DNA of 37,156 nt, taken from the NCBI GenBank assembly GCA_903917755.1, contig CAIXBT010000148.1, forward strand, positions 1 through 37,156, in the 5' to 3' direction. The notes beneath the pieces are model-generated. The model was not told the DNA's origin and did not search any database. It saw only the letters and a list, made by a program, of their open reading frames with translations. This DNA is from an uncultured Bacteroidota bacterium (GTDB lineage Bacteria > Bacteroidota > Bacteroidia > Chitinophagales > LD1). The position numbers were made by a program, and so were the translations under genes. This document shows positions 1 to 37,156 of the stretch, in pieces; position 1 is the stretch's first letter, and each line of letters begins with the position of its first letter.

Positions 1-97
1 ACCTGCTGCCGGGTACTAGCATATTCCAGACCACAATCCGGGCGGCGGCACCATATTTCACATCTCGCTGCCGCATCCAAGTACCGAGATGGTATAA
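1..97 (+). pseudogene. C-terminal tail of a histidine-kinase-like ATPase, cut by window edge, with in-frame stop
   Basis: The frame ending in TAA at 95-97 reads NPGGGTIFHISLPHPSTEMV. The GGGT-x-F-x-x-SLP pattern is typical of the last (G2-box) strand of HATPase_c domains in sensor histidine kinases, which usually end a few residues later. The same frame has a TAG at 17-19, so only positions 20-97 are open. Either the gene is broken here, or a frameshift lies just upstream, or the resemblance is chance. Only 16 bases precede the stop, so these cannot be told apart. lgt follows after 88 bases on the same strand. Confidence 0.35.
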
Positions 98-185
98 AGT
101 ACATAATGATCCTAAATCCTCGCATTAGCATCTTTTCACATTATGGTATTAACAGATTCCAAATTAAAGACTGTATTATTACCCC

Positions 186-1202
186 ATGATATTATTACGT
201 TGCTATCCTAAAGTGACCGATTGGTTTTGGAGTGTCTCGGGCGGAGCCATAGACCTGAGGTCGATACCTATTTTTAGCTATGGTTTTTTTGTGGCATGCG
301 GTTTTTTGGTGGCGGCGGTCATCGTGACCCGCGAGCTGCGCAGGCGTGAGGCACTGGGTTGGATGCCTGCACTAAGATGGAACGACGGTAAGGAAGAGTG
401 GACTTCTGAACTTGTGGGAGACTTCGTCATCATCTGCGCTATTTTCGGCGTTCTGGGTTCAAACCTATTCAACTTTCTGGAGAGCCCCGATTCATACAAT
501 GGCTTCTGGCGCGATCCTTTCGGCTCTATCTTCAGCGGTCTGTCTGTCTATGGCGGTATGATCTGTGCCGGTCTGGCATTGCTCATATATAGCTGGCGCA
601 AGAAGATCAGGATACCCGATATGTTTGACATACTGGCATATTGTTTCATTCTCGCCGTAGGGATAGGGAGGATAGGCTGTCAGGTGTCGGGAGATGGCGA
701 CTGGGGTATCATCAATACCGCTCCTAAACCTGCTTTCATCCCACAGTTTCTCTGGGCTTCGACCTATGCACACAATATCGCTAATGAGGGCATCAGCATT
801 CCGGGATGCAAGGAACTGCACTGTCAGGTGCTGTCGATGCCGGTTTTCCCTACTCCGATGTATGAATTTATTGAGTGTACCATTATATTTTTTATTCTGC
901 ATTTCATCAGAAAGCGCCTGACAGATAAGCCGGGTCTTTTATTCTTTATTTTCGCCATACTCATTGGTATTCAGCGCTATTCTATCGAGCAGATACGCTC
1001 TATATCAGACAGGCAGCTCTATTTTGTATTTGGGCATGGCTTCAAACAGGCTGAACTCATATCGATGGCACTGATACTGGCAGGTATCATAGGCGTGGCG
1101 GGCCTGAGCAGATATTATGCTGCACATCCGGCTGTCAAACCACCGGCACTCGAACCTGAGCCCGAACCTACTGATGAGCAGGACATAACGACTACAGCTT
1201 AA
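186..1202 (+). CDS. lgt: Prolipoprotein diacylglyceryl transferase (Lgt)
   Basis: Inner-membrane enzyme that moves a diacylglyceryl group from phosphatidylglycerol to the lipobox cysteine of prolipoproteins, the first step of lipoprotein maturation. The 338-residue protein has about seven hydrophobic segments. The family signature is present as GRIGCQVSGDGDWG (about residues 160-173), the form I associate with Bacteroidota, and the N-terminal half carries the GLSVYGG stretch (about 118-124) also typical of Lgt. The C-terminus ends in an unusual Pro/Glu-rich tail after the last membrane segment, probably cytoplasmic. The start at ATG 186 is the first in frame and leaves an 18-residue lead before the first hydrophobic segment. 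Many lipoproteins in this window would be its substrates. Confidence 0.93.
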   Translation: MILLRCYPKVTDWFWSVSGGAIDLRSIPIFSYGFFVACGFLVAAVIVTRELRRREALGWMPALRWNDGKEEWTSELVGDFVIICAIFGVLGSNLFNFLESPDSYNGFWRDPFGSIFSGLSVYGGMICAGLALLIYSWRKKIRIPDMFDILAYCFILAVGIGRIGCQVSGDGDWGIINTAPKPAFIPQFLWASTYAHNIANEGISIPGCKELHCQVLSMPVFPTPMYEFIECTIIFFILHFIRKRLTDKPGLLFFIFAILIGIQRYSIEQIRSISDRQLYFVFGHGFKQAELISMALILAGIIGVAGLSRYYAAHPAVKPPALEPEPEPTDEQDITTTA

Positions 1203-1291
1203 GGCTTATAAATGGCATCCTAAACATGCTTTAAAAGAGATGTTTGGAAAATATTGATTATTCTACTGCCTAATAATCAGCCGTGAACAAC

Positions 1292-1299
1292 TATTTTTG
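1292..1299 (+). promoter_or_regulatory. Candidate -7 element for the PorP/SprF gene
   Basis: The octamer TATTTTTG fits the Bacteroidota -7 consensus TAnnTTTG and lies 67 bases before the ATG at 1367. I see no convincing TTG-type -33 element at the usual spacing, so this is only a candidate. Confidence 0.3.
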
Positions 1300-1366
1300 G
1301 CAAAATGTTTTTGTGGTTTCATTTAAGTTGTTAGTTTTAGGCAATAGAAAACCAAACTAGCCTTTT

Positions 1367-2407
1367 ATGAAGAATATTCTACGCGTATTATCCTGTACTT
1401 TGTTATTGATCGGAGGTTCATTTGTGGCAGATGCCCAGGACCCACACTTTAACCAATACTATTCTTTTGCCTCGCAGCTCAACCCGGCGCTGGTGGGAAA
1501 TTATGACGGCAGCTACCGTCTGGCAGCGCTCTATCGTCAGCAGTGGACATCGGCTCTGGGCCAGTCCAACGGATACCGTACAGTAGGAGCAGATGCAGAT
1601 GTATCGCTGCTCGAGGGTTATCTCAAACATTCTAAACTCGCTATCGGCGTTGGATTTCTAGATGACAAATCAGGCACAGCCGGATTGGACTATATCAATG
1701 CTACACTGAGTGTGGCTTATCATCAGGGCTTCGGCAAGGACGGTGCTCACCACCTTTCTGTAGGTCTTCAGGGTGGTTTCATCCAGAAGAGACTGGACGA
1801 TCCTACTTTCAGCGATCAGTTCCTTGGTCATGATCAGACCCTTACTCAAACCAGAGAAAACTATCAGAGAGGTATCACTAATGGTGATTTCAGCGCAGGT
1901 CTCTACTGGAAATCAAATTTCCACGATGTAGTTCGTTTCGGACTCGGTCTGGGTGTTTTTCATATAGTTCAACCTAAAGAACAACTCATAGTAGCTAATA
2001 ACGATAATTTCGGCAATCAGTACCGCAAATATTCAGCAGATCTGAATGTGGAAGTATTTTTTGGTAAAGGCAAACACATGAGTCTCTCACCTGAATTCAT
2101 ATTGCTGAGTCAGGGTCCATCACGTGAGATCACTCCGGGTCTGTTTTGGTCATATTATTTCCAGACAGGTTTCCGCAAGAATAACAGCTTCAATCTCGGT
2201 GTCAGATATCGTGTAGGCGATGCGGTAGTACCTATGGCAATGGCAGAATTCAGAAATATCCGTCTGGGTCTGGGCTATGAGGTCAATACATCTAATCTGA
2301 GTACCACTACTCACAACAGAGGTGCATTTGAATTGAGTTTGTCATTCGTAGGCGAGAGCATCAAGGCCTTTAAGGGCAGCAGGTCTCTGCCGAGCAGGAG
2401 ATTTTGA
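1367..2407 (+). CDS. PorP/SprF family outer-membrane protein (type IX secretion/gliding-associated)
   Basis: A 346-residue protein with a signal peptide (about residues 1-23, ending ADA) followed by the family hallmark QDPHFNQYYSFASQLNPALVG. The remainder alternates short amphipathic strands rich in Gly, Tyr and Phe, as expected of a beta-barrel, and ends in a strand-like segment before a basic tail. PorP/SprF proteins are outer-membrane partners in type IX secretion or for delivering specific adhesins. Bacteroidota usually carry many paralogues, so a specific porP label is not justified. It is followed by a terminator and then by a PorE-like gene, a common pairing. The start at ATG 1367 gives a proper signal peptide. 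Confidence 0.9.
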   Translation: MKNILRVLSCTLLLIGGSFVADAQDPHFNQYYSFASQLNPALVGNYDGSYRLAALYRQQWTSALGQSNGYRTVGADADVSLLEGYLKHSKLAIGVGFLDDKSGTAGLDYINATLSVAYHQGFGKDGAHHLSVGLQGGFIQKRLDDPTFSDQFLGHDQTLTQTRENYQRGITNGDFSAGLYWKSNFHDVVRFGLGLGVFHIVQPKEQLIVANNDNFGNQYRKYSADLNVEVFFGKGKHMSLSPEFILLSQGPSREITPGLFWSYYFQTGFRKNNSFNLGVRYRVGDAVVPMAMAEFRNIRLGLGYEVNTSNLSTTTHNRGAFELSLSFVGESIKAFKGSRSLPSRRF

Positions 2408-2472
2408 TCAGGAGCAGGAATAAGAAACGCTTTGACTCATTGATGGTCACAGCTTAATAAATCATAGTAGAA

Positions 2473-2499
2473 AACCTGCCGGCTGTGGCAGGTTTTTTT
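2473..2499 (+). terminator. Rho-independent terminator after the PorP/SprF gene
   Basis: The arms AACCTGCC (2473-2480) and GGCAGGTT (2487-2494) are perfectly complementary around a 6-base loop, and the second arm runs into a T tract. It lies about 65 bases after the stop at 2407 and 30 bases before the next start, so the following gene may need its own promoter or read-through. Confidence 0.85.
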
Positions 2500-2527
2500 A
2501 TAAAAACCATACCCTTAAAAACAACCA

Positions 2528-4861
2528 ATGACCAGAAGTTTACTCATTATCATCACGGCCATTTTGCTCAGCGGCACACTGTTTGCCGGCGATCCGTTCA
2601 CCAAACATGAACTGGCAAATGGTCTGACAAAAAGGGCTACCCTCAAACTGGCTGACCGCTACTATGCTGAGTCAATCTTCTACACTGCTGCGGAGGAATA
2701 CAAGCTGTACCTGCAGAAAAAGCCCGATGACCGCTATGCTACCTATTGGTTAGGTATGGCGCTCTATCAGGCCCGTGATTACAAAGGTTCTCAGGCTGCA
2801 TTTGAAGCATATTATGCGTTGAAGCCCGGCAAAAAAGACACAAAAGAGAAATGGGAAAAACAGGAAAGGGAATTTTTTAAACTGGGCCGTTTATATTATG
2901 GCATGGTACTGCACCGCAATGGAAAGTATGATGAAGCACAGGAGCAGTTGAGGAAATTCAAAGTGGAGTATTATACTACAGATCAGGCTCAGCAGACGGC
3001 GTTGGTCAAACTCGCTAATCTGGAAATGAAAGGCTGTGACTCTGCCAAAGCCGTAAGAAAACTCAAGATCAAGATCAAGGCGCTACCCGAAGGTATCAAT
3101 ACAGCCTATACTCAGTCGGCACCCTTTCTGTATGATGACAATACACTCTATTACACCAGTCTCGATGAGAATGCGCTGGTCAACTATACAGACGTAAAAA
3201 ACAAAAAGTACACGAATATTTTTGTGGCGAGCAAACATGGAAAAACATGGAGCAAAGACCATAAAATGCCTTCCACTGTGAATGAGGACAAGTATTTCAC
3301 CGGTAATGGAACTTTCAATCCTGACAGGACCCGTTTCTATTTTACTAAATGCCTCGAGATGGATGACGACAGATCTCTGTGCAACATATTCGTGTCTGAT
3401 GTGAAGAATGGAAAACTGACAGGCGATATCAAGCGTCTGCCGGAAGGCATAAACTTCGAAGGCAAATATACTTCCACTCAGCCCACCGTCAGGAAGCTAG
3501 ACGAGAAGCGCGATATAGTCTATTATGCGACCGACAGAGAAGGTGGCAAAGGTGGCCTCGATATATGGTACACTCAGCGCACAGGCGATGGTGAATATAT
3601 GGCACCGAAACCACTGGCCCATGTCAATACTGTAGGAGATGAGGTGACGCCTTTCTTCGAAGACAGCAGCAAAACACTTTATTTCAGTTCAGACGGTCTG
3701 CCGGGTCTCGGTGGCTTCGACGTATTTGCTACCGTGCTCAATATGGAAGAAAGCTCATGGACCGAACCACGCAATATAGGCAAACCACTCAACACCGGCG
3801 CTGATGAACTCTACTACTCTGTACAGCCCGATCAATCGTATGGCTACTTTGTATCAAACAGAGAAGGCTCGATCCCGCTCGCAGGCATCTCTACTGCTTC
3901 TGACGATATCTTTTATTGGGAAAACCTCCACTTTGCAGTAGATGGCGAGATCACTAAAAAAGGCGACCCTACATTCTCTATGGCTGGTGCCCGTTTCAAT
4001 CTCTACCGCACCACACCTGAAGGCAAGAAAGAACTCATCGCTGTAGATTCCACATCTACCAATGGTAAATACTTCTTCAACCTCAGCCCTGACAAGGACT
4101 ATGAAGTAGAAGCAGTAAAAGACGGCTTCCTTCCTCAGGTAGATAAGATCACCACCAAAGGACTCGATGCAGAAGATACCCTCAATGCCAATATGAAAGT
4201 GGCGAAAGACGGATTCATTGTCTATGGCAAGATCATGGAAAATGATTCGCTCTTTTATCCCGGCATCATGAACGCCAGCATGCTCATATATGAGGTCAAA
4301 GGCGGACGCGAGTATCTCTTCAGAGAATTGACAGCCACAGATTCATTCTATGTCACTACGCTTCCTACCGAAAGAGATTTCAAAGTACTGGCTCGCAAAG
4401 ACGGCTATTTTGCAGGCAATACCCGCATCACTACTAAAAACCTCCCGCAAAATTTTGACTCACTCAGAGCCGATATCAAGCTGAACAAAGTGATAGTCAA
4501 CAAAGACTATCGCCTGTCAAATATCCTCTATGAGTTCGATAAAGCAACCCTTACTAAATCATCTATGCTGGTGCTCGATACCCTGTATGACATCATGAAG
4601 GACAATCCTTCTTTCGTTATCGAGCTTTCATCACACACCGATGGCAAGGGTTCTGATCCGTACAACTTAAAACTCTCTCAGGCACGTGCCCAGAGCTGCG
4701 TTGATTACCTCATCAAAAAAGGTGTCGCCAAAAAACGTATGGTACCTGTAGGATACGGTATGCGCAAACCTGTAGCACCAAACAAAAAACCTGACGGCTC
4801 CGACAACCCAGACGGTCGCGCCACAAACAGACGCACAGAGTTCCGAATCACTAAGATTTAG
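2528..4861 (+). CDS. PorE-like protein: TPR, beta-propeller, carboxypeptidase-regulatory-like domains, OmpA C-terminal domain
   Basis: A 777-residue exported protein (signal peptide about 1-20, ending LFAG). Domains in order are TPR-like helices (about 30-160), a PD40/WD40-type propeller (about 186-460) with repeated FxxDxxTLYYTS and GGFDVF-type blades, two carboxypeptidase-regulatory-like modules (about 468-555 and 560-645), and an OmpA-type peptidoglycan-binding domain (about 658-777). The last contains SSHTDGKGSDPYNLKLSQ and NPDGRATNRRTEF. This order is that described for Porphyromonas PorE, a periplasmic protein anchoring type IX secretion components to peptidoglycan. Here there seem to be two regulatory-like modules rather than one. 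The adjacent PorP/SprF gene fits that role. Similar OmpA/PD40 proteins are numerous in Bacteroidota, so involvement in secretion is inferred. Confidence 0.85.
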   Translation: MTRSLLIIITAILLSGTLFAGDPFTKHELANGLTKRATLKLADRYYAESIFYTAAEEYKLYLQKKPDDRYATYWLGMALYQARDYKGSQAAFEAYYALKPGKKDTKEKWEKQEREFFKLGRLYYGMVLHRNGKYDEAQEQLRKFKVEYYTTDQAQQTALVKLANLEMKGCDSAKAVRKLKIKIKALPEGINTAYTQSAPFLYDDNTLYYTSLDENALVNYTDVKNKKYTNIFVASKHGKTWSKDHKMPSTVNEDKYFTGNGTFNPDRTRFYFTKCLEMDDDRSLCNIFVSDVKNGKLTGDIKRLPEGINFEGKYTSTQPTVRKLDEKRDIVYYATDREGGKGGLDIWYTQRTGDGEYMAPKPLAHVNTVGDEVTPFFEDSSKTLYFSSDGLPGLGGFDVFATVLNMEESSWTEPRNIGKPLNTGADELYYSVQPDQSYGYFVSNREGSIPLAGISTASDDIFYWENLHFAVDGEITKKGDPTFSMAGARFNLYRTTPEGKKELIAVDSTSTNGKYFFNLSPDKDYEVEAVKDGFLPQVDKITTKGLDAEDTLNANMKVAKDGFIVYGKIMENDSLFYPGIMNASMLIYEVKGGREYLFRELTATDSFYVTTLPTERDFKVLARKDGYFAGNTRITTKNLPQNFDSLRADIKLNKVIVNKDYRLSNILYEFDKATLTKSSMLVLDTLYDIMKDNPSFVIELSSHTDGKGSDPYNLKLSQARAQSCVDYLIKKGVAKKRMVPVGYGMRKPVAPNKKPDGSDNPDGRATNRRTEFRITKI

Positions 4862-4883
4862 GTGTAGAACGAAAGTTGTATCT

Positions 4884-5330
4884 ATGTTTATTCGAATTAT
4901 TAAGGGTAATAAACCTGTTGGGTCTTCTATTATCAATAAAAAGTCAACTTGGGTTTTGTGTATTCTAATAGGCATTGGAATTTCCATACCCATAACTATT
5001 GGAGTTCTTCGTCAATGCAAAATCTATACAAAGGGAAGTTTAGTTAAAGTACTGGTGGTAAATGTACCAGATAATAGTAGAGGTAATTCTAACGGAAGAA
5101 TGAATTTTGAATTCAATGGTAAACCATATGACATTAGTGTTCGTGGTCCTGTCAGTAAAGTATATCATGTTGGAGACACAATATTACTTAGATATCTTAA
5201 TGAGGATGAAGGACTTTTTATGCTCCCAAATAAAAATCCTATAATCGATGGCTTACTATATTTTATAGCAATGTCAATAGCAATTGCGGGCTGTGTTTAC
5301 TATTTAATAAATACACCTGTTGTAAAATAG
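4884..5330 (+). CDS. Small two-helix membrane protein, unknown (DUF3592-like layout)
   Basis: A 148-residue protein with a hydrophobic segment at about residues 25-43, a soluble stretch of about 75 residues with a strand-rich pattern (MNFEFNGKPYDISVRGP, then VGDTILLRYL), and a second hydrophobic segment at about 124-142. A helix, then a small beta domain with a G-D-x-[IV]-x-[VL] turn, then a helix resembles DUF3592-type proteins, but I do not recognise the family firmly. It starts 22 bases after the PorE-like gene and may be read with it. Base composition is visibly more AT-rich than in the preceding gene, which could mean recent arrival. Confidence 0.6.
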   Translation: MFIRIIKGNKPVGSSIINKKSTWVLCILIGIGISIPITIGVLRQCKIYTKGSLVKVLVVNVPDNSRGNSNGRMNFEFNGKPYDISVRGPVSKVYHVGDTILLRYLNEDEGLFMLPNKNPIIDGLLYFIAMSIAIAGCVYYLINTPVVK

Positions 5331-5458
5331 ATCGCAAATCAGAAATAACCATCCAATGGTATAGATAATTTCATACCCTAAGCCCGCGCAGTTTTTTTTA
5401 TGTCATTTATAATAAATATATAATAACTTCGTTCTTGTCGGGAATCCAATAAAATCTT

Positions 5459-5545
5459 ATGAAAATATTTGCTTTCTCATTGCTGGTGCTTGCTATCCTA
5501 TTCGGAGCCGCGCAGGTATATGAACTCCTGCAGATCGAGAGATAG
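5459..5545 (+). pseudogene. Orphan lipoprotein signal peptide (5' part of a gene split by inversion)
   Basis: ATG at 5459 opens a 28-codon frame starting MKIFAFSLLVLAILFGA, a textbook signal sequence (Lys, then a long hydrophobic core). After codon 17 it runs into sequence that is the complement of the gene on the other strand and stops at TAG 5543-5545. The upstream region is AT-rich, as expected for a Bacteroidota translation start. No body is encoded in this orientation. Joined at GGnGCC to the minus-strand frame (see 5498-6070), the reading becomes LFGA-VSC-KKE, a plausible lipobox. I interpret this as the promoter-proximal end of a lipoprotein gene whose body is now inverted. Confidence 0.7.
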
Positions 5546-6070
5546 CCAGCCGTATCGGGTGCCGATGCTGTCTGTTTTTTGGAAGCCAAAATAATGAATG
5601 GAAGTGTCAGACCCTGAATAATCAGGCGGATATCCGTATTGATAGTAATCGCGATAATGACCATTGAGTAATGCCGCAGGGGCTGTGCTAAATCTATTGG
5701 TAGCAGAGAGCGAATCTCCGAAAGCAGGGCTGACCGGGTTTGTGCAAACGGAAAAGTTCGGGTTCAGAAAGCTATCCAGAGTGGCAGTCTGGGCATAGTC
5801 AAAATAATTGCCGAGAGAACAGACATAGCCTTGCCTGGTCTGGGTACATGAGAGGCGGATGCGTGCATCGGGAGTGCTGTCGCCATCGAGGTCTATGAGA
5901 TAGAATGATCCGCAGCCGCAAACCAGTTTATTGCCTGAGAAATAGAATGCTTGTGTAGTGATTGTTGATGCGGAATTGGGGTGCAGGGGCTTTGAGGCTG
6001 TTTCCTTTTTACAGGATACGGCACCTATCTCGGCGGTACCTACGGTCAGGGCATCAGAGCAGGTATTCAC
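5498..6070 (-). pseudogene. Inverted body of a secreted lipoprotein, lacking its own start and signal peptide
   Basis: The frame holds up to 190 codons with good protein character: a Cys-rich first half, IDLDGDSTPD (a VCBS/FG-GAP-like DxDGD calcium-type motif), and a C-terminal GFQKTDSIGTRYGWLSLDL resembling the last strands of many Bacteroidota secreted proteins. It has no ATG; the only usable start is GTG at 6070, in frame with and 9 bases after the mpl stop. Its first residues (about 1-17) do not form a signal peptide, yet residues 17-22 read AVSCKK, like a lipobox plus mature N-terminus. Its last codons (GSE-stop) lie over the + strand signal-peptide frame. Both ends therefore look foreign to the body. 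See the inverted segment 5504-6025. Confidence 0.65.
5504..6025. other. Apparent ~522 bp inverted segment (candidate phase switch or fixed inversion)
   Basis: GGAGCCG (5504-5510) and CGGCACC (6019-6025) form a short imperfect inverted repeat, 6 of 7 matching. Inverting the DNA between them restores one continuous + strand frame. It starts at 5459 with 17 signal-peptide codons, continues with residues 18-188 of the present minus-strand frame (beginning VSCKKE), and ends with 16 codons from 6026 on (TYLGGTYGQGIRAGIH), stopping at TGA 6071-6073. Both joints keep frame, giving about 204 residues. The repeat is shorter than usual for invertase sites, and no recombinase gene lies in the window. Confidence 0.6.
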
Positions 6071-6073
6071 TGA
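6026..6073 (+). pseudogene. Stranded 3' end of the split lipoprotein gene
   Basis: Together with the preceding ACC, the + strand reads TYLGGTYGQGIRAGIH and stops at TGA 6071-6073, three bases before the mpl stop on the other strand. It has no start of its own. The ending IRAG-x-H resembles the short final strand (often I-x-AG-x) of Bacteroidota secreted proteins with a YGW-type penultimate strand, which is what the inverted body carries. Confidence 0.5.
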
Positions 6074-6076
6074 TGA

Positions 6077-7441
6077 CTATAGCTTGCTTATGATGGTTTG
6101 AGCCATGCTCTTCACATCCATCCCCCCAAACTGCCCGCTCGTCATAAGCAGCAGATTATTCTCATGCCAGTCCTGCGACAGCAGAAACTCCTGTAGTTTT
6201 TCTTTCTCGCTAAACACCCTCATATCATCCCGCCCGAATGAACTGATGATCAACGCCGGGTCCAAGGGAGGCATCTGTTTCAGCTTCATAGCTTCATGAT
6301 CGATGAATACCACCGCCGTATCTGCCTTATCCATCCCTCCATGATATTCCTGCAGGAAATCCTTATTCAGACTGCTGAATGTATGCAGTTCCATCACCGC
6401 CGTCAGCCTGCGCGTAGGATATTGCTCTTTCATAGCATTCACCGTAGCCTGCAGCTTTGAAGGCGAATGTGCAAAGTCTTTATAGACCACCGTGTGCGCA
6501 TTTTCACCCAGTTTTTCCAACCTGTTTGCCGCCCCTTCGAAAGTACTCATGGCGGTATAAAAATCATGGTCCGAGATACCTACCTCACGGCACACAGTTC
6601 TCGCACCTTCCATATTCTGCATATTATGAGTACCGAATACCACCATCGGATATTCGCCCTCCGCCGTCTTCACATAGGTCTTATTATCGCGCACTTCATA
6701 GCTGGCCGAGGTATAAGGAATAGCCCTCGCCGCACCGCTGTAGTCCGCAAATATCCTTTGCAGCTCCTTATCACCCGCATAGTACGACATCGATCCGCCC
6801 GCCTCCACACTGTTCGCGAACTTCCTGAACTGATTCACATAGCCATCATACACCGGAAACACATTGATATGATCCCACGCCACACCCGTTATCAGCGCTA
6901 TATGTGGATGGTAAAACATAAATTTCGACTCCCGCTCTATCGGCGATGCCAGATATTCATCGCCCTCTATCACAATGATTTCCGCCGACTCGCTCAGTCG
7001 CACACCCGTATCAAAACCCTTCACTTTGGCACCAACCATATAGTCTATATCGCGCCCGCACTCATGCAGCACATGCATTACCATCGAGGTGATGGTGGTC
7101 TTGCCGTGGCTGCCGGCTATCACTATACGCTTCTTGTTTTTAGAAACCTCATAGATATAATGCGGGAAAGAGTATATCGGTATCTTCAGTTCCTGCGCCC
7201 TCAGCAGCTCCGGATTGTCTATCCGCGCATGCATACCCAGTATCACCGCATCCAGCCCCGCATGTATCTTTTCGGGGAAAAATCCCTCCGTTTCCGGCAA
7301 TATCCCTTCTTTACCCAGATTGGTTCTGGCTGGATCAGCTATCTTATCATCCGACCCCAAAACCTGATATCCCTGCCGTTTCAGAGCAATGGCGAGACTG
7401 TGCATCACGGCACCTCCTATGGCTATAAAGTGTACATTCAT
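6077..7441 (-). CDS. mpl: UDP-N-acetylmuramate:L-alanyl-gamma-D-glutamyl-meso-diaminopimelate ligase (Mpl), murein recycling
   Basis: A 454-residue Mur-ligase family enzyme of normal Mpl length that attaches recycled tripeptide to UDP-MurNAc in the cytoplasm. It begins with the nucleotide-binding start MNVHFIAIGGAVMHSLAIAL. The ATP P-loop IAGSHGKTT is at about residues 108-116, an EGDEYL stretch at about 160, and the C-terminal ligase domain (YKDFAHSPSK, about 320) follows. DFAHSPSK in place of the usual D-[YF]-A-H-x-P is typical of Mpl. It is divergent from the micro-lipoprotein/bacilliredoxin pair, and its 3' end abuts the inverted segment. Confidence 0.9.
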   Translation of the reverse strand: MNVHFIAIGGAVMHSLAIALKRQGYQVLGSDDKIADPARTNLGKEGILPETEGFFPEKIHAGLDAVILGMHARIDNPELLRAQELKIPIYSFPHYIYEVSKNKKRIVIAGSHGKTTITSMVMHVLHECGRDIDYMVGAKVKGFDTGVRLSESAEIIVIEGDEYLASPIERESKFMFYHPHIALITGVAWDHINVFPVYDGYVNQFRKFANSVEAGGSMSYYAGDKELQRIFADYSGAARAIPYTSASYEVRDNKTYVKTAEGEYPMVVFGTHNMQNMEGARTVCREVGISDHDFYTAMSTFEGAANRLEKLGENAHTVVYKDFAHSPSKLQATVNAMKEQYPTRRLTAVMELHTFSSLNKDFLQEYHGGMDKADTAVVFIDHEAMKLKQMPPLDPALIISSFGRDDMRVFSEKEKLQEFLLSQDWHENNLLLMTSGQFGGMDVKSMAQTIISKL

Positions 7442-7555
7442 AGCGCCAAAGGTGGCTTAAATATGAAACATTATTATCCACAAATCGTTAAGTGGGGGGT
7501 ACTAATTCTAAAATAAAACACATACTTTTACGTTCTAAAGTTAAAACCAACAATT

Positions 7556-7693
7556 ATGACAGCCACTAAAAGAACCCTTTCGATAGCCTTAGTAGCATTC
7601 GCTTTTATGTGTGTTGCCCTTGCATCTTGCGATCGCCACACATGCCCTACATATTCTAAAGCTCCTGAGCAGACTACCGAGAGCAAAGGTTAA
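7556..7693 (+). CDS. Micro-lipoprotein (45 residues), unknown function
   Basis: ATG at 7556 opens a 45-residue frame with a basic N-terminus (TKR), a hydrophobic core, and the lipobox LASC at about residues 26-29. The mature part is only about 17 residues (CDRHTCPTYSKAPEQTT...), with a second Cys five residues after the first. The stop at 7691-7693 is five bases before the bacilliredoxin start, so the two are probably co-transcribed. The Cys-x4-Cys arrangement beside a thiol-redox gene is suggestive only. Promoters for this gene and divergent mpl must lie in the 114 bases between them. Confidence 0.7.
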   Translation: MTATKRTLSIALVAFAFMCVALASCDRHTCPTYSKAPEQTTESKG

Positions 7694-7698
7694 TCTTC

Positions 7699-8031
7699 AT
7701 GCATTGGATACCACTCACTGACGAAAAGCAACTGGACGAGATCATTGCTGCTTCGTATCAAAACCCTATTGCTATCTACAAACATAGCACGAGGTGTTCT
7801 GTGAGTGTCATGGCCAAAAGAGGTCTGGAGCAGCAGTGGCGCCTCAGCGATGAGGAGTTGCCCTTGTACTATCTGGACCTGCTGACCTACCGGCCTGTTT
7901 CAAATCGCATAGCCGAACTCTTCGGCGTGCAGCATCAGTCTCCGCAGCTTCTCCTGATCAAAGATGCCAAAGCCATGTATCATGCATCTCATTCAGATAT
8001 AGATTTTGATGAGATGGCAGCTCGCTTATGA
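7699..8031 (+). CDS. ytxJ: YtxJ-type monothiol bacilliredoxin-like protein
   Basis: A 110-residue thioredoxin-fold protein with the family pattern: an N-terminal W-x-PL-x-x-x-x-QLD start, HSTRCSVS (single active-site Cys at about residue 33), and a cis-Pro turn QSPQLLLI at about 87-94, followed by HASHSDID. YtxJ proteins are predicted to reduce bacillithiol-protein mixed disulfides in the cytoplasm. Bacillithiol occurs in Bacteroidota as well as Firmicutes. It follows the micro-lipoprotein by 5 bases. No bacillithiol biosynthesis gene is in the window. Confidence 0.85.
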   Translation: MHWIPLTDEKQLDEIIAASYQNPIAIYKHSTRCSVSVMAKRGLEQQWRLSDEELPLYYLDLLTYRPVSNRIAELFGVQHQSPQLLLIKDAKAMYHASHSDIDFDEMAARL

Positions 8032-8076
8032 CATGGTCAGTCCACGGCATTATCTATAATTCTCTATCTTTATAGT

Positions 8077-8379
8077 ATGGATGACATAGGAAAACCTTTA
8101 TTTCATCGGCGCATCTTTTGGGATGTGGATTTTGATAAGCTCGACTATGATGCTAAATCAGCCTTTGTGATAGAGCGGGTCTTTGAGCGCGGCGATGTGG
8201 ATGATATACGCCAGTGTCGCAGGTATTATGGTGATGAGAAAGTCACCGATGCCCTTTTGAATGCCAAATATCTGTCCGAGCGTACTATTTATCTGTCCGC
8301 AGCTGTGACAGGCAAGGAACTAAATGAATTCAGATGCTATATACTGAGACAGTCGACCGAGGAACCTTATCCATATTAA
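8077..8379 (+). CDS. DUF6922-type protein, probable antitoxin partner of the AbiEii-like gene
   Basis: A 100-residue soluble protein with the pattern I recall for DUF6922: RIFWDVDFDKLDY near the N-terminus, VIERVFERGDVDDI in the middle, a small helical part, and ending RCYILRQSTEEPYPY. In Bacteroidota this domain commonly sits just upstream of an AbiEii/AbiGii nucleotidyltransferase. Its last 46 bases overlap the start of that gene, so the two are translationally coupled. Functioning as the antitoxin is inferred from position and size. No DNA-binding motif is obvious, unlike classical AbiEi. Confidence 0.75.
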   Translation: MDDIGKPLFHRRIFWDVDFDKLDYDAKSAFVIERVFERGDVDDIRQCRRYYGDEKVTDALLNAKYLSERTIYLSAAVTGKELNEFRCYILRQSTEEPYPY

Positions 8380-8960
8380 AGAAATTGATGGCAATTCCGG
8401 AGTTGCAGGATTTTTATCTTGTCGGTGGAACCTGTTTATCACTCAGATATGGACACAGAAAATCTGTTGACCTTGATATGTTTTCAATAGTAGATTTTAA
8501 CCTCGATGATATTGTACTGATTCTCGAAAAGAACTTCAATGGGTTTGAATATCGCAATACAGGCAACACTATAGGAATTTTTGGTTTTATTGATGATGTG
8601 AAAGTTGACTTTGTCAAATATCATTATTTCAAACAATTAGGAAAGCCCCAAATGGAAGATGGCATCAGGATGTTTAATGACCTTGATATAATGGCTATGA
8701 AGGCTTTTGCTGTATTGAAACGTGCTCAAAAAAAGGATTTTTGGGACGTGGCTGAATTGTTGCAGCACTATTCTGTCAAGGAATTAATCATGGCCTACGA
8801 TGAGAAATTCCCCAATCATCAACTGGCTATTTCTATACCGCAGGCCATAACTTATTTTGCAGATGCTGATGAGAGTGAAGATCCGGTGAGCCTCAAAGGC
8901 CAAACATGGGAAACTGTGAAAAAGCAGATCCAACAAAAAGTGAAAGACTATCTGAAATAG
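8334..8960 (+). CDS. AbiEii/AbiGii-type nucleotidyltransferase (toxin of a type IV-like TA pair)
   Basis: A 208-residue nucleotidyltransferase-fold protein. The catalytic signature is complete: VGGTCLSLRYGHRKSVDLDMF (about residues 29-49), with the GG and the D-x-D metal ligands, a third acidic strand KVDFV (about 86-90), and the family motif DIMAMKAFAVLKRAQKKDFWDVAELL (about 119-144). AbiEii enzymes transfer nucleotides to targets such as tRNA ends and stop growth during phage infection. The start ATG 8334 lies inside the upstream DUF6922 gene. It is shorter than lactococcal AbiEii, as usual for the Bacteroidota branch. All visible catalytic residues are intact. Confidence 0.88.
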   Translation: MLYTETVDRGTLSILKKLMAIPELQDFYLVGGTCLSLRYGHRKSVDLDMFSIVDFNLDDIVLILEKNFNGFEYRNTGNTIGIFGFIDDVKVDFVKYHYFKQLGKPQMEDGIRMFNDLDIMAMKAFAVLKRAQKKDFWDVAELLQHYSVKELIMAYDEKFPNHQLAISIPQAITYFADADESEDPVSLKGQTWETVKKQIQQKVKDYLK

Positions 8961-8994
8961 TATAAATCTCTATTTTTTTCTTAGGTTTATCCCT

Positions 8995-9759
8995 ATGAGC
9001 AATAACTCTTTTTCTGAGGATCATTTAGACCTCAAATATCATTTGATCAATAAATACAGGGGTCTTATAACCCGCAGATATGATGATGTGATCAAAAATA
9101 TTCACAAAACGGATCTTAATCTCAGCCAGGACGTGGCGCGTGAGATCAGAGATTTCTTTCTCGAAAATGTCTATCCCGAACCGGCACAGCGCAGGAAACT
9201 GGATGCTGCTTTTGCTGAACTCAGAAACTTCACTAACAATCCAGTATTGATCTGGGGACTGTTGGGCAGCCTGCCTGTGGCTTTGTTTCAGTTTGGGGCG
9301 CAGTTGCCCCACGCCATTCGTGCCGGCCTTACTTCACTGCCGGCCTACACTTCAGCTATCGGATTTGAAGAGGCGATGCTTCGTACTGCTGTCGAGAAGG
9401 GTTTCAAAGAGCCGATCTCCGATGAGCAGTTTTTTGAGTGTCTTAGAGCCCTGCCACACAAAAAACTGGATGATTTTATCAATGAAGCAAGCGTGCTTTT
9501 TATCGTTATATCAGATACTACACTACTGACCAAGACCATCAACATCATGAAGGATGTCATAGCCCGGATGAAAAGGAAACCGACACTATATACCTCAGAC
9601 CAGGTAGAAGCCATACAGCTGGGACTGGACCTGATGGAGAAAGGCTATGAACTGCTCGAACCTTACACAGAAGATACCAAGAAAGATATTATTGCATTCA
9701 TTACCGAAAATGAAATGAAATTCATAGCAGAGATCCATGCATCTGCTAATAAATCATAG
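8995..9759 (+). CDS. Conserved-looking hypothetical protein, mostly helical
   Basis: A 254-residue protein I do not recognise. The N-terminal third is charged and helical (LDLKYHLINKYRGLITRRYD). A hydrophobic stretch at about residues 82-112 (VLIWGLLGSLPVALFQFGAQLP) could be a membrane hairpin or a buried helix pair. The C-terminal half is again amphipathic helices, ending KDIIAFITENEMKFIAE. There is no signal peptide. It starts 34 bases after the AbiEii-like gene and ends 22 bases before the DinB-like gene, so it may be co-transcribed with the latter. Function unknown. Confidence 0.6.
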   Translation: MSNNSFSEDHLDLKYHLINKYRGLITRRYDDVIKNIHKTDLNLSQDVAREIRDFFLENVYPEPAQRRKLDAAFAELRNFTNNPVLIWGLLGSLPVALFQFGAQLPHAIRAGLTSLPAYTSAIGFEEAMLRTAVEKGFKEPISDEQFFECLRALPHKKLDDFINEASVLFIVISDTTLLTKTINIMKDVIARMKRKPTLYTSDQVEAIQLGLDLMEKGYELLEPYTEDTKKDIIAFITENEMKFIAEIHASANKS

Positions 9760-9781
9760 AGCACTCAAAACCTGAAACACA

Positions 9782-10282
9782 ATGGCACGTACCGAAACAC
9801 AGATACTAGCAGATATGATGGACAAGACCCGTCAGCTGACACGGTTCTATATTTCGAATCTCAAAACAGTAGATCCCTATGTACCCATTGAGTTTGGCGG
9901 CAAGACCTTCAATAGCATCTACTGGCTCACAGCGCATCTCATGTGGGCAGAGGATAATCTCATCTTGATGGGAACCGGTGCTAAGTCTGTGGCACCGGAA
10001 TGGATCAAACACTATCATCTCGGTGCTGATGGTTCGCTGCATGAAGGGCATGGGGATTATAAATCACTGCTGGGCGAAATGAAACGTATGCATGAGGAAG
10101 CATTAGCCCATCTGACCTCACTGAATGATGAAGATCTCGATAAGCAAAATGCTTTTGGTTTTCATTTTGGAGATGGTGACACTACCAATCGTTTGATCAT
10201 AATGCATGCCATACGCCACGAAGGTATTCACATCGGCAATCTGGCATGGATGTGCAAGATGAATGAGGTCAAGACACCATGA
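9782..10282 (+). CDS. DinB-superfamily protein
   Basis: A 166-residue four-helix-bundle protein of the DinB/YfiT type. Candidate metal ligands are visible: a His in WLTAHLMWAED (about residue 51) and the pair in AIRHEGIHIG (about 147-153), as in metal-binding DinB proteins. Members are often thiol-dependent S-transferases or remain uncharacterised. The substrate cannot be read from sequence. A bacilliredoxin lies 1.7 kb upstream, and some DinB proteins are bacillithiol transferases, but the link is only suggestive. Confidence 0.8.
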   Translation: MARTETQILADMMDKTRQLTRFYISNLKTVDPYVPIEFGGKTFNSIYWLTAHLMWAEDNLILMGTGAKSVAPEWIKHYHLGADGSLHEGHGDYKSLLGEMKRMHEEALAHLTSLNDEDLDKQNAFGFHFGDGDTTNRLIIMHAIRHEGIHIGNLAWMCKMNEVKTP

Positions 10283-10393
10283 TGTGGTTTCTGATCTTTA
10301 ATTAGCTCTGGTCTAGGCTTAAGAGTGTTCATCTTTTATTTTTCGTAATATTTCCTTTACTTCATTCTATTATTGTTATTTAATACATCGGTT

Positions 10394-12238
10394 ATGAAAA
10401 AATTACTCCTACTCGCAGTGACAGGTATCTTTCTGGCATCATGCAATACCAAAAATATAGACTCGGGAGGCCCTAAATACACTGAAGCGGAGATAACCGA
10501 GCAATCAAAAAAGGTAAATGAATATCTGGATAGAAAATTTGATGAGGCTGTGGACCGAAACCCGGAACTCGCATCTACACTTGGTTTGCGCAGTCACTAT
10601 GGAGACTGGACCCAGCGCACCGATGAGAATATCAAGCGCGAATTGGATATTCAAAGAGCCAATCTCGATACCTTGAAAAAGAATTTTAAACTCGATGCCC
10701 TCGATGAGCAAACCAGGCTTAGTGTGAGGCTTACAGAAGAGGAGTTGAGGCGTTCGGAAGATGATTATAAATGGCGGTTTCATAACTACTGGGTATCGCA
10801 GATGGGAGGCGAACACAATGACATACCGGCCTTTTTGGTCAATGTACACAAGGTAGATAGTCTGCCTGATGCAAAGGCTTACATCAGTCGTCTGAAGAAG
10901 CTGGACACAGTGTTCGATCAGGTGCTCTGGCAGCTGCAAAGGAGAGAAGAACTGGGAGTTGTGCCACCGAAATTCACTTTTGATTTTGTGACCAAAAGTG
11001 TAAAGGCATTCATGGAGGGATGTGGCAAAGCCGATTCGACCAATGTGCTATTAACTGATTTTTCGGATAAGGTGGATAAACTCTCGATAGACAAATCTGT
11101 AAAGGATAAGCTCAAAGCGGAAGCCAAAACGGCGATATCCACTACCGTGAAAAATTCTTATCAGAAACTATATGACTACTGGATAGCGCTCGATAAAAAA
11201 ACAGAGAAAAGCGAAGGTGTATGGTCGCTGCCTGATGGAGATGCCTATTATCAATACTGTCTGCGACACAATACTACCACCGCGAAAACACCTGATGAGA
11301 TATTTGAGACAGGTCAAAAAGAGGTGGCGCGAATTCACGCTGAGATGAAAGCGATCATGAAGCAGGTCAATTATAAAAATGACTCGCTACAGGATTTCTT
11401 TACTTTCATGCGCACCGATAAACAATTCAAATATGGTAATGATGACAAGGGCAGACAGAAACTCATAGCTCAATCGAATAGCTATCTTGATACCATTAAG
11501 ATCAAATACCTGAGCAAGTTATTCGCACATATCCCCAAGGCTCCGCTGATCGTCAAACAAGTGGAAAAATTCAGAGAGAAATCAGGAGCAGGAGCATTTT
11601 ATGAAGACCCATCAGAGGATGGTTCGCGTCCTGGCAGGTTCTACGTAAACCTCTACAATATGGACGATGAACCTATGTATCAGATGGAAGCACTCTGCTA
11701 TCATGAGGGTATTCCCGGTCATCATATGCAGATAGCACTGGCTCAGGAACTGAAGAGTGTGCCTAAGTTTCGCCGTCATGGCGGCAATACCGCTTATGTC
11801 GAGGGTTGGGCATTATATTCAGAGAAGATCCCCAAAGAGGTTGGATTATATCAGGATCCATATTCTGATTTCGGTCGTCTGAGCATGGAGGTGTTTCGTG
11901 CGGCGAGGCTCGTGGTAGATGCCGGAATTCATTACAAACACTGGTCGCATCAGCAGGCTATCGACTATATGCTTCAAAACACGGCCAATGCTCCCGGAGA
12001 TTGCAAAACTGAGATTGAACGTTATTTTCTATGGCCTGGTCAGGCTACGGGTTATAAGATCGGAATGATAAAAATCCTTGAGCTACGTGCTAAAGCACAG
12101 GCAGCTCTCGGTGATAAATTTGACATACGCGATTTTCACGATGTAGTGCTGATGAATGGCGCTGTGCCGCTCACCGTACTGGAGGAACTAGTCGATAAAT
12201 GGATCGCTAAGGTCAAGGATCAAAACAAGAAGAGCTAA
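10394..12238 (+). CDS. DUF885 family lipoprotein, putative zinc-dependent peptidase
   Basis: The start is placed at ATG 10394, because the protein then begins MKKLLLLAVTGIFLASC, a clean lipoprotein signal with lipobox LASC; an in-frame ATG 21 bases earlier would add seven unneeded residues. The mature protein of about 600 residues carries the family's HExxxHH-like centre ALCYHEGIPGHHMQIALA (about residues 430-447) and downstream conserved YVEGWALYSE (about 464-473), which supplies further acidic ligands. DUF885 proteins are thought to be secreted metallopeptidases; the substrate is unknown. A Crp-like regulator begins 19 bases downstream, probably in the same transcript. Confidence 0.87.
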   Translation: MKKLLLLAVTGIFLASCNTKNIDSGGPKYTEAEITEQSKKVNEYLDRKFDEAVDRNPELASTLGLRSHYGDWTQRTDENIKRELDIQRANLDTLKKNFKLDALDEQTRLSVRLTEEELRRSEDDYKWRFHNYWVSQMGGEHNDIPAFLVNVHKVDSLPDAKAYISRLKKLDTVFDQVLWQLQRREELGVVPPKFTFDFVTKSVKAFMEGCGKADSTNVLLTDFSDKVDKLSIDKSVKDKLKAEAKTAISTTVKNSYQKLYDYWIALDKKTEKSEGVWSLPDGDAYYQYCLRHNTTTAKTPDEIFETGQKEVARIHAEMKAIMKQVNYKNDSLQDFFTFMRTDKQFKYGNDDKGRQKLIAQSNSYLDTIKIKYLSKLFAHIPKAPLIVKQVEKFREKSGAGAFYEDPSEDGSRPGRFYVNLYNMDDEPMYQMEALCYHEGIPGHHMQIALAQELKSVPKFRRHGGNTAYVEGWALYSEKIPKEVGLYQDPYSDFGRLSMEVFRAARLVVDAGIHYKHWSHQQAIDYMLQNTANAPGDCKTEIERYFLWPGQATGYKIGMIKILELRAKAQAALGDKFDIRDFHDVVLMNGAVPLTVLEELVDKWIAKVKDQNKKS

Positions 12239-12257
12239 GTGCAAAATCTGTAAGGAT

Positions 12258-12851
12258 ATGGCAGGTGATGATACATTCCTTCTTTTGCGAAAGCATATTG
12301 AGCAGTTCGGACCTATGCGCGATCAGGATTGGCAGCTGATAGAGCCTTATCTCTCTGAGCGTACTATTCGCAAGCATGACTATATGATCCGCGAAGGTGA
12401 AACAGGCCGCGAAGTAGGCTACATACTCAAAGGAGAAATGCGCCATTTTTATACTTATGATGGCGAGGAAAAAACCACTTACTTTTATTTCGAAAATTCA
12501 CTGGTCGCGCCTTATTATAGTTGCCTCAGCGGTCAGCCATCGAGACTGAGTATAGAGGCCCTCAGTGATACTCGTCTTATCATTTTCCCCTATGCTGTCC
12601 TGAAGAAATTATTTGCGGAAAATCAGACATGGAATACCTTCGGAAGGGTAATGGCAGAGTATCTCGGTATGGGTCTTGAGGATCGTATGGCGGGTTTGCT
12701 CATGCTGAGTCCCGAAGAGCGTTATCTGGAACTTTTGAAAAGCAATAAGAAGAAGATCCTTGAGCGCATTCCTCAGCATCTTATCGCAAATTATCTTGGC
12801 ATTACACCGGTCAGTCTGAGCCGCATCAGAAACCGCCTTATCAAAAAGTGA
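12258..12851 (+). CDS. Crp/Fnr-family transcriptional regulator
   Basis: A 197-residue regulator with an N-terminal cyclic-nucleotide-binding-type beta-barrel (about 20-120; pattern LIREGETGREVGYILKGEMR) and a C-terminal winged helix containing LIANYLGITPVSLSRIRNRL as the recognition region. The phosphate-binding cassette residues that contact cAMP in Crp are not clear, as is common in Bacteroidota members, so the effector is unknown. No Fnr-type Cys cluster is seen. It lies 19 bases after the DUF885 gene and converges on the CoaDE gene with 5 bases between the stops. Confidence 0.88.
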   Translation: MAGDDTFLLLRKHIEQFGPMRDQDWQLIEPYLSERTIRKHDYMIREGETGREVGYILKGEMRHFYTYDGEEKTTYFYFENSLVAPYYSCLSGQPSRLSIEALSDTRLIIFPYAVLKKLFAENQTWNTFGRVMAEYLGMGLEDRMAGLLMLSPEERYLELLKSNKKKILERIPQHLIANYLGITPVSLSRIRNRLIKK

Positions 12852-12856
12852 ACACA

Positions 12857-13942
12857 TTAAACTATCATTTGCGGATTGCTGACATGCAGTTGATCCAGTA
12901 TATTCATTAGTGAGGGGCTTTCATCATGGATACAGATCATTTGTCCATATCTGTCTTCAGCTATCTTATTTTCGATTGCTTTTCTTTTTTCTTCTAAAGT
13001 AAATTGCGCTGCGATGATGTTTTGTATCCTTTGTTCGCTATGGCCACGCTCTGCTATGTGAGTTTCACCGCTGTCGAGCAGTATGATATTATTATTGCAA
13101 AGCGAAAACAGATCCATCTCAGCAAACAATGCCGACTCCAGAAGTATGATCCCTCTTTTGCCATAGAGACCTTTTCTGATATGATATAAAACCTGCGGAG
13201 AGAGCAGCTCATTTAGCTTTTTGAGTTTGCTCAGATCATCAAACATCAGCGCTGAGATTTTATCCAAACTATATTCCGAAATATCGATACCCAGCAGCTC
13301 ACAGATTTGCTGTCTGAGCAGGAGAGAAGCACCGATGATCACTTCCTTACCTATCACATCTGTATCGAGATGATAGATGTCGATATCTTCCGCTTCCCTG
13401 ATCCACTCAGCGCACAGGTGCGATTTGCCTGCGCCTGGCAGTCCTGTCACGCCGATTATCATTTGCCCGGATATACGCTGTTCCAGCTTTTGCTTTACAT
13501 TGATAGGCACATATTCAGGTATCATGCCTTGCTCCAGTTGCAGCGCCTTTGCTGCACTTGAACTGATATGAGAGAGCTCTTTGCGGCAAGGCATCAGAAA
13601 GGTTTCCAGTTCTCTGTTTTGAGATTCTCCCAGATGATGCAACATCAGTTCGAAGTTGAAATCTTCAGCATTACGTAGCCCCCTGATGATGACATTAACA
13701 TTCTGATCGTATGCGAAATCAGCCAGTAGTCCGCTAAAGGAAGTCACCCTTACATTCGTGAAACCGGACAGAGACTCATGGGCCATCCTGAGGCGTTCAT
13801 CAGTTGTGAAAAGATAGTTTTTTAGTGGGTTGCTCCCTATAGCAGCTATCACTTCATCAAAAATTTTCGCTGACCGGGAAATGATATCCATGTGCCCGTA
13901 TGTGATCGGGTCGCCAGAGAAGGCATAGATCGCACTTTTCAT
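12857..13942 (-). CDS. Fused phosphopantetheine adenylyltransferase-dephospho-CoA kinase (CoaD-CoaE)
   Basis: A 361-residue protein joining the last two CoA steps in one chain. Residues 1-158 match CoaD: FSGDPITYGHMDII (H-x-G-H-type nucleotidyltransferase motif), IRGLRNAEDFNFEL and HISSSAAKAL. Residues 160-361 match CoaE: P-loop VTGLPGAGKSH, LDTDVIGKEV (in place of DADxIA), the lid-region LNELLSPQVLYHI, and IIAAQFTLEEKRKAIENKI. Bacteria normally have two separate proteins; animals have the COASY fusion in the same order. CoaD's usual G-[TS]-FDP is FSGDP here. It overlaps the HD gene by ATGA. Both active centres look intact, but the altered first motif leaves some doubt about adenylyltransferase activity. 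Confidence 0.85.
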   Translation of the reverse strand: MKSAIYAFSGDPITYGHMDIISRSAKIFDEVIAAIGSNPLKNYLFTTDERLRMAHESLSGFTNVRVTSFSGLLADFAYDQNVNVIIRGLRNAEDFNFELMLHHLGESQNRELETFLMPCRKELSHISSSAAKALQLEQGMIPEYVPINVKQKLEQRISGQMIIGVTGLPGAGKSHLCAEWIREAEDIDIYHLDTDVIGKEVIIGASLLLRQQICELLGIDISEYSLDKISALMFDDLSKLKKLNELLSPQVLYHIRKGLYGKRGIILLESALFAEMDLFSLCNNNIILLDSGETHIAERGHSEQRIQNIIAAQFTLEEKRKAIENKIAEDRYGQMICIHDESPSLMNILDQLHVSNPQMIV

Positions 13943-14568
13943 TTGTATAGATTTAGTTCGTTGGATAAATTGATTCGTGCCTGTGTTTCGTATTGCAGAC
14001 GATATTTTTCCGTTCTGAAAATATGCTGAGCGGACAATGTTTTTTCAATAAATAATTTTCTCCCGGCATAGAATAATTCATCAGGAAAGATCAGGTACTC
14101 TTCGCGAATGTCAGACACATATTTTCTGTATGTCTCCGGATCTGCCCCGAGTATCTTGATGTCTGTGTCCAGAAATATTTTGATGAGATCATCTTCCTCT
14201 GCATCGATGCGGAAGTGATCTGCTGTATGCAGGATAGCCTCCACTACCTGTGGTATGACAGACTCAGGCAGATGAAGCAGCTGCAGTTTTGCTGAAGCCA
14301 GATCGGCGCTGGCTTGTTCATTGTCATGGCGAAGAGTATCATAGATGCTGTCGTGGTACCATGCAGCAAAAAACAATTCGGCAGGGATATTTCCATCGGT
14401 CAGTGTGTGAAGGTCGCTGAGCATATGGCTGATATGATCCAGGTTGTGATATCTGCGATGTGGCTCCTGATACAAGGTGATAAGCTCATCTATCAGTGAT
14501 GTGGATAAGGCTTCATCAGAACTATAAGCTGCGCAGTGGTTCAGCCAATCTGTTTTAAGTGAGTTCAT
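13939..14568 (-). CDS. HD-superfamily metal-dependent phosphohydrolase (COG4339-like)
   Basis: A 209-residue cytosolic protein matching the COG4339-type pattern: YQEPHRRYHNLDHI (about residues 32-45), AAWYHDSIYDTLRHDNEQASA (about 67-87; the HD pair and following acidic residues) and ILHTADHF (about 111-118), with a later acidic ligand in FLDTDIKIL. HD proteins hydrolyse phosphomonoesters or nucleotides; this subgroup has no established substrate that I know of. It overlaps the CoaDE gene by 4 bases downstream and the MFS gene by 4 bases upstream, so the three are translationally coupled. That suggests, but does not show, a substrate related to CoA or phosphopantetheine. Confidence 0.82.
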   Translation of the reverse strand: MNSLKTDWLNHCAAYSSDEALSTSLIDELITLYQEPHRRYHNLDHISHMLSDLHTLTDGNIPAELFFAAWYHDSIYDTLRHDNEQASADLASAKLQLLHLPESVIPQVVEAILHTADHFRIDAEEDDLIKIFLDTDIKILGADPETYRKYVSDIREEYLIFPDELFYAGRKLFIEKTLSAQHIFRTEKYRLQYETQARINLSNELNLYK

Positions 14569-15839
14569 ATCTGGTTATTTATTTTGCTTAAGGTGAAACT
14601 GAAAATGAGGATAGATAACACTAACGCGACTGTGCAAACTATAGCCAGAGAGTGCCCGATGGCCAGAGGGTCATGATAGTAATGGTCGGTCAGCAAAGCC
14701 ACACATAATGGGCCGAGACTTAGCCCGATGATATTCTGCAAAAAGAGTGTGAAGGCGGATGCAGTGGAGCGGTAAACCGAAGGAACGAGCTCTTGTATAG
14801 CCGCAGCAGTGACTGCTACAGGTATGCTGACGCATAGTGCATAGGCCATCAATACAGGTATGATATATACGCTGTCAGAAAGCCCCAGTGCCATACAGAC
14901 CGGTATGAACAGGATAAGTGAGAATATAATGATAAGCAGTCTGTTTTTCAGTTTTGAGGTGCCGGGTAGTATATCGCTGATCCGGCCTCCTGCCACGACT
15001 CCTATAGGCGACAGTATCAGTATGCCCAGACCGGTATACCGGCCCACCGTGTCCATAGGCATATGATGTACTCTGTGCAGCAGCGATGGTATCCATACTC
15101 CTGTGGCATATACTGCGATGTTGAATATGGCCGATCCAAGACTGATGAGCATAAATGTGCCGCCATCTGATCTCATATAGGCTACGAAATCTCTCACTGA
15201 AGTATGAGCGATAGATGCCGGTCTCTCAGGTTCTTTGACCAGCATGAATATCAGTGCCACTAGCAGACCCGGTAAACCAAGAATGAAGAATATCAGTTGC
15301 CAGGAAAAAATAGAGCCGATCACAGGGAGTGTGTAGATGGTTTGCGCTCCCAATAGTTTCAGCATATAGCCGCCTATGATGTATGCGAGCCCGGCACCGA
15401 GATATATGCCGGATGAATATATACCAATAGCTGTGGCCAATTGTTTCTTAGGAAAAAGATCAGTGAGCAACGGGTATGCTGCAGGTGTCAGTGCTGCCTC
15501 TCCGACCCCTACTCCGATACGGCCTGTCAGTAGCTGTATGAAACTCTTCGCACTGCCACAGATTGCAGTAAAGAAGCTCCATAGTGCAATGCCTGAAGCA
15601 ATGATCCGAACCCTTGAACCGCGATCAGCCATGACACCGAGGGGCAGGCTCATTAAGGCATAAAATACTGCAAACCCTGCGCCGGTCAGTAGCCCTGCCG
15701 ACGTGTCTGTGAGGTGAAGGTCATGTTTCATCGGTTCGATGAGGAGATTGATCACATATCTGTCCATGAATGAAAGCATGTAGGCCAGCATCAGCAGCAG
15801 GAGTATGGCCCATTTGTTTGATATATGATATGCTCTCAT
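14565..15839 (-). CDS. MFS transporter, Spinster-like
   Basis: A 424-residue, 12-helix major facilitator. The A-motif-like GVMADRGSRVRI (loop 2-3) and GRIGVGVGEAALTPAAYPLL (helix 4-5) are strong marks of the Spinster-like group. Substrates of bacterial members are mostly unknown. It is the first gene of a three-gene operon (stop overlaps the HD start by 4 bases) with CoaDE last, so a CoA precursor is a possible cargo (inference only). A Crp-like regulator lies 79 bases upstream on the same strand and may control or share the transcript. Confidence 0.88.
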   Translation of the reverse strand: MRAYHISNKWAILLLLMLAYMLSFMDRYVINLLIEPMKHDLHLTDTSAGLLTGAGFAVFYALMSLPLGVMADRGSRVRIIASGIALWSFFTAICGSAKSFIQLLTGRIGVGVGEAALTPAAYPLLTDLFPKKQLATAIGIYSSGIYLGAGLAYIIGGYMLKLLGAQTIYTLPVIGSIFSWQLIFFILGLPGLLVALIFMLVKEPERPASIAHTSVRDFVAYMRSDGGTFMLISLGSAIFNIAVYATGVWIPSLLHRVHHMPMDTVGRYTGLGILILSPIGVVAGGRISDILPGTSKLKNRLLIIIFSLILFIPVCMALGLSDSVYIIPVLMAYALCVSIPVAVTAAAIQELVPSVYRSTASAFTLFLQNIIGLSLGPLCVALLTDHYYHDPLAIGHSLAIVCTVALVLSILIFSFTLSKINNQI

Positions 15840-15918
15840 CGTTTGCTTGATTTATGATACAAATGTACATGGATCAATATGCACCCGCATTGATGTATGA
15901 TAAGATTTTCAGATTGGG

Positions 15919-16503
15919 CTATTTTTCTTTCCTGATGCGGCTGAGAGACTCAGGTGTAATGCCCAGATAGGAAGCTATATAATGATGCGGCACCATATTG
16001 ACCAGCTGCGGATATATGGACAGCAGCTCATTGTAGCGCTCTGCAGCTGATCTGTGTTGCAGCGAATAGATACGCTCCAGTGCCAGCATATAGTTGTACT
16101 CTGCCATCTTGCGGCCCAGTCTGTCTATAGCCGGATGGGTCTCATACAGATGTTCCAGATCTGCGTGACTGATCACGATCATGCTGCAATCAGTGATGGC
16201 ATGAATATTTTCCTGAGATGCGATCCGTTTTGTGAAACTAGTAAAAGAAGACACGAACGGATTGCGCTGCCCAAAGTTGAAATAGGATGTATACTCCTTA
16301 TCATTAGCCAGATGATATACACGCATCACACCGCTTATCAGAAAACCTATATGCGAGGACACCTGTCCCTCACGCAGCCAGTACTCACCTTTGGCGATAT
16401 CAAGGCTCGTCATTCGATCATACAGGGCCTCAATATCAGTATCTCCGAGCGGGGAGAAATGATTGAGTTGTTTGATGAGAATATCGGGTAAACTGTGATC
16501 CAT
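15919..16503 (-). CDS. Crp/Fnr-family transcriptional regulator
   Basis: A 194-residue relative of the regulator at 12258-12851. The cNMP-type barrel spans about 15-115 (WLREGQVSSHIGFLISGVMRVYH) and the C-terminal helix-turn-helix is in HYIASYLGITPESLSRIRKE. It has no Fe-S Cys cluster. It lies between the divergent DUF4260 gene (104 bases between starts) and the MFS-HD-CoaDE operon downstream, so it could regulate either. The ligand is unknown. Confidence 0.87.
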   Translation of the reverse strand: MDHSLPDILIKQLNHFSPLGDTDIEALYDRMTSLDIAKGEYWLREGQVSSHIGFLISGVMRVYHLANDKEYTSYFNFGQRNPFVSSFTSFTKRIASQENIHAITDCSMIVISHADLEHLYETHPAIDRLGRKMAEYNYMLALERIYSLQHRSAAERYNELLSIYPQLVNMVPHHYIASYLGITPESLSRIRKEK

Positions 16504-16579
16504 GATCTGTTTGAGATTGAAAATAACAAAAATGCTCTTTTTATTATCTTATGTTATCGTCCCGCTTTATCGCCTGCTA

Positions 16580-16587
16580 TAGCTTTG
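16580..16587 (+). promoter_or_regulatory. Candidate -7 promoter element for the DUF4260/SRPBCC genes
   Basis: TAGCTTTG matches the Bacteroidota -7 consensus TAnnTTTG exactly and lies 20 bases before the DUF4260 ATG, so transcription would start close to 16594. A clear TTG -33 element is not seen at the expected distance. Its position in the divergent region next to a Crp-like gene makes control by that regulator plausible. Confidence 0.45.
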
Positions 16588-16607
16588 CACCATAAAATAA
16601 CAACAAT

Positions 16608-16958
16608 ATGGACAAAGTACTCAAACTCGAAGAACTGGCACAGTTCGGCATCGCATTGGTAGCTTTATATTATCAGCCTCTGGAATTCAGATGGTGGGCA
16701 TGGATCATTCTTTTCTTCATGCCTGATTTAGGTATGCTCGGTTATCTTATCAATACGACTGCTGGTGCCGTTTCCTATAATCTCTTTCACCACAAAATGG
16801 TCGCCCTTCTTTTTCTCGGTGCAGGCTGGTATCTGAGCCTTCCATTGGTGACATTAACAGGTTTGTTGCTGTATGCTCATACATCATTTGACAGGGTCAT
16901 GGGTTATGGGTTGAAATATTTTGATAGCTTCAAGCATACCCATCTGGGCTCGCTGTAA
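16608..16958 (+). CDS. DUF4260 family membrane protein
   Basis: A 116-residue protein with three or four hydrophobic helices: about 10-25, 30-48 (WWAWIILFFMPDLGMLGYL), 63-80 and 82-96. The N-terminal LEELAQFGIALV, the PDLGMLGY stretch, the NLFHHK centre and the C-terminal FDRVMGYGLKY are the DUF4260 pattern. Function is unknown in the family. The gene is divergent from a Crp-like regulator and followed after 51 bases by an SRPBCC gene. Confidence 0.83.
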   Translation: MDKVLKLEELAQFGIALVALYYQPLEFRWWAWIILFFMPDLGMLGYLINTTAGAVSYNLFHHKMVALLFLGAGWYLSLPLVTLTGLLLYAHTSFDRVMGYGLKYFDSFKHTHLGSL

Positions 16959-17009
16959 GACTTGAATTTCCCAATAAAAGGTTGTACTTTTCATACAAAT
17001 AAAACATTT

Positions 17010-17417
17010 ATGGTACCTATCACAAGTTTCAAACAGCAGGTCACATTTAACGCCTCGCCCGAAGAACTCTATGAGCAGATCATGGATGCAGAGAAGCATG
17101 GCAAACTCACCGGAGGCAAGGCGACAATGAGTCGGAAAGTAGGAGGGGAGTTCAGCCTGTTTGACGGTTCTGCTTATGGCAGAAATATTGAACTGATCCC
17201 TGGAAGGAAGGTCGTACAAACATGGCGTATGCGTCAGGACAACTGGCCGGAAGATGTGATGTCTGAGATCACTTTTGATTTTCAGGCTGCTGGAAAGAAT
17301 AAGACCAAACTGATATTCACTCAGAGGAATATTCCAACCAATGTGGCAGATGAATTTAAACAGGGATGGAAAGACTACTACTGGGAGCCGCTCAAGGCGA
17401 TCTTCAATAAAAAATAG
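17010..17417 (+). CDS. SRPBCC/AHSA1-like ligand-binding protein
   Basis: The start is placed at ATG 17010 (MVPITSFKQQVTFNASPEELYEQIMD); the frame is open further upstream but has only a TTG there. The 135-residue protein shows the AHSA1-type order: first strand and helix, then GGKATMSRKVGGEFSLFDG, PGRKVVQTWRM, a strand pair KTKLIFTQRNIP, and a long C-terminal helix with GWKDYYWEPLKAIF. These helix-grip proteins bind small hydrophobic ligands or act as co-chaperone-like factors. The ligand here is unknown. It converges on the ATP-grasp gene with 9 bases between. Confidence 0.82.
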   Translation: MVPITSFKQQVTFNASPEELYEQIMDAEKHGKLTGGKATMSRKVGGEFSLFDGSAYGRNIELIPGRKVVQTWRMRQDNWPEDVMSEITFDFQAAGKNKTKLIFTQRNIPTNVADEFKQGWKDYYWEPLKAIFNKK

Positions 17418-17426
17418 CCAATATCA

Positions 17427-18560
17427 TTAACCTTCGATCAGATGTGGTACGAATCTGCTTGTATTAGAAGTGATAGGTGAATCTGACTCTCTGATCCCCA
17501 TTCCTGCAGGCTCCTGACCGATGATCCAGCTACCCAGCACCGCATATTTGCCCTGATTTTGTGGCAGCGTGAATAGTGTCTGAAATATGGTTTTTGTATT
17601 ACCATACTCACCACGTGTCTCTTCTGTCTTCTGCCCGTTTTCATACATGATGATGTTATTTCCCTCCCGGCTCCAGATCGGTTTCTCTACATATGAGCCG
17701 TAAAAAGGTTTATCAAAAGATGCTTCGAGCAATAGTTCGTGATTAGGAAATAAGCGCCACAATATTGGCAGGATGGCCTTGCAGGAGAGGAGCATTTTCC
17801 ATGCCGGCTCTATCCATAGCGACCTGTTCTTATCAAGCGGGATGTTTTTGCCGAAATCTTCTGCCAGCATCATTTCCCAGGGATATAATTTGAAAATATT
17901 TTTCATGGCTATACCTTCATTATCCACCCATACATTCAGCGTGGTGTCCCATCCGATCTCATCTACGAATATGAAACAGGCCTCAATGCCCGCCTGAATG
18001 GCGCAGTCTCGCATATATTCAGTGGTGGTGAGGTCTTCGAGAGATCGTTTTACACAGGCGAAATACAGCGGCTCGCGGTAAAGATAATCTTTCAGAAAGG
18101 CCCAGTAGGCTACTAATTTTTCGTGTATGGAGTTGAACTGGTCTTTGCTCCGGTCGAAGTCCTGCAGCCAGTACCACTGCACCACAGCTGCTTCAAACAG
18201 CGAGGTAGGAGTGTCGGCATTGAATTCCAGCATCTTGATCTGTCCGTCTTTGTAGCATAGATCAAACCTTCCGTATATGGCCGGAAGGTCTTCATTCCAG
18301 CTGTTTTCGATCTCGGGGATAATGAACTCCGGTATCTGAAATTGAGCATATAGTTTTTTGTCGATCACATACTGTACAGCCTGTAGGCACATCTGCCATA
18401 GTGTGGCGGTGGCGGTTTCGATACGGTCTATCTCATTCATGCGAAATGAATAATAAACTGTCTCGTCCCAGTAGGGAACATTAGTAGTGTGAAATCCGAA
18501 GCCGATCTTTTCGACGGCTTGCTGCCAGTTATTTCTGGGTGGAGTGGTGTATCTTTCCAT
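17427..18560 (-). CDS. Glutathionylspermidine-synthase-family ATP-grasp ligase (YgiC/YjfC-like)
   Basis: A 377-residue protein, the length of E. coli YgiC/YjfC, with the family's order: N-terminal PRNNWQQAVEKIGFGFHT and PYWDETVYYSF, DLCYKDGQIKMLEFNADTPTSLFEA (about residues 100-124), EPAWKMLLSC-x-ILPILW (about 252-270) and a C-terminal YEN-x-TRGEYG ATP-grasp region. It lacks the N-terminal amidase of true bifunctional glutathionylspermidine synthase. The family is predicted to form an amide bond between a carboxylate and an amine; the substrates are unknown. It is last in an operon 7 bases after a small lipoprotein with an RGGYG tail motif, resembling the ygiB-ygiC/yjfM-yjfC pairing. Confidence 0.9.
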   Translation of the reverse strand: MERYTTPPRNNWQQAVEKIGFGFHTTNVPYWDETVYYSFRMNEIDRIETATATLWQMCLQAVQYVIDKKLYAQFQIPEFIIPEIENSWNEDLPAIYGRFDLCYKDGQIKMLEFNADTPTSLFEAAVVQWYWLQDFDRSKDQFNSIHEKLVAYWAFLKDYLYREPLYFACVKRSLEDLTTTEYMRDCAIQAGIEACFIFVDEIGWDTTLNVWVDNEGIAMKNIFKLYPWEMMLAEDFGKNIPLDKNRSLWIEPAWKMLLSCKAILPILWRLFPNHELLLEASFDKPFYGSYVEKPIWSREGNNIIMYENGQKTEETRGEYGNTKTIFQTLFTLPQNQGKYAVLGSWIIGQEPAGMGIRESDSPITSNTSRFVPHLIEG

Positions 18561-18567
18561 AGATGTG

Positions 18568-18894
18568 TTATGAAGAAACAGTCAGATGGCCCGATCCGTA
18601 GCCTCCCCGGATCACATTGCTTTTGCCGTAATTGACGCCGTAATTGCTATGTTCGGCTATGGCATCGGAATAATATCCGTAATGCGTATACATGCCGTAG
18701 TAATTGTCTCCGATGGGGCGAAAGGCTCTGTACCACATATGTGTGTGATAGGTGGGGCTGAATTCTGCCGTAGTGTCGGATCTCATATATACATGCCGGT
18801 CTCCTGCTGTCCATTCGTTTTCGGGGTCGTGCTTATTGCATGAGGCGAGGGCAGCAGTGATCAAAACCAGTGATATAGCTCTTGATTTTTTCAT
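18568..18894 (-). CDS. Small lipoprotein with C-terminal RGGYG motif
   Basis: A 108-residue lipoprotein: signal MKKSRAISLVLITAALASC with lipobox LASC, then a Tyr/His-rich mature part (MWYRAFRPIGDNYYGMYTHYG), ending SNVIRGGYGSGHLTVSS. It is a clear paralogue of the protein at 19309-19623 (same signal-peptide wording, same ending pattern). The RGG[FY]G motif resembles that near the end of E. coli YgiB (DUF1190), which is partnered with the same ATP-grasp family. The gene sits 4 bases after the lipoprotein gene at 18899 and 7 bases before the ATP-grasp gene. A substrate or partner role for the ligase is inferred. Confidence 0.78.
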   Translation of the reverse strand: MKKSRAISLVLITAALASCNKHDPENEWTAGDRHVYMRSDTTAEFSPTYHTHMWYRAFRPIGDNYYGMYTHYGYYSDAIAEHSNYGVNYGKSNVIRGGYGSGHLTVSS

Positions 18895-18898
18895 GGGG

Positions 18899-19225
18899 TC
18901 ATTTTACTGTGATATATATTTCATATTCACGTGGAGAAAGCACTTGTTTATTGCTGCCGTCCTGATCTGTGGCATCATTCATGCCGCTGCCAAGAGAAGG
19001 CAAAGTATCATGCGTCACAAATGTTTTGACCATCGAGCGGTTCTTCCATACTTTGTGAGTAGTGGTCAGCATGTCGTAAGTCTCATTGAGATGAGAGACG
19101 GCGACTTCAGTCTCTATTGAACCATCTTTGTCTACCATTTTTACTTTGTCTTCGGGTACTGTATTAGAGTCACATCCGCTCAGCAGAAGCAAAGCTGCCA
19201 GGATAAATGAAACAGTCATTCTCAT
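18899..19225 (-). CDS. Small lipoprotein, unrelated to its two neighbours
   Basis: A 108-residue protein with a lipoprotein signal (MRMTVSFILAALLLLSGC, lipobox LSGC). The mature part is charged with predicted strands (IETEVAVSHLNETYDMLTTT, WKNRSMVKTFVTHDTLPSLG) and ends REYEIYITVK. It has no RGG[FY]G motif, and I do not recognise the family. It lies inside the operon between the two RGG[FY]G lipoproteins, 83 bases after the first and 4 bases before the second. Confidence 0.72.
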   Translation of the reverse strand: MRMTVSFILAALLLLSGCDSNTVPEDKVKMVDKDGSIETEVAVSHLNETYDMLTTTHKVWKNRSMVKTFVTHDTLPSLGSGMNDATDQDGSNKQVLSPREYEIYITVK

Positions 19226-19308
19226 GAGATATATTTTATGTAATTGGTATTTCTTTGGCCGTAGGCAAAGTATACATTTTTATGCTTTTGACAAACTGGT
19301 CACTCAGA

Positions 19309-19623
19309 TCATGAAGAAAAACTGTGTGTCAAACCATGAACCCCGAAACCTCCGCGTTCTATGGTTGTACTATGTTTATGGTTAGGGCCGGTATAAAAAC
19401 TGCTAGGTACCTGAAAGTATAAAAATGACCCATTTCTGTCGTATTGGTTGCCAGGTGTAAAAGACGTACTGTCTGATAGAAATGCTTTATTCCAATGCTC
19501 CGGCATACTGGTATCGGGTGGGATATAACTGTTGTACTGGGTTTCATAGGAAGGAAGCGGCGAACGACAGGATGCCAAAGCCGAGGTGATCAGAACAAGT
19601 GACAGCAACTTTGATTTTTTCAT
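19309..19623 (-). CDS. Small lipoprotein with C-terminal RGGFG motif
   Basis: A 104-residue lipoprotein: MKKSKLLSLVLITSALASC (lipobox LASC), a Pro/Tyr/Ser-rich mature part, then HSTTIERGGFGVHGLTHSFSS at the end. The signal peptide and the ending are shared with the protein at 18568-18894, while the middle has diverged, so the conserved parts are the membrane anchor and the RGG[FY]G tail. It is the first gene of the operon running to the ATP-grasp ligase and is divergent from ettA (226 bases between starts). The last stretch after the motif is about 10 residues. Confidence 0.77.
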   Translation of the reverse strand: MKKSKLLSLVLITSALASCRSPLPSYETQYNSYIPPDTSMPEHWNKAFLSDSTSFTPGNQYDRNGSFLYFQVPSSFYTGPNHKHSTTIERGGFGVHGLTHSFSS

Positions 19624-19849
19624 AAAGTAAATATTTAGGTGGCTCTATGCACAAGATACTGGTGGCTGGCTTAAAAGAACCTTAAATTCAGACATTTTTA
19701 AGGCCTTTAAAGCGGGATTTAACTCATATTGTGATTGCAGGAGGGCGATGAAGGCTGAAAATAAATTCCGCCTTTTTTCCTTATTTTCGCAGTCCGTTTG
19801 ACTTTTTCGAGGTCAGATATTTATCAAACATCCTTAATACTATTACTAA

Positions 19850-21538
19850 ATGGCAGAGCCGGTTTCCAATAGAATCATTTTCTCGATGGTCGATGTGAGC
19901 AAGACCATACCGCCCACCAAGCAGATATTGAAAAACATATATCTGAGTTTCTTTTATGGTGCCAAGATCGGTATCATAGGTCTCAACGGCTCAGGTAAGT
20001 CTACGCTGATGAAGATCATCGCAGGCATAGACCAGAACTTTCAGGGCAAGATCGAAAGCACAAAAGACTTCACCGTAGGCTATCTCGAGCAGGAGCCTAA
20101 ACTGGACGACACCAAGACGGTGATAGACGTGATCCGTGAGGGCAAGAAAGAGATCTTTGATATTCTCAATGAATACAACGCTATCAGCGAGCAGATGGGC
20201 GAACCTGAGGTATATGAGAACGCTGACAAGATGGACAAACTGCTGGACCGTCAAGGTACGCTGCAGGATAAGATCGATGCGGCCAATGCCTGGGAGATCG
20301 ACACTGTGCTGGAGCGCGCTATGGATGCGCTGCAGGTGCCTGATGGTGATGCACTGGTCAAGAACCTCTCCGGAGGTGAGCGCAGACGTGTGGCACTCTG
20401 CCGACTGCTGCTGCAGGAGCCGGATGTGCTGCTGCTCGATGAGCCGACTAACCACCTCGATGCTGAGTCTATCTTATGGCTGGAGCATCACCTGGAGCAA
20501 TATAAAGGTACGGTGATCTGTATCACACACGATAGATACTTCCTCGACAATGTGGCCGGATGGATACTCGAACTGGATGGTGGCAAGGGAATACCTTTCA
20601 AAGGAAACTATACCTCATGGCTGGAGCAGAAGCAGGCGCGTCTGGCGCAGGAGGACCGTGAAGACAGCAGACGCCAGAAGGTGCTGCAACGTGAGCTCGA
20701 GTGGGTACGTGCAGGAGCCAAGGGCCGACAGAGCAAAGGTAAAGCCCGTCTGGCCAACTATGAGAAGATGCTCGGTGATGATGAGAAGCAGAAAGATGAA
20801 AAACTGGAGATATACATACCGCCTGGTCCGCGTCTGGGCAATAAGGTGATCGAGGCGCATGATATATCAAAAGCATTCGATGATAAACTGCTCTATGAGC
20901 ACCTGAACTTCAAACTGCCTCAGGGCGGTATAGTCGGTATCATCGGACCGAACGGTGCCGGTAAGACGACTCTCTTCCGCATGATCATGGGTGAGGAAAA
21001 ACCCGACACAGGTACATTCGAAGTAGGTGAGACCGTGAAGATCTCTTATGTAGATCAGGCACACTCTGATATCGATCCTGAGAAAACCGTTTTCGAAACC
21101 ATCACCAATGGCGATGAGTGGATCGAGACCGGCAAGATCAAGATGAATAGCCGAGGCTATGTATCGCGATTTAACTTCGCCGGCGGCGACCAGCAGAAGA
21201 AGGTCAAGATGCTCTCCGGTGGTGAACGCAATCGCCTCCATCTCGCACTTACGCTCCGCCAGGAAGCCAATGTGCTGCTGCTCGATGAGCCAACCAACGA
21301 TCTCGATATAAATACCATTCGCGCACTCGAAGAAGCTCTTGATAACTTCGCGGGCTGTGCGGTGATCATCTCTCACGATCGGTGGTTCCTAGATAGGGTA
21401 TGTACGCATATACTGGCCTTCGAAGGTGACGCCACGGCATATTACTTCGAGGGGGGCTTCTCAGAATACGAAGAGAACCGTAAGCAGCGCCAGGGCGAGC
21501 AGATCAAGAAGTTCAAGTATAAGAAGCTGGTGAAGTAA
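19850..21538 (+). CDS. ettA: ABC-F translation factor EttA
   Basis: A 562-residue soluble protein with two ABC domains and no membrane part. Domain 1 has Walker A GLNGSGKS (about 44-51), signature LSGGERRRVAL (about 173) and Walker B VLLLDEPTNHLD. Domain 2 has GPNGAGKT (about 365), LSGGERNRLHL (about 453) and VLLLDEPTNDLD. The linker region carries the basic RELEWVRAGAKGRQSKGKARL stretch typical of EttA. EttA binds the ribosomal E site and gates the first elongation steps according to ATP/ADP ratio. Length and motif spelling match EttA rather than Uup or resistance ABC-F proteins. The start is ATG 19850. Confidence 0.95.
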   Translation: MAEPVSNRIIFSMVDVSKTIPPTKQILKNIYLSFFYGAKIGIIGLNGSGKSTLMKIIAGIDQNFQGKIESTKDFTVGYLEQEPKLDDTKTVIDVIREGKKEIFDILNEYNAISEQMGEPEVYENADKMDKLLDRQGTLQDKIDAANAWEIDTVLERAMDALQVPDGDALVKNLSGGERRRVALCRLLLQEPDVLLLDEPTNHLDAESILWLEHHLEQYKGTVICITHDRYFLDNVAGWILELDGGKGIPFKGNYTSWLEQKQARLAQEDREDSRRQKVLQRELEWVRAGAKGRQSKGKARLANYEKMLGDDEKQKDEKLEIYIPPGPRLGNKVIEAHDISKAFDDKLLYEHLNFKLPQGGIVGIIGPNGAGKTTLFRMIMGEEKPDTGTFEVGETVKISYVDQAHSDIDPEKTVFETITNGDEWIETGKIKMNSRGYVSRFNFAGGDQQKKVKMLSGGERNRLHLALTLRQEANVLLLDEPTNDLDINTIRALEEALDNFAGCAVIISHDRWFLDRVCTHILAFEGDATAYYFEGGFSEYEENRKQRQGEQIKKFKYKKLVK

Positions 21539-21708
21539 ATGGTGGTGGGTGAGCGGTGAATCGCTGTATTAGTTTAGTTCATTGTAACTATTTGTCTTCA
21601 GTTTGTATGTATCGATACGTCAGAACTGGATCGCTGACATATTCTGTCTGGTTTTACAGCTACCAAGTGGAAGTTTATCTTTCATTATTAGGATTTTATT
21701 AGATAGCA

Positions 21709-23279
21709 ATGATAAATTTAAGGCGTAATAAATGTATCTTGAAATCAATGTTTACTCGAAGAATATTACTCTTGATAGTCGTATTAAGCATAGCAATATT
21801 ATGCCTGTTCAATTACTTTTTTGGGTATACTCTACTGGCATCTCCTGAACTTATTCAAAAGTGGTTTCCCAGATTCGGATGGTTATGGTTGCACATCCGT
21901 GATTTTTTGAATTTATTTTTGGTAAGTATATTTATCATCAGCTTATCAGCTTTTTTGTGGTTTTATAGTTCTAATATTGCAATTGCAGTAAGGCAGTACC
22001 GGCTAGAACTTAGATTGTCAATAATCAGCAGTATTTTTATTTTGACCATAGGGGAGGTCGCATTGCGACAAATCGGTTATCGTCCGGGGCACATTAACTA
22101 CCTTTATAATCCAACTACTTTTGTAGATTCATTGATCGAATACAAAGGCTATCTGGCCGATGAAAACGCAATGACCTATACAGATCCGCTGGTAGCAGAT
22201 AAGTTACATACGTATCTTAAATTAAAAAACAGCGTAAATCCATCTGAAGAGGATAGCGCTTCGCGAATGGATTGGAGCAAAGTGGCCTGGGACATCAGCC
22301 AACTGACCTCATCATATTTCGATGTTATTTCGGCTAAGGATACGAGTGAGTTTACCAATTTTTACCAGGCCATTAAAAAGAAGCCACGGCCCGATCCATT
22401 TGATTCGTTGATCCTGAATTACGTTTTCACACCGATCAATAAAGAAGGGTTTAGGAGTATTGAATTTCGAAAGCGATCTACAAAAAAAAGGATTTTATTT
22501 ATTGGCGACTCCTTCACTTTTGGTATGACTGCGAGCAACCGACTCGCCAGTTTTTATGACAGACGTCTAGCCAGAGGTTATGAAGTATATAATACAGGCA
22601 TAATAGGCGCTGACCCTCCACAGTACCTTGCTGTAGCCGAGAAATATATCCCTTTACTGAAACCTGATATTGTCATTATCAATTTTTATCTAGGCAACGA
22701 TATCCAATACTACAGGCAGAACTTTAGACCATATCAGACTTATTTTTATCGCTCAAATGCAGGCGCGTTGCTTGCTTGTCCTTTTGGAGTGCCTATGAAA
22801 AATGCCAGAGAGGCTTGGGAGTTAGACAGAGATTACAATATGATCCCCATCGACAGATCTTTACTGAATAAAGTTTGCAGCAAATTAGCGATCACTACTC
22901 TATTCTGGAATGCATTCAGAAATGTTTTTCATTTCGAAACTCACAGTGCCAGATATAAAGATTTTTTAAAGAGGGCAGATGCTTTTAAAATAGATCACCC
23001 GGATGCCAATGATAGAATACCGATCATCGAAAAGTTGTGTATAGACAATGATTCAAAATTCGTCCTTTCTGTAATACCCAGCTTAAAGGGAGATGGGCGG
23101 ATATTGAAATATGCCGGAGATGATAAGCGTTTATTCCCTGCTCAATCTTTTTTGAGGATAAGGAACTTATCGAGTCAGACTATTGCGCCAATGGTGATAC
23201 ACACTTCAATGATAGAGGCCACCTGAAGTATGCAGCCTATTTGCAAAAGATCATAGACTCGCTTTCTGCTCAGCAGTAA
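21709..23279 (+). pseudogene. SGNH/GDSL-hydrolase-like membrane protein, interrupted by one frameshift
   Basis: The first frame (21709-23226, 505 codons) has two or three N-terminal membrane helices (about 18-38, 60-85, 100-118), then an SGNH-type domain: block I ILFIGDSFTFG (about 262-272), NTGIIGADPPQYL, and block III NFYLGND (about 324-330). It ends without the catalytic block V. That block, DTHFNDRGHLKYAAYL, lies in the -1 frame, continuous from a T6 run at 23148-23153 (T-TTT-TTG in frame 0) to TAA 23277-23279. One extra T, or a -1 ribosomal slip, would restore a ~523-residue protein. The gene may be a pseudogene, a sequencing error in the homopolymer, or a frameshifted gene. Such proteins often act in acylation or deacylation of envelope glycans. 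Confidence 0.75.
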
Positions 23280-23361
23280 ACTGAAATAATGAAACAAATT
23301 TAATTCTTGGATCACATATAGTCCGGATTTGTAATCCCGAACTTATAGCATATTTTCAGGT

Positions 23362-24276
23362 ATGAAAAAACTTCTTTGTGCAGTTGCTTTCTATGTTTTA
23401 GGCTGTCAGGTATCGATGGGAGGGACTGATGCACAGCGTTACAAGGATATCGTTTTCCATGAAATAAAGATCGATAGTGTGGTCTACAGCATAGAGGGAG
23501 GCAAGCCTCTGTATATGGATGTATATCAGCCTGTGGGCGATACTGCTGTTCAAAGACCTCTGGTGATACTGGCACATGGCGGGGCCTTTATGCATGGCAA
23601 CAGACATGAAGAGAGCGTGCCTCGTATCTGCCGGGAGCTTGCCATGAGGGGATTTGTGACGGTGAGCATTGACTACAGGCTTACAAACCTGCTAAGTATG
23701 GCATCGAGGCGCAGTGCATTCAGCGCAATGATAAGGTCGGTGGCCGACGGTCGCAACAGCGTACGCTGGTTCATACTCGATGCTGCTAAAGCAAATGCCT
23801 ACCGCATAGACACAAAGAAGATATTTTTCGGAGGCAGTTCTGCGGGTGCGATACTGGCAGAGCAACTCGCATATATCGATAGCGCTGGCGAGTGTCGGGG
23901 TATTCTTTGCAAAGTGGTAAATAAATATCTGCCTGATAGCTGCGCTCTGCCTCCGCATGCTATACGCGGATTCATAAGCCTGGCAGGTGCAGTGCTTGAT
24001 ACTAATCTGATCGGCCCCGGACAAGCTCCGCTGCTGCATATACACGGCGATGCGGATAATGTGGTGCCCTATGGAAATAAACGCGCCGTAAATGGCCTTG
24101 CGCCCTTCAGGCTGGCAGGGCTCGGGGCAAGCAGGCCGAGATATGTGTCACAGCGGCTCGATTTTGCAGAGTATGTATTCAGCAAAGGCGGGCATACGCC
24201 ATGGGACTATGATAGCAAGGCTTTTAAAATAGTAATAGAGCAGATGGTCGGCTTCCTCAATAAAGAGATGAACTGA
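23362..24276 (+). CDS. Exported alpha/beta-hydrolase (esterase/lipase-like)
   Basis: A 304-residue protein with an N-terminal export signal ending VLGC, possibly a lipobox (residue 15). The hydrolase core shows the oxyanion motif AHGGAF (about 71-76), nucleophile GGSSAG (about 156-161), the acid in HGDADNVVP (about 227-235) and the catalytic His in KGGHTPWD (about 275-282). This is the carboxylesterase/HSL-like arrangement, close to bacterial BD-FAE-type esterases. Substrate unknown. The upstream neighbour is also an SGNH-type hydrolase, but the 82-base gap and different composition do not prove an operon. Confidence 0.83.
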   Translation: MKKLLCAVAFYVLGCQVSMGGTDAQRYKDIVFHEIKIDSVVYSIEGGKPLYMDVYQPVGDTAVQRPLVILAHGGAFMHGNRHEESVPRICRELAMRGFVTVSIDYRLTNLLSMASRRSAFSAMIRSVADGRNSVRWFILDAAKANAYRIDTKKIFFGGSSAGAILAEQLAYIDSAGECRGILCKVVNKYLPDSCALPPHAIRGFISLAGAVLDTNLIGPGQAPLLHIHGDADNVVPYGNKRAVNGLAPFRLAGLGASRPRYVSQRLDFAEYVFSKGGHTPWDYDSKAFKIVIEQMVGFLNKEMN

Positions 24277-24382
24277 AAACTCAGATCAGGTTTCCTTTTT
24301 CAATGAAAAATGTGTAGACTAGTATCAGCATTTTAAAGATATTTTCAGTTATAATATTTTAATAATCAAAATACCATTTACC

Positions 24383-25021
24383 ATGGGAGCATTAGACAAC
24401 AAAACCATTCTTTTCTCGGGCGTATTCGATGGATATGACCGCAAAGATCTCGAAGAGCAGGCAAAGGCAGCCGGCGCGAAGCTACTGTCAGGTGTCACAA
24501 AAAATCTTGACTATCTGGTGGCCGGCGAAAAGATGGGCCCGCAGAAAAAAGAAAAAGCAGATGAGCTCGGTGTGCCGATCATCAGCCTCTCTGACTTCTT
24601 TGCCATGTTGCCGGAGGAGGCCCCGGTAGAAGTTGACATAGAGGCATTAGAAGTAAGGCTGGCGGCTTTTCTGAAAGCGAATTACACGGACGTTACTGAC
24701 TCAGGTTACTTTAATTATAAGGGCACCAACTTTCAGGCAGTATTCAATGATGACGGATTTCTGATCAGCATGGGTATAGCCGAGTATTACGATAATGTAG
24801 ACGCCGTGCTGAAAGGGATATCGACTATCAACAAGGGCCTCGATAAAAAGCTGCTGGCTCGAATGATGGAGCGGGATGCCTATTTCGGTGTAGAAGCAGT
24901 AGTGAGTCCTGCCAGGTATTCTGAAGAGCTGGCAAAACAAATGATCGAGGATATCATCACTGTCAAGGAGCTTCCGAAAGTTGTAACCTTTTCAGAAAAA
25001 TACGGAGAGGATTTTTATTGA
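24383..25021 (+). CDS. BRCT-domain protein with an unknown C-terminal domain
   Basis: A 212-residue soluble protein. Residues 5-75 form a BRCT domain of the NAD-ligase (LigA) type: KTILFSGVF, then AKAAGAKLLSGVTKNLDYLV, GEKMGPQKKEKADELGVPII and SDFF. Residues 88-212 are a second domain with LAAFLKANY, NFQAVFNDDGFLISMGIAEYYD and KKLLARMMERDAYFGVEAV, which I cannot assign. BRCT domains bind DNA ends or phosphopeptides. The next gene is a paralogue of the second domain alone, with a 29-base identical stretch, so this is a recent tandem duplication with domain gain or loss. Confidence 0.82.
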   Translation: MGALDNKTILFSGVFDGYDRKDLEEQAKAAGAKLLSGVTKNLDYLVAGEKMGPQKKEKADELGVPIISLSDFFAMLPEEAPVEVDIEALEVRLAAFLKANYTDVTDSGYFNYKGTNFQAVFNDDGFLISMGIAEYYDNVDAVLKGISTINKGLDKKLLARMMERDAYFGVEAVVSPARYSEELAKQMIEDIITVKELPKVVTFSEKYGEDFY

Positions 25022-25039
25022 TCAAAACATCTGATCTAT

Positions 25040-25468
25040 ATGCCATCAAAGGAAAAATCGACTGATAAAAAGACCAAAGAGCCCGTATCGCTTATGGATC
25101 ACCTGGGTGCATTTCTGAGAGCGAATTTCGGAAAAGTGACCGGTGAGGGCGGCTACAGGTTTTCATATAAAAAGACCGCATTTCAAGCCACATTCAATAA
25201 CGATGGATTTTACATCAGCATATGTTTGGCTGAATACTATGAACATGTAGAGGAAGTACTGAAAGGCATCAAGACCATCAACAAAGGCCTGGATAAAAAA
25301 CTGCTGGCTCGAATGATGGAGCGGGATGCTTATATCGGTGTAGAGGCCGTTGCCCGTCCCAAAAACTATTCCGATAAACTGGCTATGCAGATGATCGAGG
25401 ATATCATTACCGTGAAAGATATGCCTGAAGTGAAAGCCTTCGTCGAGCAATACGGTGAAGCGGATTGA
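25040..25468 (+). CDS. Stand-alone paralogue of the BRCT protein's C-terminal domain
   Basis: A 142-residue protein. After a Lys-rich lead (PSKEKSTDKKTKEP) it aligns along its whole length with residues 88-212 of the upstream protein: LGAFLRANFGKVT, AFQATFNNDGFYISICLAEYYE, KKLLARMMERDAYIGVEAV, MIEDIITVKDMPEVKAF. It has no BRCT domain; the Lys-rich lead stands where the BRCT domain would be. It begins 18 bases after the upstream stop, so the pair is likely co-transcribed. Function unknown; the shared fold suggests a common ligand or a heteromer. Confidence 0.78.
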   Translation: MPSKEKSTDKKTKEPVSLMDHLGAFLRANFGKVTGEGGYRFSYKKTAFQATFNNDGFYISICLAEYYEHVEEVLKGIKTINKGLDKKLLARMMERDAYIGVEAVARPKNYSDKLAMQMIEDIITVKDMPEVKAFVEQYGEAD

Positions 25469-25490
25469 ACGCTCAATAAGCTTTGTACCA

Positions 25491-26753
25491 TCAAGGTTTC
25501 ACCAGTAGTTTGCCCATAGCAAGGACGATGCGTTTGAATATCGGGCCATGCGATCGCGGGTGACCTTCGAGAAAGCCATCAAAGAACATTTTAGTATATA
25601 CCACCGCAAACAGCGCACAGTTGATGTGTTTGAACTTGCGGCCTGCATGCCATAACTCTACATTGGTACTGCCATTTTTTTTCATGGTCTCATATGCCTT
25701 GACAGAGTTTCTGTAGGTCACCTGATCGTCACCTTTGCAGTAGCACAACTCTGTCGGTGATTCGGGTTTCCAGTCATATACATTGTTTGACGCGAGGTAT
25801 TTTCTGAATGGCGAATCCTTGTTCTGATCAAAGTCTCTGTAGAATTCAGGCTTCACTGCTTTGAAGCAGGTATCGGGCAGGCAGGAGTTGATGAACTCTA
25901 TAGGCCATTGTCCGGTCATCAGCGACGGTATGATCGTATCATAAGGATGGCATAGCAGTTCGCCCATCTGCGGCTGACTATCCCGACTCTCATAGAATGA
26001 TGACATGAGCAGCATCAGATAGCCGGGGTTGTCATTAGGTTTGGCGCGTGCGTCATAGACAGTACTCTCGATATCATAGGGGCCGCTCATAGGTGAGGCC
26101 GCTGTGACAGGAAAACGATCCTTGTATTTCTCCTGAAGCAATTTATAAGTAGCCATCGAGGCATGTCCGCCCTGCGAATAGCCGGTCAGAAATAAATTCT
26201 TGCTGGTATTGACCGATAGCGATGGAAGCAGATCGGTCACAGCTATCAGCATATCTACAGACGCACTGGCCTCTGTGGGTGCGTTGAGATATATCTGGTT
26301 TCTCTCACCTTCGCCTATACCTATATAGTCGGGCCAGACCACCACATAGCCGTCAGTCGCAAATCCAAGACAGATGGCCTGTTCATCTTTGCCATCGAAA
26401 TAGAGGTCGCGGCAGGTATTGGTACCGTGATTATATATCATCAGTGGTGCGGCTCTTTTGGCACCCTGAGGCACATATAGCACACCTGAGGCTTTGACGA
26501 TCTTGCCATCTGAGTGTGTAGTATAGTAAAATATCTCATAAACATTCAGCCCTTCTTTGGCTGCGAGGATTAGCTTGGGAATATGCTGCTCTTTGAAAAG
26601 AGTCTTCATATCCTGCGGCGAAAAGCTCCTGAGTAGCCTGTATTCTACTAGCTGCCCAGCTTGTTTTTGCGCAAATGTCTGATGCGACATCAGCGACAGA
26701 AATAATATCCATAAAAAAGGCGCAAGTATGCGTGGATGTATTACAAAAGGCAT
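25491..26753 (-). CDS. Secreted lipase-like alpha/beta hydrolase, paralogue 1
   Basis: A 420-residue secreted protein (signal peptide about 1-29, ending TFAQ). It carries YNHGTNTCR (oxyanion region), VWPDYIGIGEGE, the nucleophile motif LTGYSQGGHASM (Ser about residue 189), and a late catalytic Asp and His consistent with the secretory-lipase (LIP) group or related acyl-peptidase-like hydrolases. A Cys-rich spread in the mature part (CLPDTCFK, CYCKGDD) suggests disulfides, fitting periplasmic or extracellular use. It is closely similar along its whole length to the next gene and 126 bases from it. Substrate unknown. Confidence 0.83.
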   Translation of the reverse strand: MPFVIHPRILAPFLWILFLSLMSHQTFAQKQAGQLVEYRLLRSFSPQDMKTLFKEQHIPKLILAAKEGLNVYEIFYYTTHSDGKIVKASGVLYVPQGAKRAAPLMIYNHGTNTCRDLYFDGKDEQAICLGFATDGYVVVWPDYIGIGEGERNQIYLNAPTEASASVDMLIAVTDLLPSLSVNTSKNLFLTGYSQGGHASMATYKLLQEKYKDRFPVTAASPMSGPYDIESTVYDARAKPNDNPGYLMLLMSSFYESRDSQPQMGELLCHPYDTIIPSLMTGQWPIEFINSCLPDTCFKAVKPEFYRDFDQNKDSPFRKYLASNNVYDWKPESPTELCYCKGDDQVTYRNSVKAYETMKKNGSTNVELWHAGRKFKHINCALFAVVYTKMFFDGFLEGHPRSHGPIFKRIVLAMGKLLVKP

Positions 26754-26879
26754 GGTATGAAAATTTCGCTGGCGAAAGTAATGTACATTATAAATAAAAT
26801 TAGTTAAATGTGAGTTAAATATGATATGAAAAAATATTTGTATTTACTGACAACTGGTAACTGATCACCGACAATAGAT

Positions 26880-28109
26880 TTAAGGTTTCACAAACAGTTT
26901 GCCGATATTCAGTAATGCGCGTTTACCAAGTGGCCCGTGCGACATCGGGTGGCCTTTCAGAAAGCCATCAAAGTACATTTTGGTATATACCACTGCGAAG
27001 GTGGCGCAGTTGATATGCCTGAACTTTCGGCCCACCATCCATAGTTCCACGTTCTTGCTTCCGTTTTTCTTCATGGCATTATAGGCCGTGATGGAGTTCT
27101 TGTAGGGCACCTGTTCGTCATGCATACAGTAGCACAACTCCGTAGGCGATTCCGGCTTCCAGTCATAGATATTATTGGCCCGCAGGTATTTTCTGAAAGA
27201 TGAATTCTCATCTTCAAATTCTTTAAATATTTCAGGTTTCAGGGTCTTCATACATATATCTGGCAGTAGGGCATTGAGTACTTCTTCGGGCCAGCATCCA
27301 TTCATCATGGGAGGTATCAGCGTATCATAAGGCGGCACAAGCACGCGCCCCATCTGCATCATACTGTCTTTGCTCTCGTAGTAGGATGCCAGCAACATCA
27401 TCAGGTACACAGGGTTCTCATTGGGCAGCAGGCGGGCTTCATATACGGTGCGCTCTATATCATAAGGGCCACTCATGGGCGATGCAGCCGTGATCGGAAA
27501 ACGCTCTTTGTATTTCTCCTGCAGCAATCTGTAGGTAGCTAAACATGCATGTCCGCCCTGCGAGTAGCCGGTCAGAAACAGGTCCTTATTGGTCTTCACA
27601 GATAACGAGGGTAGCAGATCACTCACCACGAGCAGCATATCTACCGTGGCACCGGCTTCCGTAGGGGCATTGAGCATGATCTGGTTGCCCTCGCCTTCGC
27701 CCATTCCGATATAGTCTGGGCATAGCACGACATAACCATCGGTAGCAAAGGCCAGACAGATGACCTGCTCATCTTTGCCATTGAAATAAATATCGCGGCA
27801 GGCATAGGAGCCGTGATTGTATACCAGAACGGGAGATGGCTTGTCGCCCTGCGGCACATATAGCTGGCCCGATGCTCTGACCAGTCGGCCATCTGCATGC
27901 CTAGTGTAATAATGTATCTCATATACATTCAGGCCCTCACGTGCTGCGAATATCACTTTGGGGATGTGCTCTGCCTTCAACCATTGTTTTACCTCATCTG
28001 CAGAGAAGCTTCTGATCAGCCTGTAGTCAATGAGTTTAGCTGCCTGCCCGGATGCCTGACTGTGCCATAGCAGCGGCACTATCAATATCCAAAGAAAAAA
28101 TTTGTGCAT
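26880..28109 (-). CDS. Secreted lipase-like alpha/beta hydrolase, paralogue 2
   Basis: The start is placed at 28109 (MHKFFLWILIVPLLWHS..., a proper signal peptide); the 17 residues upstream in the same frame are not signal-like. The 409-residue product mirrors the downstream paralogue: YNHGSYACR, LCPDYIGMGEGE, LTGYSQGGHACL (Ser about 178) and the same Cys-rich patches (LLPDICMK, CYCMHDE). Identity is high enough by eye to indicate tandem duplication. The direction of transcription puts this copy first, with the long AT-rich upstream region as its control region. Confidence 0.82.
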   Translation of the reverse strand: MHKFFLWILIVPLLWHSQASGQAAKLIDYRLIRSFSADEVKQWLKAEHIPKVIFAAREGLNVYEIHYYTRHADGRLVRASGQLYVPQGDKPSPVLVYNHGSYACRDIYFNGKDEQVICLAFATDGYVVLCPDYIGMGEGEGNQIMLNAPTEAGATVDMLLVVSDLLPSLSVKTNKDLFLTGYSQGGHACLATYRLLQEKYKERFPITAASPMSGPYDIERTVYEARLLPNENPVYLMMLLASYYESKDSMMQMGRVLVPPYDTLIPPMMNGCWPEEVLNALLPDICMKTLKPEIFKEFEDENSSFRKYLRANNIYDWKPESPTELCYCMHDEQVPYKNSITAYNAMKKNGSKNVELWMVGRKFRHINCATFAVVYTKMYFDGFLKGHPMSHGPLGKRALLNIGKLFVKP

Positions 28110-28547
28110 GATGAAGACGGAGTTGAAAAATGTTCGGTGAAAATAATGAACCATGTACAAAGGCGGACGCTATATCTTTCAAAGCTCGATTAAACGGGAT
28201 GAACGGCATTGCGGAGACGGTTTTTATCACACCAGAAACGGGGAACATAACTTGACACTTTTTTCATTTATATATAAATGGAAATTCATATTTGACATTA
28301 TGGATCACTTTTTTCGAAAAAACTAATACCCTAAAAGTCAATTGCTTCAATATTTGCGAAAATGAAATGAGTTTTTTAAATATGCATAATGAACATTTAT
28401 TTGCTTTAAATAATTAATAAGTGTAAATATAGTTAATTGCTGTGTAAATTTCAAATGCTTTTGTGAAAACAGAAAAGTCCTGGTACAACACAAAACTAGG
28501 TAAGCAGATTCCCTCTCACTATAAGGCACACTATCATTTCTTCACTT
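28110..28547. other. 438-base spacer without a supported gene
   Basis: The region is AT-rich and its short open frames have no protein character. It holds a 16-base perfect palindrome (28265-28280) between two CACTTTTTTC direct repeats (28256-28265 and 28306-28315) and two TTGACA hexamers (28252, 28292). This is the upstream control region of the lipase-like gene at 28109 and the downstream region of the small gene at 28548. Confidence 0.6.
28265..28280. repeat. 16-base perfect palindrome, possible operator
   Basis: CATTTATA-TATAAATG is perfectly self-complementary. It overlaps by one base the first of two identical CACTTTTTTC decamers exactly 50 bases apart (28256 and 28306). An AT-only palindrome can arise by chance in such DNA, so a binding site for a dimeric regulator is only a suggestion. 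Confidence 0.35.
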
Positions 28548-28730
28548 TCATGAGGCCTTCTTCACGTCTTTTTTGGCTAGACGTTTCTTGATGATTTCGA
28601 GTGCCTCCATGGCATCTATTCTTTCACCCGACTTAGGCCTGCTCACTAGTTCGCGCAGTTCTTCGTCAGTGGCTTTGCGACCAATGCCGAAAGCCAGATC
28701 ATGCGGGGTCAGTTTTCTGAACTTTTCCAT
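28548..28730 (-). CDS. Small hypothetical protein (60 residues)
   Basis: Frame MEKFRKLTPHDLAFGIGRKATDEELRELV..., ending IIKKRLAKKDVKKAS. It has normal protein character: charged amphipathic helices and no signal peptide. A core of TPHDLAFGIGRKATDEEL looks like a compact conserved motif, and the C-terminus is Lys-rich. I do not recognise it. The size would fit an antitoxin or a regulatory protein, but no toxin-like partner is adjacent. Confidence 0.55.
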   Translation of the reverse strand: MEKFRKLTPHDLAFGIGRKATDEELRELVSRPKSGERIDAMEALEIIKKRLAKKDVKKAS

Positions 28731-28935
28731 ATATAAAAATAATGGATGCCTGCTGAGATTGCAAATGCTTGTCTTTTTTTGCAGGTCCGTTTCGCCTACC
28801 CGTATCTCACACTTCAGACGACGGATAGCATTTTATAGATATTCAGACTAAGAAGAACTGGTTGTAAATTTGTCACCGACTGCATGGTGAATTTTCTCAA
28901 GTGAAATGAAGGAAGAATTAAGAAGCGGTGGTCTT

Positions 28936-28977
28936 TATTATGGTAATCCGGAATGATCCGGACAAATTGCCATAATA
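28936..28977. terminator. Long hairpin downstream of the TPR gene
   Basis: TATTATGGTAA (from 28936) pairs with TTGCCATAATA (to 28977) with one wobble pair, and inside it TCCGG pairs with CCGGA around a short loop, leaving a CAAA bulge. It starts 40 bases after the stop at 29017 (minus strand). There is no good T tract on the exit side, so it may be an mRNA-stabilising 3' hairpin or a REP-like palindrome rather than an intrinsic terminator. Confidence 0.5.
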
Positions 28978-29016
28978 TCTACCTCACCTAAAAATTGCTC
29001 AGCATCCTTTCCCAAC

Positions 29017-29724
29017 TCAGTTACAATACTTTTTGATCATGGAGAACGCATCATCATGGCCCAGATCTCCCGCTTTGGAGAAATCCATACATCCGCTATC
29101 CCTATAGCCCAGGGCGTTTTTGCATAGCCCTCTGATGAAATAGGCCTGTACATATTTCGGATTGAGCGAGATGGCAATATCCAGATCTGCTATGGCACCA
29201 CGATTATCTTCCATCTTAGCTTTACATATCCCGCGATTATAATAAGCCAGTTCATTTTTGCGATCCAGTTTTATCACTTTATTATAATCTTCTATGGCAG
29301 CTAAATAGTCATGTAGTTCATCTCGACATATTCCACGGTTATAATAGGCATCCTCATATTTAGGATTGAGTTCGATGGCCTTAGTGAGGTCTTCGATGGC
29401 CCCTTTATAGTCCTTTTGTTTGTCCATGCAGACGCCCCGGTTATAATATACCTGTGCATTCTTAGGATCGAGTTGTATGGCCTTATTGTAGTCTGTCATT
29501 GCCCCTTTGTAGTCCTGCAGTTTGTCTTTGCACAGGGCGCGGCCATAATAGGCATTGACATTAGATGTAGAAAGTTGTATGGCTCTGTTATACTCAGCTA
29601 TTGCACCTTTATGATCCAGTATCCTCTCTTTATCTACTGCTTTTTTGCAATACTCCTCACTGGATTGACTGAAACAATTGACTAATGAAAATACAGCCAG
29701 AATGATTGAAACGACTTTTTTCAT
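29017..29724 (-). CDS. Exported tetratricopeptide (TPR) repeat protein
   Basis: A 235-residue protein with signal peptide MKKVVSIILAVFSLVNCFSQ and then about six 34-residue TPR units of the form AYYNRGICKDKLQDYKGAI-x-DYNKAI-x-L-(D/N)PK. The repeats fill almost the whole mature chain, leaving a 25-residue tail containing SGCMDFSKAGDLGHDDA. Such proteins are interaction scaffolds; the partner is not evident. NCFSQ contains a Cys, but the residues before it do not make a strong lipobox. It lies 56 bases downstream of dnaE on the same strand, so it may be read through from dnaE. Confidence 0.85.
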   Translation of the reverse strand: MKKVVSIILAVFSLVNCFSQSSEEYCKKAVDKERILDHKGAIAEYNRAIQLSTSNVNAYYGRALCKDKLQDYKGAMTDYNKAIQLDPKNAQVYYNRGVCMDKQKDYKGAIEDLTKAIELNPKYEDAYYNRGICRDELHDYLAAIEDYNKVIKLDRKNELAYYNRGICKAKMEDNRGAIADLDIAISLNPKYVQAYFIRGLCKNALGYRDSGCMDFSKAGDLGHDDAFSMIKKYCN

Positions 29725-29780
29725 AAAGACGAACTTCTCCGGGTTTTAGGTGGATCAACGAAACGAACAAGCACGTTTTC

Positions 29781-32700
29781 TTAGTTCAGCACAAACTCCA
29801 GTTCCTCAATAGTTCTAAGTTCTTCAAGCAGTTCATTAGATATATCTACAGTCACTTTACGTGAGTTGAGGGTCAGTGATATTTGTTCCTCATCACTTTT
29901 TAACTTCACAGAGATAGGGAATTTGCCCGGATATTTTTGAAATAATGCGATCAATTCGTCAGTGATGCGTTCTGTCACAACTTCGGCGGGTATACGAAGT
30001 GTAAGACGTTTGGTGAGTTTGGTGCGGATGTCGGGCAGCAGCTCTATCTTTGATATTTTGAACTCATAGTTGTCAGGCTGATTGTAGCGCGCCTGATAGC
30101 GGCCCGTGATGTAGAGAAGGGCAGCCTGAGTCTCGATATAATTTTTGAACTGTATGTAGTCTTTGCCGAAAAGTGCAAACTCAAATGTGCCTTCAAAATC
30201 CTCCAGCGTAAACACCGCAAACTGATTTCCGGTCTTGGAGACTTTCGTTTGCGTAGCACTGATGATGCCTGCTATTTTGAGTTCTTTGTCTTTTTGCTCG
30301 GTGATCTGTTTGAGTGTGCTGTTGGTGAAGGTATTTATCTCCAGTTTGTATGAATCAAGCGGATGTCCGCTGATATAGATACCCACCACTTCCTTTTCCT
30401 TTTTGAGTTTCTCCAGCAGTGGCCATTCTTCTACAGGCGTGAGAAGGGGCTCCGAAGAGTCCACATGTGCAGATCCGCCGAAGAGCGAGTTTTGGTTCAT
30501 CGATTTATTGCTCTGCTCGCTGTTTCCCCATTTGATGCATTTATCTATCACGGTCATGCCGTCTTTGGTATCTGATGTGAAGAACTGTGCGCGAGTATAT
30601 TTTCCGAAGCCATCAAAAGCTCCTGCCAGTGCGAGGTTCTCGATAGATTTTTTATTGACAGTGCGGAGATTGACACGTTTGGTCAGGTCAAAGATAGATT
30701 TGAATGGGCCGTTTGCTTTACGCTCTTCGAGAATGCCGACTACAGCCGCATCGCCTACGCCTTTGATAGCAGAGAGTGCATAGCGAATATGCCCTTTCTG
30801 ATTCACGGAAAATTTCACATCACTTTCATTCACATCGGGACCGAGCACGGGGATACCGATGCGGCGTGACTCTTCCATAAAGAAGGTGATCTTGTCCAGA
30901 TTTCCCATGTTGTTTGACAGCACTGCCGCCATGAACTCGGACTTGTAATGTGCCTTGAGATATGCGGTCTGATATGCCACGAGCGCATAGCAGGTGGAGT
31001 GAGATTTATTGAAAGCATATTGTGCGAATGCCTCCCAGTCGGTCCATATTTTAGCGAGTTTAGTGGCGTCGAGTCCTTTGGCAGTAGCACCATCGATGAA
31101 CTGGCTCTTCATCTTGTTGAGCACCTCGATCTGCTTTTTTCCCATAGCTTTTCGCAGCACATCTGCTTCACCTTTGGTAAAGCCAGCCAGCTTCTGCGAG
31201 AGCAGCATCACCTGTTCCTGATAGACCGTGATACCGTATGTATCATTCAGGTATTCTTCCATCTCTGGCAGGTCATAGGATATCTGCTGCTTGCCGTGTT
31301 TGCGATCTATGTAGTCGGGTATATACTCCATCGGTCCCGGGCGATAGAGGGCATTCATCGCGATCAGGTCTTCAAATTTATCCGGCTTCAGTGAGCGTAA
31401 GTGCTTCTGCATGCCCGGTGACTCAAACTGGAATGTCGCATTCGTATCGCCGCGCTGATAGAGTTCGTAGGTGGCTTTGTCATCGAGAGGTATCGTATCG
31501 ATGTCGATCTTGACACTGTGATTTTGCTCGATCAGCACCAGCGCATCGCGAATGATGGTGAGGGTTTTCAAACCTAAAAAGTCCATCTTGATCACACCTG
31601 CATCTTCTATCACATTGCCTTCGAACTGTGTCACCCATAGCTCACTATCTTTGTTTGTTGCTACCGGCAGGATATCCGTCAGGTCATAAGGAGCGATGAT
31701 GATACCCGCAGCATGTATGCCTGTATTGCGCACTGAACCTTCGAGTATCACAGCCTCTTTGAGCACTCTGGCCTGAAGGTCATTGCCATTATACAGTTCG
31801 CGGAGCTTTTTGATATTCTCAATATCCTCAGCACCGTAGCCTTCTTTTTCTTTCAGTGACTTCGGCCCGTCAAAGGGCGTAAACATCACGCGATTGAGCT
31901 CTGTACCTGGTTTATCAGGTACGAGTTTCGCTAGCATGTTTGATTCGGTGAGCGGCAGGTCCATGACACGAGCCACGTCTTTGATACTCATCTTAGCTGC
32001 CATCGTACCATATGTGATGATCTGCGCCACCTGGCTCTTGCCATATTTCTGTACTACATAGTCAATGACCTTCTGGCGGCCCTCATCATCGAAGTCCGTA
32101 TCAATATCCGGCATTGACTTACGATCAGGATTGAGAAACCTCTCAAACAGCAGATTGTATTTGATGGGGTCAATGTTTGTGATACCAATGCAGTACGCCA
32201 CCGCAGAGCCAGCGGCAGATCCCCGCCCGGGTCCGATGAGCACGCCGATGTCGCGGCCTGCCTTGATGAAATCAGCCACGATCAGAAAGTATCCTGCAAA
32301 ACCCATGGTGCGCACGACACCGAGCTCAAAGTTCAATCGCTCTTCGACCTCAGGCGTGATATCCTTGTACCTCTCCTTTGCGCCCATCATGGTGAGATGG
32401 TGGAGATAATGATCCTGATCAATGAAGCCCTCGGGTATCACAAAGTTGGGCAATGCGATATCTTTTTTGAGTTTCAGCGGTTCGATCTTATCAAAGATAT
32501 CACCTGTATTGTCGATGGCCTGGGGAACGTCTTTGAAAAGCTCATTCATCTCGGCAGTGGTCTTGAAATAAAACTGGTCATTGAAGAATGCAAAACGCTT
32601 GCCTTTCATCGAGACATCTTCATCCGAAAAGTCTTTCATGATGGGTGTGCTCTGCTTCTCGCCGGTATTGATGCAAAGCAGAATATCATGGGCATTGGAG

Positions 32701-33362
32701 TTGCCCTGATCGACATAGTGAGAGTCATTTGAAGCAATGACCTTGACATTGTATTTTTTGGCAAAGCCGAGCAGTACCTGATTTACTTTCTCCTGCTCCT
32801 CCATGCCGTGACGCTGCAACTCTACGTAGTAGTCTTCGCCAAAGAGGTCGAGCCACCATTTGAAAACTTTCTCAGCTTCTTCTTCTCCCTTGCGCAGGAT
32901 AGCCTGCGGCACTTCTGCACCGAGGCAGCAGGTAGTAGCGATCAGGCCCTTGTGATATTGCAGGATGAGTTCCTTGTCGATGCGCGGATATTTGCCGTAG
33001 AGGCCTTCGATATATCCCAGCGAACAGAGTTTGACGAGGTTTTTATATCCCTCGGCATTTTTGGCCAGCATGAGCTGATGGTAGCGTTTGTCTTTCTCGC
33101 CACCGGTGAAGGACTGCTTGTGCCTATTCTCCACCACATAAAATTCACAGCCTACTATCGGCTTGAGTGCCTTGCCGTCTGCGGTCTTGTGCTTGGCTGC
33201 CTCCGCCACGAACTGAAATACGCCGAACATATTGCCGTGGTCAGTGATGGCAATACCTTTCATACCATCCTTTGCAGCCTTTTTGAACATGGTAGAAATA
33301 TCAGCCGCCCCGTCTAGCAGGGAGTACTGTGTATGGCAGTGAAGGTGGACGAACTCGGGCAT
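29781..33362 (-). CDS. dnaE: DNA polymerase III alpha subunit (DnaE)
   Basis: The replicative polymerase catalytic subunit, 1193 residues, within the normal range. It begins with the PHP domain (FVHLHCHTQYSLLDG, about 4-18; TDHGNMFG, about 40-47). The polymerase core has GPGRGSAAGS (about 377-386) and the catalytic motif MPDIDTDF (about 414-421). The finger region (YRPGPMEYIPDYI, VYQEQVM, AFNKSHS...YALVAY) precedes a helix-hairpin-helix segment (AIKGVGDAAV) and an OB-fold (IAGIISATQTKVSKTG). PHP metal ligands appear retained at HLHCH, but full conservation was not checked. The start at 33362 gives the canonical N-terminus. A strong palindrome lies 23 bases upstream. Confidence 0.96.
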   Translation of the reverse strand: MPEFVHLHCHTQYSLLDGAADISTMFKKAAKDGMKGIAITDHGNMFGVFQFVAEAAKHKTADGKALKPIVGCEFYVVENRHKQSFTGGEKDKRYHQLMLAKNAEGYKNLVKLCSLGYIEGLYGKYPRIDKELILQYHKGLIATTCCLGAEVPQAILRKGEEEAEKVFKWWLDLFGEDYYVELQRHGMEEQEKVNQVLLGFAKKYNVKVIASNDSHYVDQGNSNAHDILLCINTGEKQSTPIMKDFSDEDVSMKGKRFAFFNDQFYFKTTAEMNELFKDVPQAIDNTGDIFDKIEPLKLKKDIALPNFVIPEGFIDQDHYLHHLTMMGAKERYKDITPEVEERLNFELGVVRTMGFAGYFLIVADFIKAGRDIGVLIGPGRGSAAGSAVAYCIGITNIDPIKYNLLFERFLNPDRKSMPDIDTDFDDEGRQKVIDYVVQKYGKSQVAQIITYGTMAAKMSIKDVARVMDLPLTESNMLAKLVPDKPGTELNRVMFTPFDGPKSLKEKEGYGAEDIENIKKLRELYNGNDLQARVLKEAVILEGSVRNTGIHAAGIIIAPYDLTDILPVATNKDSELWVTQFEGNVIEDAGVIKMDFLGLKTLTIIRDALVLIEQNHSVKIDIDTIPLDDKATYELYQRGDTNATFQFESPGMQKHLRSLKPDKFEDLIAMNALYRPGPMEYIPDYIDRKHGKQQISYDLPEMEEYLNDTYGITVYQEQVMLLSQKLAGFTKGEADVLRKAMGKKQIEVLNKMKSQFIDGATAKGLDATKLAKIWTDWEAFAQYAFNKSHSTCYALVAYQTAYLKAHYKSEFMAAVLSNNMGNLDKITFFMEESRRIGIPVLGPDVNESDVKFSVNQKGHIRYALSAIKGVGDAAVVGILEERKANGPFKSIFDLTKRVNLRTVNKKSIENLALAGAFDGFGKYTRAQFFTSDTKDGMTVIDKCIKWGNSEQSNKSMNQNSLFGGSAHVDSSEPLLTPVEEWPLLEKLKKEKEVVGIYISGHPLDSYKLEINTFTNSTLKQITEQKDKELKIAGIISATQTKVSKTGNQFAVFTLEDFEGTFEFALFGKDYIQFKNYIETQAALLYITGRYQARYNQPDNYEFKISKIELLPDIRTKLTKRLTLRIPAEVVTERITDELIALFQKYPGKFPISVKLKSDEEQISLTLNSRKVTVDISNELLEELRTIEELEFVLN

Positions 33363-33384
33363 GTGTCTGTTGTTGGTTGGCTTA

Positions 33385-33427
33385 CCACCCCTAGCCCCTC
33401 CTTCGATAAGGAGGGGTTGGGGGGTGG
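33385..33427. repeat. G/C-rich palindromic repeat upstream of dnaE
   Basis: CCACCCC and CCCCTCCTT are answered by AAGGAGGGG and GGGGTGG around a CGAT loop, giving a 9 + 7 base-pair hairpin with one internal mismatch patch. I recall similar CCCCT/AGGGG palindromes scattered between genes in many Bacteroidota, like REP elements. Being 23 bases from the dnaE start, it lies in the 5' leader if the promoter is farther upstream. Confidence 0.7.
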
Positions 33428-33631
33428 TTGGAAAATACTGCTACTAAAATACTGCTAAAAAAGGGGAGATAAAAGGGATAGATATTAAGGGGTGTGAAAA
33501 AGTTATCAGCATTCAGGGGGAATTTTGGAAAAGTGAATGATCAAGATTTGTGCTATCGGGATTGCTTCAGCTTTATCGCGCATATTTTTATTTTGGAAAA
33601 GCAAAGACGCTACTTTTTGTTTAAAGCAAAA

Positions 33632-33784
33632 CGTCATGGCGAGTCGGCCCCCGACGTCGCCATCTGTATCTGTAAGCGTGATAGCGCTTCACCACAGTAC
33701 TGAGGGATTCCAACGTTATCAGTCCAGATTGCCACAATTTTTATCGCTTATATTTTTTACGGGAGAAAAATTTCGCAATGACGG
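33632..33784. repeat. ~150 bp palindrome-ended intergenic repeat (MITE/REP-like)
   Basis: The left end CGTCATGGCGA and right end TCGCAATGACG are inverted repeats matching at 10 of 11 bases. Just inside the left end, ATGGCGAGTCGG (33636-33647) pairs with CCGACGTCGCCAT (33651-33663) as a 12-bp hairpin with one bulged G. CGTCATTGCGA-type ends are known from dispersed palindromic repeats in Bacteroidota and other bacteria (from memory). There is no gene inside. The spacer 33363-33842 otherwise holds no supported coding frame. Confidence 0.6.
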
Positions 33785-33842
33785 TGTGGTTGGAGTGTTC
33801 AGTTTATCACCTATTATCACACCTTTGGGGATTCAGGGCCTT

Positions 33843-35771
33843 CTAGGCTGTCTTAACCTTGTTTACAGACTTCATGATATAAACCACTACGGCCAGTACT
33901 ATGATCTGTGCGGCCAGTGTCTCTATGGTAGGGAAGATGCCGAGCAGTTCGATACGTGGCAGTAGCGGCACTCCATGTATGCTGGAGTGTCCTGTCTCCT
34001 GAAAGGAATGTATGCCCTTGCCTGCCAGTATCACTGCCAGTACGCCCATCACGATAGATGATATTTTGAAGAGCTTTGGTATAGGCAGCCGTGCCGAGAA
34101 CTTCAGTAGTACCCATGCCATCGAGATGACCAGAACCATCGCTATCACTACACCTGCTATGATCGCATTTTCCTGCTTGCCGCCCGACTCGATATTGATA
34201 GCTGAGAGAAACAGCACCGACTCAAATACCTCTCTGAATACAACGAAGAACGAAAGCGCAAAGAGTCCGAAGAGACTGTTAGCACCGGAGATATTTTTGA
34301 CCTGATCGGTCACATAGGCTTTCCACTTATCTACTTCAGATTTGCTGTGCAGCCAGAACCCGATATAGAGGAGCATCGCTACAGCCACAAAGGCGATGAT
34401 ACCCTCCATGAGTTCTACCTGTGCCATGTGCATCTGTATGATTTGTCCCCCTATCACCCACATGATCACTCCTGAGAGTATGGCTACTATCCACCCAGCA
34501 TGGATGTATTTCATCGGCGAACTAAGGCCAGATGCCTTGACGATACCCAGTATCACCATGATGACCAGAAAGGCTTCGAGGCCCTCACGCAGCAATATCG
34601 AGATAGACATGAGAATGGCCAGCAGTGGTGACATAGCAGTGGTGCTGATGGTGTTGCCGGCTTCGATGATGAGTCGTCTTGATTCTTTCAGTGAGTCGTT
34701 GACAGCGGGGAGCGGCTCATGTCCTGACAGTGCCTTGCGGGTATTGCCCATCTGCTCTTCTATGCGCAGCATCAGCCCGGGGTCAGTAGAGCGCAGTTGG
34801 TTTTCTATGGGTTCTATACCCTCCAGATAGGCGAGTGTGGACAGGCGTTCAGCCTCTTCGTAGTTGCCATCGCGCGATGCCAGCATCGATTCATCTATAT
34901 ATTTAAGCGCAGCGTCTATGAACTGCTGTTTGGCATTGTCGGGTTGATTGTATCGCAGAATGCCGAGGTCACCTTTATTAGCATGATAGGTAGCGGTCAG
35001 ATCCTTATCACTCTCGGTAGCTATCTGCTCCAATGTGATAGATGGAAACCTGTTTTTGAGTATCTGGTCAGTGTATCCCTTGTCAGCATTGGCTTCATAG
35101 CGCAGTGCCAATACATAAAAAGCCACATCCCATATTTCTTCGTCGGTCAGCTCTGTATGCGGTTTCATTCCGGTGCCCTGCACACCGCATCTCACGGTGT
35201 TATAAACTGCAAAAGGTGACAACAAAACCATCCGCGCATCATCATGAAAATTTCTCGGCTTTGGGTCCAGTTTGAGGCCTTCTTTGCCATCACCCAAGCC
35301 TTTATTGCCGTGGCATTTGGCACATTGTGCCGCAAAAACCACTTTGCCATTCATCAGCGCGGGATATTTGGTCGGTGCTACTATCAGGTTACTGGCTCTT
35401 ATCACTTCTGCCTTGGCAGCATTGGCAGACAGGGCCACTGCTTCTGCGGGAGCTTTAGCATGTATGAGACTATCCAAATGGTAAATAAATGCACCGATCT
35501 TCAGCGTATCCTGCGGTGTCCACAGGGGGGCATCTTCGCGATAATACCTGATGGCAGTAGAGCAGAAGCCGAGCATCTCCTCATATTCACTTTTGTTGAT
35601 CACTTTGCCGTTCAGCACACCATTGGGATAGTCGGTGCCCATGTAGTTCAATGTATGAACCAACATCCGCGCAGCTTCGCTTTTATCAGTCGTCACAGCA
35701 TGAGCCAGAGTACTGAATATCAGCATAGTTAGTGTGGTCAAAAGCGAGCGTAGATGACTTTTAATGTCCAT
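33843..35771 (-). CDS. Cytochrome c-FTR1 fusion: iron permease with haem domain
   Basis: The start is placed at 35771 (MDIKSHLRSLLTTLTML..., signal peptide ending AHA). An in-frame start at 35804 would lie inside the -7 element of the promoter. Order: periplasmic N-terminus, cytochrome c domain with CAKCH (about residue 148) and a later GVQGTGMKPH Met-ligand region, a helical linker, then FTR1 with seven hydrophobic helices. FTR1 iron motifs are REGLEA (about 394) and REVFES (about 515), the latter a variant of REGxE. FTR1 permeases move ferric iron produced by an oxidation step, and the fused cytochrome could accept the electron. That coupling is inferred. Confidence 0.87.
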   Translation of the reverse strand: MDIKSHLRSLLTTLTMLIFSTLAHAVTTDKSEAARMLVHTLNYMGTDYPNGVLNGKVINKSEYEEMLGFCSTAIRYYREDAPLWTPQDTLKIGAFIYHLDSLIHAKAPAEAVALSANAAKAEVIRASNLIVAPTKYPALMNGKVVFAAQCAKCHGNKGLGDGKEGLKLDPKPRNFHDDARMVLLSPFAVYNTVRCGVQGTGMKPHTELTDEEIWDVAFYVLALRYEANADKGYTDQILKNRFPSITLEQIATESDKDLTATYHANKGDLGILRYNQPDNAKQQFIDAALKYIDESMLASRDGNYEEAERLSTLAYLEGIEPIENQLRSTDPGLMLRIEEQMGNTRKALSGHEPLPAVNDSLKESRRLIIEAGNTISTTAMSPLLAILMSISILLREGLEAFLVIMVILGIVKASGLSSPMKYIHAGWIVAILSGVIMWVIGGQIIQMHMAQVELMEGIIAFVAVAMLLYIGFWLHSKSEVDKWKAYVTDQVKNISGANSLFGLFALSFFVVFREVFESVLFLSAINIESGGKQENAIIAGVVIAMVLVISMAWVLLKFSARLPIPKLFKISSIVMGVLAVILAGKGIHSFQETGHSSIHGVPLLPRIELLGIFPTIETLAAQIIVLAVVVYIMKSVNKVKTA

Positions 35772-35801
35772 TTCCTTATTTAGACTGAGTATAAACAAGC
35801 G

Positions 35802-35832
35802 CAAATATAATTTGTTAGATCAGGATTCAAAA
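35802..35832 (-). promoter_or_regulatory. Bacteroidota-type promoter of the cytochrome c-FTR1 gene
   Basis: On the minus strand TTTTG (35828-35832) is followed after 18 bases by TATATTTG (35802-35809), matching the TTTG / TAnnTTTG consensus in both boxes and spacing. Transcription should begin near 35795, about 24 bases before the ATG at 35771. It rules against the longer start at 35804. No obvious Fur-like palindrome was seen over it. Confidence 0.75.
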
Positions 35833-35893
35833 TGATTTCTCTCATTTGCATAATTCCACAATAAATCATTATAATGTAAACAGGTAACTGATA

Positions 35894-36367
35894 ATGAAAA
35901 ACAGACTGATTAGCATTTTATTGATCATCCATCTTTTCCTGATCATTCTGGGTACGAACTTAGTTGATTTTGCTAAAGTTCCCGCATTTCTCCGCAGTCC
36001 TGTTGGATTTTATTTGGCGCTCACCGGTGGGCATTCTTACGCCTTTTTTTCGCCAGATATTCCGACACAGATAGTTGTCAGATGCTACATTACCGACAGG
36101 ACGGGACAGGTATTGACCCGAACCATCGAAAAAAAGGCAAATACTTTCGATCTGCGGGCTAATTATCTTTTTCAATTTCTGGATAATGTCAGCGACCTTG
36201 AGACCGCAGGCAAGCTGGCCGCAGATCATTGCTTTAAAACATACCCCGATGCTGTCTCGGTCAGAGTCTCTATCGGACGCTTCATTGTACCAAAGATCAC
36301 TGAATATAAAGCAGGCCGGAAAAGCAATTTTGCGGAATTGTATACAAACACTTTCGACCATGAATAG
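35894..36367 (+). CDS. Small membrane-anchored protein, partner of the HTTM gene (SdpA-like layout)
   Basis: A 157-residue protein with one N-terminal hydrophobic helix (about 5-23) and a soluble part starting GGHSYAFFSPDIPTQIVVRCYITD, then helical and strand segments, ending ELYTNTFDHE. Its stop overlaps the start of the HTTM-family gene by 8 bases. One anchor helix, a YxFFSPD-type motif and coupling to an HTTM protein match the layout of SdpA in SdpA-SdpB toxin-maturation pairs, and also of unnamed HTTM partners in Bacteroidota. I cannot decide between these from sequence. It is divergent from the FTR1 gene. Confidence 0.7.
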   Translation: MKNRLISILLIIHLFLIILGTNLVDFAKVPAFLRSPVGFYLALTGGHSYAFFSPDIPTQIVVRCYITDRTGQVLTRTIEKKANTFDLRANYLFQFLDNVSDLETAGKLAADHCFKTYPDAVSVRVSIGRFIVPKITEYKAGRKSNFAELYTNTFDHE

Positions 36368-37156
36368 GCTAAGAATATTTTTGAGCAAATTTTTGGTTGC
36401 AAACAGGTCCGCTTATGATTGGCTGGTCATGCTAAGGATCGGTGTCAGCATATCTCTCATCGTCAAGATACTGACTGAGTTCAGATTTTTAGATCTGCTG
36501 TATGGCAGCAAGGGCCTCGTGCCCATAGAGATTTCTCATTTTTCTCAACTGCCGTTGATACCTTCTGTATATGGTCTCTCTCAGCTGATAGCTTGCTGCA
36601 CGGAGTCGCATTTTCTCATGGGCTTCTTTTTATGCCAGCTTCTTTTCGCTTCTTTTTTGCTGATGGGTTTTCTAAGCAGGTTTTCGGCATTCATGTGCTT
36701 GCTCATGCAGGTCATTGTGTTCAACAGTACACATCTTACATCTTACGGATTCGATGCGGTATTGCTATCGATGCTATTTTATACAATGATATTCCCTGCC
36801 GGCAAATATTTTTCGTTTGATAATATTTTGAGAGCTAAGAAACCCCAGGCAGATACATCAATGATATTCTTTTATCAGAAAATTATCCAGCTGCATGTCT
36901 GTATCATTTATTTTGTGAACGGAGTAAGCAAGATGGGGCACAACTGGCAGGATGGTAGCGGTATATGGGACGCAGTCAATCAGCCGCAATTTCAGTCATT
37001 TCTTACTCCTTTTTGGCAGAGCATCTTATTGATAGAACATGTACCTGCTTTGGTAACATGGTCTACTATCATAGTGGAGATCGCTTATCCTTTTCTGGTA
37101 TGGGTCAGGGGTGTGAATACCCTGCTATTGATCCTTATCATTTTGTTGCATGCAGA
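36360..37156 (+). CDS. HTTM-family integral membrane protein (truncated by window end)
   Basis: ATG 36360 opens a frame (MNRLRIFLSKFLVANRSAYDWL...) that stays open to the last base, 265 codons. It shows repeated hydrophobic helices and the hallmark YFVNGVSKMGHNWQDGSGIWDAV (about residues 184-206), the K-containing segment of HTTM/vitamin-K gamma-carboxylase-like proteins. These act as multi-helix membrane enzymes or maturation proteins; SdpB is one branch. It overlaps the upstream small protein by 8 bases, so the two are translationally coupled. The C-terminus and any third gene (such as a toxin precursor) lie outside. Confidence 0.85.
   Translation, partial: MNRLRIFLSKFLVANRSAYDWLVMLRIGVSISLIVKILTEFRFLDLLYGSKGLVPIEISHFSQLPLIPSVYGLSQLIACCTESHFLMGFFLCQLLFASFLLMGFLSRFSAFMCLLMQVIVFNSTHLTSYGFDAVLLSMLFYTMIFPAGKYFSFDNILRAKKPQADTSMIFFYQKIIQLHVCIIYFVNGVSKMGHNWQDGSGIWDAVNQPQFQSFLTPFWQSILLIEHVPALVTWSTIIVEIAYPFLVWVRGVNTLLLILIILLHA

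Follow-up and report, generated by a model that had tools for sequence, protein, structure and literature searches.

Probable inversion of the middle of an accessory lipoprotein gene in the draft genome of an uncultured Bacteroidota bacterium

Analysis of a 37,156-nucleotide stretch of DNA (the window, which is contig C148 of a 4.05-Mb draft genome in 430 contigs) provides good support for a lipoprotein gene with an inverted middle, and the inversion is probably real. The explanation preferred here, which is held with somewhat better than even confidence, is that an accessory lipoprotein gene was inactivated recently by a single, non-programmed inversion at the scale of microhomology. In the ancestral state, a secreted accessory lipoprotein would have been encoded by approximately 204 codons on the plus strand (5459-6073). 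In the sequenced lineage, a segment of approximately 516 bp (close to 5507-6022, with ends that cannot be fixed exactly) would have been inverted in place without net loss, leaving the signal peptide and the last residues on the plus strand and moving the body to the minus strand, so that the lipoprotein would no longer be made. The cause would most likely have been one illegitimate and presumably irreversible event, in which 4-7 bp of microhomology served for template switching or end-joining. The inversion appears to be recent, since the body frame is still open and undecayed.

Anatomy of the locus and the restored reading frame

The broken gene is located between orf148 (4884-5330, plus strand) and mpl (6077-7441, minus strand), and the following elements can be distinguished.

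5459-5506, plus strand: lipoprotein signal peptide MKIFAFSLLVLAILFG, outside the inverted segment (translation, and the Met-to-Cys distance of 20 in the homologue)
5504-5510, plus strand: left arm GGAGCCG of an imperfect 7-bp inverted repeat (direct reading), in which the exact homology is only GCCG at 5507-5510
5507-6022, minus strand: inverted segment with the lipoprotein body, which lacks both a start codon and a signal peptide (open reading frame and translation, codon score, residues matched in G002)
5543-5545, plus strand: stop codon TAG, which limits the signal-peptide frame to 28 residues as the locus is now oriented (translation)
6019-6025, plus strand: right arm CGGCACC of the imperfect repeat (direct reading)
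6023-6073, plus strand: putative C-terminal tail TYLGGTYGQGIRAGIH with stop codon TGA at 6071-6073, outside the inverted segment (translation) and covered by no homologue

Translation of plus-strand positions 5459-5545 yields MKIFAFSLLVLAILFGAAQVYELLQIER followed by a stop. On the minus strand, the frame that runs to 5498 is an open stretch lacking both an ATG and a signal peptide; it includes GAVSCKKE...WLSLDLQEFIYLRGSE before its stop. The plus-strand frame that closes at 6073 gives GTYLGGTYGQGIRAGIH from approximately 6017 up to its stop. Translation thus confirms the three pieces described in the initial annotation, namely a signal-peptide start, a startless body, and an in-frame tail. The restoration to one frame of about 204 residues with a lipobox that had been claimed on this basis was reproduced as well: turning 5507-6022 round by exchange at GGAGCCG and CGGCACC generates a single 204-residue frame in which residue 20 is a Cys. 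The lipobox signal peptide of this frame ends in that Cys (MKIFAFSLLVLAILFGAVSC-KKE), as is typical of Bacteroidota lipoproteins. Codon usage of the body, the signal peptide, and the tail is in each case best in the claimed frame, which is a weak signal that for the tail nearly ties with an antisense frame. No named family could be assigned to the restored lipoprotein on basis of Pfam or PDB, neither of which gave a match, or of NCBIfam, in which the best hit (E = 0.17) was far below the cut-off.

Evidence for the two joints

The initial annotation had considered two in-frame repairs from one event unlikely by chance. Evaluation of every pair of breakpoints with a left end at 5470-5559 and a right end at 5960-6073 (10,260 pairs) revealed that 1,164 pairs, representing 874 distinct inversions, connect the ATG with the same TGA in an uninterrupted frame (11%, or approximately 1 in 9). 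The in-frame joints are therefore not a strong argument by themselves, and the frame does not fix the breakpoints. Of these inversions, 8, all in one register, also place Cys at position 20 in accordance with the homologue, and among them the breakpoint pair proposed initially has the most homology (4 bp exact). The best 7-base match in that register is 6/7, and 9 of 121 nearby registers are equally good, which places the 7-bp repeat within chance; the argument that had been drawn from the repeat fails on these counts and on the exact homology of only 4 bp. The claim of an arrangement beyond chance is only partly right; what speaks for it is the start of the gene, to which a homologue of the same architecture adds. 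In related loci, 152,558 bases of single strand contained 19 signal-peptide-like ATG starts, those of real genes among them (approximately 1 per 8 kb). That such a start stands at the very position required by the body, and in the right frame, is beyond chance and supports a true inversion.

The homologue is the sole relative found among roughly 900 distinct genomes searched, and belongs to a member of the same genus (G002:C272). It reads MKIGYIFCLMLFALGSFTSCKKD...ACGSDNYLIDLDFDGVPDAKIRLNC in one frame that comprises signal peptide, SCKK, and body, until the contig end cuts it after 110 residues. Its signal peptide and lipobox are MKIGYIFCLMLFALGSFTSC-KKD, its Cys is residue 20, and the pattern YLIDLD.D..PDA.IRL.C is matched; the distance from Met to Cys is 20 residues in both this relative and the restored gene. 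Over the first 20 residues, the restored protein scores 24 against the relative, as compared to -9 for the present minus-strand frame. With respect to the signal peptide, the restored gene scores 11 and other lipoproteins score up to 13 over 17 residues; since unrelated signal peptides score as well, the match supports the architecture and not the descent of particular residues.

The search for homologues spanning signal peptide and body, proposed earlier as a check, thereby agrees with the front joint, which is supported at the level of architecture by the signal peptide that directly precedes SCKK in the relative. The rear joint lies beyond residue 110, where the relative ends, and would follow from the reading frame. 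Full-length, body, and C-terminal queries against genomes of the family, order, and phylum returned only signal-peptide look-alikes or antisense matches with respect to this joint, and the other half of the G002 homologue was not recovered. A search of a contig database for close relatives returned only the same G002 contig (PLSN01000389.1), and viral contigs and PDB contained no match to the lipoprotein. A match in G002:C307 was rejected as a homologue, as it is antisense to a SecDF-like frame.

Origin of the inversion

A fixed inversion and an assembly error had both been listed as alternatives to a switch, and the former is now preferred whereas the latter is kept as a rival. In case of an assembly error, the cells would carry an intact lipoprotein gene and the inversion would be artefactual, which is compatible with the fragmentation of the draft, with the 500-bp scale of the event, similar to that of a library insert, and with the lack of decay in the body frame. 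However, neither joint contains a repeat of k-mer length, the sequence is single-copy with no second copy in the assembly, and the window is without Ns. Moreover, bases are usually lost or duplicated when a piece is misplaced, which contrasts with the restored protein at this locus and its front spacing, identical to that of the homologue. An artefact is considered unlikely on this balance, although it is the likeliest of the alternatives, and a mixed population is likewise conceivable in a draft of 430 contigs.

A recombinase that flips 5507-6022 would render the lipoprotein phase-variable, the assembly having caught the OFF state. Such an intragenic inverton is rated as quite unlikely, despite the two in-frame joints, the surface lipoprotein encoded, the undecayed body, the imperfect 7-bp inverted repeat, and the 10 tyrosine-recombinase and 2 serine-recombinase matches elsewhere in the genome. 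The recombinase of an inverton is often encoded next to it. None of the matches in this genome is on contig C148, in which PF00589 and PF00239 are both without a match, in accordance with the earlier remark that no recombinase is nearby, and the assembly does not include a contig with the alternative orientation. Exchange by a tyrosine recombinase depends on approximately 6-8 bp that are identical between the sites, and that by a serine recombinase on 2 bp plus flanking half-sites. The mismatch in the 7-bp core and the exact homology of 4 bp argue against the former enzyme, and the absence of flanking half-sites argues against the latter; mutual similarity of the sequences beyond the 7 bp is at chance level. 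The site is not conserved in the relative that carries the gene, since G002:C272 has other bases at this position, and GGWGCCG occurs once in the 7.6-kb contig of the homologue, at 2349-2355, outside the gene. The repeats flanking known invertons are 10-40 nt in length (PMC11892184), versus 4 bp exact, or 7 bp with one mismatch, at this locus, where the equally good match in 9/121 registers also counts against a dedicated site.

Among perfect inverted repeats between the two ends, the longest is GCCGTATC (8 bp, 5549-5556 with 6015-6022), which overlaps the right arm of the proposed 7-bp repeat. It was rejected as the site of exchange, since an inversion at this site, past the TAG at 5543-5545, could not restore the gene.

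The ON/OFF switch suggested initially is thus possible but unsupported, given the 4 bp of exact homology in an imperfect 7-bp repeat, the lack of flanking symmetry, and the lack of a site in the homologue, of a recombinase on the contig, and of a contig in the other orientation. In its full form, in which a recombinase encoded elsewhere flips most of the coding sequence of a phase-variable surface lipoprotein between 7-bp imperfect repeats, it is judged improbable; if true, it would widen the range of intragenic invertons to repeats shorter than those covered by current searches.

Finally, there may have been no inversion, the minus-strand frame being what is left of a lipoprotein gene after a rearrangement removed its start and the plus-strand pieces being fortuitous, but this is distinctly unlikely, as the restoration of the frame by 1 in 9 breakpoint pairs, the neighbourhood that is rearranged relative to the genus, and the rear joint without homologue are to be set against a rare signal-peptide-like start exactly where it is needed and at the spacing of the homologue.

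The short and imperfect repeat, together with the absence of a site in the homologue, of a recombinase on the contig, and of an alternative contig, makes a non-programmed inversion the simplest reading. Small non-programmed intragenic inversions at microhomology arise by illegitimate recombination, and the case described here shares with them a balanced short inversion, a few bases of homology, and a pseudogene as the product; it differs only in being still readable, because it is undecayed. The fimS element of Escherichia coli is an invertible promoter with exact 9 bp inverted repeats and adjacent fimB and fimE recombinase genes. Like fimS, the present locus has a few hundred bases between very short inverted repeats, but its segment is coding, its repeat is imperfect, and no recombinase gene is adjacent. 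Intragenic invertons (Chanin et al. 2024), to the extent that they are outlined where cited in PMC11892184 and PMC11868660, likewise involve inversion of a segment within one gene by which the product is changed or truncated; compared to that outline, the locus is without an inverted repeat of the usual length and without a nearby recombinase, and has one orientation in the assembly.

As it stands, the locus most likely represents an ordinary lesion in one rare gene. If the inversion is present in the cells, it would be a clean, short, balanced intragenic inversion of the sort for which gene callers would report an antisense orphan, and which would escape searches for invertons based on repeat length. 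Should it prove reversible, the surface protein would be phase-variable and its sites unusually short.

Gene neighbourhood and other features of the window

In five members of the genus, mpl is followed by trxB, with the trigger factor gene often next where the contig is long enough. This is not so in the window, and trxB and tig are found together on contig C150 of this genome. The gap beside mpl where trxB stands in the relatives is filled by orf148 and the broken lipoprotein gene (4861-6077). Given this difference from the genus, the lineage had already undergone rearrangement in the region around the lipoprotein gene, as would be expected of an accessory gene at a labile spot, and this counts in favour of the explanation preferred here. 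One of the five genus members has an OmpA-like gene approximately 6.4 kb beyond the mpl 3' end.

Elsewhere in the window, an SGNH-hydrolase-like frame (21709-23280) is shifted at a run of six T residues (23148-23153) and continues one frame over as ELIESDYCANGDTHFNDRGHLKYAAYLQKIIDSLSAQQ, followed by a stop; this shift may represent a sequencing error, a frameshift mutation, or slippage. Three consecutive short lipoprotein genes of 104-108 residues are encoded on the minus strand at 18568-19623, two of which have near-identical signal peptides, suggesting duplication. Two similar secreted lipase/esterase-like genes (420 and 426 residues) are located in tandem on the minus strand at 25491-28160, and probably also originate from a duplication.
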